A stretch of DNA of 59,705 nt from Paracoccaceae bacterium (GTDB lineage: Bacteria; Pseudomonadota; Alphaproteobacteria; Rhodobacterales; Rhodobacteraceae). The stretch covers positions 1-59,705 of the forward strand of contig CACBXB010000013.1 of NCBI GenBank assembly GCA_902543185.1, written 5' to 3'. Within the stretch, counting starts at the first letter, position 1; each line of letters begins with the position of its first letter. The translations under genes were made by a program, and so were the position numbers. This document shows, one piece after another, positions 1 to 59,705 of the stretch. The notes beneath the pieces were generated by a model. The model saw nothing but the letters and a program-made list of their open reading frames with translations. It had not been told where the DNA came from and searched no databases.

Positions 1-37
1 GAGTACGCTCCAAGCATAAACAAGAGGAATTAACAAA

Positions 38-172
38 ATGTACGGTAACCGTTTAGAGCATACACTGTTTATTATTTGTGAGGCCGACAGTATGGAACAG
101 CTTGATGCCGCTTTCGACCCAATCTTAGAAATGGGGCAGTACACGATTAACCCTGTGATGGAACGCAAATAG
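38..172 (+). CDS. Small DUF3303-like protein or its C-terminal piece (44 aa)
   Basis: A 44-residue reading frame opens with ATG after a good AGAGGA ribosome site and ends in a TAG that overlaps the AGGAG site of the next gene. The sequence (an ICEADSMEQLDAAF segment, then a beta-strand-like end NPVMERK) resembles the second half of DUF3303/dimeric alpha-beta-barrel proteins, which are normally about 80-90 residues. An in-frame stop lies upstream at 17-19, so either the gene is really this short or the first half was separated by a frameshift beyond the window edge. The close spacing to the next gene suggests co-transcription. Function unknown; the family link is my inference. Confidence 0.45.
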   Translation: MYGNRLEHTLFIICEADSMEQLDAAFDPILEMGQYTINPVMERK

Positions 173-181
173 GAGAATAAA

Positions 182-598
182 ATGGATAGAATTTTGGCAG
201 CAGCAATTGCAATAATTATAGCGTCGACATGCTTGGCATCGGACGTACCAACAACTAATTGGGGAGCCGTCCTTAAAGTCCCGCTGGATAAAGTGAAAGA
301 GGTAGATAAGGGCCTCATTGACTGGGGGAATTGGATTAAAGAAACACACCCCATGGGTGATGAGGATATGGGCCTAGACAGCCTCACAATCACCAAGAGC
401 AATCCTTCGAGTGGTTTTATTTATTATGTCATAGTGGAGCGTTACGATACGCCAGAAGGCTTAAGAAATCACCAGAGTCTGTATCAACGAGATTCCATGG
501 CGGATTACGCTAGTACATTTTCAAAACTGTCCTTCATGAGAACCTATCGGATTTCAGGTTCAGAACAAAAAAAGACACTATTCAGCATAATTCCTTAG
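182..598 (+). CDS. Small secreted protein of unknown function, barrel-like (138 aa)
   Basis: The start ATG lies 7 bases after AGGAG. Residues 1-19 form a clear export signal ending at a Leu-Ala-Ser site, so the mature protein of about 119 residues should be periplasmic or secreted. Its hydrophobic pattern (GAVLKVPLDKVKEVDKG near the N-terminus, FIYYVIVERY in the middle) resembles a single ferredoxin-like dimeric alpha/beta-barrel subunit. It sits 9 bases after the previous small gene and is one of five small proteins of this general shape in the first 8.3 kb. No catalytic motif is visible and I do not recognise a named family. Confidence 0.7.
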   Translation: MDRILAAAIAIIIASTCLASDVPTTNWGAVLKVPLDKVKEVDKGLIDWGNWIKETHPMGDEDMGLDSLTITKSNPSSGFIYYVIVERYDTPEGLRNHQSLYQRDSMADYASTFSKLSFMRTYRISGSEQKKTLFSIIP

Positions 599-680
599 AT
601 AATCAAGACAGATTGGTGGTGATTAGATACCTGGAGCCTGCTTTCCGTACGGTAATCTTTGACAAAAAGAAGATATCTAA

Positions 681-696
681 ATGTTATAGTGTTACA
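681..696. promoter_or_regulatory. Zur/Fur-like operator candidate
   Basis: The 16 bases ATGTTATAGTGTTACA start 33 bases before the ATG of the 90-residue protein. They share their first 12 bases with the palindrome at 3119-3135 in front of the DUF1636 gene. The symmetry here is weaker (right arm TTACA instead of TAACA). The look is that of alphaproteobacterial Zur boxes; assignment is inference. Confidence 0.35.
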
Positions 697-713
697 AATA
701 TATGGAGGTTTAA

Positions 714-986
714 ATGTTTGTATCTTTTACCGATTGGGAATTTGACGGAAATGTCGAAAATGTAGTTGAAGGCATCAAAGAAAATTGGGCTGCAATGAAG
801 GAGTATGGGGCCGTAAATACGCGGTGTACGGTTACTGGAGAAAATACTCTTAGAACCATGACGCTTTGGAGCAGCCAAGAAACGCTTGATGCAAACGTTG
901 ATAAAATAAGAGCATTAGCGACGTCGGCGTCAGGCATGACACCAACAAGTGGTATGAAAGGTCCACTCGCAGTCGAGCTTGATTGA
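714..986 (+). CDS. Small dimeric alpha/beta-barrel-like protein (90 aa)
   Basis: The gene has a strong GGAGG site 8 bases before ATG. The 90-residue protein has no signal peptide and alternates amphipathic strands and helices (VSFTDWEF, a helix at VENVVEGIKENWAAM, TLRTMTLWSS, a helix at ANVDKIRALATSAS), as in ABM/DABB-type proteins that act as dimers. No cofactor-binding residues stand out. A metal-regulator-like motif lies just upstream, shared with the DUF1636 gene. Function unknown; it could be a stress or small-molecule-binding protein. Confidence 0.65.
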   Translation: MFVSFTDWEFDGNVENVVEGIKENWAAMKEYGAVNTRCTVTGENTLRTMTLWSSQETLDANVDKIRALATSASGMTPTSGMKGPLAVELD

Positions 987-1116
987 TCCAATAGGCTTTT
1001 ATTTAAGTAGAGCGCGTACCGTCCTCATAATTAAGCATTTAAATTCGTAAATGATAGTAAAATTCAGCGTTTGTAAAAAGTTTTGGGGCCTTTTGTAACT
1101 AGAGGAAGAGAATGGG

Positions 1117-2757
1117 ATGAATGATTATTTTGATTTAGGTAATTACTCCAGAACAGTGAGCGATAACAAGAATAGCCAAACTTGGTTTGATCGTGGCATG
1201 GTGTGGCTATTTGCATACAACCACGAAGAAGCAATTGCATGTTTTGAAAAAGCTATTCAAGCCGATCAAAAATGTGCATTTGCTTATTGGGGTATCGCAT
1301 ATGCTGTTGGTCCCAACTACAATAAGCATTGGGAGGTTTTTACGCCAAATGAAAAAGGTCCCGTACTCGAAAAGGCCCATAAATTTATAAAAAATGGGCT
1401 GGCTTTGCCTAGCCTTCCAGTCTTAGAAAAAAAATTGCTTGAGGCGTTGAGTTTGAGGTATCCAGAAAATCCTACTGTTGAGGATTTTCAACCTTACAGC
1501 GATGCTTTTGCCAGTGCGATGAAACCTGTTTACCAAAAATATTCTGACGACTTAGACGTAATTTGCATTTATGTGGAAGCTTTAATGAACAGAACTCCTT
1601 GGAGACTATGGAATTTTTGGAAAGGTATTCCAAACCCAAAAGGCTCAGCATTAGAGGCAATGACTATTTTAGAAAATGCTTTCGAAGAGTTTCCATTGGC
1701 ATGGGAGCATGCGGGCCTTTTGCACATGTACATTCACCTGATGGAAATGTCTCCTCATCCAGAAAAAGCTCTGAAGCATGGAGATATTTTGACTGATTTG
1801 GTGCCTGACGCAGGGCATCTCGTTCACATGGCAACTCATATCGACGTATTATGTGGAGATTACCAAAATGTTTTGTCGAGAAACTTACTAGCCGCTAGGG
1901 TAGATGAAGCGTTTAAATTGTACGCAGGTGCCGACAACTTTTATGCGCTTTACCGTATACATAATCTGCATTTCGCTATGTACGGGGCTATGTTCCTGGG
2001 ACAAAAGGGGGCTGCTCTTGAAGCGGTTTCTCGTTTGCGGGAAGAAGTCCCTGACGAAGTGGTTAAATTGTATCCTGATATTTTTGAAACTTTCGTTGCC
2101 GCCGCACCTCATGTCTTTATTCGATTTGGAATGTGGGACGAAATTACAAATCTTGAGCAACCCGAAGATAAAAAACTTTATGTCACAACAAACGCTCTTG
2201 TTTATTATGCAAAGGCTGTTGCATATGCAAATTTGGGCAAACACAAAGAAGCAGAAAATTGTGCAAAACAATTTGCTAATGCTTACGCCCTAGTTCCCGA
2301 AAGCCGTCATCTTTTTAACAATAAGTCACGTGATGTACTCGAAATAGCTAACGAAATGATGCTAGGGGAGGTAGCTTTCAAATCAGGCAATAAAACAGAG
2401 GGTTTAAACCATCTCAGACAAGCAGTTGAATTAGACGATAACCTTAACTACGAAGAACCTTGGTCTTGGCCACAGCCGACAAGACATGCTTTGGGAGCTT
2501 TGCTTTTAGAGGTTGGCAACTACGAAGAGGCAGAGGCTGTATACAAAGCTGACCTTGGCATTGACGGGAAACTCCCTCGACCGAGCCAGCATCCAAAAAA
2601 CGTTTGGGCTTTGCATGGTTTGCACGAATGCCTTAAGCGTAGAGATGATAAGATAGAGTTACCGCATGTAGCCTTTCTTCTCCAACAAGCCGAAGCTCGA
2701 AGTGACATTAAAATAAACGCAAGTTGTCTATGCCGAAGTAAATCAAGTTACGCTTAA
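1117..2757 (+). CDS. TPR repeat protein, cytoplasmic (546 aa)
   Basis: The protein begins with a TPR-like unit (WFDRGMVWLFAYNHEEAIAC, FEKAIQADQKCAFAYWGIAY) and carries further helical repeats. Near residues 205-245 there are His-rich patches (HMYIHLMEM, HMATHIDV) that recur in this uncharacterised family. The last repeat (RHALGALLLEVGNYEEAEAVY) is a canonical TPR, and the C-terminus carries the family's Ser-Cys-x-Cys end (ASCLCR). There is no signal peptide. A GAGGAAGAG site precedes ATG. It probably acts as a scaffold or possibly a metal-binding enzyme, but no reaction can be assigned. It stands alone, with about 130 bases upstream. Confidence 0.75.
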   Translation: MNDYFDLGNYSRTVSDNKNSQTWFDRGMVWLFAYNHEEAIACFEKAIQADQKCAFAYWGIAYAVGPNYNKHWEVFTPNEKGPVLEKAHKFIKNGLALPSLPVLEKKLLEALSLRYPENPTVEDFQPYSDAFASAMKPVYQKYSDDLDVICIYVEALMNRTPWRLWNFWKGIPNPKGSALEAMTILENAFEEFPLAWEHAGLLHMYIHLMEMSPHPEKALKHGDILTDLVPDAGHLVHMATHIDVLCGDYQNVLSRNLLAARVDEAFKLYAGADNFYALYRIHNLHFAMYGAMFLGQKGAALEAVSRLREEVPDEVVKLYPDIFETFVAAAPHVFIRFGMWDEITNLEQPEDKKLYVTTNALVYYAKAVAYANLGKHKEAENCAKQFANAYALVPESRHLFNNKSRDVLEIANEMMLGEVAFKSGNKTEGLNHLRQAVELDDNLNYEEPWSWPQPTRHALGALLLEVGNYEEAEAVYKADLGIDGKLPRPSQHPKNVWALHGLHECLKRRDDKIELPHVAFLLQQAEARSDIKINASCLCRSKSSYA

Positions 2758-2902
2758 GGATTGCTTCTCCAAGACTTTCTTTTTTAAGGTAAAATGATTT
2801 TTTAGAGCTTAATCTGTAATAGAGCATTATAAACCGATGGCTTAGCGAAAATACTCTGAGCCTTTTGTTTTTATGGAAAAGCAGGTAGAATATTTTTTTT
2901 GA

Positions 2903-3097
2903 TTATTCTTCAATCAGCGCACCGCATTGTTTCCACGCGCCGAATCCACGGTCTATCTCGGCAATGTTCTCAAAATCCATGTCCTGTAAGGTCTTTACGG
3001 CTAGTGCTGACCACCAGGCGCCAGCACAAAATAAAATTAGCTTTTTGGCTGTGATAAATTCAGGTTTGTGATAGGGGCTGGCAGGATGTCTCTTGTA
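2903..3097 (-). pseudogene. Truncated rhodanese-domain relic
   Basis: On the minus strand a 64-codon open stretch without a start codon encodes the C-terminal half of a rhodanese domain: SPYHKPEF, then a strand LILFCAGAWWSALA holding the active-site-loop Cys, then GFGAWKQCGALIEE and a stop. Upstream of the stretch is a stop codon, and no N-terminal half can be found in any frame. Full rhodanese domains are about 110-130 residues. I read this as a decayed remnant left by a deletion, lying between the TPR gene and the DUF1636 gene. Confidence 0.75.
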
Positions 3098-3118
3098 TTA
3101 TTCTCACTCTTTAGTGTA

Positions 3119-3135
3119 ATGTTATAGTGTAACAT
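3119..3135. promoter_or_regulatory. Zur-like palindromic operator candidate
   Basis: The sequence ATGTTA-TAGTG-TAACAT is a perfect 6-base inverted repeat around a 5-base spacer, ending 12 bases before the DUF1636 ATG. Size and composition match alphaproteobacterial Zur boxes (GTTATnnnnTAAC type). The same 12-base left part occurs at 681. The regulator itself is not in the window, so the assignment is inference. Confidence 0.5.
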
Positions 3136-3147
3136 CCTGGTTTGATC

Positions 3148-3555
3148 ATGAAGAAAACTAATACATTACTATCAATCTGTACTCGATGCCGTGATGGGCG
3201 CGAAGATATGCATGAAAATCGTGGTGGAACCCGACTTGCCGAAGAGTTTATGAAGCGTGCCACTGAACAAATTGGCTTCAGTGTAAGGGGAGTTTATTGC
3301 ATGAGTCAGTGTAAAAGGCCATGTGTGGTTTCTTTTACAGCTGCAGATTACTTTACTTACTCATTTGGAGACCTCGATCCAGAATGCTCTGAGCATATAG
3401 ATGCACTTTTTACGTTTGCTGAGATGTATGCGAATGCTCCAGAAGGATTTGTACTGCGTAATGATAGACCAGAGGTTCTGCGAGCAGGTATCCTTGGAAG
3501 ATACCCACCAATAAAAACAGCGTCGGAATTAGTTTCAACTTTGTCAAAAAAATAA
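3148..3555 (+). CDS. DUF1636 family metal-binding-like protein (135 aa)
   Basis: This is a thioredoxin-like [2Fe-2S]-ferredoxin-fold family protein (DUF1636). Four cysteines sit in the family pattern: CTRCRDG near the N-terminus and CMSQCKRPC in the middle; the glycine-rich ILGRYPP comes near the C-terminus. ATG at 3148 is chosen over an in-frame TTG six bases upstream. Family members often sit near CobW/COG0523 metal chaperones or cobalamin genes; none is present here. The palindrome at 3119 suggests metal-dependent repression. The exact role is unknown. Confidence 0.8.
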   Translation: MKKTNTLLSICTRCRDGREDMHENRGGTRLAEEFMKRATEQIGFSVRGVYCMSQCKRPCVVSFTAADYFTYSFGDLDPECSEHIDALFTFAEMYANAPEGFVLRNDRPEVLRAGILGRYPPIKTASELVSTLSKK

Positions 3556-3688
3556 ATCAAACTTGCTACATCCGTAGCAAACCAAGTGACTCAAATAAAT
3601 AACTTAGTCAGAGAGAACACTCGTAATTTGTGCGTTGTGCTAATTTTGTTAATCCAGCAATCTTTAATTAATAACTTGGAGATTGCTC

Positions 3689-4147
3689 ATGTATCAAAGA
3701 AAAGTCTGCCAACACTGTGAGGCGTTTTTCAAGGGGAGAAGAAATAAAATTTATTGCAGTGCAAACTGTAGAAAACGCCACTCAGAACCTGTTCAAAACT
3801 CTCTAAACAGTAGAGAAAAGAAGAATAGCAATATGCGTTTGATCGACTCTGCATCCAGAATAGCTGAGCTATATTTTACACGTCCACCATTCGAAAGATT
3901 AGGTATGATGAAGGGGTACATAGCACTTGCAAAACAAGGAAATGGGAAGATGCGAGAGATTTTATCTAATGAATATTTGTTGGATCGGAAGAATAATTAT
4001 GGAAATCCTTTTAAAGGTAAGCGTGGGAAGAGTTTTGGCAGCCTTGCTCAAGCGTGTGAAGAGTATTGTCGACATTATTGGAAGGCCTCTGCTCGGGAGG
4101 TGGTTTATAACATTGCCCCTGATCCAGACGATGGCGTTATAGATTAA
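3689..4147 (+). CDS. Zinc-ribbon protein on the integrative element (152 aa)
   Basis: The N-terminus carries a compact treble-clef/zinc-ribbon (VCQHCEAFF, then 12 residues later YCSANCRKRH), typical of small DNA-binding proteins on phages and integrative elements. The remainder is basic and helical with an aromatic segment (YCRHYWKASAREVVYN) and no recognised domain. ATG follows GGAG by 8 bases; an in-frame TTG six bases upstream is less likely. It sits next to the excisionase and integrase but on the opposite strand. A regulatory or mobilisation accessory role is an inference. Confidence 0.65.
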   Translation: MYQRKVCQHCEAFFKGRRNKIYCSANCRKRHSEPVQNSLNSREKKNSNMRLIDSASRIAELYFTRPPFERLGMMKGYIALAKQGNGKMREILSNEYLLDRKNNYGNPFKGKRGKSFGSLAQACEEYCRHYWKASAREVVYNIAPDPDDGVID

Positions 4148-4328
4148 AAGTGTCCGACCATATAATATAAGCCAGTTTATTAACGTTCCTCAAGACTCCT
4201 CCAAAGGAAATAGAAGCTACTACCGTATTAAAAAAATTAGATGCGTTAAGCTTATAGCTGACAACTTGCGATAATGATTAAGGCAATAAGAAAAGATGAT
4301 AATGTTTAAGCTATTTGCTACAGGTGAA

Positions 4329-4505
4329 CTAGCTAGATTGGCTCTCTTTGACAAAGCGTATCAGCTCACTATGTGTCCAACCAATACGGCGTTTGGAAAT
4401 CTTGATTTTCCTGAGCTTTTTAAGTTCTGTAAGCCTAAACAAAGTGCTTTTGGAAATACCAAGTAAAGTACTTGCATCTTCGGCGTTATAGACGAGTTGG
4501 TTCAT
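4329..4505 (-). CDS. AlpA-like excisionase / MerR-type HTH regulator (58 aa)
   Basis: This 58-residue protein has the layout of AlpA/Xis-like factors: an N-terminal helix-turn-helix (NAEDASTLLGISKSTLFRL) followed by a basic wing (KKLRKIKISKRRIGWTHSEL). Its ATG overlaps the integrase stop codon (TAATG), so it is translationally coupled and made with the integrase. Such proteins bend the att site and steer the integrase toward excision, and some act as transcriptional regulators. One amino-acid detail is odd: the usual Pro-x-x-x-Lys wing turn is missing. Confidence 0.8.
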   Translation of the reverse strand: MNQLVYNAEDASTLLGISKSTLFRLTELKKLRKIKISKRRIGWTHSELIRFVKESQSS

Positions 4506-5680
4506 TAAGCCTCCCTATAAAAAGTCAAAACGTTTTCGGCAGTATTGCCATCTTTACTCGTTAGCACTTCTGCCCATTTGTTAAAGATTACTCTTAGTTG
4601 ATGTGAATGGTTGGAGCGCGCGTAGATACCTGTGACAGACTTATCTTTATGTGTGAGCAAGCGTTCGACATAAAACCGATCAAGCCCGTTGTCTTCTAAA
4701 TATGTAGATAAGCCGCGTCGGATATCATGGAGCCGCCAGTCCTCTATGCCTGTAAGCTGATCAAGCTTAGCTTTGAGTTTTGAAAAGCCGCTAATGGGGA
4801 GCTCTCCGTGGGTTGTTGAAACAATATAAGGTCCAACTTTGCTACCAAGTTCTTCTATGCAAGCCCTAGCGGCATCCGAAAGTGGAATTCGGATTCTGGA
4901 ACCTGACTTGTTCCTTTCTCCAGAAACATCCAAATGATCTTCTTTAAGTTCCTCTCGGAGTAGTCGCGCAATTACATTAACGCGCTGGCCAGTAAGAAGC
5001 AGGAGGCGCACCAGAAGGCGGTTTCCTTTAGAAAGTTGATCTGTCGCTTTGTAGATTGCCCTCATCTCTGAGAGGCTTAATATCCGCGCTCGCGGCTTCT
5101 CCTTAATGACTTTTGGAATACCCGCAGCAGGATTAATCTCTATATGCGATCGACCTACACACCACCGAAAAAACTTATGGAGTAATGACAGAGCTCGGTT
5201 AGCTGTCGTTGGTGTATTCTCTCCGACTCTATCAATTAATCGGACAAGATCTGATCGTACAATATTATCTAGGGGCACTGGGCCCAGCTTCTTGAGTAAA
5301 TACCTCGTTGCTAATCTGCGATACTCATTAGCAGTCTTCTCCTTTAAATTACGAGAGAGGTGTATTTTATCGAAGCTATCCCATGCTTCAGCAAACTTAA
5401 GCTTTTGCTGACGAAGCTTTTGTTTCTCATATTGAGGATCAATTCCTTGAGCGATGAGGTATCGAGCTTCATTTGCGAGTTTGCGTGCTTTAGTGCAATT
5501 GATGGTGGGATAAGTCCCCAGCGTTAGCTTCTTATTTGAATTATTGAAGCGGTATTGGAAGCTCCATGATTTAACTCCAGCCTTTGAAATTCTAAGCTGA
5601 AGGCCTGCGCCGTCAGTCAAAGAAATCCTTTTAGTAGGATCTGGTTTGGCGTTGCGCACGGTCTGATCTGTTAACGTCAA
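4505..5680 (-). CDS. P4-type tyrosine recombinase / integrase (391 aa)
   Basis: Site-specific integrase with the arm-DNA-binding DUF4102 domain at residues 1-90 (RNAKPDPTKRISLTDGAGLQL), a SAM-like core-binding domain in the middle and the catalytic domain from about residue 210. All catalytic residues are visible: the Arg in LLTGQRVNV, HDIRR (H-x-x-R), the His in LLTHKDKSV, and the Tyr in TGIYAR. Length is normal for P4-like integrases. The start is a TTG preceded by AAGGTG. It faces away from an attP-like site 25-220 bases upstream, built on a tRNA-Lys 3' fragment. It is intact and probably functional. Confidence 0.93.
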   Translation of the reverse strand: MTLTDQTVRNAKPDPTKRISLTDGAGLQLRISKAGVKSWSFQYRFNNSNKKLTLGTYPTINCTKARKLANEARYLIAQGIDPQYEKQKLRQQKLKFAEAWDSFDKIHLSRNLKEKTANEYRRLATRYLLKKLGPVPLDNIVRSDLVRLIDRVGENTPTTANRALSLLHKFFRWCVGRSHIEINPAAGIPKVIKEKPRARILSLSEMRAIYKATDQLSKGNRLLVRLLLLTGQRVNVIARLLREELKEDHLDVSGERNKSGSRIRIPLSDAARACIEELGSKVGPYIVSTTHGELPISGFSKLKAKLDQLTGIEDWRLHDIRRGLSTYLEDNGLDRFYVERLLTHKDKSVTGIYARSNHSHQLRVIFNKWAEVLTSKDGNTAENVLTFYREA

Positions 5681-5704
5681 ATGAACACCTTAGATTACGC
5701 TCTA

Positions 5705-5966
5705 GGGCTACACTGGGGCTACATTTTTATAGCATAATTAATCTAAGGTGTGAAGAGCTTTAGCTTTTGCATCTTTGCAAACCACTGTTTTTATTGCATA
5801 TATGCAATATCTAAGACATTGATTTAGATAGGGTGAAAATAAAGAGCAACTGTCTTTTAATCAGTGGGTCACAGGTTCAAATCCTGTACGGCTCACCACT
5901 AAAATCAATGACTTAGCAGAATTTTAGAAGAGCGGAAACTCTATTGGGGAAACGCTGGGGAAACAT
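5705..5966 (+). other. attP-like integrase recognition region
   Basis: This stretch has the parts of a phage-type att site. Next to the integrase start are two copies of GGGCTACA with an 11-base period (5705-5723). Then comes the core, a tRNA-Lys 3' fragment (5843-5898). After it is a box AAAATCAATGACTTAGCAGA (5901-5920), then two copies of TGGGGAAACGC-type repeats, again with an 11-base period (5945-5966). Arm-type repeats on both sides of a core are what an unintegrated attP, or a junction between tandem elements, would look like. The arm-site reading is inference from spacing and position. Confidence 0.6.
5843..5898 (+). repeat. 3' remnant of tRNA-Lys (TTT), att core
   Basis: The bases run from the end of the D arm (AGAGC) through an anticodon loop CTTTTAA, a T arm ACAGG-TTCAAAT-CCTGT and a 3' half acceptor ending in the encoded CCA. 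The 5' acceptor strand and the D loop are absent, and one anticodon-stem pair is mismatched (T5853), so this is not a working tRNA. It is the duplicated tRNA 3' end typical of integrative elements. Confidence 0.8.
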
Positions 5967-6064
5967 TTTCCTGTAATACCAGCATATTAAGGGGTGGGGG
6001 CCAAAAACTAGCGGCTGTTAGGTTGCTAAGATACTGCTCTCACATTTATTCTGTAAAAGGTATT
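5949..6064 (+). repeat. 116-bp direct repeat, copy 1
   Basis: Starting inside the arm-type repeats and running to GGTATT, this stretch is repeated nearly base for base at 7851-7966. Its inner 42 bases (6003-6044) occur a third time at 7180-7221. It lies directly after the stop side of the racemase-family gene (about 6077). Confidence 0.85.
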
Positions 6065-6076
6065 TGTGGTTGGTTA

Positions 6077-7090
6077 CTACCAAGTATCACTTAGTGTATA
6101 GCCAGATAAAAATGGATCAGATTGATCAATAAGAAATTCGGTTTTGCCGTATATCCAAGCTCGGCCTCGCATGGTTGGTACAATAGCATCTCGTGAACCA
6201 CATTTTAAATGCTTTTTTGTGTTGGCATAAAATTGACCACCAATAATCGACTCTGATGTAATTTCTTGATCACTGTTTACCTCTCCTTTAGCGATGAGTG
6301 CCGCCAGCTGAGCAGAGGTGCCAGTTCCACAGGGCGAACGGTCAACGCGTCCTGGATAAAGAATTGTAGAAGTCTTAATTTGTGGCAATGATTTTTCCAC
6401 AAACATGGTATATTCAATACTATTTAATTCATTAAATTCTGGGTGCTGCACTGTTATTTGTTCAGAGGCGGCTTCTTTTATTGCTTTTCCAAGAGACACT
6501 AATTTTTCAGCATTCTGATTACAAATTTCAATTTGAAGTTGTGCGATGTCCACTAGCACAAAATAGCACCCGCCGAACGCCACATCGACTTTTACATTTC
6601 CTATTCCATTAACGTAAATTTCCAGATCGGAGTGTTCTAAGAAACTTTTTGGCATTTCTATTTCGACTGAAGTCACCTTTGCATCAGCGATCTTTGCATT
6701 TGCTGTTATTAAACCAGAGGGAGTATCGATTGGGACACTGCACACTGGTCCACTGCTTTCTACTAATCCAAGTTGTATAAGTGCTGTGGCTACACACATT
6801 GAGTTTGAACCAGACATAGAATGAGCACCATCTGGCTGCATGGGTATAAAACCGTATTTGGCAGCTGGATTTTTTGAGGGCAGAAGCAAGTTTACGGTCA
6901 TTTGTGACTTTCCCCTTGGTTCATGCAAACAAAATTTCAAAATGCTATCGTCAGTTTCATTTATAAACTGCATTTGCTGAAGTAATGTATCACCTGGAAT
7001 AGACGGCGCACCTTTGGTCAAAATTTGTCCAACTTCGCCTTCGGCATGAACTTCTAATATTTCGATTGAATTCTGTTTTCCCAAGTTCAC
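6077..7090 (-). CDS. Proline racemase / hydroxyproline epimerase family protein, Ser/Cys type (337 aa)
   Basis: Enzymes of this PLP-independent family racemise proline, epimerise 4-hydroxyproline or dehydrate 3-hydroxyproline using two facing thiols or a hydroxyl and a thiol. The signatures are the N-terminal VHAEGEVGQI, MSGSN, and DRSPCGTGTSA. With GTG at 7090 as start (GGAG nine bases before it), Ser93 occupies the usual first Cys and Cys254 is the second, so it belongs to the Ser/Cys subgroup, which is often linked to 4-hydroxyproline epimerisation. A longer start at 7138 lacks such a ribosome site. The gene lies between 42-base direct repeats and about 1.8 kb from a reductase-type selenoprotein gene. 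Substrate not assigned. Confidence 0.85.
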   Translation of the reverse strand: MNLGKQNSIEILEVHAEGEVGQILTKGAPSIPGDTLLQQMQFINETDDSILKFCLHEPRGKSQMTVNLLLPSKNPAAKYGFIPMQPDGAHSMSGSNSMCVATALIQLGLVESSGPVCSVPIDTPSGLITANAKIADAKVTSVEIEMPKSFLEHSDLEIYVNGIGNVKVDVAFGGCYFVLVDIAQLQIEICNQNAEKLVSLGKAIKEAASEQITVQHPEFNELNSIEYTMFVEKSLPQIKTSTILYPGRVDRSPCGTGTSAQLAALIAKGEVNSDQEITSESIIGGQFYANTKKHLKCGSRDAIVPTMRGRAWIYGKTEFLIDQSDPFLSGYTLSDTW

Positions 7091-7179
7091 AATAATAATC
7101 TCCAACTTCCCAACGTCTAGCAAATAAACCGATCTCAATAAACGGTTTTGTCGTAAGTCGTTAATATTGTGTTTGTGGT

Positions 7180-7221
7180 AAAAACTAGCAGCTGTTAGGT
7201 TGCTAAGATACTGCTCTCACA
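7180..7221 (+). repeat. 42-bp direct repeat, middle copy
   Basis: It matches 6003-6044 at 41 of 42 positions and 7905-7946 at about 39 of 42. The racemase-family gene therefore sits between two nearly identical direct repeats, like an excisable or recombined unit. The short GTTAGGT and CTAAGATACTG parts are the best conserved. Confidence 0.85.
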
Positions 7222-7344
7222 ATCTACTTCAAAAAAGCTTTTCAAATTACAATAGGTAAAGTGCAAGATTAAATTAGGTTTTGATTTAGAAGATCATCCC
7301 CCTTGTCACAAAACCTTAACGAATCTAGGGTAGAAACAGTCAAT

Positions 7345-7421
7345 AACCTGTTGATTAGGTTGTCCACCAAGGTGACAGGAGTACGTCCCCATGCGTAGAG
7401 TCAGCTCCTGTCACCACTTTT
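7345..7421 (+). ncRNA. Candidate structured RNA (two stacked hairpins)
   Basis: In the gene-free stretch 7222-7530 there is a small hairpin (AACCT, 7-base loop, AGGTT at 7345-7361). It is followed by a long one with perfect 11-base arms GGTGACAGGAG (7371-7381) and CTCCTGTCACC (7405-7415). Inside the loop is a further TACG/CGTA stem, and the 3' arm is followed by ACTTTTT. This could be a small RNA with its own terminator, a leader, or a terminator facing the next small gene. I recognise no named riboswitch. Confidence 0.4.
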
Positions 7422-7530
7422 TGCATTAGCCAAAAACTTTTTGCACAGGTTATTATGGATGTCTTTAGCAACAAAGAGTTTCTTGCAAGAATCGTTGCAC
7501 AACATTTTTATGAGACAAAAGGAGATTTAA

Positions 7531-7806
7531 ATGCCAACACTTATACTGAAACAAAAAATCACTAAGGGTTATGAACATTGGCTTGCTGCATATGACGGTG
7601 CCGAGGAATTAAGAAGTAGTAAATACGGAATAAAAACCATCTACAGAGGACAAGATGCTGCTGACGCAGACACCATACATGTTGTAATGTATACACCTAG
7701 TATGGAAGTTATTGAGGAGCATATGCAAAATGAAGCTGACCTCATAGCTGCTGCTGGTGGAGATACAGATCCCGATAGTATGACGATGTCCATCGCCTCT
7801 GATTGA
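7531..7806 (+). CDS. DUF3764-like small protein (91 aa)
   Basis: AAAGGAG precedes ATG by 7 bases. The protein pattern (TLILKQKITKGYEHWLAAYD, KYGIKTIYRG, TIHVVMYTP, a helix EHMQNEADLIAAAGG, and a final strand) is that of DUF3764-type dimeric alpha/beta-barrel proteins. They are found in marine bacteria and have no assigned reaction. No metal or heme ligand stands out. It is bracketed by the 42-base and 116-base repeats, and a paralogue follows at 8040. Confidence 0.7.
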   Translation: MPTLILKQKITKGYEHWLAAYDGAEELRSSKYGIKTIYRGQDAADADTIHVVMYTPSMEVIEEHMQNEADLIAAAGGDTDPDSMTMSIASD

Positions 7807-7850
7807 ACTTTTTTATACTTCTGGGGCTTCCAAGAGGGATGGCTAAAAAG

Positions 7851-7966
7851 GAAACGCTGGGGAAACATTTTCCTGTAATACCAGCATATTAGGGGGTGGG
7901 GGCCAAAAACTAGCAGCGGTTAGGTTACTAAGATACTGGTCTCACATTTTTTCTCAAAAAGGTATT
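7851..7966 (+). repeat. 116-bp direct repeat, copy 2
   Basis: Near-identical to 5949-6064, including GAAACGCTGGGGAAACATTT and the inner 42-base unit (7905-7946). No tRNA fragment precedes this copy, so it is not a complete att site. Recombination between the two copies would remove the racemase-family gene and one DUF3764-like gene. Confidence 0.85.
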
Positions 7967-8039
7967 CAACTCTTCTATTGATTTTGGAGCTTTTGTTTTA
8001 GTTAGCTTATGAAACAATCTACAAAGAGGAGAAATACAA

Positions 8040-8309
8040 ATGGCAAAGTATGCGTTGCTCAAATTCAAAATAAATAATGACTTTTTTGATTGGGAAAAGG
8101 CATTTTACTCAAGTCAGCCTATGGCAAGGCAGGCAGGTCTCTTAGAGCTTTTCCACGCTAAAGAGGTAGAGGATCCATCTTCTGTAGCTGTACTGGTGAC
8201 TGTAAGTTCATTTGAAGCAATGGACGAATTTATGAAAAGTGCTGGTGATGCTATCGCTGATTCAGGACATATCCTAGAGTCAACACAGGTTACTTTGTAC
8301 GAAAACTGA
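8040..8309 (+). CDS. DUF3764-like small protein, paralogue (89 aa)
   Basis: The gene starts with ATG after AGAGGAG. The protein shows the same fold plan as the gene at 7531: strand YALLKFKINNDF, helix SSQPMARQAGLLE, strand VAVLVTVSSF, helix EAMDEFMKSAGDAIAD, final strand STQVTLYE. Sequence identity between the two is low, so they diverged long ago or were acquired separately. The function is unknown. It is the last small gene before the G+C-rich selenium region. Confidence 0.7.
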   Translation: MAKYALLKFKINNDFFDWEKAFYSSQPMARQAGLLELFHAKEVEDPSSVAVLVTVSSFEAMDEFMKSAGDAIADSGHILESTQVTLYEN

Positions 8310-8396
8310 GATATTTATATTAAAGAAACTTTGTGCGGCTCAGTCGCTCAAGGCAAGCACCACAAAATCTAAAAAAGAAAATGAGGAGACTACTAA

Positions 8397-8657
8397 TTAG
8401 AAAAGGCCGCTACCAAAGCGACTCCCAGGTTTGAAGGCAGGCCTAACCACATCGCGCAGCGCTGCGCTCTTAAATCTTCGATCCAGTCGCTATGTATATC
8501 CGCCCACATAATCCAGCTGATAGCTATGGCTGAGGATCTGCACCATCAGGGGTCGGCTCAAATGCTTTGGGGGAGGGCGACCTACGACCTCGCGCCACTC
8601 TGCCATCAGCGCCTCCCGCGAGGCCGCGGCCAAACCATCCAGATCAAGTCTCATCAT
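8397..8657 (-). pseudogene. Decayed DUF2924 gene
   Basis: The minus-strand frame opens MMRLDLDGLAAASREAL, continues AEWREVVGRPPPKHLSRPL and MVQILSHSYQLDYVGG, then meets an in-frame TAG at codon 56. After it the frame continues with FKPGSRFGSG, recalling the family's LKPGTRL motif. DUF2924 proteins are common on phage-like and recombinase-bearing elements. The internal stop and missing C-terminus show it is broken. The region upstream to 8885 holds no other gene I can support, although the antisense stretch around 8666-8740 looks coding-like and is unidentified. Confidence 0.65.
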
Positions 8658-8885
8658 CTACTCTACTCCGTACAATCATTCGTATCGAGCAGAGCCCGAC
8701 GGTATTCGGGCACATCTACATACAGGCTTGCGGAACGAAGGAAGTCCAGTGGAAAGCTAAGGGATGGATGGATCTTTGGGCTAGTTGGTCTGAGAGAACC
8801 ATTTAGTTTGTTTCGCTTGCAGCATCGCTCCTGGCGGTGTATTATCAAACACCACCGCATTTCATTCATTTGCAGGAGATGTGAT

Positions 8886-10121
8886 TTGACCAAGATATCA
8901 GAAATGCCCGCTGTCGCTCGGGGTTTCATTTCAAATCTCGAATTGCCAGTCATTGACGATCCCTCATGGACGCAACCCGTGCCCGCAAATAAGCGGCGGA
9001 TCTCAATTGTATCGACAGCAGCTGTTCATAGGCGCGGGGATAAGCCTTTTTCCTGGTTAGCCAAAGATTTCCGGGCTTTTCATAAATCGGAGCGCGATCT
9101 GGTGATGACCCATGTTGCAGTGGAGTTTGACCGCTCAGCCTGGCAGCAAGACCTAAACACAATCATTCCACTTGAACGGCTTGAAGAGATGGCCGATGAT
9201 GGCGAAATCGGTTCGGTTGCAGAAGAGCACTATTCCTTCATGGGGGCCGCTGATCCTGTGACCATGGAAAAATCCGCTCGCCAAGCCGCCGCGCGAATGA
9301 AGCAGGACGGTGTGAATACGGTTTTTCTGATACCTATATGACCGTTTTGTACGCGCGCCGTGTGCGGGCTGGCTCATTACTTTGAATCCGAAGGTTTATC
9401 GACGGTTCTGGTTGGCTTTGTGCGCGAGCATATTGAAGCGATAAGACCGCCTCGGGCGCTGTTTCTGGATTTCCCAATGGGCCGCGGCATGGGCAAGCCA
9501 AATGATCGGGTGTTTCAGAAAAAAGTCATACGCGAGGCCTTTAGCCTGTTGGACACAGATAGCGGCCCGGTGATCAGCGATTTCCCAGAGGTCATCCTCG
9601 TGAAAGACGGACGCATGGGGTATGCGCTGCCGCCAGATCTTGTTTTGAGTGTCGAAGATATTGGCGACGTGGACGCTGTTCTGGCTGAGGTGAAGGCTGA
9701 AATTGCTGATCTGCGACCGGATTATGAGACTGCGGTAGCCGCACGAGGACGCACCACTGTCGGGGCCAGTGGGTTAGAAATTGAAGAGTTTGCGCTCTTT
9801 GTGGCTGGCTTCCTGAATGGGGAAATTCCTCAAAGCCCCAGAAAAGATATGCCGGCCATTCCATTGCTGAAGCTAGTGGTAGAGGATCTGGAAGCCTATT
9901 TCACCGAGACGCGAACGCACCGCGACAGCATTGATGATCTGGAGCTAATGGGTAAATGGTTTTGGGAAGAGAGTAAGACCGGACGGATGTTGCTTTTGCT
10001 GGAAGCCGTTTCGATCGCATCCAAAAACAAAGTGATGCTTCAGATTGTAGAAATGTCCCTTATGGCACCTCGTTTCTGGTCGGAGGGGCCATTGCCGGGA
10101 ACATCAGCAGCTGGTTGGTGA
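8886..10121 (+). CDS. Selenoprotein, glycine/sarcosine/betaine/D-proline reductase B family (411 aa, Sec152 from TGA)
   Basis: One gene is read through an in-frame TGA at 9339-9341. Before the TGA come VIDDPSWTQPVP, STAAVHRRGDKPF and EFDRSAWQQDLN, then HYSFMGAADP and VNTVFLIPI. After it come PFCTRAVCGLAHYFESEGL, IRPPRALFLDFPMGRGMG and NDRVFQKKV. All belong to the GrdB/PrdB-like selenoprotein family, with the U-x-x-C redox motif as Sec152 and Cys155. A full selenocysteine system lies next door and a hairpin follows the TGA. TTG at 8886 is the start because AGGAG lies 7 bases upstream; translation upstream of it does not resemble the family. It presumably reductively cleaves a C-N bond or acts in a related redox step; the substrate is unknown. 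The last 15 residues may be altered by a deletion joint. Confidence 0.9.
9339..9366 (+). promoter_or_regulatory. Sec codon and bacterial SECIS-like hairpin
   Basis: The TGA is followed after ten bases by a stem CGCGC (9352-9356), a five-base loop GCCGT with G at its first position, and GTGCG (9362-9366). Position and size fit the SelB-recruiting hairpins that sit just 3' of bacterial Sec codons. The pairing is read by eye. Confidence 0.5.
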
Positions 10122-10246
10122 CGCCCGCAGCAGATGGACAAATAGAGAGCAATACTGCATTAAGCACCTATTTAAAATATCTGGCGGTTGTATTGGCAGA
10201 TAATATTTTGATACATGCGTACTTTGCTTTGATTTTAGAACGCTAA
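10061..10246 (+). pseudogene. C-terminal relic of a membrane protein
   Basis: In another frame overlapping the selenoprotein end, an open stretch reads YGTSFLVGGAIAGN, continues through WLVTPAADGQ, and ends in a hydrophobic helix LAVVLADNILIHAYFALILER and a stop. It has no start codon. Good coding character with no beginning suggests a deletion fused the selenoprotein 3' end to the tail of a transporter-like gene. The family was not identified. Confidence 0.35.
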
Positions 10247-10262
10247 TAAAGGTTTACTCACA

Positions 10263-11330
10263 ATGTCCTCCATACCTTCTCTTACCAGTTTGGCGAAATC
10301 AGCAGGCTGCGCTGCTAAGATTGCGCAAGCCGATCTCGTTAAAGCACTGAACCATCTGCCCAGATCGGAGGATCCCAATTTGATAGTGGACCACGCAGGA
10401 TCAGATGATGCTGCAGTTTATCGGCTTACGGCCGAACTGGCGCTTGTAGAAACAGTTGATATTTTCCCACCTATTGTCGACGATCCATTTGATTATGGAC
10501 GAATCGCAGCTGCTAATGCACTTAGTGATATTTATGCAATGGGCGGAAAGCCAATCAGTGCACTCAGTTTTGTTGGCTGGCCAGTCGAAGTGTTGGGTAT
10601 GGATCAACTTGGCTCAGTATTGAAGGGTGCCGCCAGCATTTGTAGTCAAGCCGGAATTGCGATTGCTGGTGGCCATTCAATTGTAGATAGTGAGCCAAAG
10701 TTTGGTCTATTCGTGACCGGCTTGTTACATCCAGAAAAAATCATTGATAATGCTGGTGCGCGAGCAGGTGATTATTTGGTTTTAACCAAAAAGATTGGAA
10801 CAGGCGTATTAACGACTGCAGCCAAACGTGGATACTTGCCAACTACCGGTTTAGATGAGGCAGTCGCATCGATGACCACTCTAAATTGCGCCGCAGCATC
10901 CGTAATGTTGTCTCAAAACATAAAGGCTGCGACAGACGTTACTGGTTTCGGCCTACTTGGGCATCTTGGCAATATGCTTAAAGCATCTTCAATAGCTTCT
11001 CAAACTACACTTGGAGCAAACCTATCCTACTCTAAAATACCCCTATTCGAAGGTGTAGAGGCGCTCCTAAAGCAAGGTCTCTGTCCCGCTGGTACTCGCC
11101 GAAATCTTGAAACTGCAGCACCACTAACAGAATTTTCTGCCAGTATCAGTTCAAGCCATCAACTTCTTTTGGCTGATGCGCAGACCTCCGGTGGATTACT
11201 TATGGCAGTACCCGAGGCGCATCTAGAGGCCCTAATAAGCCAACTTCAAGAGAATACGGTTGCAAACTGCGCAGTGATTGGCCAAGTTGTACGATCAACT
11301 GAACCAGCTTCCATTAAAGTTGGATACTAG
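10263..11330 (+). CDS. selD: Selenophosphate synthase (355 aa)
   Basis: SelD makes selenophosphate from selenide and ATP, the donor used by SelA. The conserved active-site segment carries Cys16 and Lys19 (AGCAAK), where many homologues have Cys or Sec, so this one is the Cys form. Also present are DDAAVY, NALSDIYAMGGKPISA, AGGHSI, DVTGFGLLGH and DAQTSGGLL, all in family order, at normal length. ATG follows AAAGG. It lies 141 bases after the selenoprotein and converges on the selA-selB-selC operon. Confidence 0.97.
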   Translation: MSSIPSLTSLAKSAGCAAKIAQADLVKALNHLPRSEDPNLIVDHAGSDDAAVYRLTAELALVETVDIFPPIVDDPFDYGRIAAANALSDIYAMGGKPISALSFVGWPVEVLGMDQLGSVLKGAASICSQAGIAIAGGHSIVDSEPKFGLFVTGLLHPEKIIDNAGARAGDYLVLTKKIGTGVLTTAAKRGYLPTTGLDEAVASMTTLNCAAASVMLSQNIKAATDVTGFGLLGHLGNMLKASSIASQTTLGANLSYSKIPLFEGVEALLKQGLCPAGTRRNLETAAPLTEFSASISSSHQLLLADAQTSGGLLMAVPEAHLEALISQLQENTVANCAVIGQVVRSTEPASIKVGY

Positions 11331-11406
11331 AAGATCCAGAACGCACACAACCTAAGTCACCTTGTGCTAATTAAGCTTCACTTTTGTAATGCACAGAATA
11401 AGTATT

Positions 11407-11502
11407 TGGCGAAAGAGAGTGGGAGTCGAACCCACCAAGGACGTTGTACGCCCCTCACTAGATTTGAAGTCTAGGCGCCCCACCAGGGTGCGATCCTCTT
11501 CC
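11407..11502 (-). tRNA. selC: tRNA-Sec (TCA)
   Basis: The 96-nt minus-strand RNA has an 8-base-pair acceptor stem (GGAAGAGG against CTCTTTC with G-U pairs), anticodon stem-loop CTAGA-CTTCAAA-TCTAG with anticodon TCA, a long variable arm, a T arm GTGGG-TTCGACT-CCCAC, discriminator G and an encoded CCA. The length, long extra arm and 8-bp acceptor are diagnostic of selenocysteine tRNA. Its 5' end directly abuts the selB stop codon, so it is most likely processed from the selA-selB transcript. Confidence 0.97.
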
Positions 11503-13443
11503 CTATCTAACATCAGATGATACCATGAAAACATCTTTCACGGAACGCCGAATATAACGGGTGTTGCCATTTCTTTCGGTGAAACCGATCTGGTCGAAAT
11601 ACTCCAAAACATCTATGACAAAGTTTCGGCCCAGCGTCGTTTGCTTCCGATACTCGGCAGTCGTGAAACACCGATCAGCAGAATTTGCTGCCAGCCGCTC
11701 TGCAACTACGCCAAGCTTTGCCACGAAGTGCGTTGGCGCATAGCGATTTTTACCAATCAAAACCATTTTGCCTAATCTACTGGCCGTTTTCAGAGTCATT
11801 TCCAGGGTCTCAAGATCAACTTTCAGATCCGCCGCGGCCTGATGCAGGCTGAGCGGCGTGCCTGACCGTGGCGCAAGTTTGGGGGCCACACGGTCGAGAA
11901 GCTGCTGGTCTCGCACGGAGATGCGGATGTTGTGCGATGGCAAATGAAAGCGGGTGCCACGGCTGTTCAATCGCTGCTCTTCGACCAGAGTACCAAGCAA
12001 AACTTCAAGGATTGAAGTCTCGATGTGGGGCGAGAGCGCCAGTTGAATGTCCTTGACGCTCGCACCAGGCGACATCGGCTTCGAGCGATGAAATCCCTTA
12101 ACCGCTCCAACAACTTTGGCACCTAGCCTGTGCCATTGTGTTTCGCAGAAAACCCGTTGCTTTGATTGTTGGCCCACCCGCCGCAAACTAAGCCTATCAA
12201 TCAGCATGTCTAACCGTGGCGCAGGAAGATTGTATGCAACTGAAAACGGAGTAAGCAGGACCCCAGTTTCGCTGCCGTCGGTCAGTGCCCTTAGGGCATC
12301 AGTGACGTTTCGATGTTGCATAGCGTTCAGCGCCGCAATCCGGGCGGGCCTTGCGCGCCCACGTTTTGGGGAAAAAGGATCAATCACGCGTCCACCAGCA
12401 ATCGTGCGTTGGGCAGACTGATCGCGTAGCACAAAAGTGTCGCCATGAACTGCAAAGGCATCCCGCGAAACCACCAATTGAGCCAATCCTTGCCCACCCG
12501 CAGGGATAGCACCGCCTGACAAAACTGCGACGCGGGCGGACAGATGATCAGCACCGATATGCAGATGGGTAGGTGTCCAGTGTTTTAGTGGGCCAGTTTC
12601 GCTCGCCAGCACTTTCACCTCGACGTCGATGCGCCGTGTCGGGGCGTACAAACTGGGATGCATCAGCCAGTTCCCACGGCGAACGACCTCTTTGTTCAGG
12701 CCACGGCCGGCGATGTTGATGGCACATCTCTCTCCTGCCTTTGCACCATTACTTGCAGTATTGTGCGCCCTGATCCCGCGCACACGAACTTGGGATCCAT
12801 CAGTCGAGAGTGTCATACTTTCGCCTTTACGGACGGCCCCAGAAAAGACCATTCCAGTGACAACCAAGCCAACACCTTTCAGCGTGAACACCCGATCTAT
12901 GGACATACGAAAATGATGCTCGGCTGTCCAAGCAGCGCTCGCTGCCTTTACACGCGACTTCAGCGCTTTCATCAACTCCCCAATGCCTTGGTTTTCAGGC
13001 GCACAGACGGGATAGATGGTAACGCCCTCATGCCCTTGGGCAGTCAAAAGTCTATCCACTTGATCAGCAACGTCGTAAACACGGCCAGACGACACGCGAT
13101 CAATCTTGGTTAGCGCGACGATATACTGGCGAATCTCCATTAGGCTCAATATGGCAAGATGCTCGCGTGTTTGCGGCATTACCCCATCGTCAGCTGCAAC
13201 CACAAGCAAACCTAAATCGATACCCGCGACACCCGCAAGCATGTTGCGAATGAAATTGTCATGACCAGGGACGTCAACGAACCCCAAAATTGTATTGTCG
13301 GGCAGAGTATGGTAGGCGAAACCCAGATCCACAGACAACCCTCGGGCTTTTTCCTCCAGGAGACGGTCTGTATCAATTCCGGTCAACGCCTTTACGAGTT
13401 CGGTCTTGCCGTGGTCCACATGTCCTGCTGTCGCTATGATCAT
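11503..13443 (-). CDS. selB: Selenocysteine-specific elongation factor SelB (646 aa)
   Basis: SelB is a GTPase that delivers Sec-tRNA to UGA codons carrying a SECIS hairpin. G motifs are clear: GHVDHGKT at residues 7-14, DVPGHDNF near 57, and TKID near 112. EF-Tu-like beta-barrel domains follow, then C-terminal winged helices for hairpin binding (for example [13 protein letters not shown]). It is slightly longer than the E. coli protein (614 aa). Its ATG overlaps the selA stop by four bases (ATGA), and its TAG ends one base before tRNA-Sec. Codon use is G+C-richer than in genes outside the region, suggesting transfer. Confidence 0.97.
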
Positions 13444-14834
13444 GGCATCTCCAGATCTTGTAGGTTTCGGACAAACGCCTCCTCGTCTTCAAGACATCTG
13501 AGATCAAACCAAAGTGCATCATCGGAAATGCGTCCAATCACTGGAATTGGCAATTTTCGAAAAGCCTTGGCAAGCCTGTTCAACGCAGCACCGGGGCGGC
13601 GCACATCCGGCCGCGTTATCTTGAGAGCAGCGCTTTGCAATTTATCGATTGGCAGGGCCCCGCTGCCCACCTGGCTGTGGGTTTGTGAGACCGCAACTTC
13701 AAATTTTTTGCAACAGTCTTGAAGGACCGAGGCCAAGCGGCCAGCTAATTGTTCGATTTCTACAGGGTTGCGCGTCAAAAGACGCAATGTCGTGAGCTCA
13801 TCCGTCAGGCGCTCGGGGTTGGTGTATAACCTCAGAACAGCTTGCAGGGCTGCCAAGGTGATTTTGTCTGGCCGCATGGCCCGGGTCATGGGGTTACGTT
13901 TGAGTTTGTCGATAAGATCGCGGCGGCCCGCAATAATGCCCGCCTGTGGCCCACCCAGCAGCTTGTCACCACTAAATGTCACCAGATCTGCCCCTGATGC
14001 CAAAGCTTCTGTGACAGTAGTTTCGTGCGGCAGATTGTAGGGCTCTAGGTCAATCAAAGTGCCGCTTCCCAAATCTGTGATAAAGGGTAGATTGTAACGA
14101 TGCGCGATCCCCGCAAGGTCCTTCTCCGAGACGCTTTTGGTAAAGCCTTTTATCTCAAAGTTGCTTGTATGGACCTTCATTAGCAATGCGGTTTTAGGAC
14201 CGATCACAGCGTCGAAATCTGCTCTATGAGTCCGGTTGGTCGTCCCAACTTCCACCAACTTGCATCCTGCACGTGCCATGATGTCCGGCATGCGGAAGGC
14301 TCCACCGATCTCGATCAGTTCGCCACGTGAAACAGGTACCTCCTTGCGTTGGGCCAGGCTGTTTAGCGTCAGCAACACGGCTGCTGCATTGTTATTTACA
14401 ACAAGCGCGCCTTCCGCCCCAGTTAACTGGCACAGCAGAGCTTCGGCATGCCTATGCCGATCACCGCGTTTACCCGTTTCCAAATCAAATTCCACGTTAC
14501 TTGCGCCGCGCGAAACATCCACCATCGACTGTATCGCGGATTGAGGCAGGGGTGCGCGGCCAAGATTGGTGTGCAGCACAGTGCCTGTCAGATTGTAAAC
14601 TGGACGAAGTGAGGGGAGCAAAATATGCTCAATCTCTTCGGACAGCGATTGGATCAGCGTAGCCATATCTGTAGACTCACCAGCCAGAACCCTAAGTCGC
14701 GCCCGCGCCAAGATACTCTGAGCACAGCGTGTGACCAAGGCCAGGCCATGATCACACGCGAAATTCTGCACAGTTGGCGTGTTCAAAAGGCGATCAACCG
14801 AAGGCAAATATTGTGGCGACTCTATGCGTGTCAT
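13440..14834 (-). CDS. selA: L-seryl-tRNA(Sec) selenium transferase (464 aa)
   Basis: SelA is a PLP enzyme that converts Ser-tRNA(Sec) to Sec-tRNA(Sec) with selenophosphate. Motifs include [45 protein letters not shown] and the PLP-lysine segment [13 protein letters not shown] (Lys near 290). ATG at 14834 is taken because AAGGAG ends 5 bases upstream; this gives 464 residues against 463 in E. coli. A start at 14903 would add 23 unlike residues. It is the first gene of the selA-selB-selC operon. Like selB, it is G+C-richer than its A+T-rich surroundings. Confidence 0.97.
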
Positions 14835-15118
14835 CTCTACTCCTTGCAGCAGGCACTGTGAGAATAACCCAGCTTCCCTGCTATTGAAATGGGGCTTAGC
14901 CATTCAGCTATGTCCTATCCAATATCCTTCCGCGATTTCAAAACCAGTCCCGAGATCATCCAACTTTCAGTTATGCTTCATATAAGGTTTCCACACGCTG
15001 CTGATGACTAAGTTCGCGGGACTGCAAGCACCGCCATTATCTTTATTTTTTTTCTATTAAATCAATGGGGAATGGGTAAGAAATTTAATATTTTTTCAAT
15101 AACTTATTGAGTATGTAT
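14835..15118. other. Gene-free stretch upstream of selA
   Basis: I see no supported gene here. It should hold the selA operon promoter on the minus strand, and base composition drops from G+C-rich to strongly A+T-rich at about 15030, which marks the inner edge of the acquired selenium module. Confidence 0.5.
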
Positions 15119-15256
15119 ACTGATTTGTAATCAGTAGGTCCGCGGTTCGAGTCCGTGTGGGGGCACCACTTCCAAATAATTACTTCAATAAAATCAATAA
15201 CTAAGCAGAAATAATATATAAACCTGTAAAGCCATGGGTTCCAAATGGGTTCCAAA
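15119..15256 (+). other. att remnant: 3' tRNA-Thr (TGT) fragment with box and arm repeats
   Basis: Bases 15119-15168 are the 3' half of tRNA-Thr: anticodon stem-loop ACTGA-TTTGTAA-TCAGT, T arm CGCGG-TTCGAGT-CCGTG, acceptor TGGGGGC and ACCA. No 5' half is present. Box AAAATCAATAACTAAGCAGA (15190-15209) is 18/20 identical to the box after the tRNA-Lys fragment. Two tandem copies of TGGGTTCCAAA follow at 15235-15256 with an 11-base period. The box-to-repeat distance is 45 bases here and 44 there. No integrase is present on this side. I read it as the end of a second integrative element of the same class. Confidence 0.75.
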
Positions 15257-15296
15257 ATTGATTTAGATTTAAACTCCTGATGGCTGATGACCAAAA

Positions 15297-15869
15297 TCAA
15301 TCCCAGGTTACAATTTCTGAGAGGTTAGGTCTTGGTCGCTCAGATGGAACTATTGTTTCTGTACCAAAATATATTATCCCAGCAACGCGTTCATTTGTTT
15401 TTAGTCCGAAGGTTTCTGACACAAACTTTTTGTCGTGGGATAACCATCCCGTTAGCCAATTAGCTCCCCAGCCAGCGGCAAGCCCAGCATTAACAAGGCT
15501 TAGGCAAACAGCACCTGCAGAGTATGTTTGCTCAATTTCTGGTATCTTTTCCGAGGGCTTTTGCACTTCGATAACAAGCACACCTAACTCACCATCTTCA
15601 AATTGTTTCACTGCTTTTGCCGTAACGGTTTCATCACAATTGATTGAATCACAGTATTTTTTTGCATAGACCGCAATTTTTTCTAACGCCGGTTTCTTTA
15701 AAACTTTAAGTCTCCAAGGTTCCAATTTACCATGATCAGGTACACGAGTACCGGCTTCTAAGATTATAGTTAATTCGTCCTTTGATGGGGCTGGGCCAGT
15801 CAGTGTTTTGGCTGGTCTAGAACGGCGATTTAATAGAAAATCTAAAGCTGCGTCGTTTCGTAAGGTCAT
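15297..15869 (-). CDS. YdjA-like NAD(P)H nitroreductase (190 aa)
   Basis: FMN-dependent oxidoreductase of the small nitroreductase family. The FMN phosphate-binding RRS at residues 15-17 (LLNRRSRPAKTL), the ARVPDHGKLEPWR-like segment (GTRVPDHGKLEPWRL), GWGANWLTG and the C-terminal strand IIYFGT are typical of the YdjA/RutE-like group. Length is normal. Reduces nitro or quinone-like compounds in vitro in the family; the physiological substrate is unknown. It is transcribed alone, 57 bases downstream of pip on the same strand. Confidence 0.88.
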   Translation of the reverse strand: MTLRNDAALDFLLNRRSRPAKTLTGPAPSKDELTIILEAGTRVPDHGKLEPWRLKVLKKPALEKIAVYAKKYCDSINCDETVTAKAVKQFEDGELGVLVIEVQKPSEKIPEIEQTYSAGAVCLSLVNAGLAAGWGANWLTGWLSHDKKFVSETFGLKTNERVAGIIYFGTETIVPSERPRPNLSEIVTWD

Positions 15870-15926
15870 TTAAATTATCCAAAAAATTTTAGTAATACTG
15901 ATGTAAACAATAATTTACTTTTGATC

Positions 15927-16895
15927 TCAAGATACGAGTTCATTTGTAATTCTTACCAGTTCTGAAGATATGCCAGGCTCTGACATAGCATGCCCGGCTT
16001 GAGGCACTATCTTGATTTTAGCATTTGACCATTTTTCAAACAAATTGAAAGCGCTGGTTGGCGGGCAAATCATATCAAACCTTCCCTGCACAATGTTACC
16101 AGGAATATCTTCTATTTTATCCATATTGCTCAAAATCGCATCTTTATCCTCTAAAAACCCATTGTTTATAAAGTAATGATTTTCAAGGCGTGCAAAGGTC
16201 CGAGCATAATCCGCTGGCGCGCGGGCTGAGATTCCGTCAGAGGCAATAGAGGCAAGGGCATTTTCCCACGATGACCAATGCTGACCAAACTCCATTTCTT
16301 CTCTGAGATTTCCTGAAAATAGTCTTTTGTTATATGCTTTTATGAGATCCGTCTGTTCATCGATTGGTATTGGATCTTTAAATTTTTTCCAAACATCAGG
16401 CCAAAATTGCCCAGCGCCCCCACCATAAAACCACTGCAATTCTGGCTTCGTCATTAAAAAAACTCCACGAAGCAAAAGGTTGTTAACGCGTTTTGGAAAT
16501 TTCTGGGCATATATCAATGCAAGCGTGGCTCCCCAACTTCCACCAAATACTAACCAATCTGATACCTCGAATTTTTTTCGGATCATTTCTATATCCGCTA
16601 ATAGATCCCAGGTTGTATTGTTTTTGATTGATGCTTGTGGTTTAGAGCGTCCACATCCTCGTTGATCAAAGAGAATGATATGGTACTTAATAGGGTCAAA
16701 ATACCTCCTCATAACGGGGCTGCAACCACCTCCGGGTCCACCGTGCAATACGATTACAGATTTACCTTTAGGGTTACCGCATCTTTCAACGTAAATTTCG
16801 TGGCCACCGCCGACCTCCAGCATCATGCTGTCAAAGGGATCGATTGATGGAAATAAAAATTGGGCTGCGCGTTTTTGACCAGAGAATTTATCCAT
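15927..16895 (-). CDS. pip: Prolyl iminopeptidase (322 aa)
   Basis: Cytosolic alpha/beta-hydrolase releasing N-terminal proline from peptides. The oxyanion segment VLHGGPGGG, the DQRGCGRS strand, the nucleophile elbow [11 protein letters not shown] with the catalytic Ser, and the final PQAGHAMSE with the catalytic His are all present. I place the start at ATG 16895 (MDKFSGQK), which gives the family's usual length. An upstream in-frame start at 17054 would run into the divergent ubiG. It could supply proline for catabolism but has no operon partner. Confidence 0.92.
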
Positions 16896-16944
16896 ATTTA
16901 GATTATATGTTACTTTAGTGGTAAATGACCAGACGGAGTGTCCG

Positions 16945-17697
16945 ATGAAAGCTGTTATTGATACGATAGACCCTAAAGAAGTAGCAAAATTTGAGGCCAT
17001 GGCTGATGAGTGGTGGGACCCTGATGGAAAATTTAAGCCTTTGCATATGCTCAACCCGTGTAGGCTTGATTATATTGTAAGCCAAATAGCTTTAGAATTT
17101 GACCGCGATATTAAGAGCAAGGAGCCATTCAAAGGTTTGAAGATATTAGATATCGGCTGTGGGGGAGGTCTTCTCTGTGAGCCGATGGCGCGCTTAGGTG
17201 CTACGGTAATTGGGGTAGATGCAGCCGAACGGAATATACCTGTAGCAAAAGCGCATGCAAATCGTTCTAACCTTTCGATTGATTACAGAGTCGGGACAGC
17301 AGAGGAGTTAGTGGAAAGTGGCAATAAGTTTGACGTAGTTCTTAATATGGAAGTTGTAGAACATGTAGCTGATCCACTTTCCTATCTGACGGCATGCCGG
17401 CAACTTTTAGTAAAAGGTGGACTGATGATTTGTTCTACAATTAATCGTAACCCCAAGAGTTTTGCTATGGCAATTGTTGGAGCTGAGTATGTCATGCGGT
17501 GGCTTCCAAAAGGGACTCACGAATGGTCAAAATTCATAAAGCCAGATGAACTTTATCAACTTATTTCAAAATCTGGTCTTACGCCTGTTGATAAAAAGGG
17601 ATTCGTTTTTAATCCTATAAAGTGGTCTTGGGCTTTATCTGATAGAGACCTTAGCGTAAATTATGTAACTGCAAGTTTAAACGAGGGAGAAAAATAG
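16945..17697 (+). CDS. ubiG: Ubiquinone biosynthesis O-methyltransferase (250 aa)
   Basis: SAM-dependent enzyme doing both O-methylations in ubiquinone synthesis. The N-terminal [22 protein letters not shown] motif [19 protein letters not shown] and [11 protein letters not shown] are diagnostic of UbiG. ATG at 16945 follows CGGAG by 7 bases; the GTG at 16918 has no comparable site. The gene diverges from pip with about 49 bases between starts, so the two share a short promoter region. Confidence 0.95.
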
Positions 17698-17708
17698 TCG
17701 GTTTTTAA

Positions 17709-18404
17709 TTAGTCGAAAAGAAGCATATACCCGGCTCCCCTGACCGTTTGAAGGTATCTTGGTTGGCTAGGATTAACTTCTATTTTCCTACGCAATCTTG
17801 TTATTTGTACATCGATTGCGCGATCCTGCGCTGAACTAACGTCTCTTCCTAAAGATGTTACTAAATCTGCGCGTGATATTGGCTCACCTAATGAAGAGGT
17901 GAAGATTTTCATCAGTTGACTTTCTGTAGTTGTCAAACGTACTTGGTTTTCGCCTTCCCAAAGTTCATTGCGTGCAACATCATAATTCAAATTGCCGAAA
18001 TTCAAAGTTTTTGGCATCATTTGATCTTCTTTCAAATCGGGCATTCGGCGTAGAATTGCATTTATACGCAGGAGTAACTCTTTAGGTTCGAAGGGTTTAG
18101 GAAGATAATCATCTGCGCCAGCTTCTAACCCTTTTATTCTATCTTCGGTTTCCCCTCTAGCTGTAAGCAATAAAATTGGTGTTTTATTTTGTAATTTTCT
18201 AAGTTCAGCGGTAAATGAAATACCATCTTGACCGGGCATCATTACGTCGAGAATGATCAAGTCAAATTCTATCGCAGATAAAAGCGTTCCGGCTTGTTCG
18301 GCATCTTCAGCAGTCGATACTGAATAATCACTTTGGATAAGAAATTGCTGTAAAAGAGAACGAATTCGCTCATCATCATCCACAATTAAAAGATGGGGAT
18401 CCAT
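17709..18404 (-). CDS. petR: OmpR-type response regulator, PetR-like (231 aa)
   Basis: The receiver domain has Asp9/Asp10, phospho-acceptor Asp53 (ILDVMMPGQDG) and Lys in the YLPKPF loop. The C-terminal winged helix carries SRADLVTSLG and VQITRLRRKIE. There is no neighbouring histidine kinase, as for PetR of Rhodobacter capsulatus. The gene follows a MarR-type gene by 4 bases and lies 2.4 kb from petABC, matching the petP-petR pair needed for cytochrome bc1 expression in that organism. Naming relies on context and domain order. Confidence 0.8.
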   Translation of the reverse strand: MDPHLLIVDDDERIRSLLQQFLIQSDYSVSTAEDAEQAGTLLSAIEFDLIILDVMMPGQDGISFTAELRKLQNKTPILLLTARGETEDRIKGLEAGADDYLPKPFEPKELLLRINAILRRMPDLKEDQMMPKTLNFGNLNYDVARNELWEGENQVRLTTTESQLMKIFTSSLGEPISRADLVTSLGRDVSSAQDRAIDVQITRLRRKIEVNPSQPRYLQTVRGAGYMLLFD

Positions 18405-18408
18405 GTTG

Positions 18409-18909
18409 TTAACCCTCTTTTCTTAATTTTGAGTAAATTCTATTAAGTTCTGGGTCCATCATCGCTTCTAGAACTGTTTTAAAACCCGAAACAGCGTTGG
18501 GGCCAGCATTTTTGAAAGCTTTTCGCATCCGATCACTTTGTGCTGATGATAAACGTTCTTGGAGTTCACGTCCTTGATTGGTCAAATAAAGATGCCGTTC
18601 TCTTTTGTCTTGAGTGCCAACTTTCACTTCAACAAGTGCGTCATTCACTAAGGTTCTTAAGACCCTGTTTAATGACTGCTTTGTCACTCCTAATATACTC
18701 AGTAAATTATTAACAGTTGTTCCTGGTGATCCATTTATGAAGTGAACAGCTCGGTGATGAGCACGGCCATAACCGTATTCTTCCAGGATTCTGTCTGGGT
18801 CAGCGGTAAAGCCGCGATATGCAAAAAACATTGCCTCAATACCGTGCCGCAATTGGTTGTCTGTGAGGTAAAGAAGTGACTCGCCAGTGATGTCTATTGA
18901 GTTGGTCAT
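18409..18909 (-). CDS. petP: MarR-family regulator, PetP-like (166 aa)
   Basis: Winged-helix regulator with the MarR core (GTTVNNLLSILGVTKQSLNR, then LVEVKVGTQDKRERHLYLT). ATG at 18909 follows GGAG by 8 bases; the ORF could extend to 18933 but without a better site. Followed by the response regulator in one operon. In R. capsulatus the PetP homologue is required for petABC expression. A 19-base palindrome lies 24 bases upstream and may be its own operator. Confidence 0.8.
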   Translation of the reverse strand: MTNSIDITGESLLYLTDNQLRHGIEAMFFAYRGFTADPDRILEEYGYGRAHHRAVHFINGSPGTTVNNLLSILGVTKQSLNRVLRTLVNDALVEVKVGTQDKRERHLYLTNQGRELQERLSSAQSDRMRKAFKNAGPNAVSGFKTVLEAMMDPELNRIYSKLRKEG

Positions 18910-18932
18910 AATGGATCTCCAAAGATGCTTCA

Positions 18933-18951
18933 CAATAAGTCAGTCTTATTG
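18933..18951. promoter_or_regulatory. 19-bp palindrome, likely PetP operator
   Basis: CAATAAG-TCAGT-CTTATTG is a perfect 7-base inverted repeat with a 5-base centre, starting 24 bases before the petP ATG. MarR proteins bind such palindromes to autoregulate. It lies in the divergent gap to ilvE, so it could also affect that gene. Confidence 0.5.
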
Positions 18952-19062
18952 ACATTGTAAGTATCAAATGTTAGCCAATCTGACATTTTGCGAAATTTTA
19001 TGTCCGTTTCGGCCTTAATTTTGTAATTTTTGAAAACAGTGGGCAATTTGAAAGGGTTTACT

Positions 19063-19932
19063 ATGTCAGGTGGCTACGATGATAGGGATGGTAAAATTTG
19101 GTTAGATGGAAACTTCATTGATTGGAGAGACGCCAATGTTCATATCCTTACGCATGCCATGCATTATGCAAGTTCTGTATTTGAAGGTGAACGTGCTTAT
19201 AATGGTAAAATATTTAAAAGCCTGGAGCATTCAGAAAGATTTAAGAAATCAGCCAATTTAATTGATTTTGAAATACCTTACTCTGTCGAAGAAATAGAAA
19301 AGGCTAAATATCAAGCGTTAGAAGAAAATGGTCTTACGGATGCTTACGTAAGAGCTTTTGCCTGGCGTGGCGCGGGCGAGGATATGGGAGTTGCTTCATC
19401 AAGAAACCCTGTTCGAGTTGCTGTGGCCGTTTGGTCGTGGGGAAATTACTACGGAGATGCGAAATTTAAAGGAGCAAAACTAGATATTGCGAAGTGGAGA
19501 AGACCCGATCCAGCTACAGCTCCATCTCAGGCAAAGGCTGCTGGTCTTTATATGATTGCAACTATGTCCAAACATTCAGCCGAAGACAAGGGTTGTTCAG
19601 ACGCTATGATGTTTGACTACAGGGGCTATGTTGCTGAGGCAACGGGGGCCAACATTTTTTTTGTAAAAGATGGAGCCGTACATACTCCCACCCCTGACGC
19701 ATTTTTAAATGGGATCACCCGCCAAACAGTAATTGATCTTTTAAAGGAAAAAGGCATTTCAGTAATTGAAAGGCATATCATGCCTGAAGAATTAGAAAGT
19801 TTTGAACAGTGTTGGCTTACGGGTACGGCTGCCGAAGTGACACCTGTTGGTCAGATTGGTGATTATACATTTGAAGTAGGTGCGCTTACTAAAGATATAT
19901 CGGATGCTTACGACAAACTGGTTAGATCTTAA
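19063..19932 (+). CDS. ilvE: Branched-chain amino acid aminotransferase (289 aa)
   Basis: PLP-dependent fold-type IV aminotransferase for Leu, Ile and Val. Visible are the phosphate/substrate loop THAMHYASSVFEGERAY, the IAKWRRPDP segment next to the PLP-Lys region (AKAAGLYM), EATGANIFFV and TGTAAEVTPVGQI. ATG at 19063 follows AGGG; the in-frame TTG at 19030 is less likely. Length is normal for the Rhodobacterales form. Confidence 0.93.
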   Translation: MSGGYDDRDGKIWLDGNFIDWRDANVHILTHAMHYASSVFEGERAYNGKIFKSLEHSERFKKSANLIDFEIPYSVEEIEKAKYQALEENGLTDAYVRAFAWRGAGEDMGVASSRNPVRVAVAVWSWGNYYGDAKFKGAKLDIAKWRRPDPATAPSQAKAAGLYMIATMSKHSAEDKGCSDAMMFDYRGYVAEATGANIFFVKDGAVHTPTPDAFLNGITRQTVIDLLKEKGISVIERHIMPEELESFEQCWLTGTAAEVTPVGQIGDYTFEVGALTKDISDAYDKLVRS

Positions 19933-19939
19933 AGGATCC

Positions 19940-20596
19940 CTAGAAGTTGTAACTTACGCCTAAGTTAAAGGCATTTGTTAAGAGTTGAGTGTTTAAAGTA
20001 CCGCCATTTCTTAGTGAAACTTTGTTGTCTGACGCTGTAAATTGATATTCGGTGAAAATTGAAAAATCCTCATTTAACCTGCGTGAAGAGCCTACAGCTA
20101 ATCTCACAGCGGGTCCGGTATACTGATATTCAAATGTGTGCAGGCCTCCTGAAGGTAAAGCATCTACATGCGGCATAGCAATACCTAGCCCTACGAGAGA
20201 GTAGGTTTTAAACTTACCTAATTCCCAACGTCTATTCATGTTGAAAGTTATAATATTTTGGCCATCTGTGAATTCTAACCGATCAAATCCAGCGTTTTGT
20301 AAAGCGTTACTGGGTGCGTAAGCTTTTGTGTGTGTAAATTCTGCTCCATACCCCAACTTATCATTTTGCCAAAAAGTTGTTCGGATACCGTAATAGATGG
20401 GAGCATCGAAAGACTTTCCTTCCCATCCAACTAATTCACTATATTGGGCCCCAGAGGTGCTATGCTTGCCAGTTATTCGGCTATGCGGTGACGACTGAAC
20501 ACCACCATAAACACTGATTTCTATAGATTGCGCATTAGCGTTTTGGGCCGGAAAAAAAATCGACAAAAATAAAAAACTGCAAATAAGTCGGGCCAT
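19940..20596 (-). CDS. Outer-membrane beta-barrel protein, lipid A oxidase-like (218 aa)
   Basis: Residues 1-22 are a signal peptide ending in NANAQ. The mature part alternates aromatic and polar residues in strands and ends with Phe (NLGVSYNF), the outer-membrane barrel signature. SVYGGVQSSPHSRITG, GWEGKSFDAPIYYGIR and EFTHTKAYA resemble Rhodobacterales proteins annotated as lipid A oxidase (LpxQ-like). That activity is known only for distant rhizobial relatives, so I keep the call general. It converges with ilvE. Confidence 0.7.
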   Translation of the reverse strand: MARLICSFLFLSIFFPAQNANAQSIEISVYGGVQSSPHSRITGKHSTSGAQYSELVGWEGKSFDAPIYYGIRTTFWQNDKLGYGAEFTHTKAYAPSNALQNAGFDRLEFTDGQNIITFNMNRRWELGKFKTYSLVGLGIAMPHVDALPSGGLHTFEYQYTGPAVRLAVGSSRRLNEDFSIFTEYQFTASDNKVSLRNGGTLNTQLLTNAFNLGVSYNF

Positions 20597-20821
20597 CTTT
20601 AAACCTCTATCAAATAATTCCAGTAGATCAAAGCTGTTGGTTTCAGAGTTTTTTAAAAAAAATGCCGCGACACATTACCGCTTAACGAAATAAATCGCAT
20701 GATGGGCTGTTTGAAAGCTGGACTATAGTTTCATGTAGGGCTAAATAACCGAGCATAGTTAAGAATCCCTATATGTATTATCGGGTTCGTGATCGTCACA
20801 TATGTTTTTTGGAGCTGGTTA

Positions 20822-21379
20822 GTGTCACAATCTGAAGAAAAAGGTACTCGCAGAGACTTTCTGTTTTATGCAACTGGAGGGACAGCCGCTGTAGGAGCTG
20901 GAGCAGCTGTTTGGCCGCTAATTAATCAAATGAACCCCTCTGCAGACGTCAAAGCGCTGGCTTCAATTAGGGTAGACATATCTGAGATTGAGCCTGGTAC
21001 ACAACTTACTGTGAAATGGTTGGGGAAGCCTGTTTTTATTCGTCGTAGAACTGAAACAGAAATAGAAGAAGCTCAAAGTGTTAATTTAGATGAGTTGCTC
21101 GATAATACCGCCCGAAACGATAACATTGCTGAAGCATCTGCTGACGATCAGAACAGAAGTTTAGATGAAAACGGTGAATGGCTAGTTATGATGGGTGTTT
21201 GTACTCACCTAGGCTGTGTCCCACTAGGAGACGGTGCAGGCGAGTTTAACGGTTGGTTTTGTCCATGTCATGGGTCTCATTACGACACATCAGGACGAAT
21301 TAGAAAAGGTCCAGCACCTGAAAACTTAGCGGTGCCCAAAGCCGTCTTCGTTGACGAAACCACTATCAAGTTAGGATAA
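20822..21379 (+). CDS. petA: Rieske iron-sulfur subunit of cytochrome bc1 (185 aa)
   Basis: The twin-Arg motif TRRDFLFYA and one N-terminal anchor give Tat export with a tethered periplasmic head. The [2Fe-2S] ligands are CTHLGC and CPCHGSH. GTG at 20822 is the start, since GGAG lies 7 bases upstream and the sequence then begins VSQSEEK as in relatives; the longer frame from 20789 adds unlike residues. First gene of petABC, 12 bases before petB. Confidence 0.97.
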
Positions 21380-21391
21380 GGATTTAAAGTA

Positions 21392-22741
21392 ATGGCAGGA
21401 ATACCTCACGACCACTATGAACCTGGATCAAAGGGTGAAAAATGGTTGCATAGAAGGCTACCAATAGTCGGGTTGCTTTATGACACTATAATGCTACCAA
21501 CTCCAAAAAATTTGAATTGGATGTGGATTTGGGGTGCTGTGCTTACATTTTGTTTGGCTTTGCAGATCATAACAGGCATTGTGCTTGCGATGCATTACAC
21601 GCCTCACGTAGATCAGGCTTTTGCTAGCGTCGAACACATCATGCGAAATGTTAACGGCGGGCATATGCTTCGCTACCTCCATGCTAACGGCGCGTCTCTG
21701 TTTTTTATTGCCGTGTATGCTCATATTTTTCGAGGTCTTTATTATGGATCGTATAAAGAACCCAGAGAAGTCACTTGGATCATAGGAATGCTAATTTATG
21801 TTCTTATGATGGCAACAGCCTTTATGGGTTATGTCTTACCTTGGGGACAGATGTCATTTTGGGGGGCAACAGTCATAACTGGTTTATTTGGAGCGGTGCC
21901 ATTTATCGGGGATGCGCTTCAAACGCTTCTACTTGGTGGTCCAGCAGTTGATAATGCGACCCTAAATCGCTTTTTTAGTTTGCATTATTTATTACCTTTC
22001 TTGATAGCTGGATTGGTGATTGTGCATATTTGGGCGTTTCACACTACTGGAAACAATAATCCAACTGGCGTGGAAGTGCGTAGAGAGTCTAAAGAAGAGG
22101 CGGAAAAAGATACAGTTCCATTTTGGCCTTATTACATAATAAAAGACGTATTTGCTTTGGCAGTTATTATGGTTATTTTCTTTGCAGTAGTTGGCTTTAT
22201 GCCAAATTATCTAGGGCATCCTGATAACTATATCGAGGCTAACCCTCTAGCTACTCCGGCTCATATTGTTCCCGAGTGGTACTTTCTGCCCTTTTACGCA
22301 ATACTACGCGCTTTCACCGCTGATGTTTGGGTAGTTCAGATAGTGAGTTTTTTAACGGGTGGAATTATTGATGCTAAATTTTTCGGCGTTTTAGCAATGT
22401 TTGGAGCAATTCTTGTGATGGCAATAGCTCCTTGGCTTGACACCTCTTCTGTAAGGTCAGCCCGGTACAGACCGATGCTGAAGCTTTGGTTTGCTATATT
22501 GGTAGTCGACTTCATTCTTCTCATGTGGTTGGGAGCAATGCCAGCTGAAGAACCATATGCTTCGCTATCGCTGATCGCATCAGCTTACTGGTTTGCTTAT
22601 TTTCTAGTTATTCTGCCGCTGCTGGGCGTGCTTGAGAAGCCCCTTCCGCAACCGATGACAATTGAAGAAGATTTCAACAAGAAGTACCCTCCCATAGAAG
22701 CTAATGTGAGTTCCTCTCAAACCGAAGTACCTGCTGAATGA
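21392..22741 (+). CDS. petB: Cytochrome b subunit of bc1 (449 aa)
   Basis: The quinone-binding membrane core carries hemes bL and bH, with eight transmembrane helices. Heme-ligand histidines lie in [12 protein letters not shown] and [10 protein letters not shown]; the Qo-site PEWY motif is present as [13 protein letters not shown], and [19 protein letters not shown] is the canonical cd-helix region. The length matches other alphaproteobacterial subunits. Spaced 12 bases from petA and 7 from petC, so translation is coupled. Confidence 0.98.
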
Positions 22742-22748
22742 GCCAAGG

Positions 22749-23552
22749 ATGATCGATAGTATGTTTATAGGAAAATTAATTCTAAACTTTTTTGTTGTAC
22801 TCTTTGTGACAGCAGCCCTTTCTTTTGCTGCTGGTGGTGGCGATAATTATGTTAAAGATTACAAGTTTTCATTCGAAGGTCCGCTGGGATCTTACGATCA
22901 AAACCAGCTACAAAGAGGCCTTAAGGTGTATACAGAAATATGCTCCGCATGTCACGGTTTGAAGTATGTTCCAATCCGCACTCTAGGAGACGAAGGCGGT
23001 CTAGGTTATTCTGAAGACCAAGTTCGAGCATATGCAGAGAACTACGAAATCTTTGACCCAGAACTTGATGATTACCGTCCTGCAAAGCCAACAGATCATT
23101 TTCCAGAAGTTGTTGATGCGGGCGCCCCAGATCTTTCTCTAATGGCAAAAGCCAGGGCTGGATTTCACGGCCCTATGGGCACGGGTATAAATCAATTTGT
23201 AAAGGGAATTGGTGGGGCTGAATATATAGCGTCACTATTAGCTGGCTATACCGGAGAAGAAAAAGAAGAATTTGGTACGGTATTTTATGAAAATACTGCT
23301 TATCCAGGTCGCTGGATAGCAATGGCACCACCACTATACGGTGAAGATGTAGACTTTGATGATGGGCACTCGAATGAGCTAAAGTATGAAGCTATGGATG
23401 TTGCGGCGTTTCTAACTTGGGCTGCTGAACCAAAAATGATGGCTAGAAAACATGTTGGTTTTCGAGCCGTTCTATTTCTAATTCTATTATCTGCATTGCT
23501 TTATGCCACGAATAAAACTTTATGGGCTCCAATAAAAAAGCGATCTGCTTAG
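22749..23552 (+). CDS. petC: Cytochrome c1 (267 aa)
   Basis: Signal peptide through SFAAGGGD, then heme-binding CSACH (Cys65, Cys68, His69), the axial Met in [11 protein letters not shown], and a C-terminal transmembrane anchor ([16 protein letters not shown]) holding it to the membrane. It passes electrons from the Rieske protein to cytochrome c. It ends the petABC operon; I see no strong terminator downstream. Confidence 0.97.
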
Positions 23553-23586
23553 TTTTTTGTGTGATCTAGTCGAAATTTTCTAGAAA

Positions 23587-24075
23587 CTAGTCATTATCGG
23601 ACAGCCCTGCGCCGGCTCCACTGAGCCTGCTCTCCTCTGTAGCAGGTGCGTAAGTTTTATGGGCATATTCATTTAATATTTTGAATTGTGTTTCACTTAG
23701 ACAGGCACGAAATGATGTTGTTTGCTTTACTCCATCAATAATAAGCTCCCGCCCATTCCACTCATAGCCATCCAATTTTACATTGGTACCAGGTTGCACG
23801 TAGACTGAAGCCGCTAAATCAAAAATATTATTCATTTTGTTACTGCCGGGCTGATCTATTTTTTTACAATAATCTATCCAAAAAGTGTTATCTTTTAAGC
23901 GATCAACCCATGTGTCGAGCTTATTTACTCCACAAGACATAAACCAAGCCCCACAAGCTGCAGCATCTTCTGCAATTCCCCAAGGTAAGCCCGAACCTAC
24001 CGCAGCTTTGTTAAGAAGAGCTTCATATTCATTTAGAGAAAGTTCAATTCCCTTTTTCAAGGTGCCCAAATCCAA
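23587..24075 (-). CDS. DUF3726 family protein (about 162 aa)
   Basis: The N-terminal region (LSLNEYEALLNKAAVGSGLPWGIAEDAAACGAW) fits the uncharacterised DUF3726 family. Several cysteines follow, with no recognised metal pattern. The start is unclear: the frame opens with TTG codons inside the end of the upstream gene, and no ATG is available near the N-terminus. It overlaps its upstream partner by 19 bases, so the two are translationally coupled. Function unknown; pairing with the 557-residue protein suggests a shared process. Confidence 0.7.
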   Translation of the reverse strand: MDLGTLKKGIELSLNEYEALLNKAAVGSGLPWGIAEDAAACGAWFMSCGVNKLDTWVDRLKDNTFWIDYCKKIDQPGSNKMNNIFDLAASVYVQPGTNVKLDGYEWNGRELIIDGVKQTTSFRACLSETQFKILNEYAHKTYAPATEESRLSGAGAGLSDND

Positions 24076-25730
24076 TTTTCTGGATCACTTCCAGAGGATA
24101 ATTCATCTGGAAACGGCGCGCCTTTAAACATGTTAATCCTTACCCATCGGTCAGAGCGAGGATCAAAATGACAAGCGCCAAAAAATGACAACTTTGCTCT
24201 CAACATATCGATTGGTAACATCGAACTGTCTATTGTGTTATCTCGGATTTCTGAAAATGGCAGCTCACCACAAGTAAGACAGCGTCTCATTATATGCCTA
24301 TGTTTCGGATATGTTCTTAAAAAATCTGCCATAGTGGTGTTTGGCTCAAGTTCACATAGATCTTTATATGCCCTGGCTACATCTCGACCTGGCTGCAGCG
24401 CTTGTTCATACTCGTTTAATTCTGGCATCTCATGGCGTTCGCCTAAGCGCGGCTCCAATTTTTCTTCTGAAGTATACCATGCCCGAGCATCACAATTAGG
24501 ATCTGCCCAATCAATCTCTAAAGCCCAGCCATAATTTTGCTCAATGGTCGATTTTGCAGTTGCAATAGCCATATCTCCATTTATCGCGAATAGTTTTGCC
24601 TCGTCACAAGACATTTCATCGCCAAAAGTATCTACTAGATGTCCATAAGGTTCCAGAATAAGAGAGTTTAACATCTCTTGCCCTTCTATACTTAGCTCAA
24701 CTTCTGACCAGTCACACAAAAGCTTCCAAGGAGATCTTACACTAAAGCTGAAGTTTTCTAATTTAGTCTCTAGTTTTTCAATATCTTCCTGAAGCGCCAG
24801 ATTTTTCTCAATTTGTATAGGGTGTTCTGACTGCCAAGCTTTTAAATGTGGTTTTAATCTTGTTACTAGTTCTTTAAATTTTGATATTTCAGATTGTGTC
24901 GCCGTTTTTAAATTTTTTACCGTCGCGATAGCGTTTTCTTTTGCTTCAAACCAATTATGAATTAATCTAGGATGGTTGACCAAAAATGGAGCCATTCCAA
25001 GACCTGTTGAGTTACCAACTCCAAACGAACGCCTTATAGCACTATCCAATTTTACCGCGCTGTCCGGATTTTTTATTTTTGCCAAGTGCTCAATTAAATC
25101 CATTACAAATGTTCTTATTAAATACACAGTCATCATTTCTAATTGGAACGGAGAATTCGCTTCTTCCCGATTTTCGACAACTCGACGGTCAGCCGAACCG
25201 AACTTTCCTGATCCATATACCGCTGTTGTACGCATCAAATATCCAACATCTCTGACGCGGTCTAAGTCGGGCTGGTTGCCACTTGAAAGACAGTCTAAAA
25301 CATAATCCCAAAGTCTAACGGAGCGGTTTGCTCGAGACAGGCATAATTCATTTTGTGTTAGCCTTCCCTCCTCTTGATAAGGGACATGCTTTTCTAATCT
25401 TTCTAGATCATCAAGCGTAGGCCTCCCATCATAAAGAGTAAATGTAGCATCCCAAGCTGAGGCTATGACGCGATCGCTACGCATTTCATCAGGTAAATCA
25501 TGTGAAAAGCATATTAGCGTATAATCGCGTAAAGGTGTGCTGAGCCTGTAGAGTGCTCTGCCTACACCATTAGCGTTTATATCAAACAGATCTCTGTTAA
25601 ACTTCCAGTTTTCTTTAGCAGCTCTTCTTAAAAATTGTCTTAAAAAAGACAGCCTAGATTGATGCATTGAGCCCAAACGCTCTAATCGCATAACTTTCTC
25701 AGCGGATCTTTTAAGATCGGAAATTTCCAC
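24057..25730 (-). CDS. Uncharacterised cytoplasmic protein paired with DUF3726 (557 aa)
   Basis: A long, soluble, well-formed coding sequence (EISDLKRSAEKVMRLERLGSM at the start, PENWIWAP at the end) that I do not recognise. Notable parts are FSHDLPDEMRSDRVIASAWDATFTLYDG, a coiled-coil region near residues 270-320 and one C-terminal Cys pair (CLTCGELPF). No Walker, Rossmann or membrane motif is seen. It diverges from the acyl-CoA ligase gene and overlaps the DUF3726 gene. Conservation of this pair in relatives could be tested. Confidence 0.75.
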   Translation of the reverse strand: MEISDLKRSAEKVMRLERLGSMHQSRLSFLRQFLRRAAKENWKFNRDLFDINANGVGRALYRLSTPLRDYTLICFSHDLPDEMRSDRVIASAWDATFTLYDGRPTLDDLERLEKHVPYQEEGRLTQNELCLSRANRSVRLWDYVLDCLSSGNQPDLDRVRDVGYLMRTTAVYGSGKFGSADRRVVENREEANSPFQLEMMTVYLIRTFVMDLIEHLAKIKNPDSAVKLDSAIRRSFGVGNSTGLGMAPFLVNHPRLIHNWFEAKENAIATVKNLKTATQSEISKFKELVTRLKPHLKAWQSEHPIQIEKNLALQEDIEKLETKLENFSFSVRSPWKLLCDWSEVELSIEGQEMLNSLILEPYGHLVDTFGDEMSCDEAKLFAINGDMAIATAKSTIEQNYGWALEIDWADPNCDARAWYTSEEKLEPRLGERHEMPELNEYEQALQPGRDVARAYKDLCELEPNTTMADFLRTYPKHRHIMRRCLTCGELPFSEIRDNTIDSSMLPIDMLRAKLSFFGACHFDPRSDRWVRINMFKGAPFPDELSSGSDPENWIWAP

Positions 25731-25908
25731 AATGCGATTAATCAGACCAACTCCATAGTTAAAAAATTAATTAGAAATTAATAATAAACTGTGTTTTTTG
25801 ATTTTCCAAGGTCAGTTGATATTATAGTTACGTTAAAAAAAAAGAAAACTCAATGTTACAAGTACATATTTTTTTGAATATAATATGCCTTTGTTCTAAC
25901 ATCAGTTC

Positions 25909-27093
25909 TTGGTGTTAGAATTGGGAACTTTATTTAAGTGGCATGACGCGGCGCGTTACTCAACTTTACACTTAAAGCCATGCAATTTTTCAGAGGCTAT
26001 ATCTGCAAATTTAGCAATAGGAATTTTTATTAAAAAGGTTTCTGAAGGCAAGTGCCCTCTTTTCTCAGATTTTGATGAGGTCACTACTGAGGACACTAAT
26101 AGTATAGGCGTTTTTAGAACTAAGACTGGTGGGACATCGAAAGACCCAAAATTTGTTTTGAGAACTAGCCAGAGCTGGATTAGCTCATTTGAAGTTATAA
26201 ATTCATTACAAAAAGAAAAAGAAAACTATCTGGTATTTGGTGATTTAACACATTCGTTAGCACTATACGGAATGCTTGAGGCTTTACACTTAGGTCACAA
26301 TGTCCACTGCGTTCAGAAACTGAGATCTAAAAGTGAATTAAGAGCGTCGGTTAAATTTGAGCCAACTTTTGTCTATATTACGCCTACACAAATAAGATTC
26401 ATTTCTTCGTTTTTTATTACCCTGCCAAGTACTTTAAATGTATTTATTGGGGGAGGGCGCCTTAATTCTGAAACTAGAGAAATGGCCAAACAAATTTTTC
26501 CTAACGCGATTTTGCATTTATTTTATGGATCTAGTGAAACAAGTTTTATAACGATTTCAGATGAGTTTACCCCTGTTGGATCAGTGGGCAAAGCTTTTCC
26601 AAATGTTGAGATCAAAGTAGAAAAAAAGGGATCCAACAAAAACCGTATATGGGTGAAATCGAATTACTTATTTTTGAAATATGCTGAAGGATCCAACAAA
26701 AATTTAGTTTGGCAAGATGATTGGCTTACTATTGGTGAATATGGAAAGATAGATAGAGACGGATATTTATTCCTACTTAGTGAAGATAATTCACGAATAA
26801 CGATCGCTGATAAAACTATGGACACTTACGAAATTGAAGATAAACTTAAGACGGCTAAGAATGTAATAGATGCTGCTGTTTGGAAAATTGAAAGTAAATT
26901 AAGTGACTATCGAATAGTAGCCGCAGTAGCAACAGATGGCGCAGTTCAATCTGACAGGCTCTACGATGCCTTGAAAGAGATAAACAAAATATTCAAACCT
27001 AAAAAAATTTATAAGATAAGTTCAGAGGATTGGCCCTTACTTCCTTCCGGCAAGACAGATCTAAGAGCTTTGAAAAGTCACTATCATGAGTAG
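25909..27093 (+). CDS. Short AMP-binding acyl-CoA ligase, YhfT-like (394 aa)
   Basis: ANL-superfamily enzyme: the phosphate loop is TKTGGTSKDPK, the A5 region is LFYGSSETSF, the hinge region is EYGKIDRDGYLFL, and the C-terminal lysine motif is LPSGKTDLRAL. It is about 100 residues shorter than standard ligases, mainly at the N-terminus. The start is TTG at 25909 with no convincing ribosome site. It overlaps the thiolase by 8 bases. The ligase-thiolase-BioY association recalls B. subtilis yhfT-yhfS-yhfU, proposed to serve biotin or pimelate supply; that role is an inference. Confidence 0.75.
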   Translation: MVLELGTLFKWHDAARYSTLHLKPCNFSEAISANLAIGIFIKKVSEGKCPLFSDFDEVTTEDTNSIGVFRTKTGGTSKDPKFVLRTSQSWISSFEVINSLQKEKENYLVFGDLTHSLALYGMLEALHLGHNVHCVQKLRSKSELRASVKFEPTFVYITPTQIRFISSFFITLPSTLNVFIGGGRLNSETREMAKQIFPNAILHLFYGSSETSFITISDEFTPVGSVGKAFPNVEIKVEKKGSNKNRIWVKSNYLFLKYAEGSNKNLVWQDDWLTIGEYGKIDRDGYLFLLSEDNSRITIADKTMDTYEIEDKLKTAKNVIDAAVWKIESKLSDYRIVAAVATDGAVQSDRLYDALKEINKIFKPKKIYKISSEDWPLLPSGKTDLRALKSHYHE

Positions 27094-28201
27094 TGAGCGC
27101 GTTTTTATAATTGCAGGCAAGCGAAGTGCGGTGGCTCCGCGTTCTGGAGTATTTGCATCGCTGACGTATTATGATTTGGCAGCTCAGGTTGTGATTGATA
27201 TTTTAAAAGAAGCTAAAATAGATAGGCTTGAAGTTGATGAACTTATTGTTTCTAATGCTTTGGGTGCTGGTGGAAATCCAGCTCGAATGGTTAGCCTTGA
27301 AGCAAAATTAAATCTCTCGGTAGGTGGAATATCAATTGACCGACAGTGTTGTGGAGGACTGGATGCAATAAGTATCGGCACGGCTCTTATAAAAAGTGGT
27401 CGTGCAGAAGTTGTAGTTGCTGGAGGAGTGGAAAGCTACTCTACGCGACCTGTTAGGTTACATCCTAAAAACTCAGATCAACCACTAGTTTCTTACGATA
27501 GGCCAGCTTTTGCCCCAGCTGGTTTTAATGATCCTGACTTGGCTGAAGCCACTGCAAAGTTAGCCAGGGAGTTTGGGATTAGTAAGGAAGAACAGGATGA
27601 TTGGAGTATTAATAGTCACTTAAAAGCACTGAAATCCAAGGAGATTTTAAGTTCTGAAATAACGCCAATTTTAAATCAAACAAATGATTTGTTTACTAGA
27701 GAACTTAACCAAAAAATTTGTGAAAGAGCACCTAAATTATCAGATACCATTACTCATGCAAACTCAGCGATAGCGGCTGATGCGGCTAGTTTTGTTGTTC
27801 TGGTATCAGAGCTATTTTTAAAAAATAAAATGTGCAAAGCAGTTGAGATTTTAGGTTCTGGGACAAGTGGAGTTATTCCAGAAGAAGCACCACTGGCGCC
27901 AGTCGGAGCAATAAAAGCGCTGTTAGATCACACAGAAATAAGCTTATCAAATGTGACCTTTATCGAACTCATGGAGGCGTATGCGGCACAAGCAATAATA
28001 TGTACTCGTTTATGCGATCTTGATTTAGATAAAGTAAATATAAGAGGGGGAGCTCTTTCTCGAGGTCATCCAGTTGGCGCTTCGGGTGCTATATTGGTAG
28101 TTCGATTATTTAATGAACTTATTAAAACACCAGGAGCATCTGGAATGGCGACAATAGCTGCGGCTGGCGGTATTGGTTCGGCTATGATGCTAAAGTCTTA
28201 G
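27086..28201 (+). CDS. Thiolase-family protein lacking the usual CxG cysteine (371 aa)
   Basis: The nucleophile Cys88 (DRQCCGGLDA) and catalytic His (SRGHPVGASGA) are present. The usual NEAF motif reads MEAYA, and the C-terminal CxGGG reads AAAGGIG, so the second catalytic Cys is replaced by Ala. A conventional thiolase would need that residue. It may be a condensing enzyme with altered chemistry, or inactive. It overlaps the ligase upstream by 8 bases and converges with bioY by 4 bases. Confidence 0.85.
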   Translation: MSSERVFIIAGKRSAVAPRSGVFASLTYYDLAAQVVIDILKEAKIDRLEVDELIVSNALGAGGNPARMVSLEAKLNLSVGGISIDRQCCGGLDAISIGTALIKSGRAEVVVAGGVESYSTRPVRLHPKNSDQPLVSYDRPAFAPAGFNDPDLAEATAKLAREFGISKEEQDDWSINSHLKALKSKEILSSEITPILNQTNDLFTRELNQKICERAPKLSDTITHANSAIAADAASFVVLVSELFLKNKMCKAVEILGSGTSGVIPEEAPLAPVGAIKALLDHTEISLSNVTFIELMEAYAAQAIICTRLCDLDLDKVNIRGGALSRGHPVGASGAILVVRLFNELIKTPGASGMATIAAAGGIGSAMMLKS

Positions 28202-28746
28202 GTTCTCGTTAAGACACTATTCGGCCTCGCTTTAAATATCGCACTAGTAACTATAGTTGCTAGTATCACCTTCAAAATATCACCAGGTAAGTATACCGAA
28301 ACAGCAACGATTGCCGCGTTCAGAGACATTCCAGCATTAATCATCATACCGATAAGCCCAGGAATGTAGAGTATGACTATTCCTCCCATTATGGAGGATA
28401 GAGCAACAGAAATTAGGATATCAACAGATTTTGTCTTCTCCATAAGCCAGCCAGTAATATAGGCTGCAATAGGAAAACCAACTATAAAACCCGCGGATGC
28501 TCCTGCGAGGAGGCCAATTCCGCCTCTTCCACCAGCCAATAAGGGTAAACCTACCAATGTCAAAAGAACGAATAATAATGCTGCCAAGCCACCTTTTCTA
28601 GACCCTAAAATTGTTCCACAAAGCATAATACCTAAGCTTTGTGCCGTTATTGGCACTCCAGAAGCTAATGGAAAAGCAGGAACCAACCCCAGTACAGCAA
28701 TCAGAGCGGCAAATAAAGCAACCAGAACACTTGTTTTTTCTATCAA
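28198..28746 (-). CDS. bioY: Biotin-binding S component BioY (182 aa)
   Basis: Six hydrophobic helices and the BioY signature (GGRGGIGLLAGASAGFIVGFPIAAY) identify the substrate-capture subunit of an ECF transporter. Together with BioN and BioM it imports biotin. Its ATG overlaps the bioN stop by 4 bases. No BioR-type box was found upstream of the operon. Confidence 0.93.
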   Translation of the reverse strand: MIEKTSVLVALFAALIAVLGLVPAFPLASGVPITAQSLGIMLCGTILGSRKGGLAALLFVLLTLVGLPLLAGGRGGIGLLAGASAGFIVGFPIAAYITGWLMEKTKSVDILISVALSSIMGGIVILYIPGLIGMMINAGMSLNAAIVAVSVYLPGDILKVILATIVTSAIFKARPNSVLTRT

Positions 28747-29360
28747 TTTTCCCGCCCTTTTATTCCACCTCTAGCACGGAGAGCTTCTGAAACGTGATCG
28801 GCATCGTCTAAAATCGATAATGCAAGCGGTACGGAAATCCTCCAGAAACTGCGTTTAGTTGATCTAGCTGATTGCGCAAGCATTAAATCTTTTGCGCGTT
28901 GGTTCAATATTGGAATTGACCTAATAAACAAGCCTAATGTTATAGATACGGCATGGGGGTTGATCCTAAAAATCTTGAGGTAAAATGAGTATTTCTGAAT
29001 TGCTAAAATGATATCATGAATTTTGCTGGTCAGTAAAAAGAGGTTCGCGATTAAGAATGCTGAAATAAGCCGAAAAATAAGTGTCACACCCTTATCTAAG
29101 TTGCCTAGATACAGATGCCAAACAGCCAAAATGATAACAAAAGGGATAGTAATTTTTAGGTGATAAAGCCCTAGCCTTAGAAATTTTAGCCCACCGGCCA
29201 AAAAATAGATTAGCAAGAGCACTAAGAATATAAAGAACATTACAAGTGGATTTTTTATAAAAAATAAAATCGCAGCAGTAAAGCAGCTGAGAACGATCTT
29301 TTTCTGAACAGAGACTCCATCTAGCTTGGTGCTATACGAAGACACGTTAGTAAACATCAA
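28743..29360 (-). CDS. bioN: ECF transporter T component BioN (205 aa)
   Basis: CbiQ/EcfT-like membrane protein that couples the ATPase to BioY. Four to five transmembrane helices precede the C-terminal coupling helices, where two Ala-Arg motifs occur (AQSARSTKRSF and ALRARGG); the first is degenerate from A-R-G to A-R-S. It overlaps bioM upstream by 4 bases. Confidence 0.9.
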   Translation of the reverse strand: MMFTNVSSYSTKLDGVSVQKKIVLSCFTAAILFFIKNPLVMFFIFLVLLLIYFLAGGLKFLRLGLYHLKITIPFVIILAVWHLYLGNLDKGVTLIFRLISAFLIANLFLLTSKIHDIILAIQKYSFYLKIFRINPHAVSITLGLFIRSIPILNQRAKDLMLAQSARSTKRSFWRISVPLALSILDDADHVSEALRARGGIKGREN

Positions 29361-30079
29361 ATAGTCTTTTCGTCATAATTTTTCATAGTAGTTCTATACT
29401 TTTCTATGACAGTTTTTGGTGTGCCGTCAGCTTGAATAATACCTTCATCCATCCAGATTAATCTTTGATAATTTTCGAATGTTTCTGGCACATGGGAAAC
29501 GTGAATGATAGTTTGCTTTAGAGAACTTAAGTAATGTTCTAGTTTTAGTTGTGTAGGTATGTCTATTCCAGTAAAGGGCTCATCCAAAAGTAAAACCCGA
29601 GGTTTCATTAATAAAACTGAGAGTAGGCAAACTAAGTGCTTTTGACCTTGCGATAAAGTAGAAATGGATCGTTCAAACCAGTCAACTTTGTCATATTGCT
29701 TCAAACACGCGATAACTTTTAAATCAGCCTCATTTTTGCTCAGACCTAATTGAGAGAGGCCAAACCGTAGCTCTTCGCCAACAGTTGGGAAAATGATTTG
29801 ATGATCGGGATTTTGAAAAATTATCCCTACCTTCTTAATGGCCTCATTCCTTTTTTTTGCTACTTCGGTTCCATCTATTAAAACCTTTCCATTATTCAAT
29901 TCTTGTAAGCCGGCCAAAATGCGCAAAAGGGTGGTTTTGCCCGAACCGTTCCGCCCGATAAATCCAACCCTTTGCTCTTTTATGGATAGACTTAGGTTTT
30001 CTAAAATTCTCTCTTTTCCGTAAAAAACAGAGGCTGAGCAAATTTCAATTTCTGTTGGTTTATCTGGGCTAATTTCCAT
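29357..30079 (-). CDS. bioM: ECF transporter ATPase BioM (240 aa)
   Basis: Single ABC domain: Walker A GRNGSGKTT, Q-loop IFQNPDHQ, signature LSQGQKHL, Walker B VLLLDEPFTG and H-loop HVSH. It powers biotin uptake with BioN and BioY. First gene of the three-gene operon. Confidence 0.93.
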   Translation of the reverse strand: MEISPDKPTEIEICSASVFYGKERILENLSLSIKEQRVGFIGRNGSGKTTLLRILAGLQELNNGKVLIDGTEVAKKRNEAIKKVGIIFQNPDHQIIFPTVGEELRFGLSQLGLSKNEADLKVIACLKQYDKVDWFERSISTLSQGQKHLVCLLSVLLMKPRVLLLDEPFTGIDIPTQLKLEHYLSSLKQTIIHVSHVPETFENYQRLIWMDEGIIQADGTPKTVIEKYRTTMKNYDEKTI

Positions 30080-30152
30080 TTGTCCATCGTCTTAGAGTCG
30101 AAAACAAAATATCGAATTAAATTTATTACTAATTTTGACCAAATTAGCGGTT

Positions 30153-30743
30153 TTAGATAACTAGAACCTGCGTGCCAACTTCTGTCATAGCGAATAACTC
30201 TGCTATATGTTCATTATAAAGACCAATACATCCATTCGATGACCGACGTCCTATTTTTCGCGTATCGTGAGTTCCATGAATTCGGAAATACGTCCAACTT
30301 AAATAAAGAGCATGCGTGCCTAAGGGATTTTCTGGGCCTGGTCCTATAAAATCTGGCCATTCTGGATTTCTAATTTTCATAGCTGGTGTTGGTCTCCAGC
30401 TAGGGCCTTCAACCTTTCTGGTAACTTTTGTTCTCCCAGTTTTTATTAGGTCATCAGACATAGGAACTGAAGACGGAAACAAACGATAAATTTTTTCATC
30501 AGATGACCAATAATGTAATGCTCTAGACGAGATATCGACCAAAATCGCACCTTTTCGGAGAGTTTTGAAATATGGCTTCCAATTTAAAGCTCTAAAACTA
30601 GACACGTTGTGTCTTATATTTTCCGAAATTTCCTTTTCTATTTCTGTTGTGTTGTCCTGGTTGACATTTGATAAAGCAAGGCTTGGGGCACATAAGGAGG
30701 CACCCGAAACTCTCAAAAAATTACGACGATTAATTTTAAACAT
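30153..30743 (-). CDS. Tat-exported L,D-transpeptidase, YkuD domain (196 aa)
   Basis: The twin-arginine signal RRNFLRVSGASLCAP precedes a YkuD domain with HGTHDTRKIGRRSSNGCIGL, where the His and Cys form the catalytic pair. Such enzymes make 3-3 peptidoglycan cross-links or attach proteins to the wall. The Tat route is common in Rhodobacterales members. It diverges from the CAP-domain lipoprotein gene at 30852. Confidence 0.93.
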   Translation of the reverse strand: MFKINRRNFLRVSGASLCAPSLALSNVNQDNTTEIEKEISENIRHNVSSFRALNWKPYFKTLRKGAILVDISSRALHYWSSDEKIYRLFPSSVPMSDDLIKTGRTKVTRKVEGPSWRPTPAMKIRNPEWPDFIGPGPENPLGTHALYLSWTYFRIHGTHDTRKIGRRSSNGCIGLYNEHIAELFAMTEVGTQVLVI

Positions 30744-30851
30744 GGAAAAACCTTAATTGTGTTCTGTATATTTTAGTGCAAGAACGTTATAGGCTCAATT
30801 GGAAATATTAGGTTAATTTGCTAGTACGAAAAAGCATGGGTGTGGGACGTA

Positions 30852-31364
30852 ATGCTAAAGATTCTAATTTTGATTATAACTTCAGTTTTCTTAGTAGGCT
30901 GTGCTCCTCAAGGAATACAAATGGCGCCAGATGGCAAGCCGGTCCCTAAAATTTATGATATGAGGGCCCAATCAACAGCCCAAATACAATTCCGGATGCT
31001 TGATGCTGTTAATGTCTTACGGTCTAGCCGGTCTTTAACCAGTCTGCAGTTGAACGCTCAGCTAAATGCAGCAGCAGCGACACATTCCCGTGATATGTCT
31101 GTTCAAAATCGCCCTTGGCACTTCGGTTCAGACGGATCTTCGCCTTTGGATAGAGCTCGACGTTTAAAGTATTCTGGAGAGTTTCTGGGCGAGGTAATTT
31201 CTGAAACCTTTGAGAACGAGTTGGATACTCTTTCTGCTTGGATGGAAAATAAAAATACTAGAGCTGTAATTCTGGACCCAAAAGCGCTTGAGTTAGGTTT
31301 CTCTTGGTATCAAGAGCCTAGTGGAAAAATTTGGTGGACACTAGTTGTAGGCGGAAAAACTTAA
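30852..31364 (+). CDS. CAP/SCP-domain lipoprotein (170 aa)
   Basis: ATG at 30852 begins a lipoprotein signal with lipobox LVGC (Cys18), so the mature protein is membrane-anchored. The CAP domain follows: LNAAAATHSRDM, WHFGSDGSSPLDRA, GEVISETF and WWTLVVGG. In this family a His and Glu form a possible metal or active site. It sits between two L,D-transpeptidase genes, which suggests an envelope role. Confidence 0.85.
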   Translation: MLKILILIITSVFLVGCAPQGIQMAPDGKPVPKIYDMRAQSTAQIQFRMLDAVNVLRSSRSLTSLQLNAQLNAAAATHSRDMSVQNRPWHFGSDGSSPLDRARRLKYSGEFLGEVISETFENELDTLSAWMENKNTRAVILDPKALELGFSWYQEPSGKIWWTLVVGGKT

Positions 31365-31368
31365 ATAT

Positions 31369-31866
31369 TTATGGGAGAATAAAGATTGGTGTGCCAATAT
31401 CGACAGCACTATAAATTTCGTCCATTTCATGGTTTCGTATAGCTATACAACCGAACGTCCAATCGCGCTTCCACCATTTTGGTGACTTATCGCGGCCATG
31501 AATAAAAATATCGCCGCCAGGTAATTTTCCTAGCTTTGCCGCTTCTTTTTTATCGCTTTCGTTTGGGTAAGAAATTCCTAAAGACAGATAATACTGACTG
31601 TTGGGGTTCTTACGGTCTATGTAATATTTACCTTCTGGTGTTTTGCCATCACCTTCAAATTTCTTGTCACCTTTGGGTGAAAATCCCAGTCCAATGCGAT
31701 ACCGCCGTAGTACTTTTTCACCATTAAAAAGATACATTTTTCGATCTGATTTTTTGACGACAATAGAAGTGATTGGTTCGGCGATGGCTGTAGTACTATT
31801 TGCCCAAGACGATATTGTACTTAAGAAAGTAAATATGACTGTAATCAGAAATAATTTTATTTTCAT
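31369..31866 (-). CDS. Periplasmic L,D-transpeptidase, YafK/ErfK type (165 aa)
   Basis: Residues 1-22 form a signal peptide. The YkuD core shows GDGKTPEGKYYI, IFIHGRDKSP and the catalytic WTFGCIAIRN with its Cys. It is shorter than LdtA-D-type enzymes, like YafK. It converges on the CAP lipoprotein gene. Confidence 0.93.
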   Translation of the reverse strand: MKIKLFLITVIFTFLSTISSWANSTTAIAEPITSIVVKKSDRKMYLFNGEKVLRRYRIGLGFSPKGDKKFEGDGKTPEGKYYIDRKNPNSQYYLSLGISYPNESDKKEAAKLGKLPGGDIFIHGRDKSPKWWKRDWTFGCIAIRNHEMDEIYSAVDIGTPIFILP

Positions 31867-31978
31867 TTGATAATTTGACTGCTCTTTTTAAACCTTATTA
31901 ACTTGAATATTTAATTTTCGGCAACAAAATTCTTGATAAAATTTATTAAAGTTTCTTAGTTTTGCTTGAAGTCTTTAG

Positions 31979-33808
31979 TTACTCAGATTTCAAAAACCCA
32001 CCAGATTGGTGATGCCAAAGCTCATAGTATAATCCGCCTTTTGACAAAAGGGATTGATGATCTCCATCCTCTATTATTTTACCATTATCTAGCACAAGTA
32101 TTCGGTCCATCTGAGCAATCGTCGATAATCTATGCGCGATTGCAATTACTGTCTTCCCTTTCATCATATTTTTTAAAGTATCTTGAATTTGATTTTCAAT
32201 TTCGCTGTCTAGCGCACTCGTAGCTTCGTCTAAAAGCAAAATGGGTGCATTTTTCAAAATTACTCGTGCTAAAGTTATTCTCTGGCGTTGTCCTCCTGAA
32301 AGTTTAATTCCGCGTTCTCCAACGTGGGCATCGTATCCTTTTCTTCCACTTTCATCTTGCAGATTTAAAATGAAATCATGGGCATGAGCCTTCTTTGCTG
32401 CTGCAATGATTTCTTTTTCGGTTGCATCTAATTTTCCGTAGCAAATGTTTTCACGAATGGACCTGTGTAGGAGGCTACTATCTTGCTGAACAACACCAAT
32501 ATTCTTGTGCAAACTAACCTGTTTTATTTTTGAAATATCTTGGCCGTCGATACAAATCGCACCAGCCTCAACATCATAAAAGCGAAGAATTAATTTTAAC
32601 AAGGTAGATTTTCCGGCGCCTGACCTACCAACTAATCCAACTTTCTCATTTTCTTTAAAAGTCACACTTAACTTATTCAAACCGCCCTTTTTAAGCCCAT
32701 AGTGATGACTTAAATTTTTTACTTTAATTCTAGCCTTTGTAACTTCCAGATTTTCTGCATTTTCTTGATCCTTAAGTTTGATTGGATCAGCCAAAGTATC
32801 CATACCCTCCTGTATGACGCCAAGTTCTCTAAAAAACGAAGATATTGCCCACATTATCCAACCTGTCATGGCATTTAATCGAATTGCCAGAGCTGATGCG
32901 GCAGCTATTGTGCCGGCGGTAGCTTCTCCAATATACCAGAGGTAAAGTGACATTCCTATCAAACTCGTTGTTAACAAACCGTTTAGGATATTCAGGCCAA
33001 AGTCCATTATAGTATAAAGGCGCATCTCACGGGCAAACGTTTGACGTGTTTTCTCAATAGCTGATTTGGCGCTGTTTAACTCTTGGTTTTGATACGCGAA
33101 TAATTTAACCGAATGAATGTTCGTATAGGTGTCCACGATTTGGCCATTTAAACTCGATCGTGCGTCTGAAGATGCTTTAGAGGCTGGACTTATATTTCTA
33201 ATAACCCAGGAGATTAAAACCAGGTATAATAAAAACCAAATTGCCATGGGCAACATTAGTCGAAAATCAACACTATTTAATAATAACAAGCCACCGAAAA
33301 TATAGGCAAGTGAGTATCCCAGAGCATCAAATACTTGGAATACTACTTCTCCTGCAGATCTAGGTGTTTGCATTACTCTATTAGCAATCCTGCCTGCGAA
33401 ATCATTCTCAAACCAGCCAATTGACTGTCGTAAAACATGTTTATGCCCACGCCATCTAAAAAGTGTGGCGACATTAACCATTAAAGTATTGTTAATTAAT
33501 AACACATCTATGGCATAAATAAGTGGACGAAAAATAAGTATAAAAGCTATCGCCCAAATAAAATTATTCGAATTTTTAGTGAAAACATCTTTTGGATCAC
33601 CGCTTACAATATCGATTATCCAGCCTAATAAATAAATAAGGTAAATTTCGCTCGCGGCCGCCAAGATGGCTACCACGCCAGTCATAATAAATATACTAAG
33701 AAAAGGTTTTGTATAACTCATTAAAAATGAGCGAACGGTTTTCGGAGGATTATCTAATTCTTGGTAGTTTGAAAATGGATCTACTAAATTTTCAAAAAAT
33801 CGGAACAT
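31979..33808 (-). CDS. ABC exporter, fused membrane and ATPase domains (609 aa)
   Basis: An N-terminal six-helix exporter domain (residues 30-330) precedes an ATPase with Walker A GRSGAGKST, signature LSGGQRQRI, Walker B ILLLDEATSALD and H-loop IAHRL. It works as a homodimer in the inner membrane, exporting lipids or drugs; the substrate cannot be told. It ends close to the gene-free 31867-31978. Confidence 0.93.
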   Translation of the reverse strand: MFRFFENLVDPFSNYQELDNPPKTVRSFLMSYTKPFLSIFIMTGVVAILAAASEIYLIYLLGWIIDIVSGDPKDVFTKNSNNFIWAIAFILIFRPLIYAIDVLLINNTLMVNVATLFRWRGHKHVLRQSIGWFENDFAGRIANRVMQTPRSAGEVVFQVFDALGYSLAYIFGGLLLLNSVDFRLMLPMAIWFLLYLVLISWVIRNISPASKASSDARSSLNGQIVDTYTNIHSVKLFAYQNQELNSAKSAIEKTRQTFAREMRLYTIMDFGLNILNGLLTTSLIGMSLYLWYIGEATAGTIAAASALAIRLNAMTGWIMWAISSFFRELGVIQEGMDTLADPIKLKDQENAENLEVTKARIKVKNLSHHYGLKKGGLNKLSVTFKENEKVGLVGRSGAGKSTLLKLILRFYDVEAGAICIDGQDISKIKQVSLHKNIGVVQQDSSLLHRSIRENICYGKLDATEKEIIAAAKKAHAHDFILNLQDESGRKGYDAHVGERGIKLSGGQRQRITLARVILKNAPILLLDEATSALDSEIENQIQDTLKNMMKGKTVIAIAHRLSTIAQMDRILVLDNGKIIEDGDHQSLLSKGGLYYELWHHQSGGFLKSE

Positions 33809-33856
33809 TTTGTTTTTTGTATCTTTCGTTTCTTAAATGGCGAATTATTCTTTTGA

Positions 33857-35011
33857 TTATCTGATGGTGGTCAACAGCCGTTTTTTACTTAGTGTAAAAT
33901 CTGAATCAATCCATTTTTGTTCTAAATATGCGAGTATTTCGCCTAATTTTGGACCGGAAAAATATTCTGCTAAGTCATCAGATTTAATTGGAAATTTAGC
34001 AACAGATCCCACTTTTATTCTACTAAAAATATCCTCACTGGGTTCTGTGCCGTGCAAGCTCGACCTCACCAGAATAGTATCCAAAGCCAGTTTCTCGTTG
34101 TACCGATAAGAAAGCTCAGCCGCGTTTTTCTGACTTGCCGCCTCTTCTCTCAAAACTTTGTGAGTTTTCGCTAGTTTGTTAGAAAATCTTAGTTTTAATT
34201 TTAAATTATCACTTGTATACGCGGCTAAACGCCTTAGAGCGCAAGGAGCAACTTCAAGTCTGTCTTCGAGCTTTTTAAGATTTGTAAGGCTGTCGTAATT
34301 GGAGGCGTCAAAAATTTTTGAATTAATGCTCGCTTTTTCCATTAAAAAAATTGAATATTTTAGATTAGGCGCAGCAAATAGTTTAAAAATTTCTTCACTT
34401 TTTCTTTCAGCTGATACTGTGTCCAATCCATCTCTTAAATTATTTAATGCAGTAATTTCGATTTCATGGTTTTCATCTTCTTTACCAAATAATGCTAGAA
34501 AGCGAAAAAACCTTAATATACGTAAATAGTCCTCTTTTATTCGTGCATAGGGATCTCCTATGAACTTTATTCGTTTTCCAAGTAAATCATCGATCCCATT
34601 TAGTGGGTCTAAAATTGTTCCGTCCTGTTCAGAATATATTGCGTTAATGCTGAAATCACGTCTTTTGGCATCCTCTAAAATAGATTTAGTAAATTTTACC
34701 TTAGCTCTTCGCCCATCTGTTTTAATGTCTTCTCTAAGGGTAGTAATTTCGTAGTTTCTTTTATCAGCCACTACTGTAACAGTCCCATGTTCAATTCCTG
34801 TGGGTAAAGCTTTTAACCCCGCGTTTTCCATAATTTCCAAAACTTTTTTTGGATGAGCACTTGTAGCAATATCAATATCCTTGGACTCAATATTTAAGAG
34901 AGCATTCCTAACGCAGCCACCAATAAAGTATGCTTGATATCCTCTGGAAACCAATCTTTTCATAACTGATCTAGTTGATGGATAATTTAGCCAATCAGCA
35001 GATATTTTCAT
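33857..35011 (-). CDS. CCA-adding enzyme / tRNA nucleotidyltransferase family (384 aa)
   Basis: The class II polymerase-beta-like head has GGCVRNALL, the Asp pair in KDIDIAT, DAKRRDFSINAI and LRILRFFRFLALF. It adds or repairs the CCA end of tRNA or polyadenylates RNA. ATG at 35011 is chosen because it overlaps the NUDIX stop as ATGA; the longer frame to 35116 would run deep into that gene. The two are therefore translationally coupled. Confidence 0.9.
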   Translation of the reverse strand: MKISADWLNYPSTRSVMKRLVSRGYQAYFIGGCVRNALLNIESKDIDIATSAHPKKVLEIMENAGLKALPTGIEHGTVTVVADKRNYEITTLREDIKTDGRRAKVKFTKSILEDAKRRDFSINAIYSEQDGTILDPLNGIDDLLGKRIKFIGDPYARIKEDYLRILRFFRFLALFGKEDENHEIEITALNNLRDGLDTVSAERKSEEIFKLFAAPNLKYSIFLMEKASINSKIFDASNYDSLTNLKKLEDRLEVAPCALRRLAAYTSDNLKLKLRFSNKLAKTHKVLREEAASQKNAAELSYRYNEKLALDTILVRSSLHGTEPSEDIFSRIKVGSVAKFPIKSDDLAEYFSGPKLGEILAYLEQKWIDSDFTLSKKRLLTTIR

Positions 35012-35616
35012 CGGCTTAATGCCTGTGATAAATTTAACAATATTCTCGCAGTTGCACCCCAGACATAATAGGGGCCATATGGGATTACATAGTATTTTCT
35101 TTGCGTACCGTTCCATTTTCGTGTTTGGATGGAAAAGTTTTCTCCATTTAAAATATGATCGAAAGGCATAGTAAAAACTTCATCAACCTCGCCCCATCGT
35201 AATGTTTCTTCGAAAGGTTGGCTAATTATACCGATGTAAGGTTTTATTATAAATCCCGTTGCGGTTTTATGTGTTGGAAGAGATGCAATTATCTCAACTA
35301 GATCTCGGCTTAGGCCAACCTCTTCTTCGGTTTCTCTGAGAGCAGTTTCTATCGGGCTAATATCGAAATTTTCTTTCTTACCTCCTGGAAATGCTATTTG
35401 TCCTGGATGGTTCTTTAGGTTAGTCGATCTTTTTGTTAATAAAATCTCAAGATTTTTTTTAAAAGTTAAAACTGGAATTAATACACTAGCTTCAAGAAAG
35501 TTTGAGTTTTGATTAAAAGCCATATCTGGGTTTAGATCAAAATCTGAGGAGCAAGATCCATATTTTGAAAGATTAGACTTAATATTATTTATTAATTTGT
35601 TTTTATGACTTTCCAT
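35008..35616 (-). CDS. NUDIX hydrolase, CoA pyrophosphatase-like (202 aa)
   Basis: The UPF0035-type LLTKRS and HPGQIAFPGGK precede the Nudix box with ETALRETEEEVGL. Such enzymes hydrolyse CoA or other nucleoside diphosphates linked to another moiety. It overlaps the Hsp33 gene by 14 bases and the CCA enzyme by 4, giving a three-gene operon. Confidence 0.9.
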   Translation of the reverse strand: MESHKNKLINNIKSNLSKYGSCSSDFDLNPDMAFNQNSNFLEASVLIPVLTFKKNLEILLTKRSTNLKNHPGQIAFPGGKKENFDISPIETALRETEEEVGLSRDLVEIIASLPTHKTATGFIIKPYIGIISQPFEETLRWGEVDEVFTMPFDHILNGENFSIQTRKWNGTQRKYYVIPYGPYYVWGATARILLNLSQALSR

Positions 35617-36592
35617 TTTTGCTTGCCTGAAATCCTACCGTCTCTGGGCTTAAATCATAATGGGCTCCACAAAATTGACAATCAGCGGTGACGGTTCCTT
35701 CTGGAGTGGTCATTTTCTCAATATCTTTAGCTGAATAAATAGATAACGACTGGCGAACGCGTTCTTCGCTGCAGGTACAACCAAATTCTACGCTTTGCGG
35801 TTCAAAAGCTCTTGGAACTTCTTCGTGAAATAATCTAATAAGTAAGTTTTTCGGCTCTATAAGTGGGCCCGTGAGCTCAATTTCTTCAACGGTATCCAAT
35901 AATATATTTACACGATTCCAGTCATCATTATCATTGCCGGTCAATAAATCTGATGCAACCATCAGACCGTCTTCCCCTAAACCGCCCTCACCCGATACTT
36001 CGATTGACGATTTAGGCATGTGTTGGACCATTATGCCACCTGCACGCCAGTGTTCCCTTCGATCTGCTTCTATAGATTTTCCAAAACTAAGCTTAAATCG
36101 TGTTGGAAGTTGTTCCGATTGAGCAAAATAAGCTTCAGCACAAGAAGCTAATGATCCACCAGAGAGTGGAGTAATTCCTTTATATGGCTTCATCCCTTCG
36201 CCTTGATCAATTAAGATCGCAAAATAGCCTTCACCGAGTTGCTCAAAATAGGGTGCCTTATTTAAACGTTTTTCATCAAAACTTGCATAGGCCCTTATTT
36301 TTGCAGGCTCCCCTTTTTTAGATGGTCCATAGTAATCTGTTGCAATCATTCTGACTGCACCTTTTGATTGGATTTGCAAGGATAGTTTCCATCTAAGCTT
36401 AATACTTTCGCCAATTATTGCGGTCAAAAGTGCCATCTCTGCCACCAACGCTTCAACGACACTGGGGTAGTTATGTTGCTTAAGTACGCCGTCAAGAACT
36501 CCGTCTAATCTTGCTACGCGGCCTCGTATATCAGATTTATCAAGTTGAAATGGAAGGACTGTATCATCCCAAATTCTAGCTGATGAGTTCAT
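35603..36592 (-). CDS. hslO: Redox-regulated chaperone Hsp33 (329 aa)
   Basis: Oxidative stress releases zinc from the C-terminal CTC...CQFC cluster (GCTCSEERVRQSL and DCQFCGAHYD), unfolding the linker and turning on chaperone activity. The N-terminal domain carries SGGSLASCAEAYFAQSEQLPT. Length is slightly above E. coli (292 aa). First gene of the operon with the NUDIX and CCA genes. Confidence 0.95.
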   Translation of the reverse strand: MNSSARIWDDTVLPFQLDKSDIRGRVARLDGVLDGVLKQHNYPSVVEALVAEMALLTAIIGESIKLRWKLSLQIQSKGAVRMIATDYYGPSKKGEPAKIRAYASFDEKRLNKAPYFEQLGEGYFAILIDQGEGMKPYKGITPLSGGSLASCAEAYFAQSEQLPTRFKLSFGKSIEADRREHWRAGGIMVQHMPKSSIEVSGEGGLGEDGLMVASDLLTGNDNDDWNRVNILLDTVEEIELTGPLIEPKNLLIRLFHEEVPRAFEPQSVEFGCTCSEERVRQSLSIYSAKDIEKMTTPEGTVTADCQFCGAHYDLSPETVGFQASKNGKS

Positions 36593-36674
36593 GATATGCT
36601 CTTTTTAATTTCACTAGCGACACGCATACCCTGTCTATATAGTGGCTACAAGATAACTTAAGTGAGAAATTAAT

Positions 36675-37112
36675 ATGCGGCGTTTTGGAAATGTTCCTGA
36701 TTTAGAAAAGAAATATGTAAGAAGACCAGGCGTTTACGCAATTTTAACTCGAGGTGATCAGATTTTATTAACCTACCAAGAAGAACCAGATTTTGAATTT
36801 CAATTACCTGGTGGTGGGATAGATCAGGGAGAAAACTCTATTCAAGCTCTGCATCGTGAGGTTTTAGAAGAAACAGGGTGGCTAATCTCAAGACCTAGGT
36901 TTTTGGGTGTATACAAGCGCTTTGTTTACATGCCTGAATATAAAATGTACGCCGAGAAAGTATGCAAAATCTACCATGCTATTCCTTCGCTTAAGACAAG
37001 TAAAATATTAGAAAAAGGCCATTCAGCTCACATTATGGATGCGCATTTGGCACTTCGCTTATTGCATGGTGGTGATTTACATTTTTTAGAAAATCATCTT
37101 CAGAAAATTTAA
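36675..37112 (+). CDS. NUDIX hydrolase (145 aa)
   Basis: A small single-domain NUDIX protein: RPGVYAIL, LPGGGIDQGE and the box core ALHREVLEETGW. The substrate is not predictable. It begins 82 bases from hslO on the opposite strand and converges by 4 bases with the SDR gene. Confidence 0.85.
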   Translation: MRRFGNVPDLEKKYVRRPGVYAILTRGDQILLTYQEEPDFEFQLPGGGIDQGENSIQALHREVLEETGWLISRPRFLGVYKRFVYMPEYKMYAEKVCKIYHAIPSLKTSKILEKGHSAHIMDAHLALRLLHGGDLHFLENHLQKI

Positions 37113-37921
37113 ACTAGATGAAGTATGTCCAGAGGTTTTGCTGAGCCTCGCTTTGCAATAGACTTCTTTTTTAATGCGCGCATGCCATCAATCCAGCGAT
37201 CGTAATCTGACACTTTATTTTTCAAATACTTTCGGATTTTTGAATGAGGTAAGATTAAAAATTCTTCACGGCACATAGCTTCATAAACTTTTTCAGCAAC
37301 TACTGTGGGCGATAATAATCCCTCGATAGTTTCAGCATCTGAAGGATCACTAAATCCCAATAAATTACTGGCAACGTACTGTGGACATATAACGGAAGAT
37401 CTTATGCCGTCATCGCCATGCGATATTGCTATTCCTTCTGAAAAACTTATTGCAGCTGCTTTACTGGCGCTATACGGGGCATCACCTATTTGATAAAGGA
37501 GGCCAGCGGCCGAAGCCGTATTTACGAGATAACCGTTTTTACGGTTCAACATCCCCGGTAACAATCTTCTAGCAGCATAGACGTGTGCCATTACATGTAA
37601 ATTCCAGCTTAACTCCCAAGTTTTGTTTGGAGCGGATGCGACGTGATCTGGGTCAACAAAAATCGTTCCTGCGTTTGAAATGAAACAATTAACTCCACCA
37701 AGCTTATCCTCGGCAAAAGTTATAAAGTTATTGAGTTCTTCTTCTTGAGTTACATCACATACATATCCGAAGCCACCAAATTTTTCTGCTATATTAGGAG
37801 TGTCTTTATGTTTGTCCGCAATTACAACATTAGCGCCTATAGTGGAAAATTTTTTAGATAAGGCAAGGCCTATACCTTGGGCTCCACCGGTAATCAAAAT
37901 TGTTTGGTTTTTGAAGTTCAT
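37109..37921 (-). CDS. Short-chain dehydrogenase (270 aa)
   Basis: Classical SDR: cofactor loop TGGAQGIG near the N-terminus, catalytic Tyr and Lys in APYSASKAA, and a C-terminal extension of about 50 residues. The start ATG at 37921 overlaps the ilvA stop (TGATG). Its substrate is unknown; the downstream position after ilvA suggests co-expression only. Confidence 0.88.
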   Translation of the reverse strand: MNFKNQTILITGGAQGIGLALSKKFSTIGANVVIADKHKDTPNIAEKFGGFGYVCDVTQEEELNNFITFAEDKLGGVNCFISNAGTIFVDPDHVASAPNKTWELSWNLHVMAHVYAARRLLPGMLNRKNGYLVNTASAAGLLYQIGDAPYSASKAAAISFSEGIAISHGDDGIRSSVICPQYVASNLLGFSDPSDAETIEGLLSPTVVAEKVYEAMCREEFLILPHSKIRKYLKNKVSDYDRWIDGMRALKKKSIAKRGSAKPLDILHLV

Positions 37922-39162
37922 CAAATTACGAATTGAGCTAGCGTTTCATCATTTGTAATATCTGAAAACGTTATGCCTGCGTTTGACAGTTTTTCAAAAA
38001 AATCATCAAAATGATTGGGATCTTTAGTTTCTATTCCGATCAGGATCGATCCAAAATTACGGGCAGATTTTTTCAAATACTCAAACCTCGTAATATCATC
38101 ATCTGGGCCCAAAAAATTAAGAAATTCTTTTAGAGCACCGGGGCGTTGAGGCATTCTAAGAATTAAATATTTTTTAACTCCTTTGAAACGCTGTGACCTT
38201 TCTTTCACCTCTGGCAAACGCTCAAAATCAAAATTTCCACCCGTGGTAATACAAACCACAGATCTACCGCTTATTGATTGTCCTAAATCCTGCAAAGCGT
38301 CTATAGACAGAGCCCCGGCTGGCTCAAGAACAATTCCTTCGACATTGAGCATTTCTAACATTGTAATACAAACTCTATCTTCTGGCGCTCTTAAAACATT
38401 AGCTAAACCAATTGACTTCAGTGTTTCGAAAGGCTTGTTGCCAATTTGGCCAACAGCAGCACCATCTGCAAATGTGTCAACTTTATCTAGAGGCACAGGT
38501 CTACCAGCAATTAATGCAGCCCACAGGGATGCGCCTCCCAAAGGCTCAATCAAAGAATATTGTGCGCTGTTTTTAAAATATTTTAAGACTCCAGCTGAAA
38601 GTCCTCCGCCTCCTACAGGCATAACAATATGATCAGGACAAAAACCGAGTTGTGCTTCTATTTCGACAGCAACTGATGCTTGACCTTCAATAACATCAGC
38701 GTCATCAAAAGGTGATAAAAAATGTCCATTGTTTTTTTTGCAAAAACGTTGTGCAGCCTTTAGACAGTCGTCGAAGTAATCCCCAACTAATTCAATTTGA
38801 ATGGCATCGCCTCCAAAAACCTCAGTTTTTTGAATTTTTTGCTTTGGAGTAGTGACAGGCATAAAAATTGTACCCTTAACGCCAAAGTGCTTACACATGT
38901 ACGCAACACCTTGAGCATGATTTCCAGCGCTTGCTGCAACAAAAAGCTTATTTTTATATTGCTTGCGCATTGCATTGAACGCGCCCCGTAACTTGTAGGA
39001 GCGAACAGGGCTTAAATCTTCGCGTTTTAACCAGATATCTGCACCATAAATTGCAGAAAGGTGCTCATTTTTTTGAAGTGGTGTTCTTTCAAAGACTCCA
39101 CGCATTTTCTTTTCGGCTTCTTTTGCCGCTTCGTTGAAGTGTTCCATAGCATAGCTTTGCAT
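37921..39162 (-). CDS. ilvA: Threonine dehydratase with ACT-like domain (about 413 aa)
   Basis: PLP enzyme that converts threonine to 2-oxobutanoate, first step of isoleucine synthesis. The PLP-Lys motif is SPVRSYKLRGAFNAM; the glycine loop is PVGGGGLSAG; the C-terminal 85 residues are a single ACT-like domain (LILRMPQRPGALKEFL), as in the shorter IlvA form regulated by isoleucine or valine. ATG codons at 39162 and 39147 are both plausible starts; none has a good ribosome site. Confidence 0.9.
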   Translation of the reverse strand: MQSYAMEHFNEAAKEAEKKMRGVFERTPLQKNEHLSAIYGADIWLKREDLSPVRSYKLRGAFNAMRKQYKNKLFVAASAGNHAQGVAYMCKHFGVKGTIFMPVTTPKQKIQKTEVFGGDAIQIELVGDYFDDCLKAAQRFCKKNNGHFLSPFDDADVIEGQASVAVEIEAQLGFCPDHIVMPVGGGGLSAGVLKYFKNSAQYSLIEPLGGASLWAALIAGRPVPLDKVDTFADGAAVGQIGNKPFETLKSIGLANVLRAPEDRVCITMLEMLNVEGIVLEPAGALSIDALQDLGQSISGRSVVCITTGGNFDFERLPEVKERSQRFKGVKKYLILRMPQRPGALKEFLNFLGPDDDITRFEYLKKSARNFGSILIGIETKDPNHFDDFFEKLSNAGITFSDITNDETLAQFVI

Positions 39163-39299
39163 TAAGTTTGAACATCTTACAAGCACTCAAAAGATTTAAA
39201 TACCTGCGTCTTTTCGCATATAATATGAAAATATGTTAGCTTGCCCATCAAGTTAAAAAACGTTATCGCGCTGAACTTAGAAAAGTAGAGGATTGTTTA

Positions 39300-40529
39300 A
39301 TGTCCAAACCGAAAAAAGTTGTTTTAGCCTATTCCGGCGGTCTAGATACATCTATTATCCTGAAATGGCTTCAAAGTGAGTATGGCTGTGAGGTTGTAAC
39401 TTTCACAGCTGATCTTGGTCAGGGTGAAGAGCTAGAACCAGCTAGAAAAAAAGCTGAATTGCTTGGTATCGAGCCTAAAAATATTTTTATTGAGGACGTT
39501 CGTGAAGAGTTTGTACAAGATTTTGTTTTTCCGATGTTTCGAGCTAATGCAGTTTATGAAGGACAATATCTTTTAGGAACGTCAATTGCGAGGCCATTAA
39601 TATCCAAGAGGCTGGTTGAAATTGCTGCAGAAACCGGTGCTGACGCTGTTGCACATGGAGCAACTGGAAAGGGTAACGATCAAGTTAGATTTGAGCTGTC
39701 GGCCTATGCTTTAGATCCAAACATCAAAGTTATAGCCCCTTGGAGAGAATGGGATTTGGTTAGCCGAACTAAGTTGCTCGCCTTTGCAGAGGAACATCAA
39801 ATACCAATAGCAAAAGATAAGAAAGGTGAAGCTCCTTTTTCAGTTGATGCAAATTTGCTTCATACATCTTCGGAAGGAAAGGTTTTGGAGGACCCTGCTA
39901 AAATTGCTCCAGAATATGTTTTTCAGCGTACAGTTAATCCAGAAGATGCACCGGACAAACCCGAGATAATTGAAGTCGAATTTGATAAGGGCGACCCGGT
40001 GGCAATAAATGGAAATAAAATGTCGCCAGCTACAATCTTAACTTCTTTGAATGAGTATGGATACAAACATGGGATCGGGAGGTTGGATTTTGTAGAGAAC
40101 CGGTTTGTTGGCATGAAATCGCGCGGTATATATGAAACCCCAGGTGGTGAGATTTTGTTAGAGGCACACCGTGGAATTGAACAAATAACTCTTGATAGTG
40201 GCGCGGGGCATCTAAAGGATAGCCTAATGCCCAAGTATTCTGAATTGATATATAATGGGTTCTGGTATTCACCAGAGCGTAAAATGCTTCAGGCTGCAAT
40301 AGATCTTTCACAAGAATTTGTGTCGGGAACAGTAAGATTAAAACTTTTCAAGGGCTCTGTTCGTACGATTGGAAGGTGGTCACAAAACTCTTTATATTCT
40401 GAGGCTCATGTTACTTTTGAGGATGATGCTGGAGCTTATGATCAAAAAGACGCCGAGGGTTTCATCCAGTTGAATGCTCTTCGGCTGAAGTTACTCTCGG
40501 CTCGAAATACGCGTTGCAATGAAGGGTAA
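39300..40529 (+). CDS. argG: Argininosuccinate synthase (409 aa)
   Basis: ATP-dependent ligase joining citrulline and aspartate in arginine synthesis. The PP-loop motif AYSGGLDTS lies at residues 9-17. [15 protein letters not shown] and the ATP/citrulline region [10 protein letters not shown] are canonical. ATG follows a weak AGAGGA site. No other arg gene is adjacent. Confidence 0.97.
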
Positions 40530-40538
40530 AATTTAAAT

Positions 40539-41729
40539 TTATCCGTTTAGGTCTACAGGTACTGAAGTTCTCTTTGATTTGCGTTCTTTTTCTGTAGCAG
40601 ATTTGAGTTGACCACAAGCAGCCATAATATCCTCGCCCCTTGGCGTTCGTATCGGACTGGCATAACCAGCTCGGTAAATTATTTCTGCAAACGATTCTAT
40701 TTGCTTCCAATCTGACCTTTCAAATGGTGATCCTGGCCATTCATTAAAGGGTATCAAGTTTATTTTGGCAGGAATTCCTTTAATTAATTTCACCAAGCGG
40801 CGAGCGTCTTCATCAGAGTCGTTTATGTTTTTTAGCATTACATACTCGAATGTTATCCTTTCTGAATTTGAAACTTTTGGATAGTTTTTAAGAGTTTCCA
40901 ACAAATTGGAAATATTCCATTTTTTATTTATTGGAACCAGTTTATCGCGGATTTCATCAGTGGTGGCGTGAAAAGAAATAGCTAATTGGCAACCAATCTC
41001 TTCAGCTGTTTTTGCAATTTCTGGAACAACACCAGATGTTGAAAGCGTAATTCTTCTTCTTGATAAAGCAATTCCCTCAGGGTCCATCGCTATTTTCATA
41101 GCATCACGAACATTATCAAAATTGTATAAGGGTTCTCCCATACCCATTAAAACAACATTAGATAGAAGCCTAGGTTCAGTTTTAGGTATTCCTTGAGTTG
41201 GCCATTCACCCAAGTCATCTCGCGCAACTAAAATTTGCCCTACAATTTCACTGGAAGTTAAATTTCTAACTAGTCTTTGCGTGCCTGTATGGCAAAAAGA
41301 GCAGGTTAAAGTGCACCCCACCTGAGAACTTATGCAAAGTGTACCTCTGTTTTCTTCTGGAATGTAAACGGTTTCTACTTCATGCTCACCGTCTATTCGC
41401 AACAAATACTTGCGCGTGCCGTCTTGGGAAATATTTTTTGAGATTATTTGGGGAACTGAAATCACAAAGTTTTCTTGAAGAGCCATTCTATAGGGTTTGG
41501 CCAAGTTAGTCATGTTGCTGAAGTCACGTTCACCTTTCTCATATATCCACTGCCATATCTGTCCAACACGCATATTTGCTTGTTTTTCTGGCGTGCCACT
41601 TTCGATAAGAGCTTTCCGTAAAGACGATCTGGTAAGGCCAACGATATTTAAAGGTCCCTCAGGCGCCTTCCTTGGAACTGTTACAAAATTATGTGTTAAT
41701 ATTTTTGATGTTTGAGTTTCTTCAGTCAA
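40539..41729 (-). CDS. rlmN: 23S rRNA / tRNA adenine-C2 methyltransferase (396 aa)
   Basis: Radical SAM enzyme that methylates A2503 of 23S rRNA and tRNA position 37. The Cx3Cx2C cluster motif is [20 protein letters not shown] and the C-terminal reactive Cys in MAACGQLKS, used as a methyl shuttle, are present. Full length; it converges on argG with 9 bases between. Confidence 0.97.
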
Positions 41730-41796
41730 AATAGTTCCAAGTCAAATTTTATATTCGCCAGTTAATAGTTGGCTTACTAACTCGATATCATGGGGC

Positions 41797-42336
41797 CTAC
41801 TTACATCGTTTTTCGGCATCTTCAAGAGCTGCCGTAAAGCCTAATAAAGAAAAAGTATCTTGCGTTTTGGTGCCCCGGGACGACTTCGCTGTCAAAATAG
41901 CTTTGGCGCCCTTTTTCATGGCTTTGATAATTTCAACGTCGTCCTCATCAGAGCGCGCCCATGCCCATTCCCCTTCAGTAAAAAGGGCAAAATTTGTCCC
42001 ATCTACATTCAACGCTACATTTGAACCATCGGCAAAGGGATATCCACCGGTAAATGATAATTGACCATTAACTTTACTTTCTGGCCTAAAATTAACGAAA
42101 AGAAGAATATCGCCTCTTTTCACACTTACAATTCGCCCATCCCGTGTATTGATTGTTTCTTTAGGTTTAGACACGCTCCAACATTCTTTTGGGTTATCTT
42201 CCACAAAAATGGCCCAGTCTGTTTTATCTGCAACTTTGTTACTACTGGTTTCTTGCGAGATAGCTGGTGTTGAAAGGGTTATACAAACAAAAGTGATAAT
42301 TGTTTTAACTGATGTTAAAAGTTTTAGTAATTTCAT
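41797..42336 (-). CDS. Invasion-associated locus B family protein (179 aa)
   Basis: A secreted protein with signal peptide through STPAISQ and a globular IalB-type domain (DWAIFVEDNPKECWSV, SFTGGYPFADGSNVALNVDG). ATG at 42336 follows GGAG by 9 bases. IalB family members are widespread in free-living alphaproteobacteria; the invasion role known for Bartonella does not apply here. Function unknown. Confidence 0.88.
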   Translation of the reverse strand: MKLLKLLTSVKTIITFVCITLSTPAISQETSSNKVADKTDWAIFVEDNPKECWSVSKPKETINTRDGRIVSVKRGDILLFVNFRPESKVNGQLSFTGGYPFADGSNVALNVDGTNFALFTEGEWAWARSDEDDVEIIKAMKKGAKAILTAKSSRGTKTQDTFSLLGFTAALEDAEKRCK

Positions 42337-42500
42337 AAACAACTGCTCCTTTATCATTCCAACCAACACAAATGTAGATTTTTTCTTTATTTAGTCATGC
42401 ACGTTCAAATAATATAGTACGTTGACAGGACTCTAGCCTAAAATATGCTTCAGTTTAAACCCCTGAGAAAGTTAATTTAGAAATAAAAGGTATAAAATTT

Positions 42501-43496
42501 ATGAAATCACAAATTATGTGCGAAATATGGCGAGGTTCATATTTAGAGTCTGTACATACTGGTATGGCTGTTATTTGCGATAAAGACGGTGAAATAAGCC
42601 ATCAATGGGGTGATCCAAATGCATTAATTCTACCGCGAAGCTCTGCAAAAATGATACAGGCTATTCCGCTTATTATATCAGGAGCTGAGAAAAAATTTTC
42701 CATTGGGGAAGATTTGCTAGCTCTCGCCTGTGCTTCGCATAATGCAGCGGAAATTCACTTATCAAGGGTACTAGGTTGGCTTTCTCATCTTGGTTTTAGT
42801 GAAACTGATCTAAGGTGTGGTCCTCAGCCATCAAAAGATCCGTATGTTAAAAAACAGATGCTTGAAAAAGGGCAGTCACCTTGTCAAATTCACAATAATT
42901 GTTCTGGGAAACACGCTGGTTTTCTTTCCGTTTCGCGCCATTTAAACGCTGGTCCAGAATATACAGATCCTGACCATCCCGTACAACTTATGGTAATGGA
43001 CGTATTCCAGGAATTAACACAAAATAAAGTTGATGGAATTACGATAGATGGGTGCTCGGCTCCCAACCCTGCCATCCCTTTATATTCTCTTGCCAAGGCT
43101 ATGTCTTGGTTTGCAACAGCGCATAACCGGGATGATCAGCTAAGCAAAGCGGCACTTAAGTTAAGAAATGCAATGGTAAATTACCCAGAATTGGTGGCTG
43201 GCGAGCTGCGTGCTTGTACAAATTTAATGAAGGCCTGCGAAAAGAAAGCAATTTTAAAAACTGGAGCAGAAGGTGTCTTCGTAGCAATCTTACCTGAGTT
43301 AGAAAAAGGAATCGCGCTAAAAATATTTGATGGTGGAACCAGAGCTTCAGAATGTGCAATCGCTTCACTGCTTATACAATTAGGTGTTCTGAACCCTAAT
43401 CATCCTACAGCATTAGCATATACGCATGCGCCGATATTAAATTGGCAAAAGATCCAGACCGGGATAATGAAAGCAAGCAATTCGTTCAAAATATGA
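42501..43496 (+). CDS. Thermolabile-type L-asparaginase family protein (331 aa)
   Basis: This belongs to the Rhizobium etli AnsA-like asparaginase II family, unrelated to the E. coli enzymes. PRSSAKMIQAIPLI, CASHNAAEIH, NNCSGKHAGFL and DGCSAPNPAIPL match, including the conserved Ser-Gly-Lys-His. It hydrolyses asparagine to aspartate and ammonia. Its TGA overlaps the ATG of the next gene. Confidence 0.88.
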   Translation: MKSQIMCEIWRGSYLESVHTGMAVICDKDGEISHQWGDPNALILPRSSAKMIQAIPLIISGAEKKFSIGEDLLALACASHNAAEIHLSRVLGWLSHLGFSETDLRCGPQPSKDPYVKKQMLEKGQSPCQIHNNCSGKHAGFLSVSRHLNAGPEYTDPDHPVQLMVMDVFQELTQNKVDGITIDGCSAPNPAIPLYSLAKAMSWFATAHNRDDQLSKAALKLRNAMVNYPELVAGELRACTNLMKACEKKAILKTGAEGVFVAILPELEKGIALKIFDGGTRASECAIASLLIQLGVLNPNHPTALAYTHAPILNWQKIQTGIMKASNSFKI

Positions 43497-44035
43497 TTAT
43501 TTTATTTAATAAGCCGTTTAATGTTCTTTCTCAATTTACTGACAAGTCAAATTCTTCAGAAGAAAGAAAAACACTTGCCCACTTCATAAATATTAAACAG
43601 GTTTATTCGGCAGGAAGATTAGATTTAGACAGTGAGGGTTTAGTAATTTTAACCGACGACGGCAGACTGCAGTCAAAGATCTCTTCTCCTAAATTTGAAA
43701 TTGAAAAAACTTACTTGGTTCAGGTTGAGGGAATACCGAGAGAAAAGGATTTGCACGCTCTCAGAAAAGGACTTGAATTGAAAGATGGACTTACAAAACC
43801 TGCGAAAGTTCGAACAATAGAAGAGCCAAAGTGGCTTTGGGAAAGAAACCCGCCCATTAGGGTGCGTAAGTCTATTCCTGATAGCTGGATCGAGCTTAAA
43901 ATTAGGGAGGGGAAAAACAGGCAAGTTCGGCGAATGACTGCTAATATTGGATTTCCAACGCTTCGGCTTATCCGAATATCAATTGGAGAATGGAATCTAG
44001 GTGAATTAAAGCCTGGAAACTTCAAAGTTTTATAA
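43493..44035 (+). CDS. RluE-like rRNA pseudouridine synthase (180 aa)
   Basis: RsuA-family enzyme, probably modifying 23S rRNA: the start FNKPFNVLSQF, catalytic GRLDLDSEGLV with the conserved Asp, and IREGKNRQVRRM are present. There is no N-terminal S4 domain, as in RluE. ATG at 43493 overlaps the asparaginase stop (ATGA); the longer frame to 43442 is inside that gene. Confidence 0.88.
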   Translation: MIILFNKPFNVLSQFTDKSNSSEERKTLAHFINIKQVYSAGRLDLDSEGLVILTDDGRLQSKISSPKFEIEKTYLVQVEGIPREKDLHALRKGLELKDGLTKPAKVRTIEEPKWLWERNPPIRVRKSIPDSWIELKIREGKNRQVRRMTANIGFPTLRLIRISIGEWNLGELKPGNFKVL

Positions 44036-44068
44036 AGTAGGAAATATAACTTCGGATAAAGCCCTAGG

Positions 44069-45421
44069 TTACATCGATGAAAAACCATAATCCAAAGCAT
44101 CTAAAATCTGGTCTATTTCTGCTTCCGATATCACAAGAGGTGGCGACATTAAGATATTGTTCAATCCAAGCCGAACCATAGCTCCTGCCTCATAAGTACT
44201 TTGATGAAGTTTTTTCATTTCATCCATACTCATGGCAGTTTTTTTCTTTTGATCACTTACAACTTCAATAGCTGCCATTAAACCTTGACCTCCCCTTACA
44301 TCACCTATAACATTAAATTTCTTTTTCAGGTTCAATATGCCCTCATAGAGTTGTTTGCCTCGCACTCCTGCATTGTCTTTTGTGCTAATTCTTTGAGTTT
44401 CAGAAAGGCAGGCACAAACAGCAGCTGCGCCAACTGGATGAGCGGAATAAGTGTAGCCATGAAATATGCCAGCTTCAGGACTATTAGAGTTTTCAAAAAC
44501 ATCTGCTACTTTTTCGCCCATTAAGGCTGCACCGACAGGGAAATAGCCTGATGTAATACCTTTAGCCATACTCATCATATCAGGTTTGACGTTCCAGTGC
44601 CTTGCGCCCGACCAGGACCCAGTTCTGCCAAAACCAGTTATTACTTCATCTGAGATCATCAGAATGCCGTTTCTCTCGCAAATCTCTTGCATGAGGCCCA
44701 TGAAAGAAGGGTCTGGAACTATTACGCCACCTGCTCCTTGGATAGGTTCCATAATAAAGGCAGCAATAGTATTTTTGTCCTGAAAAGCAATTTCATCTTC
44801 GAAGGTCTGGGCAATATTGAGCGCTAATTTTTGGGGATCTGTTTCGTTAAATGGATTTCGATAAGTGTATGGGCTTGGTAAATGAAAACAGCCTGGCAAT
44901 AAAGGTTCATATGCTATTCTAAACCTATTATTTCCATTTACGGATGCCCCACCAAAGTGCGTTCCGTGGTATCCTTTTTTTAGGGATATGAATTTTGTTC
45001 TTGTAGGTTCTCCCCGCAACCGGTGGTATTGCCGAGACAACCTTAGGCAGGTTTCTACTGAATCTGATCCACCTGATGTGAAAAAAACTTTCTCCATTCC
45101 ATCAGCTTTAAACATTTCTTTGACCATATAAGAGGCTTCAATAGCAGCTGGATTAGTTGTTCCTGCAAAGCCAGAATAATAAGGTAAATGATTAAGTTGC
45201 TCTGATATGGCGTTTTTAACTGCTTCATTTGAGTAACCTAGATTTACACACCAAAGCCCTCCAACGGCATCAACTGTAGTATGCCCGTCCATATCGCTAA
45301 TCTGCGATCCATTGGCGTTTGTAATAACTTTAGGAGGGTTATTAATCGAGTCGCCTGGCGCTCCCATTGGATGCCATAAATGTTTTGCATTATTTTCGAT
45401 GATAAAATTGTTGTCTCGCAT
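44069..45421 (-). CDS. Class III omega-aminotransferase (450 aa)
   Basis: PLP enzyme moving amino groups to pyruvate or 2-oxoglutarate from beta-alanine, taurine, GABA or diamines. MEPIQGAGGVIVP, DEVITGFGRTGSWSG and PLP-Lys AKGITSGYFPVGAAL are canonical. ATG at 45421 follows GGGGG; the frame to 45439 is not excluded. Proximity to the DHPS operon makes a taurine:pyruvate role tempting but unproven. Confidence 0.87.
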   Translation of the reverse strand: MRDNNFIIENNAKHLWHPMGAPGDSINNPPKVITNANGSQISDMDGHTTVDAVGGLWCVNLGYSNEAVKNAISEQLNHLPYYSGFAGTTNPAAIEASYMVKEMFKADGMEKVFFTSGGSDSVETCLRLSRQYHRLRGEPTRTKFISLKKGYHGTHFGGASVNGNNRFRIAYEPLLPGCFHLPSPYTYRNPFNETDPQKLALNIAQTFEDEIAFQDKNTIAAFIMEPIQGAGGVIVPDPSFMGLMQEICERNGILMISDEVITGFGRTGSWSGARHWNVKPDMMSMAKGITSGYFPVGAALMGEKVADVFENSNSPEAGIFHGYTYSAHPVGAAAVCACLSETQRISTKDNAGVRGKQLYEGILNLKKKFNVIGDVRGGQGLMAAIEVVSDQKKKTAMSMDEMKKLHQSTYEAGAMVRLGLNNILMSPPLVISEAEIDQILDALDYGFSSM

Positions 45422-45539
45422 ATTGTCCCCCATACTCAAATTTAAATTTAATAATGTTTAAGTATCCTGTCGATTAAATTTTTGTGTAAATTTATCGTTT
45501 TGTGGACAATAATTACTAGTGTGTGTAAGCGACTAGTTC

Positions 45540-46016
45540 ATGAACAAAGCTAAAGCAGATCCAAATTATAAAGTCATCGCCGAAAATAGGCGTGCGCGAT
45601 TTGACTATGCCATAGACAGTGATCTTGAATGTGGCGTTGTTTTGCTTGGATCTGAGGTTAAATCTTTACGAACTGGTGGTTCAAATATTGCAGAAAGTTA
45701 TGCTCAAATCGAAAATGGCGAGCTTTGGTTGATAAATTCTTATGTAGCACCTTATGAACAGGCAAAAAACTGGGGGCACCAGGAGCGTCGAAAGAGGAAA
45801 TTACTGGCCAACAAAAAAGAGTTATCTAGGCTGTGGAACGAGACCCAACGCAAAGGAATGACGCTTGTTCCTTTGGTGATGTATTTCAATCATACTGGAC
45901 GGGTTAAGATCAAAATTGGTATCGCTAAAGGTAAAAAAATACACGATAAGCGTGCAGATGAGGCAAAACGCGATTGGGGAAGGCAAAAACAAAGGCTTCT
46001 TCGGCAATCTGAGTAA
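45540..46016 (+). CDS. smpB: tmRNA-binding protein SmpB (158 aa)
   Basis: It binds tmRNA for rescue of stalled ribosomes. [23 protein letters not shown] and the C-terminal tail [17 protein letters not shown] are the family landmarks. No tmRNA (ssrA) gene is seen in the window. Confidence 0.97.
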
Positions 46017-46134
46017 TGAAGATGAACTGCCGGAAATTAAAGGAGTTATTTTGTGCGAAATTTAATCCATGTTGATGCTTGCCCTAATCACTTTGAGATA
46101 GTAGTCAGCTATTCAAAGTAAGTGGAAAAATTGA

Positions 46135-46989
46135 ATGGAAAATGATCCGCAGGTTTTAGTTTCAACTGATTGGCTATTTAGCCGATTGTCTGATCCTGAA
46201 ACTCGAATCTTGGACGCCACTTGGTACCTCCCTAATATTGATCGAGATGCAAAGGCTGAATATGATGAATGTCATATTCCACATGCTAGATACTTCGATA
46301 TTGATGATATTTCCGATCATCGTTCTGATTTACCTCATATGGTTCCACCTGTTGAAAAATTTATGTCTAAAGTCAGAAAGCTTGGCGTTGGGGATGGACA
46401 CCAAATTATTATTTATGATTCTCACGGGCTCTTCTCAGCGGCTCGGGTAAGATGGCTATTTAATGTGATGGGCCAAAAGAATGTTGCTGTGCTGGATGGA
46501 GGACTTCCCAAATGGTTAAGGGAGGGAAAACCTGTTGATGCTAATCCATCTCTTATAAGAGATAGGCATATGTTTGTTAAATATCGTGACGAAATGGTAA
46601 AAGATGTGACCCAAGTATCTTTGGCTTCAAAAATAGGTGATTATGAAATTCTTGATGCAAGATCAGCTGGACGGTTCAAAGGAGATGAGCCAGAACCCAG
46701 ACCTGGACTTCGGTCGGGGCATATACCGGGTTCGAAGAATGTTTTTTACGGTGATCTTTTGAATGATGACGGTACTCTTAAATCCCAAAATGAGCTGATC
46801 AATCATTTTAAAGACAAGGATGTAAACTTAGAAAAACCGGCAATAACCACTTGTGGATCCGGTGTGACAGCAGCAATTATAAATTTAGCTCTGGATCGAA
46901 TTGGAAAATCTGACCACTCGCTTTACGACGGCAGTTGGACTGAGTGGGGTATGTATCCAACTGTACCTGTAGAAACGGGGGATACATAA
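46135..46989 (+). CDS. sseA: 3-mercaptopyruvate sulfurtransferase (284 aa)
   Basis: Two rhodanese domains; the active Cys is in TTCGSGVTA, the loop of the mercaptopyruvate-specific subgroup. The N-terminal domain carries ILDATWYLPN and AEYDECHIPHARYFDID. It transfers sulfur from mercaptopyruvate. Its TAA overlaps the next ATG, so it is coupled to the aminotransferase, which can produce mercaptopyruvate from cysteine. Confidence 0.92.
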   Translation: MENDPQVLVSTDWLFSRLSDPETRILDATWYLPNIDRDAKAEYDECHIPHARYFDIDDISDHRSDLPHMVPPVEKFMSKVRKLGVGDGHQIIIYDSHGLFSAARVRWLFNVMGQKNVAVLDGGLPKWLREGKPVDANPSLIRDRHMFVKYRDEMVKDVTQVSLASKIGDYEILDARSAGRFKGDEPEPRPGLRSGHIPGSKNVFYGDLLNDDGTLKSQNELINHFKDKDVNLEKPAITTCGSGVTAAIINLALDRIGKSDHSLYDGSWTEWGMYPTVPVETGDT

Positions 46990-48173
46990 TGTTCAATTCT
47001 TTGCAGCAACAACCTGCAGATAAAATTCTAGCTCTTATGCAGCTTTACAAAGACGATCCTCGGGAAAATAAAATTGATCTTGGCGTTGGTGTTTACAAAG
47101 ACACCTCAGGGCAAACTCCAATAATGGACTCAATTAAAAAAGCTGAATATCTATTGTGGGAAACCCAAGAAACAAAGTCATATGTTGGCTTAACGGGTAC
47201 GCCGGAGTTTTCCGAAGCTATGATCAGTCTCCTCTTGGGAGACAAAATTGACAAAAGTTTGACGGCCTCCGCGGCGACTCCTGGTGGAACTGGAGCCGTG
47301 CGCCAAGCTTTTGAGTTAGGTAAAATGGCAAATCCCAATCTTAGGGTTTTCGTTTCGGACCCGACTTGGCCAAACCATCTATCAATTTTAAAATATCTAG
47401 GTATTCCAGTCGAACTTTACCGATATTTTGACGCTAAGACACGGTCAGTTGATTTTCCTGCCATGATGGCAGATTTAGCTAATGCAAGTGAAGGTGATAT
47501 TATTTTGCTGCATGGTTGTTGCCACAACCCGACGGGCGCGAATTTAAAGGCCCCCGAGTGGGATGCGGTAATTGAACTTTTGCTTAAATCCGGGGCGACG
47601 CCAATGATAGATATTGCCTATCAAGGTTTTGGCGATGGTTTGAAAGAAGACGCTGCTGGAGTTCGAAAGCTTGTGAGCAGTGTGCCAGAAACAATTATAG
47701 CGGCTAGTTGTTCTAAAAATTTTGGTATTTACCGTGAGCGAACAGGTCTTTTAACGGTGGTATCGCATAACAAGGATGCCCGTAATTTAAATCAGTCGAC
47801 ACTTGCTTTTCTAAACCGACAAAATTTTTCTTTTCCCCCAGACCATGGTGCGCGTCTGGTAACGATGGTTTTATCGGATGAAGACCTAAAAAGTAATTGG
47901 ATGGAAGAACTTGAGACGGTCAGGAAGTCGATGCTTTCACTGCGTACGCAATTAGCAAATGAATTAGAGAAATTATCCGGCTCAAATCGATTTGGATTTT
48001 TAGCCGATCATCGTGGCATGTTCTCAAGACTTGGAGCTTCTTCAGAACAAGTAAATGCCTTAAGAGAAAAACATGGTATTTACATGGTAGGTGATAGTCG
48101 ATTGAATATAGCGGGATTGAGCTCTAATACAGTTCCAATACTTGCTAAAGCAATTGTTGATTGTGGAATTTAA
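46989..48173 (+). CDS. Aromatic/aspartate aminotransferase (394 aa)
   Basis: Class I PLP aminotransferase of the AspC/TyrB group: VGVYKDTSG, HGCCHNPTGAN and the PLP-Lys CSKNFGIYRERTG. ATG at 46989 follows from the TAATG overlap with sseA. With SseA it forms a likely cysteine-catabolism pair: aminotransferase converts cysteine to mercaptopyruvate, SseA takes the sulfur. It might also accept cysteate, a C3 sulfonate; this is speculation. Confidence 0.9.
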   Translation: MFNSLQQQPADKILALMQLYKDDPRENKIDLGVGVYKDTSGQTPIMDSIKKAEYLLWETQETKSYVGLTGTPEFSEAMISLLLGDKIDKSLTASAATPGGTGAVRQAFELGKMANPNLRVFVSDPTWPNHLSILKYLGIPVELYRYFDAKTRSVDFPAMMADLANASEGDIILLHGCCHNPTGANLKAPEWDAVIELLLKSGATPMIDIAYQGFGDGLKEDAAGVRKLVSSVPETIIAASCSKNFGIYRERTGLLTVVSHNKDARNLNQSTLAFLNRQNFSFPPDHGARLVTMVLSDEDLKSNWMEELETVRKSMLSLRTQLANELEKLSGSNRFGFLADHRGMFSRLGASSEQVNALREKHGIYMVGDSRLNIAGLSSNTVPILAKAIVDCGI

Positions 48174-48181
48174 ATTAGTTT

Positions 48182-48949
48182 TTAATCTTCATTGAATAGA
48201 CTATCGGCAAGTTGGTTTGCTGCTTCTGTTAAGATGTCTTTACGAGCCAAAGCATTTTCTATTGATATTCTCTGTGTAGGTCCATGAAATGCAAGTGCAG
48301 CAGCAAATCGTCCACGATTATCCTTCACGGGCACAGCAATTGCCACCATACCATCCATAAATTCCTCTTGATCTAAAGCATAACCTTGTTTTGAAACTTT
48401 CTTTAGTTCTGAAAGTAAAGTTTCTTGTCTTACATGCGTTCTTTTGGTGTGTGCTTTCAAATCCATTGCCTCTATCATAGCCTTTCTTTTCTTTGGAGCT
48501 AAACTGGCTAAAAAGCATTTGCCGCTGGCAGTGCAATGAAATGGCACGTTGGTGCCTATCGGAAGTTGGATTCTGAAAGCCCAGTCGGTTTCAACACGGT
48601 CAATGTAGTTCATTCCAGAAGCTTCTGGTATCACGAAGTTAACTGTCTCTTTTACTTTATTTGAAATATTCAACAGAATCTGACGACGTGCTATATGATC
48701 ACGGGAGTTATATAATAATCCCATACCCAAGTCTCTTAATCGTCGTGCCGGCTGATAACGTTTAGTATGGCCAACTCTTGTTAGAAAACCATTCTCTTCC
48801 AAGGTGCTACACAACCTATGCACCGTTTGTTTTGGTAATCGTAGAGAATCGTTAATTTCAGTGGCTGTCATAGCTCGATTTTTTTTGCCTAATACCTCTA
48901 AAATTAGGAGTGTTCTTAAATTTGTCGCTATCCTTTCTATCTCCGTCAT
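48182..48949 (-). CDS. IclR-family regulator of the DHPS operon (255 aa)
   Basis: The N-terminal winged helix (AMTATEINDSLRLPKQTVHRL) and effector domain (GTNVPFHCTASGKCFLASL, YALDQEEFMDGMVAIAVPV) are typical. ATG at 48949 follows GGAG. It diverges from the DHPS genes with about 100 bases between starts and is likely their regulator, sensing DHPS, sulfolactate or a related compound. Confidence 0.88.
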   Translation of the reverse strand: MTEIERIATNLRTLLILEVLGKKNRAMTATEINDSLRLPKQTVHRLCSTLEENGFLTRVGHTKRYQPARRLRDLGMGLLYNSRDHIARRQILLNISNKVKETVNFVIPEASGMNYIDRVETDWAFRIQLPIGTNVPFHCTASGKCFLASLAPKKRKAMIEAMDLKAHTKRTHVRQETLLSELKKVSKQGYALDQEEFMDGMVAIAVPVKDNRGRFAAALAFHGPTQRISIENALARKDILTEAANQLADSLFNED

Positions 48950-48969
48950 AACACTCCCCAAATAAAACT

Positions 48970-49011
48970 ATTGCGTTCTAATAAATTAACTGTAACGTAT
49001 TAATTTGCAAT
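48970..49011. promoter_or_regulatory. Divergent operator-like inverted repeats
   Basis: In the gap between the IclR and GMC genes, arms ATTGC (48970) and GCAAT (49007) enclose AAATTA (48983) and TAATTT (49001). The two inverted repeats are not centred on the same point. This is the most likely region for IclR binding, but the exact site cannot be read with confidence. Confidence 0.35.
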
Positions 49012-49053
49012 AATCGAGAAAAAAAGTCTCATTTTTTGATATTGGGTGGATTA

Positions 49054-50649
49054 ATGGAGTTTGATTACGTTGTCGTGGGCGCTGGATCTGCTGGCTGTGC
49101 AGTTGCAAATCGTTTATCGCAATGCGGAAATTATCTTGTTGCTCTAATTGAAGCTGGTCCTTCGGACAGCAGTCCGTGGATACATGTCCCTGTTGGATAT
49201 TTTCGAACAATGGGCAATCCAAAATCCGACTGGTGTTACGAAACCCAACCAGACAAAGGAATTGCAGGTAGATCCATTCCTTGGCCTAGAGGACGAGTTA
49301 TGGGAGGATCTAGCTCGATTAACGGTCTTCTTTACGTTCGAGGTCAGCCGCGGGATTTTGACATCTGGTCTCAACTTGGGTGTACTGGCTGGTCTTGGGA
49401 TGAAGTTTTACCATATTTCAAGCGTTCAGAAACTTGGGAAGGTATTGATGAAACTGGATTGAGGGGAAAAGATGGTCCTCTTTCTGTACAATCTTCTCGA
49501 CTGAAACGGGATATTGTAGACCACTGGGTCGATGCTGCTATTAGAGCGGGCTATAAACGCAATTATGATTATAATGGCTCCACACAAGAAGGAGTGGGTC
49601 ACTTTCAGTTGACTATGAAAGGTGGTCGTAGGTGTTCGTCAGCAGTGGCATATATAAAGCCGATAAAAAGTAGAAAAAACTTAAGAATTATTACAAACGC
49701 CCATACAAAAAAAGTTAATATTGTCCATGGTAGAGCAACATCTGTCGACATAGTCATAAAAAATGAGTTGAATACGATTTCAGCAAGAAGAGAAATTATA
49801 ATTTGTGCTGGTTCAATAGGTTCGCCGCAAATTCTTATGCTTTCTGGAATTGGTCCTGGGGAAGATCTCAAAAAATTGGGAATAGAGGTCGTAAGTGATT
49901 TGGAGGGCGTTGGTAAAAACTTACAAGATCACCTTCAGGCGCGGCCGGTGTTTAAAACTGATCTATCTACCATAAATACTGAAACCAGTAATTATGTTAA
50001 AAAGGCTCTTATAGGGCTTCAGTATATACTAACTCAGCGAGGCCCCATGACTATGGCTGCAAGCTTGGGAACAGGTTTTCTTAAAACTGAAGATCATTTG
50101 GAGACACCAGATATTCAATTTCATATTCAGCCATTCAGTGCTGATATGCCTTCTAAAGGTGCGCATACTTTTTCTGCATTCACTGCTTCTGTTTTACAAT
50201 TAAGACCAGAAAGCACAGGGTATTTAAAGTTAAAGTCTCCAAACTATTTGGACCATCCTGAAATCCATCCGAATTATTTAGCAACAGCTACGGACTGTAA
50301 AACTATTGTAAAAGGAGTTCAGATGGCTCGTAAGATTGCGCAGTATGAGCCATTGAAGAACCATGTCTCAGAGGAGTATGCTCCAGGTTCGGAAGTGCCT
50401 CTGGATGATGAAGAAACAACGCTGGACTGGGTTCGAAAGACAGCTGTTACCATCTACCATCCAACGGGTACATGTAAAATGGGAACCGATGAAACGTCGG
50501 TGGTTTCACCAATATTGAAAGTACGAGGTGTGGAAGGTTTGCGTGTTGCTGATGCCTCAATCATGCCCAAAATTACGAGCGGCAATACAAATGCTCCAGC
50601 CATAATGATTGGTGAAAAAGCAAGTGATTTAATTTTGAAGGAAGCTTAA
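49054..50649 (+). CDS. GMC-type FAD oxidoreductase, choline-dehydrogenase-like (531 aa)
   Basis: The N-terminal FAD-binding motif is VVVGAGSAGCAVANRL. GRVMGGSSSINGLLYVRG and the C-terminal YHPTGTCKMG and NTNAPAIMIGEKA are GMC signatures with the active-site His. It oxidises primary alcohols to aldehydes in related enzymes. It is the first gene of the DHPS operon although no GMC enzyme is required in the known pathway. It could oxidise DHPS, another sulfonated alcohol, or choline. Confidence 0.9.
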   Translation: MEFDYVVVGAGSAGCAVANRLSQCGNYLVALIEAGPSDSSPWIHVPVGYFRTMGNPKSDWCYETQPDKGIAGRSIPWPRGRVMGGSSSINGLLYVRGQPRDFDIWSQLGCTGWSWDEVLPYFKRSETWEGIDETGLRGKDGPLSVQSSRLKRDIVDHWVDAAIRAGYKRNYDYNGSTQEGVGHFQLTMKGGRRCSSAVAYIKPIKSRKNLRIITNAHTKKVNIVHGRATSVDIVIKNELNTISARREIIICAGSIGSPQILMLSGIGPGEDLKKLGIEVVSDLEGVGKNLQDHLQARPVFKTDLSTINTETSNYVKKALIGLQYILTQRGPMTMAASLGTGFLKTEDHLETPDIQFHIQPFSADMPSKGAHTFSAFTASVLQLRPESTGYLKLKSPNYLDHPEIHPNYLATATDCKTIVKGVQMARKIAQYEPLKNHVSEEYAPGSEVPLDDEETTLDWVRKTAVTIYHPTGTCKMGTDETSVVSPILKVRGVEGLRVADASIMPKITSGNTNAPAIMIGEKASDLILKEA

Positions 50650-50768
50650 CAGCTGATGTCTTAATTAGAATAAGGGTGCAAAAAGCATCTTTAAATAAAG
50701 GTCAAGAAAAGTCTCCGGCTTGGCTATTATTTTTAAACCAGGAGGCGGTGAACTATAGGAGGAGATTC

Positions 50769-51863
50769 ATGTTCAATTTCAAAATTTTAACTGCATGGGC
50801 TACATCCCTTGCTCTCTTGGCGTCGGCAGCAATGTCCGAAACCGTTATTCGTATTCAATCTGTTCTTGGAAACTCGACAGATGAAGTGCGAATGGTTGAG
50901 GCGTTTGCAAAAGATGTCTTGGAGTTAACTGGCGGTTCGGTAAAAATTGAGATCTTACCAGCTGGTGCGGTGGTTGGCCCACGTGATATTATGGATGCTG
51001 TCGATGCTGGCCTTGTTGAAGCAGGTTTTGCTTGGACACACTATTGGGGTGGTAAGCACCCTGCAGCTAACCTATTCGGTGCACCAATTGCGGGTGCTGG
51101 CGTCGGTATGGACGCAATGGCATTTTTATCTTGGTTCCAGTACGGTGGTGGTAAAGAACTTTATGACCGTCTTTGGGATGAAATGGGCGTTAACGTAAAA
51201 GGTTTTATGTTGCAGCCAGTTGGCCCAGAAGCTTTGGGTTGGTTTCCAGAAAAAATCGAGTCTATGGATGATTTCCGTAAGCTTCGTTTCCGCGCACCTC
51301 CTGGTATGGTTGGAAAAGCCTATAATGAGATTGGTGTTGCGGCTGTTGCAATGGGTGGTGGTGACATTTTGCCAGCACTTGAAAAAGGTGCAATTGATGC
51401 GGCTGAGTGGTGCTGTCCTAAGCCAGACTCTGTTTTTGGTTTTCAGAAAGTACTTAAGCATTACTACCTACAAGGCTTACACCAAGTTGTTGTGAACGCT
51501 GATCTATACATTAACGGAGATGTTTATGACAGTCTTTCAGCGACTGAAAAGAAGGCTTTGGAAGTTGCAGCAAATGCGTCTTTGTCTAAGTCAATGTCTT
51601 ATCGTATTTATGAAAATGGAAAATCTCTGAAAGATTTAACAGAAAACCATGGCGTCATCTTAGAAGACACTCCTGCTGATTACTTTACAGAATATATGGC
51701 TGCCGCCAAAAAGCTTCTTGAAGAAGCAGCAGCAGAAAATGAATTTTTTGCTGAAGTATGGCAATCACAAAAAGATTTTGCCGATATAGCTGTTCCTTTT
51801 TGGGCGGGTGCTCAAGCATCAAATGCTGGGTTAGGTAAAGCACATGCTGATACTTTAAAGTAG
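50769..51863 (+). CDS. TRAP transporter substrate-binding protein (364 aa)
   Basis: DctP-type periplasmic protein. The signal peptide ends near ASAAMSE; the mature protein includes RFRAPPGMVG with the ligand-carboxylate Arg region and GALEKGAIDAAEW-like segment (ALEKGAIDAAEWCCP). ATG at 50769 follows AGGAGG. The protein presumably binds DHPS outside the membrane. A terminator-like hairpin follows, so it would be made in excess over the permease. Confidence 0.92.
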   Translation: MFNFKILTAWATSLALLASAAMSETVIRIQSVLGNSTDEVRMVEAFAKDVLELTGGSVKIEILPAGAVVGPRDIMDAVDAGLVEAGFAWTHYWGGKHPAANLFGAPIAGAGVGMDAMAFLSWFQYGGGKELYDRLWDEMGVNVKGFMLQPVGPEALGWFPEKIESMDDFRKLRFRAPPGMVGKAYNEIGVAAVAMGGGDILPALEKGAIDAAEWCCPKPDSVFGFQKVLKHYYLQGLHQVVVNADLYINGDVYDSLSATEKKALEVAANASLSKSMSYRIYENGKSLKDLTENHGVILEDTPADYFTEYMAAAKKLLEEAAAENEFFAEVWQSQKDFADIAVPFWAGAQASNAGLGKAHADTLK

Positions 51864-51878
51864 AATTCTTAAATTTGT

Positions 51879-51910
51879 CGTGGAGCCTGTTGGCTCCACG
51901 ATTTTTCTTT
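51879..51910 (+). terminator. Intra-operon terminator or attenuator hairpin
   Basis: Perfect 9-base stem CGTGGAGCC / GGCTCCACG with TGTT loop, followed by ATTTTTCTTT. It lies between the binding-protein gene and the permease gene, a usual place for partial termination in TRAP operons. Confidence 0.85.
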
Positions 51911-51979
51911 ATCAAAAAAGTGCTTTAAGCTCTTTTTTAATGAGGAAAGTCTTTCTTAACAAAAAGGAAGAATATCAAA

Positions 51980-54457
51980 ATGGGGGATCCAGACATGGCG
52001 GAGCAACAGGTACCAGACGATTTGGAAACCGCGGATGAGCTGATTGCTGAGCGTCGAACAGACAGACCCGGAGAAACACCTGATGATATGACGCCTTGGC
52101 AAAAGCCAATAACTGGTTGTATCGATCTCTTGAACAATTTTGCCGGTAAGGCGCTTTGTCTTCTAATGATTCCTCTAATTGGTGTGGTTGTGTTTGAAGT
52201 CATTTCTAGAAATGCTTTTGGAATAATGGCTAGTTACGATTGGGACGAAACAGCCCGCGCTTTAGGCCTAGGGCCAACGATGTTTGCTTACGATATTAGC
52301 CGAATGATTGCTGGAGTTTTATTTATGGGCGCGGCCGGTTATGGTCTGATGAGGGGTGTCCACATTCGTGCTGATTTTCTCTATCGCAATTGGAGTGATA
52401 AAACGCAGGCGACTGTAGACGCTGTTCTTTATATGGCTTTTTTCATACCATCTATGTTGTTTTTTACGGTTATCGCGGCACAGTATTGGGAGCTTGCTTA
52501 TCGAACTGGTGAAACTGCGTTTGATAGCCCTTGGGAGCCTTTATTGTGGCCAGCTAGATTGGCTATGCCAGTCGGTGGTTTGCTTCTTATGCTTCAAGGT
52601 TTTCCAGAGCTATTCAGAGCATTTCATAAAATGGGCAAGGAGCGAGAACGATATTTTGTCATGGCTCTACCACTTTACTTAATCGCTCTTGTTTGGCTGG
52701 CGATGGCTGTTTTTCTTCCGGATATGACACCTGGTGGGGAGGCTTTCACCGATCTTATGTCATCACGGCCAGGGCTTTCTAAGCCAACGATTGGTCTGAT
52801 TATGTTGGCAGCGATGATATTCGTCATTTTTATTGGTTTTCCGATATCATTCACACTCATCTTTTTAGCCTTTATCTTTGGAATTTGGGGATCCAATTTC
52901 AAATTAACTACATTGCTTATGACCCTGAACACGAATTCGACAATGTTGAACGATCAATTGATGGCAGTACCGTTATTTATCCTTATGGGTATTGTTATGG
53001 AAGCCGCAGGACTAATGGAGCGGCTTTTTGCATCAATTCAGATGATTATGGCGCGCGTTAGAGGATCCCTTTACATTGCTGTTTTGATCGTATCCACGAT
53101 ATTTGCTGCAGCAACAGGCATTGTTGGAGCGTCTGTTACGCTTTTAGGGATTATGGCCGGAGCAACCATGACCCGTTCAGGTTACAATGTTCAATTGGCG
53201 GCGGGTACTATAACCGCTGGAGGTACTTTGGGTATCCTTATACCTCCATCAATAATGCTAATAGTTATGGGCCCAGTACTTGAAGTTTCTACACTAGATT
53301 TGTTTCGCGGTGCGTTTATTCCTGGAGCATTGCTTGCATCGCTTTATTTATTTTATACTTTGGGAAGATGTTGGCTCAATCCAGAGTTAGGCCCAGTGCT
53401 GTCCGAAGAGGATCAGCCTAAAACCTCTGACTACTATGGAGCTGAAATTGCATTAATTTCTTTGGGTGTGCTTACAATATGCCGTGTTTTTGGGTTGGGA
53501 ATTAGCGGCGCTTTCGCTAGCTTTATTCCTTTTAGCGGTTTGTTAGTTCTGGCTGCAACAATACTGATTGCCTTTCGCGCCTACAGAAATTTAAAAACTC
53601 TTCGCTTAGCAATCCCATTAGCGGTTTTGTTTCATCTTTATTGTCTGATGACGGCATGGGGCGACAGTATTCCTTGGGTTTCTCTCGTCTTATTTTTGTT
53701 TTCTATATTTCTCACTATTTTAAGTTTAGTTATTTACAGAAAAGATGCTTCTGGAAGGTTTGAGTTCTCGGAGTTATGGGATGAATTTTTTGCGGGTTTA
53801 ATGCCCCCAACAATTTTGATTTCATTTGCTTTGGGTTCAATATTACTGGGTTTTGCCACACCAGCAGAAGCGGCAGCTATGGGTGCTTTTGGAGCAATTC
53901 TCTTATCGCTAGGATATGGAAAATTCACAATTCCCGGTTTCTTTGATAACTTGATCAAATCTTTAGAGATAACGGTGCTGATCATGTTTCTTGTGGCAGC
54001 ATCAAACTTCTTTGGTGCGGAGTTTTCATCTCTGGGCACCCCTAAGATGATGACCGAGATGATGCTTCAATTAGAATTGTCTCCATACTTGATTTTAATA
54101 ATGTTAATGGCATTGATTTTTCTTCTAGGATGGCCGCTTGAGTGGGTACCAATTGTATTGATCGTTGTTCCTATACTATTACCGACTGTAGCTGCTTTAG
54201 ATGTGCACGGCTTGAACCCTTATGATTTAATGGTTTGGTTTGGCATACTGGTGGCTGTAAACCTTCAGACAGCTTGGTTATCTCCACCGGTGGCTTTATC
54301 TGCATACTTTTTGAAAGGTGTTGTGCCAAACTGGGACTTGAAAGATATTTATTTTGGTATGATGCAATTTATGTTGATCCAACTCATAGGGTTGATACTA
54401 ATTTTTATCTTTCCACAGATTGTACTCTGGTTACCAAACCAAGTCTTTGGGCAATAA
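51980..54457 (+). CDS. Fused TRAP permease (DctQ-DctM) with extra insert (825 aa)
   Basis: Residues 1-220 form the small Q subunit with four membrane helices; the M subunit follows, with APLFILMGIVME-like (VPLFILMGIVMEAAG), GGTLGILIPPSI, and LGFATPAEAAAMGAF as conserved segments. About 130 residues with extra membrane helices are inserted between the two halves of M (around 455-590), after RGAFIPGALL. Standard DctM is about 430 residues. ATG follows AAGGA. It uses the sodium gradient to import the ligand of the binding protein. Confidence 0.9.
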   Translation: MGDPDMAEQQVPDDLETADELIAERRTDRPGETPDDMTPWQKPITGCIDLLNNFAGKALCLLMIPLIGVVVFEVISRNAFGIMASYDWDETARALGLGPTMFAYDISRMIAGVLFMGAAGYGLMRGVHIRADFLYRNWSDKTQATVDAVLYMAFFIPSMLFFTVIAAQYWELAYRTGETAFDSPWEPLLWPARLAMPVGGLLLMLQGFPELFRAFHKMGKERERYFVMALPLYLIALVWLAMAVFLPDMTPGGEAFTDLMSSRPGLSKPTIGLIMLAAMIFVIFIGFPISFTLIFLAFIFGIWGSNFKLTTLLMTLNTNSTMLNDQLMAVPLFILMGIVMEAAGLMERLFASIQMIMARVRGSLYIAVLIVSTIFAAATGIVGASVTLLGIMAGATMTRSGYNVQLAAGTITAGGTLGILIPPSIMLIVMGPVLEVSTLDLFRGAFIPGALLASLYLFYTLGRCWLNPELGPVLSEEDQPKTSDYYGAEIALISLGVLTICRVFGLGISGAFASFIPFSGLLVLAATILIAFRAYRNLKTLRLAIPLAVLFHLYCLMTAWGDSIPWVSLVLFLFSIFLTILSLVIYRKDASGRFEFSELWDEFFAGLMPPTILISFALGSILLGFATPAEAAAMGAFGAILLSLGYGKFTIPGFFDNLIKSLEITVLIMFLVAASNFFGAEFSSLGTPKMMTEMMLQLELSPYLILIMLMALIFLLGWPLEWVPIVLIVVPILLPTVAALDVHGLNPYDLMVWFGILVAVNLQTAWLSPPVALSAYFLKGVVPNWDLKDIYFGMMQFMLIQLIGLILIFIFPQIVLWLPNQVFGQ

Positions 54458-54461
54458 ACTT

Positions 54462-55514
54462 ATGTCTCAAAATAGATCAGTAGTTTCCTATCTTAAGTGG
54501 CCATTGGTCGTGACCTTTGTTGGCCTAGTTTTGTCAGCTTGGTTAGGGTGGGAAACAGAAAAAACACTGAGTGCAGTCTTTTCATTTTTGCTAGTGGGAA
54601 CAGTTTTGGCCGCACTCGAAATTGCTCTATCTTTTGATAATGCAATAGTGAATGCCAATAAGTTAGTTGAGATGACCCCAGTTTGGAGACAGAGGTTCTT
54701 AACTTGGGGCATACTAATTGCAGTTTTTGGGATGCGTATAGTTTTCCCCGTTGCGATTGTCGCGACTTTCGCTTGGATAAATCCCTTTGCGGCGATACAC
54801 TTGGCGCTTTCAGAACCCGATGAGTACTCTCACATTATTCATCAGTCACACAGCTCAATTGCAGCTTTCGGTGGAACATTTTTAATAATGGTATCGCTTA
54901 AGTTTTTTATAGATGAGGATAAATCTGTTGATTGGATTGTTGGTTTAGAAAAACACCTAAGAAAGTGGGGGTCAATAAGAGGCTTCGAAATTGCTTTTGT
55001 TTTGTTGATTATTGCATTCATGTCGCAGGTGGTTAATGAAACCCAGCAGGCATCATTTCTTCTTTCTGCCATTTCTGGTTTGTTGGTCTTTACTCTTGTA
55101 GATGGACTAGGAAGTTTTCTTGATGACTATTCAAATAGTGCAACAAATTTAGGTGCTCGAGGTGGTCTAGGAGCATTTTTATACTTAGAAGTACTTGACG
55201 CCAGTTTTTCATTTGATGGTGTCATTGGAGCTTTTGCATTAACAACAAATATTATTTTAATAGCCATAGGTCTTGGAATTGGCGCGATGTATGTCCGCGC
55301 TATGACTATTATGTTGGTTGAAAAAGGAACACTACAGCAGTTTCGATATCTTGAGCATGGTGCTTTTTATTCAATTTTCGCCCTTTCCATAATTATGTTC
55401 GCCCAGTCTATCATTGAAGTTCCTGAAACTATCACTGGAGCCATTGGAGCAATAATCATCGGATTATCTCTGTATTCATCCGTTCGCTATAACAATCAAG
55501 AGCAGTCGCTCTAA
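54462..55514 (+). CDS. DUF475 / TerC-like membrane protein (350 aa)
   Basis: A polytopic membrane protein of about 8-9 helices. ALEIALSFDNAIVNA and a symmetrical LDASFSFDGVIGAF carry the acidic SFDNA / SFDG motifs of the TerC-related family, whose members export metals such as manganese. ATG at 54462 is 5 bases after the permease stop. Being inside the DHPS operon it might carry away sulfite, the pathway's toxic product, or supply metal; both are speculation. Confidence 0.88.
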   Translation: MSQNRSVVSYLKWPLVVTFVGLVLSAWLGWETEKTLSAVFSFLLVGTVLAALEIALSFDNAIVNANKLVEMTPVWRQRFLTWGILIAVFGMRIVFPVAIVATFAWINPFAAIHLALSEPDEYSHIIHQSHSSIAAFGGTFLIMVSLKFFIDEDKSVDWIVGLEKHLRKWGSIRGFEIAFVLLIIAFMSQVVNETQQASFLLSAISGLLVFTLVDGLGSFLDDYSNSATNLGARGGLGAFLYLEVLDASFSFDGVIGAFALTTNIILIAIGLGIGAMYVRAMTIMLVEKGTLQQFRYLEHGAFYSIFALSIIMFAQSIIEVPETITGAIGAIIIGLSLYSSVRYNNQEQSL

Positions 55515-55529
55515 ACAGGAGACACAAAT

Positions 55530-56837
55530 ATGTCACGAATATACCTGAAGAAGGCACAACTTACACCAAAATCTAATGCCTCAGAGGTTCATGAAACGGT
55601 AAAAAATATTCTTACAGATATAGAAGCTGGAGGTGATGAAAAGGCTAAAGAGTATGCCTCAAAATTTGACCAGTACCAAGGAAATATAATTTTAACAGAC
55701 GAAGAAATAGAGACAGCAAGTGAGTTAGTTCCAGCTAAGCTAAAAAAAGATATAGAGTTTGCGCACGATAATGTGAGACGATTTGCGGAAAAGCAGAAAG
55801 AAACATTAAAGAACACTGAAATTGAAATTCATCCTGGGTTTGTAACTGGTCAAAAGGTTATTCCAGTTGATGCAGCTGGGTGTTATGTTCCTGGTGGTCG
55901 TTATAGTCATATTGCTAGCGCTATAATGACTGTAACAACCGCAAAAGTTGCCGGCTGTAAATTTATTACGGCGTGTTCACCGCCCAAGCCAAATGTTGGC
56001 GTTGCTCCGGCGATTGTTTATGCCGCTCATATCTGTGGTGCCGACAAAATAATGGCCATGGGAGGCGTTCAGGGAGTTGCTTCTATGACATACGGTTTAT
56101 TTGGATTGCCACAGGCAAATATTTTAGTTGGACCTGGCAATCAGTTTGTAGCTGAGGCAAAACGAATTCTGTTTGGTCGAGTTGGAATAGATATGATAGC
56201 GGGGCCCACTGATAGTTTGATTTTGGCAGATGAAACTGCTGATCCATTTATTGTAGCTACAGATTTAGTGTCACAAGCAGAGCATGGTTATAATTCACCA
56301 GTTTGGTTGGTTACCAACAATGAAGCTTTAGCAATTAAAGTCATGAACCTAGTTCCAAAGTTAATAGATGACCTTCCTGAAACTAATCGTGATAATGCAG
56401 CTGCGGCTTGGAGGGATTACGCTGAAGTAATTGTTTGCGAAAATAGAGAAGAAATGGCTGCTTGCTCTGATGAATATGCGCCTGAACACCTTACAGTTCA
56501 GGCTAATGATCTTGATTGGTGGCTTGAACGTCTGACCTGTTACGGCTCATTATTTTTGGGTGAGGAAACAACTGTTTCTTATGGTGATAAAGCTTCAGGT
56601 ACAAATCATGTTTTGCCCACCTCGGGTGCTGCTAATTACACTGGTGGTTTGAGCGTCCACAAATATATGAAAATAGTCACATATCAAAGAGCAACAAGGG
56701 AGGGGTCAAAATCGATTGCTGAAGCTACAGCTAGGATCTCTCGATTGGAGGGAATGGAAGGTCATGCAAGAGCTGCGGATGTCCGCTTGGCTAAATTTTT
56801 TCCTAATGAGGAGTTTGATTTAACTGCCAATGGATAA
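55530..56837 (+). CDS. hpsN: Sulfopropanediol 3-dehydrogenase (435 aa)
   Basis: A histidinol-dehydrogenase homologue that oxidises (R)-DHPS to (R)-sulfolactate with NAD+ in two steps. CYVPGGRYSHIASAIMTV, FVVGPGNQFVAEAKR-like (ILVGPGNQFVAEAKR), LVSQAEHG and EYAPEHL are conserved. Histidine biosynthesis genes are not nearby and suyAB are, so HpsN is preferred over HisD. It overlaps hpsO by 8 bases. Confidence 0.95.
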   Translation: MSRIYLKKAQLTPKSNASEVHETVKNILTDIEAGGDEKAKEYASKFDQYQGNIILTDEEIETASELVPAKLKKDIEFAHDNVRRFAEKQKETLKNTEIEIHPGFVTGQKVIPVDAAGCYVPGGRYSHIASAIMTVTTAKVAGCKFITACSPPKPNVGVAPAIVYAAHICGADKIMAMGGVQGVASMTYGLFGLPQANILVGPGNQFVAEAKRILFGRVGIDMIAGPTDSLILADETADPFIVATDLVSQAEHGYNSPVWLVTNNEALAIKVMNLVPKLIDDLPETNRDNAAAAWRDYAEVIVCENREEMAACSDEYAPEHLTVQANDLDWWLERLTCYGSLFLGEETTVSYGDKASGTNHVLPTSGAANYTGGLSVHKYMKIVTYQRATREGSKSIAEATARISRLEGMEGHARAADVRLAKFFPNEEFDLTANG

Positions 56838-57591
56838 ATCCACTTCTTTATTTAACTTAACTGGAAAAGTGGCTGTTGTTACAGGCGCAAGTTCTGGGCT
56901 CGGCCGTCGCGCAGCTGAGGTGCTTGCGTTGGCTGGGGCTAAAGTTGTCGGTGTGGCTCGGCGAAAAGAGGTCTTGGAAAATTTAGCTTTGGAATTGGAA
57001 GAAAATTTTTCTTATATATCTGCTGATATTTCTGATCGCGGGCGATTGGCGGACTTGTGTTTGGAAATAAACAGCAAGTTTGGTCCGCCAGATATTCTAG
57101 TTCATGCGGCTGGAGTTAATACTCGGCAAAAAGCTGATGAAGTAACCGATCTTGGATGGGATCAAACGATTTCGTTAAATCTCTCGACCCCATTTTTTTT
57201 ATCCCAGCTTCTTGTTCCTGAAATGAAAAAGAAAGGCTGGGGAAGAATTGTAAATTTTGCATCAGTACAAACCACTAGGGCATTTCCTGGTGGTATAGCA
57301 TATGGTGCTTCAAAAGGTGCTATTGGACAGCTGACAAGAGCAATGGCCGAAGCCTGGTCGTCCCATGGCATTTGTGTGAATGCCATTGGTCCGGGATTTT
57401 TTCCTACAGAATTAACTCAAGTAGTTTTTGAAGATGAAGAGCGATCCAGAAGAAATGCCGATCAGACCTGTATTGGCAGAAATGGAGAAATGGAAGATTT
57501 AGACGGACCTCTGCTTTTTCTTTGTTCTGAGGCTTCTAGGTATGTTACGGGTCAAGTTCTCATGGTCGACGGAGGATTCACAGCAAAATGA
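56830..57591 (+). CDS. hpsO: DHPS short-chain dehydrogenase (253 aa)
   Basis: SDR enzyme: the cofactor loop is TGASSGLGRRAAE, then AAGVN, and catalytic Tyr and Lys in AYGASKGAIGQ, ending with GQVLMVDGGF. With HpsP it is proposed to interconvert the two DHPS enantiomers through a ketone so that both can be used. It overlaps hpsN by 8 and hpsP by 4 bases. Confidence 0.88.
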   Translation: MDKSTSLFNLTGKVAVVTGASSGLGRRAAEVLALAGAKVVGVARRKEVLENLALELEENFSYISADISDRGRLADLCLEINSKFGPPDILVHAAGVNTRQKADEVTDLGWDQTISLNLSTPFFLSQLLVPEMKKKGWGRIVNFASVQTTRAFPGGIAYGASKGAIGQLTRAMAEAWSSHGICVNAIGPGFFPTELTQVVFEDEERSRRNADQTCIGRNGEMEDLDGPLLFLCSEASRYVTGQVLMVDGGFTAK

Positions 57592-58568
57592 GAGCGCTTG
57601 TTTACGTCGGAGAGGAACAATTAGATTTTCGTGAAGTAATGGATCCTATTGTAAATTCCGAGGAGCAGTTAATAAAAGTTGATAGCGCCGGTATATGTGG
57701 CTCTGATATGCATGCTTACCTTGGCCATGATGAACGTAGACCGGCTCCTTTGATATTAGGTCATGAAGCATCCGGTATAATTTTGGGTGGCGATCGTGAT
57801 GGTGAAAGAGTTACGATTAATCCGCTTGTAACCTGTAAGGACTGCCAAGCATGCCAGGCTGGACGTGAAAATATATGTCCAAACCGCCAAATCATTTCAA
57901 TGGCTCCACGTGAAGGCACTTTTGCTGAAATGGTATCAGTTCCCGAAACAAATTTAGTAAAGGTTCCTTCTCACGTTTCCTTAGATAAAGCGGCTTTAAC
58001 AGAACCGTTAGCTGTCAGCTGGCACGCTGCTAGATTGGCTCTAGAGGCTCTACATCCGAATATGGATAGAAACGTATTGATTGTAGGAGGAGGTGCGATT
58101 GGCTTGGCATCCGCTTTAGCATTCAAAGCGATGGAAATTGAAAACATTATAATAGTGGAACCAAATTCTATTCGTAGAAAATATCTTAATGATAAATGTA
58201 ACGTAATTGCAGTTGAAAAAGTTGATCAATTTTTTTCGATTGTAGTAGATGCTGTGGGCTTTAAACAAACTCGTGAACTGGCATCTACTAAAGTATCCTC
58301 TGGCGGGGTCATTACCCATATAGGATTAGGTGAAGATACTGGTGGAATTGATGTAAGGCGACTAACCCTGCAAGAAATTAACTTCATTGGAACTTATACG
58401 TATACAGCAGGAGATTTTAGAAATACTGCTCAAGCGATTTTTGATGGTCGATTAGGTCCGTTAGATTGGATTGAAAGAAGACCACTATCAGAAGGAAATA
58501 GAGCTTTTAAAGAGATTAGAGAGGGTAAAATAGCCTCTCCAAAAATTTTACTTAGTCCAAATGATTAA
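57588..58568 (+). CDS. hpsP: DHPS zinc-type alcohol dehydrogenase (326 aa)
   Basis: Medium-chain dehydrogenase: catalytic zinc ligands in GICGSDMHAY and GHEASG, structural zinc cysteines in CKDCQACQAGRENICPNR, and cofactor loop VGGGAIGLA. The protein is a little short for the family. It pairs with hpsO for enantiomer interconversion. The ATG overlaps the hpsO TGA. Confidence 0.88.
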   Translation: MRALVYVGEEQLDFREVMDPIVNSEEQLIKVDSAGICGSDMHAYLGHDERRPAPLILGHEASGIILGGDRDGERVTINPLVTCKDCQACQAGRENICPNRQIISMAPREGTFAEMVSVPETNLVKVPSHVSLDKAALTEPLAVSWHAARLALEALHPNMDRNVLIVGGGAIGLASALAFKAMEIENIIIVEPNSIRRKYLNDKCNVIAVEKVDQFFSIVVDAVGFKQTRELASTKVSSGGVITHIGLGEDTGGIDVRRLTLQEINFIGTYTYTAGDFRNTAQAIFDGRLGPLDWIERRPLSEGNRAFKEIREGKIASPKILLSPND

Positions 58569-58586
58569 TAAAAACAGGAGAAAAAT

Positions 58587-58877
58587 ATGTCGAATATACC
58601 GCATCTTTTAGTGCACGATCATGAAGACAATGTTGGTGTTGTTGTGGTTGAGGGCTTAACGGCAGGAACTGAAATGTTTTGCTGCGTTACGCACGATAAT
58701 TCAACCTTTACGCTTACTGCGGGTGCAGATGTACCGATTGGGCACAAGATAGCTCTAAAAGATTTAAAGGACGGTGATACTGCAGTTAAATATGGGGAAG
58801 ATATTGGCAAAATAATAGCTGATATCCCTAAAGGCGGGCACGTTCATACACACAATTGCAAAACCAAACGCTGGTAA
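58587..58877 (+). CDS. suyA: (R)-sulfolactate sulfo-lyase, small subunit (96 aa)
   Basis: UxaA N-terminal/SAF-type domain ([34 protein letters not shown]) as in altronate dehydratase but as a separate short protein, the SuyA form. With SuyB it cleaves (R)-sulfolactate to pyruvate and bisulfite. ATG follows AGGAG; suyB starts 10 bases after its stop. Confidence 0.93.
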
Positions 58878-58887
58878 GGAAAGAAAA

Positions 58888-59705
58888 ATGGCATCAAAAT
58901 ATTCAAATATAACAGTCAAAGGTTTTCGTAGAGAAAACGGGCGTGTTGGCGTTAGGAACCATGTTTTAATACTCCCAGTCGATGACATTTCGAATGCGGC
59001 ATGTGAAGCTGTAGCCAATAATGTAAAAGGTACTATGGCGATTCCTCATGCATACGGTCGGTTGCAATTTGGGGAAGATTTGGAAGTACATTTTCGCACA
59101 ATGATTGGTACTGGCAGCAACGCAAATGTTCATTCAGTTGTTGTAATTGGAATTGAACCTGATTGGACAAAACGAATTGCTGATGGAATTCGTGAGACTG
59201 GTAAAGAAGTTGCGGAATTCTCAATTGAGCAAAAAGGTGATTTTGAGACTATAAGGGCGGCTAGCTGGGCTGCAAAAGACTTTGTTCATAAAGCGACTGA
59301 GGTACAACGAGAAGAATGTTCTATTTCAGAACTCTGGGTTTCTACAAAATGTGGTGAGAGTGATACGACAACTGGTCTGGGTTCATGTCCCACGGTTGGC
59401 AACATGTATGACAAGCTTTTACCCGAAGGAATTACTGGATTTTTCGGGGAAACATCAGAAATAACTGGTGCAGAGCATATTTGTCAAAAGCGAGCTATCA
59501 GTGAGGAAGTCGGTGAGCGTTGGTATAAGATGTGGAAGGCTTACCAAGATGATGTTATTTTTGCCCATCAAACAGATGATCTTTCCGACAGTCAGCCGAC
59601 CAAGGGTAACATACTTGGTGGGTTAACTACGATTGAAGAAAAAGCTTTGGGTAATTTAGAAAAAATTGGCAGAACATCTCAATACATAGATATTTTAGAT
59701 CCTGC
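58888..59705 (+). CDS. suyB: (R)-sulfolactate sulfo-lyase, large subunit, cut by window end
   Basis: The open frame starts at ATG after AAGGA and continues to the last base. [42 protein letters not shown] and [14 protein letters not shown] identify the UxaA/GarD C-terminal family, here SuyB. The Cys in TKCGESD and acidic residues hold the metal centre in relatives. About two thirds of the expected 390 residues are present. The bisulfite formed needs export or oxidation; no such gene is seen within the window unless DUF475 does it. Confidence 0.93.

Follow-up and report, generated by a model that had tools for sequence, protein, structure and literature searches.

The window analysed here, a stretch of 59,705 nucleotides from a marine Paracoccaceae bacterium, contains two adjacent open frames on the forward strand (8526-9341 and 9360-10121) that lie in one and the same reading frame. 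The sole stop codon between them is a TGA at 9339-9341, and joining them requires no frameshift. The first-pass annotation had read the pair as one gene split by this TGA with a U-x-x-C site at the join, and the joined frame bears this out, reading I-P-I-U-P-F-C around the TGA. The gene thus contains one in-frame stop, compared with a mean of 18.8 in base shuffles of its sequence (lowest 8 in 2000 shuffles). Frames, relatives and profile matches delimit a prdB-like gene of 411 codons at 8886-10121 (plus strand), whose start is likely the TTG at 8886 rather than position 8526: in all 42 close-clade sequences, the window included, the start-codon column holds ATG (18), TTG (12) or GTG (12), and a Shine-Dalgarno-like AGGAG (8874-8878, plus strand) is situated 7 bases before the start, with a similar purine run in many relatives. 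Starting at 8886, the TGA would encode selenocysteine (Sec) as residue 152, the first of UPFC, which is the numbering proposed earlier and agrees with the start common to the 42 close-clade sequences.

The same annotation had placed a full Sec system next to the gene, and each of its components scores above a curated cut-off. Downstream lie selD (10263-11330, plus strand; TIGR00476, 367.7 bits, cut-off 125), selB for the Sec-specific elongation factor (11503-13443, minus strand; TIGR00475, 406.5 bits, cut-off 242.25) and selA for Sec synthase (13440-14903, minus strand; TIGR00474, 583 bits, cut-off 267.9). The window's SelD has a cysteine at what we take to be the Sec/Cys position of this protein, and presumably is the Cys form. 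The tRNA-Sec gene selC (anticodon UCA; 11407-11502, minus strand) was detected by ARAGORN and by Rfam (RF01852, 71.7 bits). It starts at the base following the selB stop codon (minus strand, window 11407-11505), an arrangement also found in the congener G003; selC-in-selB overlaps are described in sections of PMC8124441, and the abutment of tRNA-Sec and selB seen here is a neighbouring case.

Matches to the gene were found in 8 of 61 genomes near the window and in 50 of 385 genomes of its class, the window's own genome being counted in both. The earlier suggestion that aligned relatives should carry Sec or Cys at the TGA column was confirmed in 19 aligned long-form sequences, with TGA in 16 (window included) and Cys in three (L038, L052 and L053). 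L009 also has Cys at this column, and the scan of the 385 genomes revealed more distant class relatives without any in-frame stop. Among relatives in named genomes the column holds TGA in 80 of 80, these being the best-scoring 80 of 420, and ranking the 420 by likeness to the window gene may favour Sec forms among them; one of the two search patterns used in that scan demanded Cys at the Sec column. One relative (L114) contains an additional TAA inside the matched stretch. The clostridial PrdB (WP_083399465.1, L171), which is annotated on a plasmid together with prdA, likewise contains an in-frame TGA at this column, such that Sec aligns on Sec. Several class genomes (e.g. G116, G131, G223, G231, G317 and G395) hold up to four PrdB-like matches each, most of them with an in-frame TGA, as an expanded selenoprotein family.

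The codons that follow the TGA are frozen at the synonymous level. The 42 close sequences reduce to 36 distinct ones over the 63 bases from the TGA on, and codons +4 to +9 read ACG CGC GCC GTG TGC GGG: codons +4, +6 and +7 are invariant across the 36 and codon +5 is shared by 35, while at +8 and +9 every sequence that retains the commonest residue uses one and the same codon for it (30 and 29 of 36). Within 50 codons of the TGA there are 53 sites at which at least four synonymous codons are possible, and of these, positions +4, +5, +6, +7 and +9 are the only ones at which a single codon reaches at least 97% in the 42 sequences; at the remaining synonymous sites the commonest codon averages 0.46 and never exceeds 0.69. 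The same codons recur in 39 more distant relatives (CGC in 39 of 39, ACG in 35 of 39, GCC in 36 of the 38 having that residue). We take the frozen codons, at 9351-9368, as marking a putative SECIS hairpin within the reading frame (9349-9373, plus strand), in which columns 15-20 of the family alignment would pair with 26-31 around a loop containing GU, a pairing that fits nearly all sequences.

It is the frozen codons that carry the argument for this element, not folding energy or covariation. Compensated pairs are few: two stem pairs are changed on both sides, from G-C to A-U (67 distinct sequences; 30 in a second analysis), L124 breaks two hairpin pairs, and 44 of the 67 have a non-standard pair at 17-29. 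Covariation is slight, with changes on both sides in 3 of 270 cells, a value as high in 1 of 500 shuffles. The number of double-change pairs and the covariation score were matched by 33 and 32 of 500 shuffles, respectively, further pair types were reached by all 500, and sliding the structure by 2 columns gave as many double changes as the family pairing. The window's hairpin on its own is not significantly stabler than its shuffles, of which 26 of 200 did as well (z -1.23). Its minimum-energy fold is not the one given by the family pairing, and an Rfam search around the TGA matched no family save for one chance-level lncRNA match. When a SECIS model was scanned over 10 carrier genomes, each gave one strong match, with the next best at E 0.16. 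We do not claim that the gene is the sole client of the decoding machinery, because 150 candidates were scored per genome and a client with another type of SECIS would be missed.

The distribution of the gene within the genus follows that of the decoding factor. The gene is present in 6 of 16 congeners and SelB (at least 52% identity) in the same six; the other ten have weak SelB matches only, which we take to be other GTPases (Fisher p 1.2e-4 over the 16 genus genomes, kinship ignored). SelA occurs in 5 of the 16; the remaining carrier, G011, has a contig that breaks off within selB. In eight of ten carriers FdhA passed its cut-off and had no in-frame stop; in the window's genome and G003 no match exceeded the cut-off. 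Under the standard code the locus does give two open frames, as it would if a nonsense mutation or sequencing error had split a Cys gene, or if these were two separate genes. Such an origin would have to accommodate a TGA common to all of the best 80 of 420 relatives, frozen codons after it and carriage of SelB by the same six congeners; in our view it is already refuted by the relatives, and we assign it a negligible probability. The Sec column, the Cys variants, the SECIS and the co-occurrence with SelB together give strong support to the selenoprotein reading, and we consider it almost certain that the UGA at 9339 is read as Sec.

Profile searches place the protein in the GrdB/PrdB superfamily. 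It matches PF07355 at 31.3 bits, above the gathering cut-off of 22, and all 19 aligned sequences match this family at E 0.001 or better. The best NCBIfam match is the PrdB equivalog TIGR04483, at 97.4 bits against a cut-off of 300, followed by weaker matches to TIGR01918 (36.4 bits, cut-off 65.45), GrdH (42 of 775) and GrdF (39.7 of 800). The PrdB match spans residues 10-222, and about 190 further residues lie beyond it; this C-terminal part is largely common to the aligned relatives, Cys forms included, and is lacking in clostridial PrdB. The predicted structure (pLDDT 83, pTM 0.85) combines an alpha/beta portion with a helical C-terminal portion, and residue 152 falls between a strand (145-149) and a helix (153-168). 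Among solved structures, a profile search returned nothing at E 1 and Foldseek against the PDB returned nothing at E 0.001 (best 0.013).

Two assignments within the superfamily were weighed against this architecture. The gene could encode a true PrdB subunit of D-proline reductase, as its best NCBIfam match and a proline-racemase-family gene nearby (6077-7138) might suggest. However, the protein reaches one third of the PrdB cut-off, and PrdA was found in 0 of 30 genomes, partly incomplete and searched without a positive control, and in 0 of 171 other sequences, which are stretches, many overlapping, searched with a real PrdA query that did match the control plasmid of L171. The racemase gene falls below all six NCBIfam cut-offs listed and lies outside the block shared with G003, and was rejected as a functional partner on the latter ground. 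Clostridial PrdB is homologous to the window protein over its N-terminal part of about 220 residues (29% identity), with Sec followed by xxC at the same column, but it is a protein of 241 residues encoded one small gene away from prdA, whereas the window protein is about 190 residues longer and has no PrdA on the stretches compared. We regard a true PrdB as very improbable. Membership of GrdB, GrdF or GrdH, as a component B of glycine, sarcosine or betaine reductase acting with protein A and a pyruvoyl subunit, has in its favour the weak matches to GrdH, GrdF and TIGR01918, and these enzymes share PF07355 and the UxxC site with the window protein; yet each of the three NCBIfam matches is far under its cut-off and covers part of the profile, and this assignment is improbable too, if a little less so. 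The GrdB/PrdB family named in the first-pass annotation therefore holds for the broad superfamily, as supported by PF07355 and by the alignment of Sec on Sec with clostridial PrdB, but the evidence does not support a strict GrdB or PrdB enzyme, with TIGR04483 and TIGR01918 both below cut-off and no PrdA found.

The gene and its decoding machinery lie in a 6.3-kb block (8795-15077) that matches G003 at 99% between otherwise unrelated flanks; in the 20 kb compared, the only match outside the block is one 63-base piece. The G+C content of the selenoprotein gene, selB and selA is 52.5-53.7% and that of selD 47.0%, against 41.5% for the whole window. Among 41 close-clade loci (L064-L104, on the stretches compared), selB and tRNA-Sec are near the gene in 33; of the eight misses, four (L074, L078, L094 and L099) are positioned at a contig end or close to one, and the other four (L089, L091, L093 and L095) are flanked by 4 kb or more on each side. 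Of 39 more distant loci, 5 have SelB next to the gene. On this evidence the block is very probably a mobile Sec-decoding cassette.

Comparison with relatives points to movement of the cassette and to exchange within it. Roseovarius aestuarii KCTC 22174 carries a protein about 95-96% identical to that of the window; for the gene, selB and selA, protein identities are 96, 74 and 85% with R. aestuarii and 84, 57 and 76% with the congener L069. The window's selD is closer to its counterparts in congeners (77 to 99%) than to that of R. aestuarii (38%). This component seems to have been swapped inside the cassette, because the selD slot in R. aestuarii and EL129 holds an open frame of 733 to 738 residues, the C-terminal part of which matches SelD. 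In the Roseovarius-type cassettes L066 and L102 the frame in this slot lies at 9326-11527 and 9306-11522, respectively. In a protein tree of 43 rows, built with a quick method, the window and G003 are nested together with R. aestuarii and the bin L065 (support 100); Rhodobacterales, SAR116 and some gammaproteobacterial bins are intermingled in it. Transfer of the cassette between classes is likely, but not proven because bins can contain foreign contigs.

At the right edge of the block, 15117-15169 (plus strand) resembles the 3' half of a tRNA-Thr gene and is a candidate attachment-site remnant; ten congeners have an exact match to 50 of its bases, and ARAGORN detected no tRNA-Thr in the window. 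An integrase gene lies at 4505-5680, and the proposal that it and the tRNA-Thr fragment are the ends of one integrative element was not borne out; the window contains no second copy of the fragment. In eight close congeners (L145-L152), a search for an empty site upstream of the nitroreductase gene found no upstream stretch matching that of the window. This stretch is of one type in L146, L148 and L149 and partly of another in L145 and L152, and because some congeners share upstream sequence types we claim no clean empty site; the region is possibly an integration hot spot. L151 has another tRNA-like 3' end upstream of its nitroreductase gene. Elsewhere in the window a 117-base repeat occurs in three copies (5948-6064, 7125-7241 and 7850-7966; 62% and 93% identical to the reference copy) that flank the proline-racemase-family gene and a DUF3764 gene, with a second DUF3764 gene adjoining.

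In G011 the selenoprotein gene comes after a run of uptake and breakdown genes of choline/betaine type. The run encodes an aldehyde dehydrogenase, a 690-residue double ProW-like permease, ProV, OpuAC and BetI, together with what we read as a drug/metabolite-type transporter, a choline-dehydrogenase-type protein and a small protein without family. It also encodes a GcvT-like protein, which matches the terminal part of TMAO demethylase best, an S/N-oxide reductase of BisC/TorA type and a lyase resembling CitE/RipC. NCBIfam cut-offs were passed only by ProV (336.7 vs 326.6), BetI (PRK00767, 134 vs 118) and the choline-dehydrogenase subfamily (730 vs 605), the other names being best matches under their cut-offs. 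Larger parts of this cluster are near the gene in G012, G007, L085, L090, L091 and L100, in differing order, and one to three cluster genes in G009, L072, L087 and L089; altogether the gene is near part or all of the cluster in 11 distinct genomes, G011 included. The remaining close-clade loci have no cluster beside the gene, some because the contig is short. In the window's genome, 10 of 12 query cluster genes are on another contig (G000:C2:1-18000).

The cluster and the gene also tend to occur in the same genomes. Within the genus, the GcvT-like gene (at least 56% identity) occurs in all 6 carriers and in 2 of the 10 remaining congeners (p 0.007), and the permease (at least 60%) in 5 of 6 carriers and in 2 of the 10 others, where it is partial or has an in-frame TAA. 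At a cut of E 1e-60, set beforehand, the GcvT-like protein was found in 19 of 21 carriers, which we chose from the 41 close loci, and in 1 of 20 family mates, these being 20 of the 21 available, with G019 excluded for having a distant relative. This cut admits paralogues, and in the genus would give 6 of 6 carriers and 4 of 10 others; a stricter one chosen afterwards (E 1e-97, rounding allowed) gave 16 of 21 carriers and 1 of 20 family mates. Taxonomy is a confounder in both comparisons, because the controls come from the window's family only and are unmatched to the SAR116 and gammaproteobacterial carriers. The pathway link consists of neighbourhood and co-occurrence among carriers that are related and partly incomplete.

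Individual genomes depart from the pattern. G006, which is 96% complete, has cluster genes and no selenoprotein. G013, one of the two congeners counted above as non-carriers with cluster genes, may be a missed carrier, because its contig, of 8872 bases, ends just after the citE-like gene, at the point where the selenoprotein gene follows in its relatives. On this contig (L168, G013:C53) the S/N-oxide reductase is represented, between the GcvT-like gene and the CitE-like one, by a 53-residue piece (7810-7968); because just this piece matches, the cluster in G013 seems to be decaying or rearranged. On the stretches compared, no osmolyte cluster accompanies the gene in R. aestuarii or in three other loci of Roseovarius type, and the best GcvT-like match of R. 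aestuarii has an in-frame TAG.

The best-supported role for the protein is one in the breakdown of a choline- or betaine-like osmolyte, a proposal to which we give about even chances. It is based on proximity of the gene, in several lineages, to a ProXWV-type transporter, BetI, a BetA-like dehydrogenase, GcvT/TMAO-demethylase-like proteins and a BisC/TorA-type reductase. The protein could instead be a general thiol/selenol redox protein, thioredoxin-like and acting for example against oxidants, with no tie to a catabolic pathway. A UxxC motif would suit such a function, as would the Roseovarius-type loci without an osmolyte cluster and the fact that, the sel genes aside, no neighbouring gene cluster is common to most of the 100 stretches compared. 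Nevertheless, the choline/betaine cluster does recur, with its order rearranged, in loci titled Alpha- and Gammaproteobacteria, it co-occurs with the gene in the genus, and the studied members of the superfamily are substrate-cleaving reductases (PMC13188914). We consider the general redox function unlikely, though appreciably less so than either strict family assignment.

The explanation that we favour overall, by a modest degree of confidence, is that of a cassette-borne selenoprotein acting as a UxxC reductase on an osmolyte-linked substrate. According to this model, SelB carrying Sec-tRNA would bind the RNA element after the UGA and insert Sec. The block would have moved as a Sec-decoding cassette among marine Alphaproteobacteria and probably Gammaproteobacteria. 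In the protein, the selenol of Sec152 would act together with Cys155 as a UxxC selenol/thiol reductase, and its substrate may derive, as a weaker part of the model, from choline- or betaine-like osmolyte breakdown. Betaine reductase chemistry proceeds by selenolate attack on the carbon next to an onium group. By analogy, and speculatively, the selenolate might attack the carbon beside an onium group and release an amine or sulfide; cleavage of a C-N or C-S bond in this way is a doubtful extension of the model.

Marine selenoproteins named PrdB have been published since 2005. A 'proline reductase PrdB' with UxxC, represented by 42 genes, was among the most abundant selenoproteins in the Sargasso Sea (2005; PMC1088965), and PrdB (pfam07355; 235 Sec and 110 Cys forms) was again among the most abundant in the GOS study (2008; PMC2398784). 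The window gene shares with them the family name, pfam07355 (GOS) and UxxC, and likely belongs to the same subfamily. In the portions of these papers available to us, proline reductase is assigned by name and PrdA, a cassette or an osmolyte link is not mentioned. It has been argued that the Sec trait is transferred only when clustered with one or more selenoprotein genes, in most cases fdhA or selD (PMC1794560, in part). The moved selABC and fdhA clusters described in sections of that paper and of PMC5029168 likewise bring Sec machinery and a selenoprotein gene together; the passenger there is mostly fdhA or selD, whereas in the window's cassette it is the PrdB-like gene, which looks like an exception with a different passenger. 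A full-text literature search, with papers available in part, returned none on the cassette or the osmolyte link. What is added here to the published marine PrdB is the putative SECIS, the cassette and the pathway link, and to the first-pass annotation the long C-terminal part, the transferable cassette and the choline/betaine link.

We tentatively propose, as a possibility short of even odds, that the abundant PrdB of the open ocean is a Sec enzyme of aerobic choline/betaine-type osmolyte degradation and not a proline reductase, spreading between orders and classes as a self-contained cassette capable of serving a single client. For two decades a widespread marine selenoprotein has been named for an enzyme of anaerobic amino-acid fermentation. 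If the window gene belongs to the same subfamily, its anatomy would point to osmolyte metabolism instead, tying oceanic selenium to the turnover of choline- and betaine-like compounds. The 6.3-kb block would be a minimal unit, one client together with its decoding machinery, through which a lineage could gain the 21st amino acid.
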